IMG/VR virus record: IMGVR_UViG_3300037140_000249
Location: 1-23,336 of that record
Origin: a virus
Reading direction: 5' to 3' (one strand)
DNA: 23,336 nucleotides
Numbering within the stretch: the stretch's first letter is position 1; each line of letters starts with the position of its first letter. The notes below the pieces were generated by a model, which ran no database searches, was not told the origin of the DNA, and saw only the letters and a program-made list of their open reading frames with translations. Positions 1 through 23,336 of the stretch are shown piece after piece. The position numbers and the translations under genes are program-made.

Positions 1-466
1 CGGCAGTCAACTGGTTCGTAACAGTCGTAACAGTGCTTACAGCGATACCATCATCTACAACATTTGTTTGAGCGATACATTCGAGCGTGGTGAGGGTTGT
101 AATAGAGCCTACGCTATCGGCTGTCTTTGCTGAAATGCGGGTCGATACCGCAACAGGGATAGGAGGATGAATTGTTCTGTAACCCGTGGCCGTGGTTGAT
201 CCTGTGCTCAACGATACAAGGTATTGACCAATGATTGTTTCTGAACCAGCGCCACCCGTAGCAAGCTGAACGGTAGTATAGCTACCGCCGACAGCGGCTG
301 CAGATTCAACATAAATTCCGGTGATATATAAAGCCGCTGCTGTGCTTGCGATCAACTGGACATAGGTTGTAGTATATGTATTTGCAGCACCAGAAACAAT
401 GCTCGTTCCCGCTGCTGGTGATGTTGGGATCGCAAAATGGCCGACACCTGCTGTTTTTGTACCCAT
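1..466 (-). CDS. Beta-rich putative virion protein, C-terminus cut by window edge
   Basis: Reading leftward from the ATG at 466, the frame stays open to the window edge, giving 155 residues beginning MGTKTAGVGHFAIPTSP. It is rich in Thr, Ser, Ala, Gly and Val, with alternating beta-type segments and few charges. That composition is typical of small phage head, decoration or tail-associated proteins. I recognise no family. The ATG overlaps the portal stop codon by one base (TAATG on the minus strand), so translation is probably coupled to the portal. The position directly after terminase and portal supports a structural role. The exact role (decoration protein, head completion or fibre-like) is not visible. 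Confidence 0.7.
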   Translation of the reverse strand, partial: MGTKTAGVGHFAIPTSPAAGTSIVSGAANTYTTTYVQLIASTAAALYITGIYVESAAAVGGSYTTVQLATGGAGSETIIGQYLVSLSTGSTTATGYRTIHPPIPVAVSTRISAKTADSVGSITTLTTLECIAQTNVVDDGIAVSTVTTVTNQLTA

Positions 467-2913
467 TACCCAACCTCTACTGTCTTATTACCATCTGCAT
501 CTTTGGTAATCTTACCGACCTTAGGGGCTTTGACGGCTGCGGTCAGACCTTCGACGGCCTGAGTTTGCTTGTCAATAGCTTGCACGATGACCTCGACGAG
601 CTGAGCATTTTGTTGTGCACCAGCTTCGCGAACTTCGCCCTCACGTTGCTCTTTTGCCTCACGCTCAGCGGCTTCACGAGTACCCATTTCGTCCATCGCC
701 CCGCCGACACCGTCGCGGCTCATGACAATTTGTATGGGAGGCGCAGCTGGAGCACTTGGAGCCGCTGCAGGAGCTGGTGCCGGAGTAACTACGGCCTTCG
801 CTGCGTCGGCAGCTCTCTTCGCGTCATTTTCGTTCTTCGCATGGTCGATACGCAGTCTCAAGAACTCGAGGTTGGCGTCGGCCTGAGCTGTAAACTTGTC
901 GGTAGCTGCCTTTTGCATGTCGGCGTTGGCTTTGACCTGATCAATCTTCAAGCGCTCGCCGTCCATGGCCAGCTCTTGTTGCTTGAGTTGCAGATCGGCC
1001 TGAGCGTTCTGACCTTTAGCCGATAGCTCTGACTTGAGCTGCTGGATCTGTTGTTGGAGTTGCTGAACAACAGCTTGGCCGCTCTGACCTTGCTGTTGTT
1101 GCCGCTCTTCAATCTTCTCAATGAGCTTGCGTTTACCAGGAAGGTTACTGATCTCGAGCAGATCGGTGATATTGAACTGACCAGCAGCGCCCATCTTCAT
1201 AATAGTATCGAGCTGCTCTTGGCTTGTGTTAATAGCGTCGTAGGACTCATCGAGGATGATGTCCATGTCAAGCTCAGCGGGTTTGTTCTTTACAAATACA
1301 GGCTGTTGAAGAGCTTGGGGATTCGTTTGTTGGAGCTGCTGCAGCTGGTGCTGAGCACCGAGCTTCATCGGGTATGGTTTGCTGTCGTCTTCGATAATCT
1401 CTTGGAGGTAATCACCCAATAGAACTTGGACGTTGAAGCCCACCCAGCGCGGAGCCTCCTCGTCGTCGGTAACACGCACCCACTTCTCTTGATCCCAGAA
1501 CTGTCTGATCCGCCACCATATCTGACGATAAGTGCGGAGACGGAAGTTGGTCAATTGATCAAGAAGCACGTGCATCTCAGCGATGCCGGCTTGTTGTAGT
1601 TTCCCAATAGCCACGCCGCTGAGGTCTCCGGCCTGACGATTGCCGCTCATCTGAGCGTTGTAGCTTTGGCTGTCTATTTCAGCTTTGGCTTCTTGAAGAA
1701 GTTCAAACTGTCCTTGAGCCATGTCGCCTGTAGGGAGAATACCAAAGTCTTTGCCGTACTCACCTTGCCCAACTTCAAGATGACCGTCCGGCTTGGAGAG
1801 TTCGCGCTTCGCCTTCCTAATATCCTTGACGGCTCCTCTGTTTCCATAGGTTTGCCTTTGTGAAAGAAGGAACAACGCCTTCGAGCGGCGGTGATTGATT
1901 TCATCTTGGAGGTCGAGGCTCGATACGAGTTCGCCGTACCGATAGTTATAGCGATCAGTGTACGCAGAAACGAACTCAAGTGTGCAACATGGCTCACCGA
2001 GTTCGTCGAGGTATGGACTAACCATTGGCTCCATGAGATAGCCGCCGCCGGAATAGATGGCGAGGCACCATTGGCCTTCCCACTTGAAGTAATGAGTACA
2101 TACCATGTGGCGTTTACGCATGCCGCGTGATATGTACCACGATGGCTTGTCATCAAAGGTGTCACCGCCACCGTCGACCTCTTCGCTAATGGTCAGCGCA
2201 GACTCGTCGGCTTCGGGAAACGCGGCCCAGATATCCTCTTCATCCATCCAGATGATGTGGCCTTTGTCCCGAGCATCAGAGAAGTCATGTTTGCGGGAGA
2301 ACGGATCAAAGAAGATGCGATCCCATGGGATGTGGTCTACTGTGACATCAATGTCGCCACGCTTGTTGTGCTCAACGCGGATGTCAACGCCTGTATAACC
2401 TTCGCAGAAATAGTTATCGTATACCTGAGCAAACACGCTATTCAGATCGCACTTCTCAGCAGCGTAGCGCATACCATCCGTACAAGCGTCTGCGGCTCCA
2501 TCGTCTTCAGGCTCGTTGCGTGGGTATGCCTTAGGCTCTGTCTTGCTCAGACCAGCCAAGCCCCGAAGGCCGTTGTGTTTAACCTTGATGCGATTGTTGA
2601 CAATAGGAGCTTGCTTGCGACGCTTCAGTTCCTGCACTTGCTCAGGTGTCCACTGACGTCCATCATAATAATCGCGACAGCGTTCTGCGGTGCCACGGCT
2701 CTCGAGCGAAACGTCAAGGAACTCCTCGACCCTACGACGGAGTACAAGGAAGTCAGGATAGTCGCCATCTCCGCCGTGTGGCTGCGCGCCCGTCGTTGGC
2801 ATGATAGCTTCGTTCTTGGAGCCATCTCGTGGACGGCGAATGATCTCGCTTTCCTCGCCGTTGTCATCATTATATGTTCCAGCAGGAGCGTCGTAGTTAC
2901 CTGTAAGTGTCAT
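466..2913 (-). CDS. P22-like portal protein
   Basis: The portal protein forms the dodecameric ring at the capsid vertex through which DNA is packaged and ejected. The product is about 815 residues, the long form usual for P22-type portals. The N-terminal half carries features of that family: YYDGRQW near residue 85, IVNNRIK, a run containing DHIPWDRIFFDPFS, then a long conserved core. From about residue 580 the C-terminus becomes Gln/Ala-rich and coiled-coil-like, with a Pro/Ala-rich stretch near 715-730, matching the barrel and tail extension of P22-type portals. The start codons are two consecutive ATGs (2916 and 2913); the second is better spaced from GAGGG. The gene follows TerL by about 15 bases. 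The family call is firm, from recognisable sequence character and context. Confidence 0.9.
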   Translation of the reverse strand: MTLTGNYDAPAGTYNDDNGEESEIIRRPRDGSKNEAIMPTTGAQPHGGDGDYPDFLVLRRRVEEFLDVSLESRGTAERCRDYYDGRQWTPEQVQELKRRKQAPIVNNRIKVKHNGLRGLAGLSKTEPKAYPRNEPEDDGAADACTDGMRYAAEKCDLNSVFAQVYDNYFCEGYTGVDIRVEHNKRGDIDVTVDHIPWDRIFFDPFSRKHDFSDARDKGHIIWMDEEDIWAAFPEADESALTISEEVDGGGDTFDDKPSWYISRGMRKRHMVCTHYFKWEGQWCLAIYSGGGYLMEPMVSPYLDELGEPCCTLEFVSAYTDRYNYRYGELVSSLDLQDEINHRRSKALFLLSQRQTYGNRGAVKDIRKAKRELSKPDGHLEVGQGEYGKDFGILPTGDMAQGQFELLQEAKAEIDSQSYNAQMSGNRQAGDLSGVAIGKLQQAGIAEMHVLLDQLTNFRLRTYRQIWWRIRQFWDQEKWVRVTDDEEAPRWVGFNVQVLLGDYLQEIIEDDSKPYPMKLGAQHQLQQLQQTNPQALQQPVFVKNKPAELDMDIILDESYDAINTSQEQLDTIMKMGAAGQFNITDLLEISNLPGKRKLIEKIEERQQQQGQSGQAVVQQLQQQIQQLKSELSAKGQNAQADLQLKQQELAMDGERLKIDQVKANADMQKAATDKFTAQADANLEFLRLRIDHAKNENDAKRAADAAKAVVTPAPAPAAAPSAPAAPPIQIVMSRDGVGGAMDEMGTREAAEREAKEQREGEVREAGAQQNAQLVEVIVQAIDKQTQAVEGLTAAVKAPKVGKITKDADGNKTVEVG

Positions 2914-2928
2914 CATGTCCCTCTGTTG

Positions 2929-4494
2929 CTATGTGACGCGCCAGTCGTTGGCTTCATCATCGGTCTCACCGACCCCATAATCGTCGTCGCCTTCTGCCTT
3001 GTCCTTAAGATCATTGTGGTACTGCGCAGGTCCAAAGGTTTGGTCTAGCAATCGCCCAAAGATGCCACAGACGTCTACCTTATCGTCGTGCTTGTCATCT
3101 TGCCCCGTAAACTTTAACAGCTGCGCGATGAGCTCGTCGCCCCAAGGACCGAGCGGGATATGCACCTTGCCTTGTGAACAGAGCGCCTGGAATGCCTTGG
3201 CGTTCGCGGCCTTGCTCTTCGTCGCAGGCAACCAGACTAGCGTGAAGAACTGCCTGCGTCGCTGCTGCTCCTTCAAGATGAATGGTTCCATCGCTCGCCT
3301 GATCACTCCAGACTCCGCAGCCCAGAGCATCGGGTCGTGATCACCAAAGAGTTCCATCATCTTGTCAATCGATTTGTCTAGCGTTTCACGCGCCGTCTTC
3401 CAATCTAAAAACCAGAGGTCCTCTTTGATATCGAAGCCCGCGATTGCTTGCTCAGTATAGTCCGCGTCCTTACGTACCTTCTCATCAGTCACAGCGTAGT
3501 CACCAGCTCCGTACTTAACCAAGCGCGTAGGCTCTTGACCTAAACGGAAGCGAGACTCAGGTCCAAACCACTCAGCTTTGAAGTATGTTCCCGTAGCTGG
3601 CGTCGGATCTTGCATGTACTGCGACATAAACACCCCGTAATCTGCGAGCCTCATCTGCTCTAGTTCTTCGATCGTATGTTTGTGTGGCCACAGCGCTGTC
3701 CCATCCGTATTGATCGCTGGCAAGTTTAAGTGATAGACTGGTTCATGCATCCCGCCACCTAGCACAAAGCCTGCCATGTCATCCTCGTGGAGACGCTGCA
3801 TTACGATCACGATCGGCGTCTTACGATTGTTACGACGAGACTTAATGGTTGAGTTTAAACGGTTGTTAACGCGGTTCCGTTCCTTCTCAGCGTAAGCATC
3901 CTCGACCTTGATTGGGTCATCGATGATGATGGCACCGTAGAACTTCCCGTCATCGGTTGCCACGACCTCTTCACGACCCGCAAAGAACGCCGCGAACTCG
4001 TCGTCTTGTTTACTAACCCCATCAGAGACCGAACCTGCTCCAAACCCCGTTACTGGACCACCGGCAGCGGTCGCGTACATCCCGCCGCCCTGTTCCGTGT
4101 ACCATTTCTTCTTTGAGTCTGCGTCTGTCTTTAAGCGCAACGGCCAGAGATTCTGGTAGTCTGCGCACGTGATTGTTTCGCGACACTTGGCAGAGTTATC
4201 AAGCGCGAGGTCATCAGAGTAGCTCAAGTGAATGAATTTAGCGGCCGGGTTCTTCGCAAGACAGCGCGCGGGCCAATCGATTGAGATGTATTGAGTCTTC
4301 CCAGACCTCGGCATCACGGTCACGACGATGATGGTGCATTGCTCGCCTTTGTCGTTGTATAAGCAGCCACGCTCGATCTTGTCAAGGACCTCGTCGATCC
4401 GCGCATAATGGTCACCAGGCACGAAGGTTTCGCCACGGACGCGGAAGAAGAACTTAGTGAAGGATGTCTGGTTTTGCAGCAGTTCCAGCTTCAT
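2929..4494 (-). CDS. terL: Terminase large subunit (packaging ATPase/nuclease)
   Basis: TerL cuts concatemeric DNA and pumps it through the portal. Counting from the ATG at 4494 (521 aa), I see a Walker A-like MPRSGKTQ at 61-68, a Walker B AIIIDDP at 188-194, a coupling-type segment IVMQRLHEDD at 230-239, and RNase H-type nuclease acidic residues (GDYAV at 331-335, AAESG near 392-396, DDKVDV near 470-475). The frame is also open upstream to a TTG at 4587, which has a GAGG six bases before it and would add 31 residues. The ATG at 4494 lacks a clear ribosome site but begins at the conserved LELL..SFTKFF segment. Either start overlaps the upstream gene (41 or 134 bases). Confidence 0.93.
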   Translation of the reverse strand: MKLELLQNQTSFTKFFFRVRGETFVPGDHYARIDEVLDKIERGCLYNDKGEQCTIIVVTVMPRSGKTQYISIDWPARCLAKNPAAKFIHLSYSDDLALDNSAKCRETITCADYQNLWPLRLKTDADSKKKWYTEQGGGMYATAAGGPVTGFGAGSVSDGVSKQDDEFAAFFAGREEVVATDDGKFYGAIIIDDPIKVEDAYAEKERNRVNNRLNSTIKSRRNNRKTPIVIVMQRLHEDDMAGFVLGGGMHEPVYHLNLPAINTDGTALWPHKHTIEELEQMRLADYGVFMSQYMQDPTPATGTYFKAEWFGPESRFRLGQEPTRLVKYGAGDYAVTDEKVRKDADYTEQAIAGFDIKEDLWFLDWKTARETLDKSIDKMMELFGDHDPMLWAAESGVIRRAMEPFILKEQQRRRQFFTLVWLPATKSKAANAKAFQALCSQGKVHIPLGPWGDELIAQLLKFTGQDDKHDDKVDVCGIFGRLLDQTFGPAQYHNDLKDKAEGDDDYGVGETDDEANDWRVT

Positions 4495-4909
4495 GATCTT
4501 TTTTGGTAGGTACTGCGCCAATGGCAACAAGTCCTGCGGCGAGGTCTCTGAGCTGGTCAATAGAGAATTTATCGAGGAGTTTGTCAAGATCGGCCTCGTT
4601 GGTTAAGTTAAGGTTGAAGTCCTTTGGAATGATGGACGCCGCGACCTTGACCAAGCCGCACGGGTCGTCGTTCAATGCCTTTTGAAACGCCGTGGCTCCG
4701 TTCTCAGACCAGAACTCGATGAAGTCTTGCACGAACATCTCACTAAACTTATTCCGTGAGCCTTTGGGACGTCCCGCGGGGTTTGCGTTGTTTCCTGCTT
4801 GGAATGAATGAGCTTTTAAGTGCTCAGGTAATGCTTTCTTCTTTAACGGTTTAGCTGCGATTGAATCCGCAGAAGAAGCTTTTGCTGTTTTAAAGGTTTT
4901 TTTCTTCAT
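4454..4909 (-). CDS. Putative terminase small subunit (DUF5681-like N-terminus)
   Basis: A 151-residue protein with a Lys-rich N-terminus followed by NPAGRPKGSRNKFSE at about residues 43-57. This Gly-Arg-Pro-Lys-Gly-Ser motif is typical of DUF5681-type proteins and of many phage small terminases. The middle is helical (EFWSENGATAFQKAL, LDKLLDKFSIDQLRDLA). It sits directly before TerL and overlaps its 5' end, the usual TerS position. The ATG at 4909 overlaps the preceding stop as ATGA. TerS normally recognises the packaging site and regulates TerL. The assignment rests on position and the N-terminal motif; no helix-turn-helix is obvious by eye. Confidence 0.7.
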   Translation of the reverse strand: MKKKTFKTAKASSADSIAAKPLKKKALPEHLKAHSFQAGNNANPAGRPKGSRNKFSEMFVQDFIEFWSENGATAFQKALNDDPCGLVKVAASIIPKDFNLNLTNEADLDKLLDKFSIDQLRDLAAGLVAIGAVPTKKDHEAGTAAKPDILH

Positions 4910-5262
4910 GGTCCAAATCCTATTGTATAATAACCATCGTCATAGATAGACATGAGTTCATCGTGTGAATTGATATTGAGCCAGATTGTTTTTGTTCTTG
5001 TGGCGGTCACAGCAGTTGCTGAGATTAAGCTACGACCAGCTTGTGGGAAAGATATAACAACGTCTGTAACACCATTTGCGAAAGTGGGAGTGCCAAGTGA
5101 TGCTTGGCCTGCGCCGACTAACCACGCAACCCCTGTAATTGTGTCGTTGTCATCCTGCCATTGCGTAAAGTCAATCTCAAACTTTTCCGCGTCACCTTTA
5201 GTGACATTGAGATATTGTTGGCGCGGGTTATCCTTTGAGGTAACACTATAACGGGTTGTCAT
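4906..5262 (-). CDS. Small beta-rich putative structural protein
   Basis: A 118-residue acidic protein. The N-terminus (NPRQQYLNVTKGDAEKFEIDFTQW) and the alternating hydrophobic strands through the middle (ITGVAWLVG, VTDVVISFP, RSLISATAV) suggest an Ig-like or fibre-adaptor-like beta sandwich. Similar small proteins are often annotated as fibre-tail adaptor or virion-associated proteins in podoviruses, but I cannot identify a family with certainty. It is linked by four-base ATGA overlaps to the genes on both sides (5259-5262 and 4906-4909), so it belongs to one translationally coupled string with the terminase genes. Confidence 0.7.
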   Translation of the reverse strand: MTTRYSVTSKDNPRQQYLNVTKGDAEKFEIDFTQWQDDNDTITGVAWLVGAGQASLGTPTFANGVTDVVISFPQAGRSLISATAVTATRTKTIWLNINSHDELMSIYDDGYYTIGFGP

Positions 5263-5492
5263 TTTTTACCCTTTAAGCGGTGAAGCGCGTGTGCTCCGCT
5301 TAATTTCCGCTTTGCTTTCGCAACAATCTTATGCTCTTCGTCGGCAGAAATATTGCCAGCACGCTCAGAACGCGGCGCAAGTCTTTCAGCTGCAATCGCG
5401 TGTGTCTTGTCTTCGATTGGAAATGAACGACCTGGCCCAGCAAACTTACTTGATGGGATTTTCTTTCGCTCATCACTAGTGAGTCGAGCCAT
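5259..5492 (-). CDS. Small conserved phage protein with FAGPGRSFP motif
   Basis: A 77-residue basic protein opening MARLTSDERKKIPSSKFAGPGRSFPIED. This signature (SDERKK..P.S.FAGPGRSFP..D..HA..A) recurs in small proteins and protein segments near phage head genes. The C-terminal half is Ala/Lys/Arg-rich and helical (ADEEHKIVAKAKRKL). The molecular function is not established to my knowledge. The ATG at 5492 has GGAG eight bases upstream on the minus strand. It is the first gene after the NusG-like gene, with 37 bases between, and its stop overlaps the next start. Confidence 0.75.
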   Translation of the reverse strand: MARLTSDERKKIPSSKFAGPGRSFPIEDKTHAIAAERLAPRSERAGNISADEEHKIVAKAKRKLSGAHALHRLKGKK

Positions 5493-5529
5493 GTTGTATC
5501 TCCGTCAATGATGTGGTGAAATTCTTGTG

Positions 5530-6078
5530 CTACCGCCGCCCGCCTGGAAACGGTTTTAATGGCTGGATCGCATTCAATGGTAATTCTACCCTGACTCTGC
5601 TCTGAAGCAAAGACAAAAATAACTGCACACGATTTGCTGAATGATTACAATAGGTTGCGATGTTTCCTGCGAATGCGCCTTCCATAATTTCTACCTCTTC
5701 ACCATACTTCATGCGCAAAAGGTCCTCAACGGCCTGCTCGATTGGAATATGCCCAGCCTGATCCCTGCGTCCAAGCAGCTCCTCTACGCATCCCCGTGAC
5801 ACAGGGGTCAACCAGTTGTCTGTCAGCCCTACCAAGCCCATGACACCACGCGTTCCATTGATGCTCTTCCAGTTACTGGTCATATCAATATCAAACAGCG
5901 TGAAGATGTACGATGGAAAGAGCGGATGCACCCGTAGGACGATCTTGTTCTCTTTTGGTGTTAGCGTTTCTCGGGTATAGGTTGGAAAGAAGATCTCAAA
6001 GCTTTGTTTCTGTAGTTCTAAAACGGCAAGCTGTTCTTGCCCTGGTTTAGTTTGGATCACGTACCAGCGTTTTTCCAT
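5530..6078 (-). CDS. NusG/RfaH-like transcription elongation or antitermination factor
   Basis: A 182-residue protein starting MEKRWYVIQTKPGQEQLAVLELQKQ, a classic NusG N-terminal (NGN) domain, with SYIFTLFDID near residue 60 and GTRGVMGLVG near 80. The C-terminal part, KYGEEVEIMEGAFAG and the following 30 residues, resembles a KOW domain. NusG-family proteins bind the RNA polymerase clamp helices; specialised members such as RfaH suppress termination in particular operons. GGAGG lies seven bases before the ATG at 6078 and only four before an ATG at 6081, so 6078 is preferred. It heads the leftward packaging/structural string, suggesting a role in late-gene readthrough (inference). Confidence 0.85.
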   Translation of the reverse strand: MEKRWYVIQTKPGQEQLAVLELQKQSFEIFFPTYTRETLTPKENKIVLRVHPLFPSYIFTLFDIDMTSNWKSINGTRGVMGLVGLTDNWLTPVSRGCVEELLGRRDQAGHIPIEQAVEDLLRMKYGEEVEIMEGAFAGNIATYCNHSANRVQLFLSLLQSRVRVELPLNAIQPLKPFPGGRR

Positions 6079-6160
6079 CATTTGCCCTCCAGCATTCTTT
6101 CGAACATACCGAAGAAAGACTCGAAAGATATAGCTCAAAAGAGCACAAAAAGGGATGGTA

Positions 6161-6196
6161 GTGAACAATATCAAGCACTTGTACTACATCGCCTAC
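6161..6196 (-). repeat. Left arm of a 36-bp imperfect inverted repeat
   Basis: The reverse complement of this stretch matches 6349-6383 at about 32 of 36 positions with one single-base gap. The outer 14 bases (TTGATATTGTTCAC read outward) are identical in both arms. The arms are 152 bases apart, too far for a simple terminator, and the spacer holds the direct repeats and the G-rich tract. Confidence 0.85.
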
Positions 6197-6227
6197 CAGC
6201 TGGCCTAGCAAAACTCATGAAATATAC

Positions 6228-6240
6228 TTAACAATATCAA
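6228..6240 (-). repeat. Third partial copy of the TTGATATTGTT motif
   Basis: Read on the minus strand this is TTGATATTGTTAA, the same 11-base core as the outer ends of both inverted-repeat arms. As in the arms, a TGTAGGC-type element lies a short distance upstream of it. A protein binding site is the likely explanation (inference). Confidence 0.6.
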
Positions 6241-6245
6241 CCCTT

Positions 6246-6272
6246 TAGCCTACATAGCCTACATAGCCTACA
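6246..6272 (+). repeat. Three perfect tandem copies of TAGCCTACA (iteron-like)
   Basis: Three adjacent identical 9-bp units. The inner GCCTAC hexamer also occurs at 6191-6196 in the same orientation and, inverted, at 6349-6354 and 6424-6429. The array is followed by an AT-rich tract and a G-rich tract, an arrangement like an iteron origin or a multi-site operator. Confidence 0.9.
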
Positions 6273-6312
6273 TCCTTTTATAAACTTATATATTTTTTAT
6301 CTATAATAGAGA

Positions 6313-6333
6313 GGGGATAGGGGAGGGGGAGGG
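6313..6333 (+). other. G-quadruplex motif
   Basis: Four G-runs of 4, 4, 5 and 3 bases separated by loops of 3, 1 and 1 bases lie on the plus strand. This fits the standard G3+N1-7 pattern with very short loops, which favour stable folding. It directly follows an AT-rich tract in the divergent control region. Confidence 0.75.
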
Positions 6334-6348
6334 AAAGTGCTAGTCTAT

Positions 6349-6383
6349 GTAGGCATGTAGTACGAGTCTTTGATATTGTTCAC
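6349..6383 (+). repeat. Right arm of the 36-bp imperfect inverted repeat
   Basis: Begins GTAGGCATGTAGTACGAG and ends TTGATATTGTTCAC. It is the reverse complement of 6161-6196 apart from a one-base gap and three substitutions. Confidence 0.85.
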
Positions 6384-6441
6384 TTTTTTCGTACTAGCAA
6401 AACATTTCGAGCCTAGGTCCGATGTAGGCCGGACGCCAATT

Positions 6442-6470
6442 TTCACACTTATTGAGAAAAAGCTTATAAT
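6442..6470 (+). promoter_or_regulatory. Sigma70-type promoter P1
   Basis: A TTCACA -35 box (five of six consensus bases) and a perfect TATAAT -10 box are separated by exactly 17 bases. The spacer and -10 form part of a 28-bp unit (6446-6473) that is repeated 33 bases downstream in P2. It points at the first rightward gene. Confidence 0.8.
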
Positions 6471-6474
6471 TGAC

Positions 6475-6503
6475 TGTACACTTGTTGAGAAATAGCCTAT
6501 GAT
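6475..6503 (+). promoter_or_regulatory. Sigma70-type promoter P2, tandem copy of P1
   Basis: TGTACA and TATGAT are separated by 17 bases. The 28 bases at 6479-6506 match 6446-6473 at all but a few positions (CACTT-TTGAGAAA-AGC-TAT-ATT shared). P1 and P2 are 33 bases apart, close to three helical turns, and the conserved spacer may be an overlapping operator. Confidence 0.7.
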
Positions 6504-6544
6504 TAAAAGATACTAAATCAACCTCAAACAAAGGATATATGACA

Positions 6545-6832
6545 ATGATGACAAAAGAACACATCCACAAAGCAATTGATGTCTGGGCACACCGCTATGC
6601 TGATAAAGATGGCAACCTCTTTATAGGGGTAAAGCTATCAGATCTTAAAACTAACCTAAGAAGTAATGGCTGGAAAAATGTTAGCCGCCTCGATATGTCT
6701 GATGTTAAAAACCTTGGGGTCGAAGTCGTCACAGCCCAATATGTCGGGGGTGCGAGGCCAACAGGGAAATTCTGTGAGATCGCTGTCTTAAAGACTGTAG
6801 AAAAGGTGCAGCTGCCACAACCAATGTTTTAA
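6545..6832 (+). CDS. Small early protein of unknown function
   Basis: First rightward gene, 95 residues from the ATG at 6545; ATGs at 6539 and 6548 are also in frame. AAGGA at 6531-6535 is nine bases from 6545 but only three from 6539, so 6545 is preferred. The protein begins MMTKEHIHKAIDVWAHRYADKDG and is a mixed alpha/beta small soluble protein without a motif I recognise. Directly downstream of tandem promoters and followed by two hairpins, it forms its own short transcription unit. That placement is typical of phage early host-takeover or regulatory proteins (inference). Confidence 0.8.
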   Translation: MMTKEHIHKAIDVWAHRYADKDGNLFIGVKLSDLKTNLRSNGWKNVSRLDMSDVKNLGVEVVTAQYVGGARPTGKFCEIAVLKTVEKVQLPQPMF

Positions 6833-6833
6833 A

Positions 6834-6853
6834 GATTTGACTACGGTCAAATC
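6834..6853 (+). terminator. Stable UNCG-loop hairpin
   Basis: A perfect 8-bp stem, GATTTGAC with GTCAAATC, is closed by a C(UACG)G tetraloop, one of the most stable RNA loop classes. It starts just after the stop codon of the first rightward gene. It lacks a U-tract on the plus strand, so it may protect a 3' end or assist the terminator just downstream. Confidence 0.65.
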
Positions 6854-6862
6854 CCGCCTTTC

Positions 6863-6901
6863 GGCCTTAGCTGAACACAATTAGCTAAGGTCTTTGTTTT
6901 T
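6863..6901 (+). terminator. Rho-independent terminator after the first early gene
   Basis: A 10-bp stem (GGCCTTAGCT with AGCTAAGGTC, one G-U pair) with a 10-base loop is followed by a T-rich run ending in TTTTT. It separates the first early gene from the primase-helicase, so transcription downstream needs readthrough or a new promoter. Confidence 0.75.
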
Positions 6902-6918
6902 GCAACACAAAATATTTG

Positions 6919-6948
6919 TTGTTTACAAGGGAACTATTTTTGTCTAAT
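6919..6948 (+). promoter_or_regulatory. Weak candidate promoter for the primase-helicase gene
   Basis: TTGTTT and TCTAAT are separated by 18 bases; an alternative TTTACA box three bases on gives 15-base spacing. It lies between the terminator and the primase-helicase start, where a promoter would be expected, but the boxes are imperfect. Confidence 0.3.
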
Positions 6949-7010
6949 CCTTTTGACCACGGCGCGAGCGTCCTGCTCATGCCTTGGCCTTCACTCTCAA
7001 GGGGACTTCA

Positions 7011-9095
7011 GTGAGCGACTTGAAGAAAGCATATGAAACGAAGCTAGCGTCGTCTGGACTGACGCCTGCTGACGGGAAGAAGCTTGCCTTCACCATCATC
7101 ACTGATCCCCAAAAAGAGGAGGACCACTTTTGCAGCGTGGCTGCCTTTAAGATCCCTTACACTGACCGCAATGGTAAGACAACAGGCTTTTATCGCATTC
7201 GTTACCTGGCCGGAACTAAGAAGGGCTTCGCCAAGGCGACCACCGCAAAAGAAAGACGCTACGACCAGCCAGCATCGGAGTTGCCGCAGCTTTACGCGCC
7301 AAACCTTTTACCGAAGGGAAAGGGTTGGGCCAAGATCTTCGCGGATCCTGCGATCCCCATTGTATTCACTGAGGGTGAGCTGAAAGCGGCATGCGCGACG
7401 AAGCACGGAGTGCCGACGCTGGCCTTGGGCGGTGTGTGGAACTTCAAGAGCAAGAAGAATGGGCTGCGGCGCCTGCCATTCTTTGAGGATATCAACTGGA
7501 AGGGCCGGACGATCTTCATCATCTTCGACAGCGACGCCGCCACGAACCCACAGGTGATGCAGGCGCAGTACAAGTTCGCGGAGGAGACCTTCGCCCTTGG
7601 TGCGGTGCCGCTTGTTGTGTCGCTGCCGCAGGAAGGGGACAAGAAGGTCGGGATCGATGACTACATCGTCGCCAATGGCGCCGTGGCCTTCAAGGATATG
7701 CTGCAGGATGAGGCCAACCACAAGCCCTTCGCCTTCGTGAAGGAGCTGTTGAAGCTGAACAGCGAGCTGGCGGTGGTGCATAAGCCCGTCGCCGTCATTC
7801 ACTTCCCCACGAGACAGTTGCTCGATAAGAACAGTGCCGCGATGCTCTACGCCAATTGCCGCATGATCGAGCCGAAGATGGTGGCGCCGAAGAAGCCGGG
7901 TGAGAAGGAGGGGATCAAGTACGAGGAGACGGGGACCTTCGACCGCTGGCTGAAGTGGGAGGGACGCGGTGAGGTCTTCGCGCCCGTGTATGAACCAGGA
8001 AAGGAACCATTCGTATGGCTCGACGACAAGCGGTACTTCAACACGTGGAAGGGCTGGGGCGCGAAGCCGGCGAAGGGCGACGTCTCGTTGTGGACCTGGC
8101 TGCTCGACAACGTCTTCAAGAACGCGACGCCGGCAGAGCGGCGCTGGTTCGAGCAATGGTGCGCCTATCCCATCCAAAACCCTGGGGTGAAGATGTATAC
8201 CTGCCCGATTTTGTTTGGACAGCTCAAGGGAACTGGGAAGAGTTTAATCGGCTTAAGTCTGAAGGAGATCTATGGTGAAAACGGAGCAGAAATTACAGAT
8301 ACTCAGCTGGAAGACGAGAGGAATGTCTTCGCTGCTGAGAAGCAATTTGTCCTTGCGAATGAAGTTACTGGGTCGGACAAGCGGACGATGGTGGGTAGAC
8401 TACGAAATCTTATTACACAGCATTCTGTCGTCATCAACAAGAAATATCAACCTGACTACGTGGTGCGTGATACGATCAACTACTTCTTTACTTCTAACCA
8501 CGTTGATGCTGTATACATGGAAGACGATGAGAGACGCTTCTTTGTGCATGAGGTGCTTGGTCCTCGGCTTGTCGACGTTGATAAGAAGAAAGTAGAGGCC
8601 TATGATGCGTGGTTTAAGTCGGGCGGCTGCGCTTCTGCCTTATTTCATCATCTACTCTCTTTTGATCTTACGGGTTTTGACCCTACTGCACCAGCACCAG
8701 ATACCGAGTCCAAGGACGCCATGGTCTCCGCCAGCCGCACTGAGCTCGAGTCATGGGCCTTTAAACTGAAGGAGGATCCTGACACATGCCTCCGCACGGG
8801 TAATACGATCATCCCCTTCTCGCTGTTCAAGGTCAAGGATCTCATCGACATCTTCGCAGGCGGTGACCTGAAAAAGCCGTATGAGAAGACGATGGCCAAC
8901 TCGTTACGAAAGGCCGGGTTCTTAAAGGCGGCGCACGGCAGCTCTTGCCCAACCAAGGATGGGCAGATTAATCTTTGGGCCATCCGTGATGATCATGATC
9001 ATAAGCTGTCACGCAAAGATATAGGCGAGAGATATGACGCTGAGCGAGACTTTACCAAACCAAAGAAATTTGCCAAGGGAGCGAAGAAGCCATGA
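7011..9095 (+). CDS. Primase-helicase: DUF3854-type TOPRIM domain plus SF3-like helicase
   Basis: A 694-residue replication protein. The N-terminal half shows a TOPRIM-like module of the DUF3854 type: VFTEGE at 118-123, GGVWNF near 135 and FIIFDSDA at 169-176. The C-terminal half is a DUF5906-like SF3 helicase: Walker A GQLKGTGKS at 403-411, a likely B segment FVLANEV near 440, and a sensor-like NYFFTSNH near 490. Such proteins prime and unwind DNA at the phage fork. The GTG at 7011 is chosen because AAGGGG lies six bases upstream; a TTG at 6984 would add nine residues but has no ribosome site. Its stop overlaps the next start as ATGA. Roughly 8200-8700, the helicase core, looks clearly more AT-rich than the flanks. 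Confidence 0.85.
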   Translation: MSDLKKAYETKLASSGLTPADGKKLAFTIITDPQKEEDHFCSVAAFKIPYTDRNGKTTGFYRIRYLAGTKKGFAKATTAKERRYDQPASELPQLYAPNLLPKGKGWAKIFADPAIPIVFTEGELKAACATKHGVPTLALGGVWNFKSKKNGLRRLPFFEDINWKGRTIFIIFDSDAATNPQVMQAQYKFAEETFALGAVPLVVSLPQEGDKKVGIDDYIVANGAVAFKDMLQDEANHKPFAFVKELLKLNSELAVVHKPVAVIHFPTRQLLDKNSAAMLYANCRMIEPKMVAPKKPGEKEGIKYEETGTFDRWLKWEGRGEVFAPVYEPGKEPFVWLDDKRYFNTWKGWGAKPAKGDVSLWTWLLDNVFKNATPAERRWFEQWCAYPIQNPGVKMYTCPILFGQLKGTGKSLIGLSLKEIYGENGAEITDTQLEDERNVFAAEKQFVLANEVTGSDKRTMVGRLRNLITQHSVVINKKYQPDYVVRDTINYFFTSNHVDAVYMEDDERRFFVHEVLGPRLVDVDKKKVEAYDAWFKSGGCASALFHHLLSFDLTGFDPTAPAPDTESKDAMVSASRTELESWAFKLKEDPDTCLRTGNTIIPFSLFKVKDLIDIFAGGDLKKPYEKTMANSLRKAGFLKAAHGSSCPTKDGQINLWAIRDDHDHKLSRKDIGERYDAERDFTKPKKFAKGAKKP

Positions 9096-9595
9096 CAAAA
9101 AATGAAGACCTGAAGCCAATCACGGTATATGACGAATTATTTTCCTTAGTTGAAAGCCAAACGGGAAAGGTTCTTTTTAATTCAGAGATGGATGACATTA
9201 TTCGAGTTGTGGAAAAATATAACCGCCCCACCGTCACCCCCACTGATGAAAAAGGCCGTCCCATGACTTATTGGGGAGGGTTGAAAAATATGAAAGATGC
9301 CACCACTGATGGAGATGCGGAGAAGGCTTTAGAATGGTTCGAGTTAATTCTTGACGAAAACGATGTAGAACGAGGCTGGGCACATAATTTTATTAGCGCC
9401 GCCCTTCAATCAACCCGCAAACCGCCAGTCGACACCATTCCCGTATCGAGGGAGGTATTGAAGAGGGTTAGGGATGCGATAGATGGGCTGCTATACGGAG
9501 TAGATTTAAAGAATGGGACGCACGCTAAAATTTATCGCCCTAAACTAGAACAAGCCCTTGCCAGCCTCGATGCAGTTTTGTCGGAGGGGGAGTAG
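9092..9595 (+). CDS. Hypothetical protein
   Basis: 167 residues, acidic, largely helical, with no motif I recognise. The central part (YWGGLKNMKDATTDGDAEKALEWFELILDEN) looks like a helical repeat. The C-terminus ends LASLDAVLSEGE. The ATG overlaps the primase-helicase stop (ATGA), so translation is coupled. The last 24 bases and the following start codon are part of a 29-bp sequence repeated at 9826-9854. Base composition is more AT-rich than in the primase N-terminal half. Confidence 0.7.
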   Translation: MTKNEDLKPITVYDELFSLVESQTGKVLFNSEMDDIIRVVEKYNRPTVTPTDEKGRPMTYWGGLKNMKDATTDGDAEKALEWFELILDENDVERGWAHNFISAALQSTRKPPVDTIPVSREVLKRVRDAIDGLLYGVDLKNGTHAKIYRPKLEQALASLDAVLSEGE

Positions 9596-9600
9596 ATGAA
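9572..9600 (+). repeat. Direct repeat copy 1 flanking a small gene
   Basis: GCAGTTTTGTCGGAGGGGGA followed by GTAGATGAA; it matches 9826-9854 at 27 of 29 positions. It carries the end of one gene, a strong ribosome site (GGAGG) and the start codon of the next. Confidence 0.9.
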
Positions 9601-9811
9601 ACGTCTAACTAAATTTGAACAGGGCTATATATGTGCTATGTCATGCTTAATTCATGGGCACGGGACTGGCACTGAAACGCGCGAGCTCTGGGCTTGCATA
9701 GGTTATCCATCAGCATTACAAGCGAAGAAGAGCGGGATGTGCGAATATGATGTGGAAACCTTGGAAATTTGTGAAAGAGATCATGGGTATATGAAAGAGA
9801 GATTAAAATGA
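9596..9811 (+). CDS. Small hypothetical protein between direct repeats
   Basis: 71 residues beginning MKRLTKFEQGYICAMSC. It has five Cys and several His (residues around 17-25 and 33, and MCEYDVETLEICERDHGY near the end), so metal binding is possible but no known arrangement is clear. It begins immediately after the previous stop with GGAGGGGG upstream, and ends in ATGA overlapping a 13-codon frame. It is bracketed by 29-bp near-identical repeats (9572-9600, 9826-9854), which suggests a cassette inserted by, or prone to loss by, recombination. Confidence 0.65.
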   Translation: MKRLTKFEQGYICAMSCLIHGHGTGTETRELWACIGYPSALQAKKSGMCEYDVETLEICERDHGYMKERLK

Positions 9812-9849
9812 CCGACCAGCGCAAGGCAGTTTTATCGGAGGGGGAGTAA
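9808..9849 (+). pseudogene. 13-codon remnant minigene ending AVLSEGE
   Basis: Encodes MTDQRKAVLSEGE. The last seven residues are identical to the C-terminus of the 167-aa protein encoded at 9092-9595, while the first five are unrelated. It starts inside the stop of the upstream gene (ATGA) and ends directly before the next start. The simplest reading is a scar: the start of a deleted gene joined to a duplicated 3' end. It may still be translated as a coupling minigene. Confidence 0.45.
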
Positions 9850-9854
9850 ATGAA
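9826..9854 (+). repeat. Direct repeat copy 2 flanking a small gene
   Basis: GCAGTTTTATCGGAGGGGGA followed by GTAAATGAA; it differs from 9572-9600 at two positions only. It supplies the ribosome site and start codon of the gene at 9850. Confidence 0.9.
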
Positions 9855-10197
9855 GACACCAAAGCGCCCAGCCCAAACCCCAGAAGAACGCCGCCACGCG
9901 AGGCTTGGTTGGATGCTACTCGAGTGGAAGATCATGTATTATTACCCAGAGATGATCGCCGAAGAGCTGCAGGACGGGCTAACAGTGGACGATGAGATCT
10001 TCGACCAATACGAGCTGGAATACCTGCACCTCTGTGTTAAGCTTGGCAAGGAGAATACGATCTCGCACAAGTATGGCCCGGACAATTGGGACGGCCTGAT
10101 CGGCGAAGGGATGCAGGAGGTTGATTTCGGCCGGCCTTCGGTGCAGCTTGTCTTGTCGAAGTACGGGGTCAAACAGAAAAAAGGAGCGAGGCAATGA
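9850..10197 (+). CDS. Hypothetical protein
   Basis: 115 residues, beginning MKTPKRPAQTPEERRHARLGWMLLEWKIMYYYPE, with a basic N-terminus, a helical aromatic-rich segment, an acidic middle (DDEIFDQYELEYLHLCVKLG) and a basic tail. No family is recognised. The start has a strong GGAGGGGG within the direct repeat. The stop overlaps the next ATG (ATGA at 10194-10197), part of a long chain of coupled tiny genes running to 12197. Confidence 0.7.
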   Translation: MKTPKRPAQTPEERRHARLGWMLLEWKIMYYYPEMIAEELQDGLTVDDEIFDQYELEYLHLCVKLGKENTISHKYGPDNWDGLIGEGMQEVDFGRPSVQLVLSKYGVKQKKGARQ

Positions 10198-10400
10198 CAT
10201 TATATAAGGTTTATCGGGTGCGTCGTGGCTTTGGCGGCGTTTGTGTACTGCAAGGCTTATTTGAAGGGCCAGCATTCGAAGGTGGTCATGTTGATGCCTC
10301 AAAGCGCGTGGAATATTGGTCGGATATTCCTTTTGATCGAGCTCCGACAGCACTTTTTATCTCACCATTAAGGGAGAAGACCAATGACAAACTTATCTGA
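10194..10400 (+). CDS. Small hypothetical protein
   Basis: 68 residues, MTLYKVYRVRRGFGGVCVLQGLFEG at the start, probably a small beta-rich fold. No recognisable motif. It is coupled by ATGA to the upstream gene and overlaps the LuxR-type gene by 17 bases. The AAGGGAGAAG near its end serves as the ribosome site for the next gene. Confidence 0.65.
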   Translation: MTLYKVYRVRRGFGGVCVLQGLFEGPAFEGGHVDASKRVEYWSDIPFDRAPTALFISPLREKTNDKLI

Positions 10401-10605
10401 TACCCTGAGCGATCGGGAATGGCAGATCGTGCACGAGCTCTGCAAGGGCGACCAAAATAAGGTCATCGCGCATACGCTGAATATCGCTAACACGACGGTT
10501 AAAGTCCACGTCCGGAGCATCATCCATAAGCTGCGCGTGACCAACAGAACCCAAGTTGTGATATGGGCGATAAGGAATGGGCTCGATGGCACGCGCGCGG
10601 GTTAA
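10384..10605 (+). CDS. LuxR/GerE-type HTH DNA-binding protein (stand-alone domain)
   Basis: 73 residues, nearly all one LuxR C-terminal helix-turn-helix: LSDREWQIVHELCKG at 8-22, NKVIAHTLNIANTTVKVHV at 25-43 with the recognition helix, then IIHKLRVTNRTQ. The match to the LT.RE..VL...A.G..NKEIA..L.IS..TVK.H...I..KL.V.NR pattern is close. There is no receiver or autoinducer domain, so it resembles GerE-like stand-alone regulators. These bind DNA as dimers and activate or repress transcription. In a phage middle region it probably times phage genes or alters a host regulon (inference). The start has AGGGAG about six bases upstream. Confidence 0.88.
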   Translation: MTNLSDTLSDREWQIVHELCKGDQNKVIAHTLNIANTTVKVHVRSIIHKLRVTNRTQVVIWAIRNGLDGTRAG

Positions 10606-10759
10606 CTCATTCAAGATGTGCGAGCTCCATCGGGCGCGGCGCGCGTATCCGTATGAGCATTGCTGCGCTTGCTCCAGGGCGAATATCAGCTGGAAGAAGA
10701 CAGCGTTGCTGCATCGGCTCTTCCCAAAGATCATGAGCGAGGCCATCGATGCGCGCTAA
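10586..10759 (+). CDS. Small Cys-rich hypothetical protein
   Basis: 57 residues from the ATG at 10586, which is nine bases after AAGGA; an ATG at 10577 is also in frame but too close to it. The N-terminal third contains C..H plus a CCAC cluster (MCELHRARRAYPYEHCCACSR), suggesting a small zinc site. The rest is basic and helical. It overlaps the LuxR-type gene by 20 bases and the next gene by 11. No family is recognised. Confidence 0.55.
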   Translation: MARARVNSFKMCELHRARRAYPYEHCCACSRANISWKKTALLHRLFPKIMSEAIDAR

Positions 10760-10985
10760 CACGATGGAATTTGTCGAGCGGACGATCGCGAACCTCAAGG
10801 CAGCTTTGACGCGGCATGGCCAACTGCCACCGCTGCAAGGCGGCTCGGAGATGCTGCACGTCAGGATCGCTGACATCGCCGCGAGGGAGGCGGAGCTGCT
10901 CGAGATCTGGGAGGACATCGACCGCTGTGTCAGGGCCGCGAGGCGCGAGGTTCAATTCGAGATCCAGGCAGGGAGCGACAAATGA
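10749..10985 (+). CDS. Small helical hypothetical protein
   Basis: 78 residues, MRANTMEFVERTIANLKAALTRHG at the start and then AADIA-type helices rich in Glu, Arg and Ala (REAELLEIWEDIDRCVRAARREVQ), consistent with a helical hairpin or coiled coil. A second ATG at 10764 is possible. The stop overlaps the next ATG by four bases. Function unknown. Confidence 0.6.
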   Translation: MRANTMEFVERTIANLKAALTRHGQLPPLQGGSEMLHVRIADIAAREAELLEIWEDIDRCVRAARREVQFEIQAGSDK

Positions 10986-11125
10986 ATGAATATTATCAAC
11001 GGAGGCCTGACGGGAAGGTCGTGATCCTCTATGATTTCACTGACGAGCAGGACGAAGGCGACGCGTTGCCTGAGATCCCAAGCCGCCAGAACGTGGTGCC
11101 ATTCAAGAAGGAGGACAAGCGATGA
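10982..11125 (+). CDS. Very small acidic hypothetical protein
   Basis: 47 residues: MNEYYQRRPDGKVVILYDF followed by an acidic stretch (TDEQDEGDALPEI) and a basic tail (FKKEDKR). ATGA overlaps on both sides (10982-10985 and 11122-11125) fill the gap between neighbours exactly, which is the main evidence that it is a real gene despite its length. No recognised family. Confidence 0.6.
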   Translation: MNEYYQRRPDGKVVILYDFTDEQDEGDALPEIPSRQNVVPFKKEDKR

Positions 11126-11511
11126 ACCCATGGAAGATCTTAGGTGTGCACCGGAAGAGCAGTGACGCGGAGATCCGCGACGCTTATTATGGGCTGGCTA
11201 AAGAATATCACTGTGATTGGCATGGGTCTCAATGGACCGCAGAATTTATTAACGCTAATAAGGCTTATAAGGCGATCCAGACGGCGCAGGCGCGGCGGAA
11301 GTTTCTAGACAAGGTGATTGGTAAGGACTGCGGCACGTGTAAAGGAACTGGGACTATCTCAAAGGCGACGAGCTTAACAACAAAGACCCATACTGCTTGC
11401 AAAGACTGCGGCGGCGCGGGTCTGATCATAAGGGAGAAGAACGATGAGCGGACTATTGAGCTACGAGGAACTGATGGCGTTGGTGGCAAGAGGCGTCATA
11501 AAAAACACTGA
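11122..11511 (+). CDS. J-domain protein with DnaJ-type CxxCxGxG motifs and altered HPD
   Basis: 129 residues. Residues 3-60 form a J-domain (WKILGVHRKSSDAEIRDAYYGLAKEYH...NKAYKAI). Two CxxCxGxG zinc motifs follow at about 70-77 and 93-100, half the number in full DnaJ. J-domains stimulate DnaK ATPase through an invariant HPD loop; here the loop reads HCD (30-32), so canonical DnaK activation may be impaired or altered. It has no peptide-binding domain. The last ~23 residues (NDERTIELRG...) lie in the 68-base overlap with the dCTP-deaminase-like gene and look like an unselected tail. A phage could use this to recruit or sequester host DnaK (inference). Confidence 0.75.
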   Translation: MNPWKILGVHRKSSDAEIRDAYYGLAKEYHCDWHGSQWTAEFINANKAYKAIQTAQARRKFLDKVIGKDCGTCKGTGTISKATSLTTKTHTACKDCGGAGLIIREKNDERTIELRGTDGVGGKRRHKKH

Positions 11512-11959
11512 GCTGAACCAGGTGAAGGCCTGTTCCATTGAGCTAACAATGGACGCGAGCTTATCAATGGAGGTCTTTGAGATGCCAAGTGAGGAGATGG
11601 TCTGGCCGCGTCACCGGATCGACCTTGATTACCGCGATCCTATTAAGACGACGATGATCGACGCGCGGCCAAGCTTTGACCTTGAGCCAGGGTCGGCAGT
11701 GATGATCAAGACGCGGGAGTACTTCAACCTTCCGAACGACATCAGCATGCAGCTTGTCAGTACGCTGCCGATGGCACGCGCCTGTCTTGGGCTCAGCGGC
11801 TGTACCTTCAGGGCCGCGGGGTTCGGGGATCAGAGCCTGCCGCTGACGCTTGTCAACCTAACACAAAACCACCTCATCACCTTAAGACCTGGCAACGTCA
11901 TCGCGCAGGCGCTTCTGTTCCACCACCGCGCTGTTCCAATGGAGATCTGTCATGTCTGA
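11444..11959 (+). CDS. dCTP deaminase/dUTPase-fold protein with degenerate active site
   Basis: 171 residues with the Dcd layout: VKACSIELTMDA near 28 (Dcd: NGATVDVRLGN), FDLEPGSAVMIKTREYFNLP near 78, then MARACLGLSGCTFRAAGFG and LPLTLVNLTQNHLITLRPGNVIAQALLF. Bacterial Dcd deaminates dCTP to dUTP. The catalytic Glu expected in the LExxN segment is Thr here (LTLVNL), and the RSSLARLGL motif is disturbed, so activity is doubtful. It may be a divergent enzyme or a structural/regulatory derivative. GGGAG precedes the ATG. In context it would act on the deoxycytidine nucleotide pool, consistent with the modification block at 19149-21777. Confidence 0.72.
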   Translation: MSGLLSYEELMALVARGVIKNTELNQVKACSIELTMDASLSMEVFEMPSEEMVWPRHRIDLDYRDPIKTTMIDARPSFDLEPGSAVMIKTREYFNLPNDISMQLVSTLPMARACLGLSGCTFRAAGFGDQSLPLTLVNLTQNHLITLRPGNVIAQALLFHHRAVPMEICHV

Positions 11960-12197
11960 TACTGAAAATTCTGTTATTAAGCCACCTGTCATTAAGTGGG
12001 TTGAGTCACGCAATAGGTTTGACCAGCTCGATGGGATCGGTGCCTCATTTCACCTTGGGATGCGGGAGGAAAAGGTCGTGGTGGTGTTCAAGAAGCTGCC
12101 GCCAACGACCCGGGACCTTTATCAGGCCCGCGGTGCCATTGAGGAGGCGGTGAAGCGTAAGTGGCAAAAGTGGCTAGTGAGAACGACAATAATATAG
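11952..12197 (+). CDS. Small hypothetical protein
   Basis: 81 residues, MSDTENSVIKPPVIKWVESRNRF at the start, then strands (ASFHLGMREEKVVVVFKKL) and a basic C-terminal helix (AIEEAVKRKWQKWLVR). No family is recognised. It overlaps the previous gene by eight bases and is the last member of the coupled small-gene chain; a 127-base gap follows. Confidence 0.6.
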   Translation: MSDTENSVIKPPVIKWVESRNRFDQLDGIGASFHLGMREEKVVVVFKKLPPTTRDLYQARGAIEEAVKRKWQKWLVRTTII

Positions 12198-12324
12198 CTC
12201 AATAAGGTAATAAAACATCAAAGTGCAAAAAGTGTTATTTAGGCGATTTTCTTTTAACCTTGGCGTGATAGGGTGGTGGTTATAGGGTGACTTCCTCATC
12301 CTGCTAACCTCAAAGGAGACTATA
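12198..12324 (+). promoter_or_regulatory. Intergenic region, possible promoter
   Basis: The only sizeable gap between 9092 and 14098. TTGGCG at 12260-12265 and TATAGG at 12281-12286 are 15 bases apart, a weak promoter match. The 3' end carries AACCTCAAAGGAG, a leader shared with three other rightward genes. No clear terminator is visible. Confidence 0.3.
12304..12320 (+). promoter_or_regulatory. Conserved AACCTCAAAGGAG leader (ribosome binding site)
   Basis: The same leader occurs before the genes at 6545 (6520-6535), 12325 (here), 12536 (12514-12528) and 13334 (13310-13325, with CAACAAAAGGA). The AACCTCAA part lies upstream of the Shine-Dalgarno core and is not explained by ribosome pairing alone. 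Confidence 0.6.
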
Positions 12325-12513
12325 ATGACTGATAATCTTGAACACCTGCCGATCTATGACCCTGCCCGCGTCTTTGCAGCACTGGTCGCGACCTTCAACG
12401 CCGCACCTGAGGATCAGAAGACGATCTGCAAGGGTTGTGGCTGCGATATGCTGAAGGGTGGACCTTTCCACAGCTGTTGCTCAGCGATCTGCTTCCGTGA
12501 CTCATACTGCTAA
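12325..12513 (+). CDS. Small zinc-ribbon-like protein
   Basis: 62 residues. The C-terminal half has seven Cys in CKGCGCDM...HSCCSAICFRDSYC (about residues 35-62), suggesting one or two zinc ions, while the N-terminal half is a short helix (VFAALVATFNAAPEDQ). Small zinc-finger proteins are common in phage early regions and often bind nucleic acid or host polymerase, but no specific family is clear. It has a strong AAAGGAG site eight bases before the ATG and is followed closely by the next gene. Confidence 0.7.
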   Translation: MTDNLEHLPIYDPARVFAALVATFNAAPEDQKTICKGCGCDMLKGGPFHSCCSAICFRDSYC

Positions 12514-12535
12514 TCAACCTCAAAGGAGAAATACA

Positions 12536-13045
12536 ATGGCTAGAACAAACGCTAAACTCGATATGAAGAAAGAAGCCGCCGCTGCAAGCGCCGGCGCAGA
12601 GACAATCCCGCAGGTGACGGAGAAGACGCTTATCGATGTCTGTCCGCCAAGCGTGATTAACAAATTCAAGGCCGCGAAGACGCCTGCTCTTAGGGCAGAT
12701 TTGCTCTATGCTCTCACAAATGGGGAGCTTAAAAAGCGGCGCGCGGCCTTGAGTGAAATGGAGGACTTCACCAAGTCCTTGAAAGCCTGGTTCATCCAAG
12801 AGTTTAAGGACGATCAGAAAGGCGTGACCGGTAAACTTGGCCGCGTCGAGGTGAAGAGACGTGACGAGCCTGCCATCACAGACGTGGAGAAGTTCTGCGC
12901 CTATGTGTGGAAGAAGAAGGAGTTTGACCTGCTCGCCATAAAGAAGGGTTCGGTCAAGGACCGTTGGGAGCAGGACTCAGAGGTGCCTGGTGTCTCACAC
13001 GTCTCGGTCGAGACCATCTCTCTCACTGGTGTGAAGGGGAAATAA
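12536..13045 (+). CDS. Putative Gam-like host-nuclease inhibitor or DNA-end protein
   Basis: 169 residues, starting MARTNAKLDMKKEAAAASAGA after AAAGGAGAA. A helical central part (KRRAALSEMEDFTKSLKAWFIQEF) is followed by GKLGRVEVKRRDEPAITDVEKFCAYVWKKKEFDLL. The order of a helical pair, a G-V-V-RR-P strand and a W-containing helix recalls Gam-type proteins, which bind DNA ends and block RecBCD-like nucleases. The resemblance is by eye and weak. Position just before a putative ssDNA-binding protein, polymerase and nuclease supports a replication or recombination role. An alternative is a phage-specific protein of unknown function. Confidence 0.6.
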   Translation: MARTNAKLDMKKEAAAASAGAETIPQVTEKTLIDVCPPSVINKFKAAKTPALRADLLYALTNGELKKRRAALSEMEDFTKSLKAWFIQEFKDDQKGVTGKLGRVEVKRRDEPAITDVEKFCAYVWKKKEFDLLAIKKGSVKDRWEQDSEVPGVSHVSVETISLTGVKGK

Positions 13046-13046
13046 G

Positions 13047-13160
13047 ATGGCAAGAACACAACCTTTTAGCCGCGCTGAACTACAAGAGATGATAGTGGAT
13101 CTTGAGGTCCTCGAGGTCTCTGGTGTGTTGTCGGAGTACAACACAACACAACACTCTTAA
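13047..13160 (+). CDS. Very small hypothetical protein
   Basis: 37 residues (MARTQPFSRAELQEMIVDLE then EVSGVLSEYNTTQHS). AAGGGGA sits about six bases before the ATG and the gene starts one base after the preceding stop. The first four residues repeat those of the upstream protein (MART). No family is recognised; the reading-frame fit and ribosome site are the only support. Confidence 0.45.
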   Translation: MARTQPFSRAELQEMIVDLEVLEVSGVLSEYNTTQHS

Positions 13161-13212
13161 TCCATTCACAACAGGCACTTTCACAATTGCTTGAAAAGAC
13201 ACCGGAGGGAAT

Positions 13213-13341
13213 ATGAGGCTCGAGCAGCAACAATGGCCGCCTGTCAGCAAGATGGGTTGGTTTAAATTCTACCAATTTCTAAATGCCCAAAAGGGCAATG
13301 ACAACAACAAACCTCAACAAAAGGATATTAACAATGGCTAA
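13213..13341 (+). CDS. Very small hypothetical protein overlapping the next start
   Basis: 42 residues, MRLEQQQWPPVSKMGWFKFY then a polar Asn/Gln-rich tail. GGAGG lies four bases before the ATG. The stop overlaps the downstream ATG by eight bases, so it may couple translation into the ssDNA-binding-like gene. No family is recognised. Confidence 0.45.
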   Translation: MRLEQQQWPPVSKMGWFKFYQFLNAQKGNDNNKPQQKDINNG

Positions 13342-14098
13342 AGCTAAAAAACCAGGCACCGCTCTCGTCAACTGGGAGGCGGAGTTCAAAAATCTTGCTA
13401 AGGAAGATGCGAAGGACATCGAGGTCGGTCAAGGCAAATATCTAAGCCTCAAGGGCGGCATCTTGTCGTTCGGTGGTGCGAAGATCCCAGACAACGAGCT
13501 GTCGTGTGTGCTATTAGGTTGGACAAGGGTCAATGCCTACTATGATCCTGATATTGCGTATAACCCCGAGAACCCAAGCTCACCAATCTGCTACGCCTTC
13601 GGCCGCAAGGAGAAGGAAATGGCGCCACATGAGGCCGCACCTGACAAGCAGGAAAGCGGCTGCGCTGGCTGCCCGTTGAACGAGTTTGGCTCAGGCCAGA
13701 ACGGCAAATCAAAGGCCTGCAAGAACTCGATCAGGCTGGCACTGATCGCTGCCACTGACCTCGAGGATCTCAGCGCTGCTGAGGTCGTCTATCTCAATGT
13801 CCCACCAACATCCATGAAGAACGTCCTCTTCTACCTCAAGAACGAGCTTGGTGGAAAGCAGGAAAGGCCGTTCTGGTCAGTCGTTACAACTGTCAAGCCT
13901 GTGCCTGATGCCAAAAACCAGTTCTCTGTCACCTTCGCCTGCGAAGAGCTGATCGAGGACACTGATCTCTTCCCTGAGCTCAAGGAAATGGCCGAGGCTG
14001 CGACAGCGGGCTTGGAAGCACCGTTCCCCGTCAAGGAGAAGGAACCTGAACCTGTCAAGGGCAAGGGCGGCAAATCATCTAAGTTTGCGCGCAGATAA
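13334..14098 (+). CDS. Putative phage ssDNA-binding protein
   Basis: 254 residues from the ATG at 13334, after AAAAGGA. The N-terminus is Lys-rich, and the core contains YYDPDIAYNPENPSSPICYAFG and a Cys cluster C..CP...FG (GCAGCPLNEFGSG) followed by KACKNSIRLAL. The C-terminus is a Pro/Glu/Lys/Gly-rich flexible tail (KEPEPVKGKGGKSSKFARR). This arrangement recurs in phages that encode PolA and a SNF2-like helicase and is commonly taken as a single-strand DNA-binding protein. I infer the role from the compact beta core, flexible tail and placement just before the polymerase; I do not see a textbook OB-fold signature. Confidence 0.6.
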   Translation: MAKAKKPGTALVNWEAEFKNLAKEDAKDIEVGQGKYLSLKGGILSFGGAKIPDNELSCVLLGWTRVNAYYDPDIAYNPENPSSPICYAFGRKEKEMAPHEAAPDKQESGCAGCPLNEFGSGQNGKSKACKNSIRLALIAATDLEDLSAAEVVYLNVPPTSMKNVLFYLKNELGGKQERPFWSVVTTVKPVPDAKNQFSVTFACEELIEDTDLFPELKEMAEAATAGLEAPFPVKEKEPEPVKGKGGKSSKFARR

Positions 14099-14115
14099 GA
14101 GGTTGTCTGCTGCGC

Positions 14116-14160
14116 CGTGGGTCGTGGAACCGCCGCTATAACGGTGATCCACGACCCATG
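14116..14160 (+). other. Strong branched hairpin just before the polymerase ribosome site
   Basis: A 13-bp stem (14116-14128 with 14148-14160, one G-U pair; core TGGGTCGTGGA with TCCACGACCCA) encloses a second short stem ACCG/CGGT. No T-run follows, so it is not a normal terminator. The polymerase Shine-Dalgarno (GAGGAGG, 14169-14175) begins eight bases after it. Likely a translational control element, RNase III site or mRNA stabiliser (inference). Confidence 0.75.
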
Positions 14161-14181
14161 CCTTTGTCTGAGGAGGACAAA

Positions 14182-16044
14182 ATGAAACTACCAAATGTGA
14201 CCACGCTCGACTTTGAAACCAAGGGAATAGAATCACGCCCAGCATACCCACCAGAACCGGTCGGGATGTCGATCAAGCAGCGCGTGGGTAAGCCGCGCTA
14301 TTACGCCTGGGGACATCCAAATAAGAACAACTGCACGAAGGCCGAGGCTATAAAGGTGCTGCAGAAGGTGTGGCGTGAGAGCTATGCCATCCTCTGTCAC
14401 CACGCGAAGTTCGACGTCGACGTTGCACAAACACACATGGAATGCGGCGAAATTAAATGGGACAGGATCCATGACACCCAATATCTTTTATTCCTTGACG
14501 ACCCACACGCTGCCTCTCTTGCCCTGAAACCATCGGCCGAGCGTCTGCTTGGCATGAAGCCAGAGGACAGGGACGCGGTGAAAGAATGGGTCCTTGCTAA
14601 CGTGTCAGAGGCCAAGCCAAGCACGTGGGGTGCGTATATCTGGATGGCGCCTGGAGATCTCGTCGGGAAGTACGCGAACAAAGACACTACCATGACCGAG
14701 GCGCTTTTTAAGCATCTTTATCCACAGGTCGTGGCGAATGGCATGCTTAAGGCATACGACCGCGAACGTGAGCTGATGCCAATCTTCCTTGAGAATGAGC
14801 GCCGCGGTTTGAAGATCGATATGAAGGCACTTGCGGTCGATATCCCAGCGTATCAAGCGGAGTTAGCGAAGGTCGAGGTTTGGCTCAAGAAGCGTCTTAA
14901 GGCTCCAGAGCTGAACCTCGATAGTGATGCCGAACTCGCCGATGCGCTCGACGCTACGGGGATCGTCACTGATTGGGCCATGACGAAGACTGGGAAGCGC
15001 TCGACCTCAAAGGTCAATATGACAGCTGATAAGTTCAACGACCGGAAGTTCTTTCTAGTCCTTGGCTACCGTAACCGTTTAACAACATGCCTGCGGACAT
15101 TCTTAGAGCAGTGGTATGAGAAAGGACTGGCTAACAATGGATACATCCAACCCACGTGGAATCAAGTTCGACAGCCAACGGGAGGTGATGGAAGCAAAGG
15201 GACTAGGACTGGTCGACCTTCTTGTGATAACCCAAATCTGCTTAACATCGCCAAGTCTTTCGAAGATCGAGGGGACGATTACTCCCACCCTACCTTCATT
15301 AAAGGGCTTAAGCCTCTCCCTCTCATCAGAAGATATACTCTGCCAGATCCTGGGTGTACCTGGTTGCACCGCGATTACAACCAGCAGGAGCTACGTATTC
15401 TCGGACATTTTGAAGATGGTGCCATTTTGGAAGCGTATAAGCTTGATCCTAAGATGGACATTCATACCTTCGTTCAAGATGAAGTTCGACGAATCACTCG
15501 CATGGAAGCTGACCGCTCGTCCATTAAGGGGCTCAACTTCGGCCGAGTGTATGGACAAGGATTGGGATCCCTGGCGCTTAAGTTGCGCAGACCAGTAGAA
15601 GAAGTTAAGGCTATCCGTGACGCACAGAACAAGGCGCTTCCTGGCTTGAATGAGCTGGAGAAGGAGATCAAGCGGATGGGGATCGCTAACGAGCCGATCA
15701 TCACCTGGGGAGGCAGGATCTACTACTGCGAGCCCGCGAAGTATGTGGAAAAATTTAAGCGGGAGATGACATTTGAATATAAACTGCTCAACTATCTCAT
15801 TCAGGGTTCGGCCGCCGATGCAACAAAGGAGGCCATCATACGTTATCACAATCACCCGGGTCGAAAGGGACGGTTGTTGGTCACAGTATACGATGAAATC
15901 AATGTCTGTGTCGCGAACAAAAATGCGAAAAGCGAGATGAAGGTCTTGCAGGAATGCATGGAAGGCTTAGAGTTTGACGTGCCGCTGCTCACGGACGGAA
16001 AAGCAGGTAACAACTGGGGCAACTTAGAAAAGGTGAAATGGTAA
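14182..16044 (+). CDS. Family A DNA polymerase with 3'-5' exonuclease
   Basis: 620 residues. The exonuclease domain shows DFETKG (10-15), HHAKFDVDVAQTH near 75-87 and YANKDTTMTE near 170, the three DEDD-type motifs. The polymerase domain shows motif A WLHRDYNQQELRIL (394-407), motif B RSSIKGLNFGRVYG (445-458) and motif C VYDE (569-572; VHDE in most relatives). The O-helix residue equivalent to E. coli Phe762 is Phe (453), not the Tyr of T7 or the Leu of some temperate phages. There is no 5' nuclease domain, as in T7-type enzymes. The ATG at 14182 has GAGGAGG six bases upstream; the ATG at 14158 lies inside the hairpin. The stop overlaps the next start (TAATG). About 15080-15600 is more AT-rich than the rest. 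Confidence 0.95.
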   Translation: MKLPNVTTLDFETKGIESRPAYPPEPVGMSIKQRVGKPRYYAWGHPNKNNCTKAEAIKVLQKVWRESYAILCHHAKFDVDVAQTHMECGEIKWDRIHDTQYLLFLDDPHAASLALKPSAERLLGMKPEDRDAVKEWVLANVSEAKPSTWGAYIWMAPGDLVGKYANKDTTMTEALFKHLYPQVVANGMLKAYDRERELMPIFLENERRGLKIDMKALAVDIPAYQAELAKVEVWLKKRLKAPELNLDSDAELADALDATGIVTDWAMTKTGKRSTSKVNMTADKFNDRKFFLVLGYRNRLTTCLRTFLEQWYEKGLANNGYIQPTWNQVRQPTGGDGSKGTRTGRPSCDNPNLLNIAKSFEDRGDDYSHPTFIKGLKPLPLIRRYTLPDPGCTWLHRDYNQQELRILGHFEDGAILEAYKLDPKMDIHTFVQDEVRRITRMEADRSSIKGLNFGRVYGQGLGSLALKLRRPVEEVKAIRDAQNKALPGLNELEKEIKRMGIANEPIITWGGRIYYCEPAKYVEKFKREMTFEYKLLNYLIQGSAADATKEAIIRYHNHPGRKGRLLVTVYDEINVCVANKNAKSEMKVLQECMEGLEFDVPLLTDGKAGNNWGNLEKVKW

Positions 16045-16115
16045 TGACACAAGTATGGATATTCGTGGCGTTCATAATTATATGTCCGCTTATAGATTAT
16101 TGGAGGGGCAGATAA
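16044..16115 (+). CDS. Single-span membrane microprotein
   Basis: 23 residues: MTQVWIFVAFIIICPLIDYW then RGR. About 16 consecutive hydrophobic residues followed by a positively charged end fit one membrane helix. It is joined to the polymerase stop and to the next start by TAATG overlaps on both sides, and its own end carries the GGAGGGG site for the nuclease gene. It may be a true micropeptide or simply a coupling frame; a 23-residue gene cannot be confirmed by eye. Confidence 0.4.
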   Translation: MTQVWIFVAFIIICPLIDYWRGR

Positions 16116-16783
16116 TGCCTATCAAAACAGTAAGGAAGATCACGTCTTGGAGCTACAGTCGCTTCTCGCAGTATAACAAATGCCCAGCGTCTGCGAAGTA
16201 TAAGTTTATCGACAAGCTGCCAGAGCCATCTAATGAGGCGATGACGCGTGGCAACGAGATCCACAAGCTAGCAGAGAACTATACGAAGGGGCTCATCAAA
16301 ACGCTTCCACCAGAGCTTATTAAATTTAAAGAAGAGTTCAAGGAGCTCAAGGCCTCTAAGGCCATCGTGGAAGAGACCTGGGCCTTTACAAAGGAGTGGA
16401 TGCAGACAACCTGGAATGACTGGAACAACTGCTGGCTGCGAGTGAAGAGCGATGCCGCCTGTGTCGACGGGACAGATCTCTATGCCATCGATCACAAAAC
16501 GGGTAAGCCACGCGACGGCTATGAGGACCAGCTGCACCTGACCGCGACGGCGGGGATGCTGAAGTTTCCGCACGTGAAGAAGGTCGTGACGCAACTGTGG
16601 TACCTCGACGCCGGCGAGATGGTCGAGAAGACCTATGACGCCAAGGACGTGGCAAAGATGCAGAAGGACTGGGACAAGCGAACGACACCGATGCTAAATG
16701 ATACGCGCTTCGCGCCAAACCCAGGCAACCATTGCCGCTGGTGTCACTTCTCAAAGTCAAAGGGTGGTCCATGCAAATTTTAG
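16115..16783 (+). CDS. RecB/Cas4-like PD-(D/E)XK exonuclease with putative Fe-S cluster
   Basis: 222 residues. SWSYSRFSQYNKCP near 11-24, RGNEIHKLAE at 45-54 with the RecB-family His, an Asp in VKSDAACV (113), the AIDHKTG D-x-K motif (Asp126, Lys128) and a Gln at 139 form the RecB-type nuclease core (PF12705-like). Four Cys (23, 207, 210, 220; CRWC..GGPC at the C-terminus) are spaced as in the 4Fe-4S cluster of Cas4 and AddB. In phages such proteins act in recombination, end processing or host DNA degradation. GGAGGGG precedes the ATG. It lies between polymerase and VRR-NUC genes in one transcription unit. Confidence 0.88.
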   Translation: MPIKTVRKITSWSYSRFSQYNKCPASAKYKFIDKLPEPSNEAMTRGNEIHKLAENYTKGLIKTLPPELIKFKEEFKELKASKAIVEETWAFTKEWMQTTWNDWNNCWLRVKSDAACVDGTDLYAIDHKTGKPRDGYEDQLHLTATAGMLKFPHVKKVVTQLWYLDAGEMVEKTYDAKDVAKMQKDWDKRTTPMLNDTRFAPNPGNHCRWCHFSKSKGGPCKF

Positions 16784-17079
16784 ACATGCTAAGAGAGATG
16801 GACGATGCCGAGGGTGTGGAGTTCCTGAAGCAGTTTTTTAACCCATTGAGAGGTAGAGCCGTTGGATACCTTGGAACACGTAGCCGAGGACAAGCTAGTC
16901 CGGTGGCTCAAGAAGAACAAGATAAAATCGAAGAAGAAAACTGTGGGGGAACTCCTCGACAGATGGATTTTACTGCCGTCTGGACACCTGTTCATCATAG
17001 AGCTGAAGCGCAGGGGATCAGGTTCTCTTCTGAGGAGACAAGTGATAGAGATAAAAGAACTAAGGAGCCTTGGTTATGA
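16771..17079 (+). CDS. Doubtful small frame overlapping the VRR-NUC gene
   Basis: The ATG at 16771 overlaps the end of the nuclease gene and follows AAAGGGTGG. It would encode 102 residues beginning MQILDMLREMDDAEGVEFLK. The first 30 residues fill an otherwise empty gap of about 80 bases and look like a plausible acidic helix, but everything after 16862 overlaps VRR-NUC in another frame and has low-complexity polar composition. It may be a truncated gene, or a leader that couples nuclease and VRR-NUC translation. Confidence 0.3.
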   Translation: MQILDMLREMDDAEGVEFLKQFFNPLRGRAVGYLGTRSRGQASPVAQEEQDKIEEENCGGTPRQMDFTAVWTPVHHRAEAQGIRFSSEETSDRDKRTKEPWL

Positions 17080-17383
17080 CATCGAGGTCCATGACGACGC
17101 AGACGACGCCATCAAAGCTATCACCGACCGCCTGGAAGCCCAAAGATTATCAAAAAAAGGTCGTAAAGCGGATGCTCGAGCAATCATGTCTCGGTCTCTT
17201 TCTCGATCCAGGGCTCGGGAAGACAAGTATAAGCCTCGCCACCCACAAAATTCTGCTCAAAGAAAAACTCGTCACTTGCGGTCTCGTGATTGCGCCACTT
17301 CGGCCGTGTTATTTGGTGTGGCCGCGCGAACTACAAAAATGGGCAGACTTCAACGGCCTGACGATGACGATCCTCCATGGTAA
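16862..17383 (+). CDS. VRR-NUC domain nuclease
   Basis: Starts at a TTG (16862) preceded by GAGAGGT. Residues 1-95 are a stand-alone VRR-NUC domain: EDKLVRWLKKN, then DRWILLPSGHLFIIELKRRG with Asp33, Glu47 and Lys49, Gln60 in RRQVIEIKEL, and GYDIEV. This is the PD-(D/E)XK arrangement of phage VRR-NUC proteins, related to Holliday-junction or flap nucleases such as FAN1. The frame then runs on for over 70 Arg/Ser-rich residues (from about LSKKGRKADARAIMS), overlapping the helicase gene by 308 bases; typical phage VRR-NUC proteins end near residue 90-110. An A7 tract at 17152-17158 sits exactly at the domain end (see findings). Confidence 0.82.
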   Translation: MDTLEHVAEDKLVRWLKKNKIKSKKKTVGELLDRWILLPSGHLFIIELKRRGSGSLLRRQVIEIKELRSLGYDIEVHDDADDAIKAITDRLEAQRLSKKGRKADARAIMSRSLSRSRAREDKYKPRHPQNSAQRKTRHLRSRDCATSAVLFGVAARTTKMGRLQRPDDDDPPW

Positions 17384-19085
17384 GGACAAGGAGAAGAACC
17401 TCGAGAGCGACGCGGATCTCTACGTCATCAATCCCGACGGCCTCAAGTGGCTCTTCGCGCAACCGTCTTTCAAGAAGAAGTTCCGTGGCCAGGCGCTTTA
17501 CGTGGACGAAAGCAGCCAGTTTAAGAACTCATCAACACAGCGCTTTAAGATGCTGCGGCAGGTCTTACCGATCTTTAACCGCCGTTATATCCTGACAGGT
17601 ACTCCTGCCCCGAATGGTCTCCTCGACCTTTTCGGGCAGATCTACATCCTTGACCAAGGCGCGGCGTTAGGCCGTTTCATCACCCACTATCGCGCCGCCT
17701 ATTTCTATAAGACAGGGTTCCAGGGTTACGAATGGAAGTTGCAGCAAGGCGCTGACACCAAGATCCATGAGAAGCTGAAGCCGCTAACGGTCAGGCTCGA
17801 CGCAGCCGATCACCTCGAGCTGCCGCAGCTGATCGTGAATAACATTGACCTCGAGCTCGATGACAAGTCATTCGCGCTGTATAAGGAGATGGAAGATGAG
17901 CTCATTGTTGCCTTGGAACGTGGTGATATTACGGCAGTTTCCGCTGCAGTGGCTTCCGGTAAGTGTTCACAACTTGCTAATGGTGGAATATACGACGCGG
18001 ACGGCAAGCCACATCTCATCCATACTATCAAGGCCGAGGCTGTCAAGGATCTCGTGGATGAGTTTAATGGCGCACCAGCCCTCATTGCCTATGAATATGA
18101 GCACGATCTTGAACGCCTGCGGGCCGTCTTCGGCAAAGGTGTCCCTTACATCGGAGGAGGTATGTCGCCTAAGCGCGTGGAGGAGATCGAACGACAGTGG
18201 AATAGAGGCGAGTTACCTGTACTTCTCGGACAACCAGCTTCCATGGCGCATGGTCTGAACCTGCAAGGTGCATGTAACCACATCATCTGGCACTCCTTAA
18301 ACTGGAACTTTGAGTACTACGACCAGTTCAATAAGCGCGTTTTAAGGCAGGGAAACACCCATTCTAAGGTCTTTGTACACCACCTGATCATGCGAGACAC
18401 AGTAGATGAGCTTAAGATTATGTCCTTAAACAACAAATTTAGGACACAAAAGAACCTTTTTGATGCCCTTAATACTTTCTTAAAGAAAAAGCGAGATAAT
18501 CAGAAATACCCGTTTGCTTCTAAAGAGGAACGTGGCATACTAACGAAGGTTGATGGTCAACCGTTAATAACCCAGGAAAAAGGAGAAACAACCATGGGCA
18601 AATTTAGTACGAAGAAGAAAGAAGATACTGCCGAAGCGCCTGCTAAAAAGGAAAAGATGTGGACAAACAATCCAGATTGGCAGAACCAAGAGACAGGCGA
18701 AACGACAGAAGCCGGCGAAGCACAACGCGCGAAGACCAGCGAAAAAACTAATGTAAAACCGTTTGCTAAGGTTTCTGCTGGTGCTGCTAAGGCCACAAAA
18801 GCTCCTGCTAAGAAAGCAGCTGCTCCTAAAAAGGCAGCGAAGGCAAGCGCAGACGGTACAGCTGGACGCTCCTCGCCTTACGCCGGCAAGAAGATCAAGA
18901 TCCTCAACAAGGACTACACCCCTCGTGAAGGCTCTTTCCAAGCTGCAGGCGTTGCGATGGTCTACAATGCTAAGAACGTCGATGACGTCCTCGGCAAGAC
19001 CTTCAAGGTCGCAGGCAAAGATGGTGTTGTTGGCAGCATCCACGTGATGCGCGCCATCGAGCAAGGTCTGATCTCAGTCGGCTAA
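17076..19085 (+). CDS. SNF2/SF2-type helicase, in-frame fused to a downstream Lys/Ala-rich protein
   Basis: 669 residues from the ATG at 17076 (AAGGAG eight bases upstream; a TTG at 17070 is also possible). Residues 1-~500 are an SF2 helicase of SNF2 style: YQKKVVKRML, Walker A DPGLGKTS (44-51), LVIAPLRPCYLVWPREL, motif II VDESSQ (143-148), motif III LTGTPAPN (173-180), and the motif V/VI region GLNLQGACNHIIWHS...QFNKRVLRQGN (417-427). Phage members assist replication or recombination by remodelling DNA. Near residue 500 the frame passes without a stop into a separate-looking protein that has its own ribosome site (18582) and ATG (18594). An out-of-frame TAATAA at 18565-18570 marks a probable ancestral stop. 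Confidence 0.88.
   Translation: MTSRSMTTQTTPSKLSPTAWKPKDYQKKVVKRMLEQSCLGLFLDPGLGKTSISLATHKILLKEKLVTCGLVIAPLRPCYLVWPRELQKWADFNGLTMTILHGKDKEKNLESDADLYVINPDGLKWLFAQPSFKKKFRGQALYVDESSQFKNSSTQRFKMLRQVLPIFNRRYILTGTPAPNGLLDLFGQIYILDQGAALGRFITHYRAAYFYKTGFQGYEWKLQQGADTKIHEKLKPLTVRLDAADHLELPQLIVNNIDLELDDKSFALYKEMEDELIVALERGDITAVSAAVASGKCSQLANGGIYDADGKPHLIHTIKAEAVKDLVDEFNGAPALIAYEYEHDLERLRAVFGKGVPYIGGGMSPKRVEEIERQWNRGELPVLLGQPASMAHGLNLQGACNHIIWHSLNWNFEYYDQFNKRVLRQGNTHSKVFVHHLIMRDTVDELKIMSLNNKFRTQKNLFDALNTFLKKKRDNQKYPFASKEERGILTKVDGQPLITQEKGETTMGKFSTKKKEDTAEAPAKKEKMWTNNPDWQNQETGETTEAGEAQRAKTSEKTNVKPFAKVSAGAAKATKAPAKKAAAPKKAAKASADGTAGRSSPYAGKKIKILNKDYTPREGSFQAAGVAMVYNAKNVDDVLGKTFKVAGKDGVVGSIHVMRAIEQGLISVG
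18594..19085 (+). CDS. Nested Lys/Ala-rich protein with conserved-looking C-terminal domain
   Basis: 163 residues from the ATG at 18594, preceded by AAAGGAG with eight-base spacing, the same style as genes at 12325 and 12536. Residues 1-~90 are low-complexity Lys/Ala/Thr/Glu (KATKAPAKKAAAPKKAAKAS), like histone H1 tails, suggesting nucleic-acid contact. Residues ~95-163 (SPYAGKKIKILNKDYTPREG to MRAIEQGLISVG) look like a small folded domain. It shares its frame with the helicase, so both a fusion and a short form could be made. It is followed by a strong terminator at 19100-19134. No family is recognised for the C-terminal domain. Confidence 0.65.
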   Translation: MGKFSTKKKEDTAEAPAKKEKMWTNNPDWQNQETGETTEAGEAQRAKTSEKTNVKPFAKVSAGAAKATKAPAKKAAAPKKAAKASADGTAGRSSPYAGKKIKILNKDYTPREGSFQAAGVAMVYNAKNVDDVLGKTFKVAGKDGVVGSIHVMRAIEQGLISVG

Positions 19086-19099
19086 TCGCTACCATAATC

Positions 19100-19134
19100 A
19101 TCCCCCTGGCTCATCGCCAGGGGGATTTCTTTAT
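19100..19134 (+). terminator. Strong rho-independent terminator
   Basis: A perfect 11-bp GC-rich stem (ATCCCCCTGGC with GCCAGGGGGAT) with a 5-base loop is followed by TTCTTTAT. It ends the replication transcription unit just before the nucleotide-modification genes. Confidence 0.9.
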
Positions 19135-19148
19135 CCCAGGAGCCTCAA

Positions 19149-19538
19149 ATGACAAATAAATTCCTCAGCGACATCGCTGAGTTCCAAACCTCAATCCTTA
19201 ATAACCAATTCCCATCAAAGCCAACCTTTGACCAAGAGAAGGCGATGCACCTGACGCTCTGCGCGCAAGAGGAACTCGATGAGCTGACCCTCGCGGTCGA
19301 GCAAGGCGACTTCCCTGAGACCGTGGACGCCATTATCGATTGTATCTACTTCCTGCTCGGTGGTCTCCACCAGCTGGGAGTTCCCGCTGAGCGGGCATGG
19401 GACGCAGTGCATCACGCCAATATGACGAAACTGCGAGGCGTGACGAAGCGTGGTGTTGAGGGCGACGCCGCGAAACCGTCAGGCTGGAAGCCGCCGGATC
19501 ATTCATGGGTGAATGGAGAGAAAACAGATGCAGCCTAA
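19149..19538 (+). CDS. MazG-like nucleotide pyrophosphohydrolase (candidate dCTPase)
   Basis: 129 residues of the all-alpha NTP pyrophosphatase superfamily. The metal motif EELDE (41-45) is followed by ETVDAIID (57-64), the EExxE...ExxD pattern, then YFLLGGLHQLGV and HHANMTKLRG, the Asn-Met-x-Lys element near the C-terminus of MazG/HisE-type enzymes. These hydrolyse NTPs to NMP and PPi. T4 gp56, a dCTPase/dUTPase of the same superfamily, removes dCTP in hydroxymethylcytosine phages. The same role is inferred here from the neighbouring dCMP-modifying synthase; the true substrate cannot be read from sequence. CCAGGAG precedes the ATG. It overlaps the next gene by 11 bases. Confidence 0.85.
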   Translation: MTNKFLSDIAEFQTSILNNQFPSKPTFDQEKAMHLTLCAQEELDELTLAVEQGDFPETVDAIIDCIYFLLGGLHQLGVPAERAWDAVHHANMTKLRGVTKRGVEGDAAKPSGWKPPDHSWVNGEKTDAA

Positions 19539-20535
19539 AGGGATCATTGTTTTCGAAGGCGCGGATTGTGCTGGGAAGACGACACTAGCACACGAGATCG
19601 GAAAGCGTCACAAGAGCGACTACTTTCACATGGGGAAAACAGACGATCCTTTTCAGCTTTGTCTTGATACATTCCAGTACGCGATCGCAGCCTCAGAACG
19701 TGGGCTCGCGCTTGTTGACAGGTCGTGGATCAGTGAAATCGCCTATGGTCTCACCTACCGCAACGAGACACGGCTGAAGGCCTCAGCGCGGTGTCTTGAT
19801 CGTCTGCTGCTGAAACACGCGGCGCTGAATGTCATGTGTGTCCCACACGATGTGGAGCGGCAGATCGTCCTCCATGCCAAGATGAAGCAGGAACGGGATG
19901 AGATGTATGACAACATCGCGGACGTGGCGCTGTGGTACAAGCGCCTGATGGACAACGAGCTGAAGATCTCAGGTCTGAAAGACTTCGCTAATCGGGCAGA
20001 CGTAATCCGCTATGACATGTTCCGGTGTGATCCAAAGAACTTTGGGAATACCATTAATGTTGTCCTGTCACAACTTGAAAGCCTGCGCGCAAGGCAACTT
20101 AGCACAGCGCTAGACCCAGCAGTGCACAATTTTCAAGGTCACGTCGTTGATGTAGAACTTGTTTTTGTGGGTGACGATCTCTCTCCGAAGACGGAATGGC
20201 CTTGGCCATGGTTCTGGCACCATGAGACGAATGGAAGCGCGCAGCTGCTCAATAATATTCTGCACGACCTTGACCTTGACGAGTCGCGCGCTGTTTATCT
20301 CAATGCAAACCAGATACCTGATATGCTTAACCCGCTGTTGGAGAACCTAAGATCGCGGAGGAAAGAGATCAAATTTATCGCGCTAGGCGGCAAAGCAGCA
20401 AAAGCGCTTAAAGAGTCAACTGTTGAAGAGCGCCATGAGCTCATCTTGCTTAGGCACCCTCAATTCGTCAAGCGCTTCCACTTCCACGACATAGAAACAT
20501 ATAGACAGGAGATAAAAGATGCAATTACCTATTGA
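19528..20535 (+). CDS. dNMP kinase-like protein fused to a uracil-DNA-glycosylase-fold domain
   Basis: 335 residues from the ATG at 19528 (GGAGAG eight bases upstream). Residues 1-~185 resemble thymidylate kinase: P-loop GADCAGKTTL (11-20), VDRSWISEIAYG (63-74) and a helical segment with LWYKRLMD. Residues ~207-330 resemble the UDG superfamily: VELVFVGDD (209-217), NGSAQLLNNIL (235-245), KFIALGGKAAKAL (282-294) and RHPQ (309-312), corresponding to the family's N-terminal GE.PG-type loop, the helix after it, the LG..A..AL strand-helix, and the HP motif. The usual catalytic residues of the N-terminal loop are not clear. The kinase half could phosphorylate hydroxymethyl-dCMP or dTMP; the second half may bind or excise a base (inference). 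Confidence 0.8.
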   Translation: MQPKGIIVFEGADCAGKTTLAHEIGKRHKSDYFHMGKTDDPFQLCLDTFQYAIAASERGLALVDRSWISEIAYGLTYRNETRLKASARCLDRLLLKHAALNVMCVPHDVERQIVLHAKMKQERDEMYDNIADVALWYKRLMDNELKISGLKDFANRADVIRYDMFRCDPKNFGNTINVVLSQLESLRARQLSTALDPAVHNFQGHVVDVELVFVGDDLSPKTEWPWPWFWHHETNGSAQLLNNILHDLDLDESRAVYLNANQIPDMLNPLLENLRSRRKEIKFIALGGKAAKALKESTVEERHELILLRHPQFVKRFHFHDIETYRQEIKDAITY

Positions 20536-21337
20536 ATACGCGACAAGCAACGTGTGGCGGAAACTGCTAGCTGACATCATCTACACGGGAAGCTACGCTG
20601 CGCCGCGTGAACTACAGACGCGTGAGATTCTCGGGTGCCAGACACGCGTCCCGATGTCTTATCCTGTCATGGGAGTCCAGGAGCGGAAGCTTGGCTACAA
20701 ATTCATGGCTGCCGAGGCTGCGTGGATCATGTCAGGCGACAACCGCGTCGCGACGATCTCGCCCTACAGCAAGCAGATCAGCAGATTTTCTGATGACGGG
20801 ACCTTCTTCTTCGGCGCCTACGGCCCAAAGATCCGCGACCAGTTGCCCTATGTGATCTCAAAGCTGAAGGTTGATATCAAGACGCGCCATGCCTTAATAA
20901 ACATCTGGCGAGAGCAACCAAGGGCAACAAAGGATGTGCCGTGCACAGTGTCGCTGCAGTGGGTCATCAGGAACAACAAGCTGCACTGCATAGACACGAT
21001 GCGCTCGTCTGATGTCTGGTTGGGTTGGCCGTATGATGTCTTCAACATGTCAATGATCTCACTTTATCTGTTGGTTGAGCTTCGCACACAGGCCTATGAT
21101 CAGTTTAAGCACATCGAACTTGGTGATCTGATCTTGACGGCAGCGTCTCAACACCTCTACGAGCCACAGTTCATCGCTGCCGATGAGATCTCAAAGCTTG
21201 AGCTACAGAATATCGTGGCGTCACGTCACTTCGCGCCTGATATGTATGGGACAGGCGAACAGCTGATTGACACACTCTGGGCCATCGCGCGCGCAGATCC
21301 ACCTATAGTCAAAGACTTCTTACTGGAGGCAGCATGA
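20519..21337 (+). CDS. Thymidylate-synthase homologue, predicted dCMP hydroxymethylase (or dCMP methylase)
   Basis: 272 residues. The synthase framework is intact: EAAWIMSGDN with the catalytic Glu (66), FFGAYGPKIRDQL (97-109), PC at 141-142 (catalytic Cys142), RSSDVWLGWP (162-171) and HLY (212-214). Thymidylate synthases have PCH and LG.PFN, where the Asn (E. coli 177) selects dUMP. Here these read PCT and GWPYD, with Asp173 in the Asn position. T4 gp42, dCMP hydroxymethylase, has the same Cys-Thr and Asp, and Asn-to-Asp at this site is known to switch thymidylate synthase toward dCMP. The enzyme is therefore predicted to add a one-carbon unit to dCMP. It overlaps the kinase gene by 17 bases and the deaminase by four. 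Confidence 0.85.
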   Translation: MQLPIEYATSNVWRKLLADIIYTGSYAAPRELQTREILGCQTRVPMSYPVMGVQERKLGYKFMAAEAAWIMSGDNRVATISPYSKQISRFSDDGTFFFGAYGPKIRDQLPYVISKLKVDIKTRHALINIWREQPRATKDVPCTVSLQWVIRNNKLHCIDTMRSSDVWLGWPYDVFNMSMISLYLLVELRTQAYDQFKHIELGDLILTAASQHLYEPQFIAADEISKLELQNIVASRHFAPDMYGTGEQLIDTLWAIARADPPIVKDFLLEAA

Positions 21338-21777
21338 GACCAGAGCGCGCTGAGGTCTTCTTAAATATGGCAGCAGAGCTGGCGACACTAGCGACCTGCC
21401 CACGCCGGCAGGTTGGCTGCATCTTCACTGATGAATACAACAGGATCATCAGCAGCGGCTACAACGGTGTTCCGTCAGGTATGCCACACTGCACAACACA
21501 GCCATGCGAAGGCGCGAAGCTGGCGTCGGGGACGGGCCTTGATTCTTGTCTCGCGATCCACGCTGAGATCAACGCCATGGCGCTCTGCAGTGATGTCAAG
21601 AAGGTAAAGACGATCTATCTTACCTGCTCACCGTGTGTGGCTTGTGTGAAGGCGCTCTTAACAACAAGCGCGACCAAGCTCTATTTTACGGAGAAGTATG
21701 CTGATACAGTGGCCCTTGATATGTGGACAGGCACGGGCCGTGAATGGGTACAGATACAAAAAAGCCTAGCCCCGTAA
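21334..21777 (+). CDS. Zinc-dependent dCMP deaminase
   Basis: 147 residues of the cytidine/deoxycytidylate deaminase superfamily. HAEINA at 76-81 supplies the zinc His and the catalytic Glu78; CSPC at 98-101 supplies the two zinc Cys. The earlier VGCIFTDEYNRIISSGYNGVPSG and the Cys/His insert (PHCTTQPCEG) are typical of dCMP deaminases. It converts dCMP to dUMP for thymidylate synthesis. With the dCMP-modifying synthase next door it competes for the same substrate, balancing dTMP supply against modified cytosine. The ATG overlaps the synthase stop (ATGA). A bidirectional terminator begins inside its 3' end. Confidence 0.93.
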   Translation: MRPERAEVFLNMAAELATLATCPRRQVGCIFTDEYNRIISSGYNGVPSGMPHCTTQPCEGAKLASGTGLDSCLAIHAEINAMALCSDVKKVKTIYLTCSPCVACVKALLTTSATKLYFTEKYADTVALDMWTGTGREWVQIQKSLAP

Positions 21778-21791
21778 GGAGCTAGGCTTTT
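21760..21791. terminator. Bidirectional rho-independent terminator
   Basis: An 11-bp stem (AAAAGCCTAGC with GCTAGGCTTTT) has a 10-base loop. TTTT follows on the plus strand and a run of six A on the 5' side gives a T-run for leftward transcripts. It lies between the convergent rightward modification genes and leftward lysis genes. Confidence 0.92.
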
Positions 21792-21812
21792 AAGTTTCCC
21801 AGGAGGAGAAAA

Positions 21813-22031
21813 CTATTTACACAGAACACTCTTCGGGAGGGCTGCCGTTTCCGGCTCGTAAAGACAGTAGTGTGTTAACTCGTTTTTCAGGCATTGTTTA
21901 TCACCAACCGCACACTTGTCGCGGTGATATAAGTCCTCAGGGACGGTTGTTGAGGTCGAGCTGCAGCTGCTTAGCATCAGTGTCTGACATAGTATCAACA
22001 CGGTCGCCAATAGTCTTTGCAGTTTGTTCAT
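21813..22031 (-). CDS. Outer-membrane lipoprotein, probable o-spanin (Rz1-like)
   Basis: 72 residues with a lipoprotein signal: charged start MNKLQR, hydrophobic LLATVLILCQTLML, lipobox LSSC (20-23) and then SSTSTT. The mature part is about 50 residues and Cys-rich (four Cys besides the lipid-anchored one). Spanins bridge inner and outer membranes and fuse them in the last step of Gram-negative lysis. The gene overlaps the upstream i-spanin candidate by 95 bases, the usual overlapping spanin arrangement. GGAGG lies nine bases before the ATG at 22031. It is the last gene before the bidirectional terminator. Confidence 0.8.
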   Translation of the reverse strand: MNKLQRLLATVLILCQTLMLSSCSSTSTTVPEDLYHRDKCAVGDKQCLKNELTHYCLYEPETAALPKSVLCK

Positions 22032-22161
22032 CTTTTATTACCTCCACTTGGGCTGCGCCTGTGGCCTCTAGCTTGCCAAGCTTCTCATCCTTGCTGGGTA
22101 GGAAGAAGGCCATAAGCCCCTTCACTACCGTAGAAAGAACGGCACCAAGAATGGTGAGCAT
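21937..22161 (-). CDS. Single-span membrane protein, probable i-spanin (Rz-like)
   Basis: 74 residues: an N-terminal hydrophobic helix (MLTILGAVLSTVVKGLMAFFL) followed by a charged, helical periplasmic stretch (KDEKLGKLEATGAAQVEVIKDEQTAK...DTMSDTDAKQLQL). That is the topology of inner-membrane spanins, though it is short. The lipoprotein gene begins inside its 3' half, which supports the pairing. The start overlaps the stop of the upstream gene by one base (TAATG). Confidence 0.65.
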   Translation of the reverse strand: MLTILGAVLSTVVKGLMAFFLPSKDEKLGKLEATGAAQVEVIKDEQTAKTIGDRVDTMSDTDAKQLQLDLNNRP

Positions 22162-22526
22162 TACGGGTTAACGACCGTCGGTGTTGCTGCGATTGCAGGG
22201 GCAACAGCTGCGTTGATCTCTCCGGTAACAACTGACATTATCTCTGGCGCAATTTCTCCAGGAACTGTTTTCAGCATATCAGTCGCTGCGCCTTTAAGTG
22301 CACCCGCCAACGCACCCACACCGCCAGCATTGACAGCACCGACAACCGTGTCTTCAGCAATGGTCAGGCCGTTCTTAAGAGCCGCCACAACCGCAGGGTT
22401 CTTCGCCAGCAGTGCAACAGTGTTCTTAATAGCAGCCATACCTTCAGCGATCAGCAGTTCGCCTTCGGTCTCAGCCTTTGCAAGAAAGGTTTTGAAGTCG
22501 TCTTCAAGTGTTTGTAGTTCGCCCAT
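22161..22526 (-). CDS. Ala-rich hypothetical protein in lysis cassette
   Basis: 121 residues with an acidic N-terminal helix (MGELQTLEDDFKTFLAKAETEGE) followed by a long Ala/Val/Gly-rich region (NPAVVAALKNGLTIAEDTVV, GAVNAGGVGALAGALKGAA) that is amphipathic rather than clearly transmembrane. It sits between endolysin and i-spanin. A holin-like or lysis-accessory role is possible but unproven; a virion protein is another option. AGGAGG lies seven bases before the ATG. Confidence 0.6.
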   Translation of the reverse strand: MGELQTLEDDFKTFLAKAETEGELLIAEGMAAIKNTVALLAKNPAVVAALKNGLTIAEDTVVGAVNAGGVGALAGALKGAATDMLKTVPGEIAPEIMSVVTGEINAAVAPAIAATPTVVNP

Positions 22527-22569
22527 ATTAGTTCCTCCTTTAAATGCGTAGCTTGGGTAAGCGGCTACG

Positions 22570-23052
22570 TTACGCTTCTGTCGCAGGGTAAAATGCCCTG
22601 TTAAGCTCGAAGTGGTCTGAGTCAGTCTTGGGAGCTACCCAGCTACCGCCGTAGACCATTGGTACGTTAAGACTTGCCGCCGCTTGCAGCATAGAGTTGG
22701 CAATGGTATGGTAGTTCTCTAGGACGGTGTTATAGGTGCCGTCTATGATAATGGCAAGGTCAACGGCGTAGCCGCCTTGATGATTAGATACTCCGGTTCC
22801 TTGTATACCATTAGGCGCTACGACGCCTATAGGGTAACCATTGCAGTTTGTCTTCCACGGTTTATCGTTACGGGTTCCGTCGGGGTTGTGACACTCAAGC
22901 CACAATCCCATCTCATCATCGGCTGTTCGGCATCCCTGTGCTATATTACATAAATAAGGGCTGCTTTCTGCAAATTTATTCAGGACTTTGACTAGGTCTG
23001 GGTGGAGTCCCTGCATACGCTTTACAGAGGAGGCGTTCCATGTAAAGCTCAT
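22570..23052 (-). CDS. Endolysin, M15 family (L-alanyl-D-glutamate peptidase-like)
   Basis: 160 residues. SNHQGGYAVDLA (89-100) and DSDHFEL (144-150) are the zinc motifs of the M15/VanY family (predicted ligands His91, Asp98, His147). The size and motif order fit phage endopeptidases such as the T5 endolysin, which cut the L-Ala to D-Glu bond in peptidoglycan. There is no signal peptide, so it needs a holin to reach the cell wall. The ATG overlaps the stop of the upstream membrane-protein gene (ATGA), typical of holin-endolysin pairs. Confidence 0.9.
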   Translation of the reverse strand: MSFTWNASSVKRMQGLHPDLVKVLNKFAESSPYLCNIAQGCRTADDEMGLWLECHNPDGTRNDKPWKTNCNGYPIGVVAPNGIQGTGVSNHQGGYAVDLAIIIDGTYNTVLENYHTIANSMLQAAASLNVPMVYGGSWVAPKTDSDHFELNRAFYPATEA

Positions 23053-23300
23053 TGCTGCTCACCATTGCGTTCACACTCTCGGCGGTCAGCCAGTCTATCT
23101 ATTCTATCAAATATCTTTTCAAGAACAGTTTCGATTTTAGTAAGGGCGGTGGATAGATCGTTTTTCTTAGCATAGTTTTCAGCTACATTCAATTTGTGAG
23201 TATCTATATTGCGCTGCATTGTTATCATCCACCCAATTAAGAAGCCAAGAACAGGAAGACCAATAAGTCCGATGCCTTGGATCATTGTATCTGAGTTCAT
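23049..23300 (-). CDS. Single-span membrane protein, candidate holin
   Basis: 83 residues: short N-terminus (MNSDTM), one hydrophobic helix (IQGIGLIGLPVLGFLIGWMI) and a charged coiled-coil-like cytoplasmic tail (STALTKIETVLEKIFDRIDRLADRRE). It directly precedes the endolysin with an ATGA overlap, the position of a holin. One membrane span plus a charged C-terminal domain fits class III-like holins or an accessory membrane protein. A strong AAGGAGG lies just before the ATG at 23300. Confidence 0.7.
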   Translation of the reverse strand: MNSDTMIQGIGLIGLPVLGFLIGWMITMQRNIDTHKLNVAENYAKKNDLSTALTKIETVLEKIFDRIDRLADRRECERNGEQQ

Positions 23301-23336
23301 TTTAACCTCCTTAGAATTTATTTAGGCTGGATCTGG
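23301..23336 (-). promoter_or_regulatory. Ribosome binding site of the lysis cassette
   Basis: On the minus strand AAGGAGGTTAAA precedes the ATG at 23300, a near-perfect Shine-Dalgarno. The remaining bases to the window edge show no recognisable promoter. Confidence 0.6.

Follow-up and report, generated by a model that had tools for sequence, protein, structure and literature searches.

Four overlapping genes in the virus record IMGVR_UViG_3300037140_000249 raise the question of whether a phage whose DNA polymerase is of the PolA type makes a modified cytosine by a route resembling that of T4. Replacement of cytosine by 5-hydroxymethylcytosine (5hmC) is a known protection against host restriction enzymes. 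We analysed positions 1–23,336 of the record (the window, 23,336 bases in all), which at 23.3 kb is probably a fragment and an incomplete record, and conclude that the four genes very probably form an operon encoding a pathway to 5hmC in phage DNA.

The four-gene cassette and its relatives

The cassette consists of open reading frames at 19149–19538, 19513–20535, 20519–21337 and 21334–21777, all on the plus strand and arranged head to tail with overlaps of 26, 17 and 4 bases, in keeping with the four overlapping genes described for 19149–21777 in the initial annotation. The first (19149–19538, +) encodes a MazG/PRA-PH-like NTP pyrophosphatase (PF01503, 8.5e-12) and the last (21334–21777, +) a dCMP deaminase (PF00383, 6.5e-18) predicted to convert dCMP to dUMP for dTTP supply, so that both of the identities originally assigned to these products hold. 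In the MazG-like protein the EExxE/DxxxD metal motif is intact, and its residues (E41, E42, E45, D60 and D64) are invariant across 67 relatives. Because its nearest solved relative is DR2231, which we take to be a dUTPase, dCTP, dUTP or both are possible substrates of the window protein, with the monophosphate as predicted product. The deaminase retains the zinc motifs HAE (residues 76–78) and PC-x2-C (100–104), which are kept in 64–65 of 66 sequences, and T4 dCMP deaminase is among its solved matches.

Elsewhere in the window, profile searches identified a P22-like portal, a terminase, a DUF3854/DUF5906 primase, a PD-(D/E)XK exonuclease, a SNF2-type helicase, an endolysin and, at 14158–16044 (+), the PolA-type DNA polymerase noted previously (PF00476, 5.2e-45). 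A gene at 11444–11959 has weak similarity to dCTP deaminases and Val at the position of the expected catalytic Glu, and we do not count it as one. A portal-based search for close relatives returned only a 6.4 kb fragment (L076, 68% identity) and distant relatives whose DNA, when examined, contained no cassette.

Relatives were more readily found through the third gene product, a thymidylate synthase (TS) homologue. Its nearest GenBank homologues (46–51% identity) belong to Pelagibacter phages HTVC119P and HTVC200P, Pseudoxanthomonas phage PW916, Stenotrophomonas phage AXL3 and metagenomic phages, in the last of which it is annotated 'pyrimidine hmase'. A pattern scan of IMG/VR with the same protein gave 64 loci. 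Among the 62 loci with full flanks, the window included, profiles detect all four genes (MazG, kinase, TS homologue and dCMP deaminase) in 57, indicating that their association is not due to chance, and a UDG domain is fused to the kinase in 54. In most relatives a PolA-type polymerase homologue lies directly 3′ of the cassette.

Active site and expected substrate of the thymidylate synthase homologue

The third gene (20519–21337, +; PF00303, 7.3e-19) encodes a predicted dCMP 5-hydroxymethylase of the thymidylate synthase superfamily. In an alignment of 71 sequences (the window and 70 relatives), Glu66, Tyr101, Asp139, Cys142 and Asp173 are invariant, with the reservation that in the IMG/VR set Asp173 is conserved in part because the query peptides include its motif (WPYDVFNM); Asp139 is free of such seed selection, as are the six GenBank phages found by tblastn. 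The catalytic cysteine (Cys142) and the equivalents of T4 Glu60 and Tyr96 (Glu66 and Tyr101) are therefore present in 71 of 71. Asp173 aligns with Asn177 of Escherichia coli TS (EcTS), and Asp139 lies at position −3 relative to Cys142; the dCMP-type active-site residues ascribed to this protein in the initial annotation are indeed there.

We aligned four reference enzymes from their own records and read the residues at −3 and at EcTS 177. The pair is Leu/Asn in E. coli ThyA, Asp/Asn in the dUMP hydroxymethylase SPO1 gp29, Asp/Asp in the dCMP hydroxymethylase T4 gp42 and Asn/Asp in the TS homologue of Bosavirus DoCa6, which is a congener of the 5-methylcytosine (5mC) phage Xp12 and not Xp12 itself. 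The window enzyme and all 70 relatives have Asp/Asp. In T4 gp42 the −3 residue, Asp145, is responsible for activating the water molecule from which the hydroxyl derives, and the D145N and D179N variants form no or negligible product (PMC6400193). A further gp42 element, a Ser/Thr at the second position ahead of the Tyr (Ser94 in T4), is replaced by Gly99 in all 71 sequences. This element is not universal, because the known hydroxymethylase SPO1 gp29 has Ala at the same position; given its absence, we expect the window enzyme to work like gp42 and do not class it as a member of the gp42 family.

The best solved match is MilA, both by sequence profile (123 bits versus 89 for the best TS) and by fold, where the gap is small (Z 26.0 versus 24.3, using a window model of pLDDT 92.7). 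The substitutions K133R/A176S switch MilA from CMP to dCMP (quoted in PMC6400193), and at these positions all 71 sequences carry the dCMP-type Arg123/Ser163 in place of the CMP-type Lys133/Ala176. Taken with the Asp/Asp pattern, these residues lead us to expect dCMP as the substrate of the window enzyme and 5hm-dCMP as its product.

We regard it as all but certain that the protein is no thymidylate synthase. Against NCBIfam TS models it reaches no more than 50 bits, far from their cut-offs of 108–405. We thus consider it very unlikely that the operon serves ordinary dTMP supply (dCMP → dUMP → dTMP → dTDP), the role that the authors of the AXL3 study proposed for the AXL3 copy. The names thymidylate synthase, thymidylate kinase and dCMP deaminase do fit such a route on paper (PMC7504290), but Asp occupies both 177 and −3 in 71 of 71 sequences, the TS cut-offs are not approached, and separate ThyA or ThyX proteins occur in six cassette records. 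This second, independent dTMP synthase, present in 6 of the 49 relative records, is a canonical ThyA (Asn177, Leu at −3, PFN motif and TS-type C terminus) in two metagenomic records (L016 and L045) and ThyX in AXL3, PW916 and two others (L026 and L069). DHFR (PF00186) was detected in 0 of 49 records and is also not detected in the Bosavirus record, whose group reportedly carries DHFR, making this observation uninformative.

It is likewise very unlikely that the TS homologue performs a reductive methylation, the operon yielding 5-methyl-dCMP and, in the manner of Xp12, DNA containing 5mC. The equivalent of Asp173 is found in the Bosavirus homologue too, N177D E. coli TS produces 5-methyl-dCMP (cited in PMC8670742), and related Xp12-like phages show similar resistance to restriction (PMC9206674). 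However, the −3 residue is Asp in the window enzyme, as in both known hydroxymethylases, and Asn in the Bosavirus enzyme; the nearest solved family, MilA, is a hydroxymethylase; the TS-type C-terminal tail is missing; and a carbamoyltransferase adjoining the cassette in two relatives requires a hydroxyl acceptor. Where the initial annotation allowed either a hydroxymethyl or a methyl product, we favour hydroxymethyl, because the −3 Asp is common to the T4 and SPO1 enzymes and is Asn in the Xp12 congener, and the carbamoyltransferases in the operons of two relatives sharpen the choice in the same direction.

The kinase–UDG fusion and the variable upstream gene

The second gene (19513–20535, +) encodes a fusion protein of 340 residues, in which a dNMP kinase domain of thymidylate/deoxycytidylate type (19513–20112, +), assigned from its P-loop and fold, precedes a UDG-fold domain resembling family 4 UDGs and UdgX (20113–20535, +; model residues 192–340). 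The kinase matches the P-loop profile AAA_28 (4e-5) and the thymidylate kinase family phrog_761 (1e-12), and its motifs are invariant in relatives, both in the P-loop (G16-D18-G21-K22-T24) and in DRxWxSE (D69-R70-W72-E75). It scores 22.5 bits against TIGR00041 (cut-off 83.25), and we do not claim it as a host-type dTMP kinase. The profile of the UDG domain is weak for the window protein alone (0.095) and reaches 1.9e-5 in relatives; against solved proteins UdgX ranks first, with an E value (0.03) that is weak alone.

An AlphaFold model of the fusion, built on 50 sequences, has a pLDDT of 91.5 and a pTM of 0.91. Structural matches to residues 8–191 include human deoxycytidine kinase and thymidylate kinases of bacteria (Z 13–14), and those to residues 192–340 include family 4 UDG and UdgX (Z 13.0–13.8 over ~141 residues at 2.9 Å; 13.8 and 13.5, respectively). 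The model thus confirms the predicted union of a kinase and a UDG fold in one protein, as first annotated. In common with family 4 UDGs and UdgX, the C-terminal domain has the fold, the pocket Asn (Asn264 in the alignment) and the His-Pro pair (His315-Pro316); it differs from them in being fused to a nucleotide kinase and in having a G[DE]xxNPK-like sequence in place of GExPG. The catalytic motif is degenerate, its Pro-Gly being lost (GDDLSPK in the window, GEQVNPK in the consensus), and we do not class the domain as an active UDG. We would guess that the domain serves to sense or remove uracil or 5-hydroxymethyluracil, which arise by deamination.

In bacterial genomes the fusion has relatives at 26 loci, where the matches cover only the kinase part and none includes the UDG-like domain; one of these loci, in a Gallionella MAG (L099), carries the rest of the cassette. 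The fusion protein used alone as a query gave no matches among viral contigs, its seeds being too specific, and a literature search returned nothing relevant on a kinase–UDG fusion.

Relatives differ in the gene that stands in front of the operon. Upstream of MazG, 58 of the 70 relatives carry a class I methyltransferase of ~284 residues, whose nearest NCBIfam models, the UbiG and Hen1 O-methyltransferases, give scores well under their cut-offs. Two (L017 and L060) have an hmC-type carbamoyltransferase (PF16861/PF02543) directly before the cassette, and three (L067–L069) a PLP-dependent enzyme (phrog_7093); 5 of the 70 loci end before the slot. Activity on 5hmC and 5hm-dCTP in vitro has been shown for a carbamoyltransferase encoded by a modified phage contig (PMC8670742), and the occupation of the slot by a member of this family supports the hydroxymethyl core of the pathway. 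The slot gene is absent from HTVC119P, ctIqW946 and the window. Profile searches of the window found no carbamoyltransferase of known family and, in line with the initial annotation, no such glucosyltransferase, although the T4 part of this search is weak, as the two T4 glucosyltransferase families were matched neither in the window nor in any control genome.

These neighbours bear on whether hm-dCMP is only an intermediate, with an enzyme encoded outside the record methylating, carbamoylating, aminating or glycosylating 5hmC. We give this a real chance, somewhat short of even; it would extend the 5hmC pathway and leave its core unchanged. A gene stands before MazG in nearly all relatives (methyltransferase in 58, carbamoyltransferase in 2 and PLP enzyme in 3), whereas the window has no such gene adjoining the cassette or recognised elsewhere. 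Because no tailoring gene adjoins the cassette, bare 5hmC is the simplest product for the window record, which is probably incomplete. More speculatively, and with a good deal less confidence, we suggest that widespread PolA phages share a portable 5hmC operon with a swapped tailoring gene; that its commonest version leads to an undescribed base, for example 5-methoxymethylcytosine; that the UdgX-like domain fused to the kinase acts as a proofreader of the pathway, binding uracil or hydroxymethyluracil or removing either; and that the window represents the version with no adjacent tailoring gene. A literature search returned nothing relevant on methoxymethylcytosine in phages.

Proposed pathway and comparison with known systems

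We infer the following reactions, their order and the modified base itself. The MazG-like enzyme would convert dCTP, possibly also dUTP, to the monophosphate, and the TS homologue would then place a hydroxymethyl group on C5 of dCMP with methylene-tetrahydrofolate as donor. The kinase domain would raise hm-dCMP to the diphosphate and a host NDP kinase would complete hm-dCTP, which the PolA-type polymerase would insert in place of dC, in full or partial replacement. Surplus dCMP would be turned by the deaminase into dUMP, which would feed thymidine synthesis. The UdgX-like domain, with its uracil-type pocket (Asn264 and His315) kept and its usual catalytic motif lost, may act by the guessed sensing or removal of uracil or 5-hydroxymethyluracil.

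This reading extends the T4 strategy, in the form of a compact four-gene operon, to phages that are not T4-like and have a PolA-type polymerase, and it calls for many phage proteins annotated as 'thymidylate synthase' to be renamed, among them those of HTVC119P, AXL3 and metagenomic relatives. It also marks the front of the operon as a slot that holds differing candidate tailoring enzymes in relatives, one family of which, the carbamoyltransferases, is proven to be active on 5hmC, and draws attention to a kinase–UdgX fusion within a predicted 5hmC cassette.

The system is known in kind from T4 and from MetaGPA contigs; what is new is the compact operon, the kinase–UdgX fusion and the exchangeable neighbour gene. 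The T4 pathway to 5hmC has the four roles that are predicted for the window (gp56 dCTPase, gp42 dCMP hydroxymethylase, gp1 dNMP kinase and cd dCMP deaminase), and gp42, otherwise a distant relative, has the same two specificity Asp residues as the window enzyme. The T4 genes are scattered, with 42 and 56 ~9 kb apart, whereas those of the window are compact and overlapping; T4 also has glucosyltransferases and its own type of polymerase, and its kinase does not bear a UdgX-like domain. The T4-like cytosine modification originally proposed is supported by the active-site residues, but the T4 route leaves the UDG-like domain unexplained.

MilA (5b6d, 5jnh), the CMP 5-hydroxymethylase of mildiomycin biosynthesis, resembles the window enzyme in having Asp at −3 and 177, but its preferred substrate is CMP and its product serves as an antibiotic precursor, whereas the window enzyme has the dCMP-type Arg/Ser pair. 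In the MetaGPA study, TS with Asp177 (N177D), PRA-PH and dCMP deaminase occur together on contigs with APOBEC-resistant cytosine (PMC8670742), and because this combination had already been reported the locus is less novel than the initial annotation rated it. Those contigs share the core domains and Asp177 with the window, and the carbamoyltransferase with the operons of two of its relatives, although not with the window itself; the main text of that study mentions neither a kinase nor a kinase–UDG fusion (PMC8670742).

The closest cultured parallel is AXL3, whose genes gp27–gp31 follow the order of the window, including the long kinase with its C-terminal domain, and whose TS homologue is 48% identical to that of the window; AXL3 adds a class I methyltransferase (gp31) and ThyX (gp50). 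Of the enzymes tried on AXL3 DNA, the 35 that recognise sites containing G/C all failed to cut it, and digestion occurred solely with TasI and Tru1I, which recognise A/T-only sites; the authors of that study ascribed the operon to dTMP synthesis and offered no explanation for the modification (PMC7504290). This resistance is consistent with modified cytosine, and our reading offers a concrete and testable answer to it, predicting that AXL3 DNA contains 5hmC or a derivative.

Other genes of the window

The plus-strand gene at 11444-11959 encodes a dCTP deaminase/dUTPase-fold protein (PF22769, 1.8e-12) that scores 32 bits against TIGR02274, below the cut-off of 92.8, and seems to lack the catalytic Glu. 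A small plus-strand product (11122-11511) has a DnaJ domain followed by a partial zinc-binding DnaJ central domain. The NusG-domain protein encoded on the minus strand at 5530-6174 (PF02357, 3e-18; phrog annotation transcription antiterminator) is possibly a phage antiterminator.

Cassette matches on MAG contigs

The 219 kb MAG contig JAESPQ010000022.1 (loci L080-L083) carries the same kinase/TS-type match four times at a spacing of ~65 kb; it is apparently a phage genome that the assembly concatenated. On the Gallionella MAG contig JAQTYN010000017.1 (L099), MazG and the kinase occur together with an Asp-type TS homologue, dCMP deaminase and PolA; this contig is probably of phage origin and was placed with Gallionella in binning.

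Kinase organization and genes adjoining the cassette

In Manatee Spring phage ct3Et533 (L004) the cassette kinase is unfused, and a separate gene outside the cassette (14835-15323) is annotated as a G:T/U DNA glycosylase. The kinase also has no UDG domain in the two relatives in which a NodU/TobZ-type carbamoyltransferase gene adjoins the cassette (L017:5253-7046 and L060:5410-7095).

The slot upstream of the cassette is filled in three relatives by a PLP-dependent enzyme (phrog_7093, 'threonine dehydratase'; L067:6069-6995, L068:5694-6662 and L069:6119-7024), which may act in amino-acid-derived hypermodification of 5-hydroxymethylcytosine (5hmC). In most relatives (58 loci) the MazG gene is preceded by a gene for a class I methyltransferase (Methyltransf_23, distantly UbiG/Hen1-like), for which 5hmC O-methylation is a candidate role. 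Examples are L036:5314-6270, L005:5644-6468 and gp31 of the cultured Stenotrophomonas phage AXL3.
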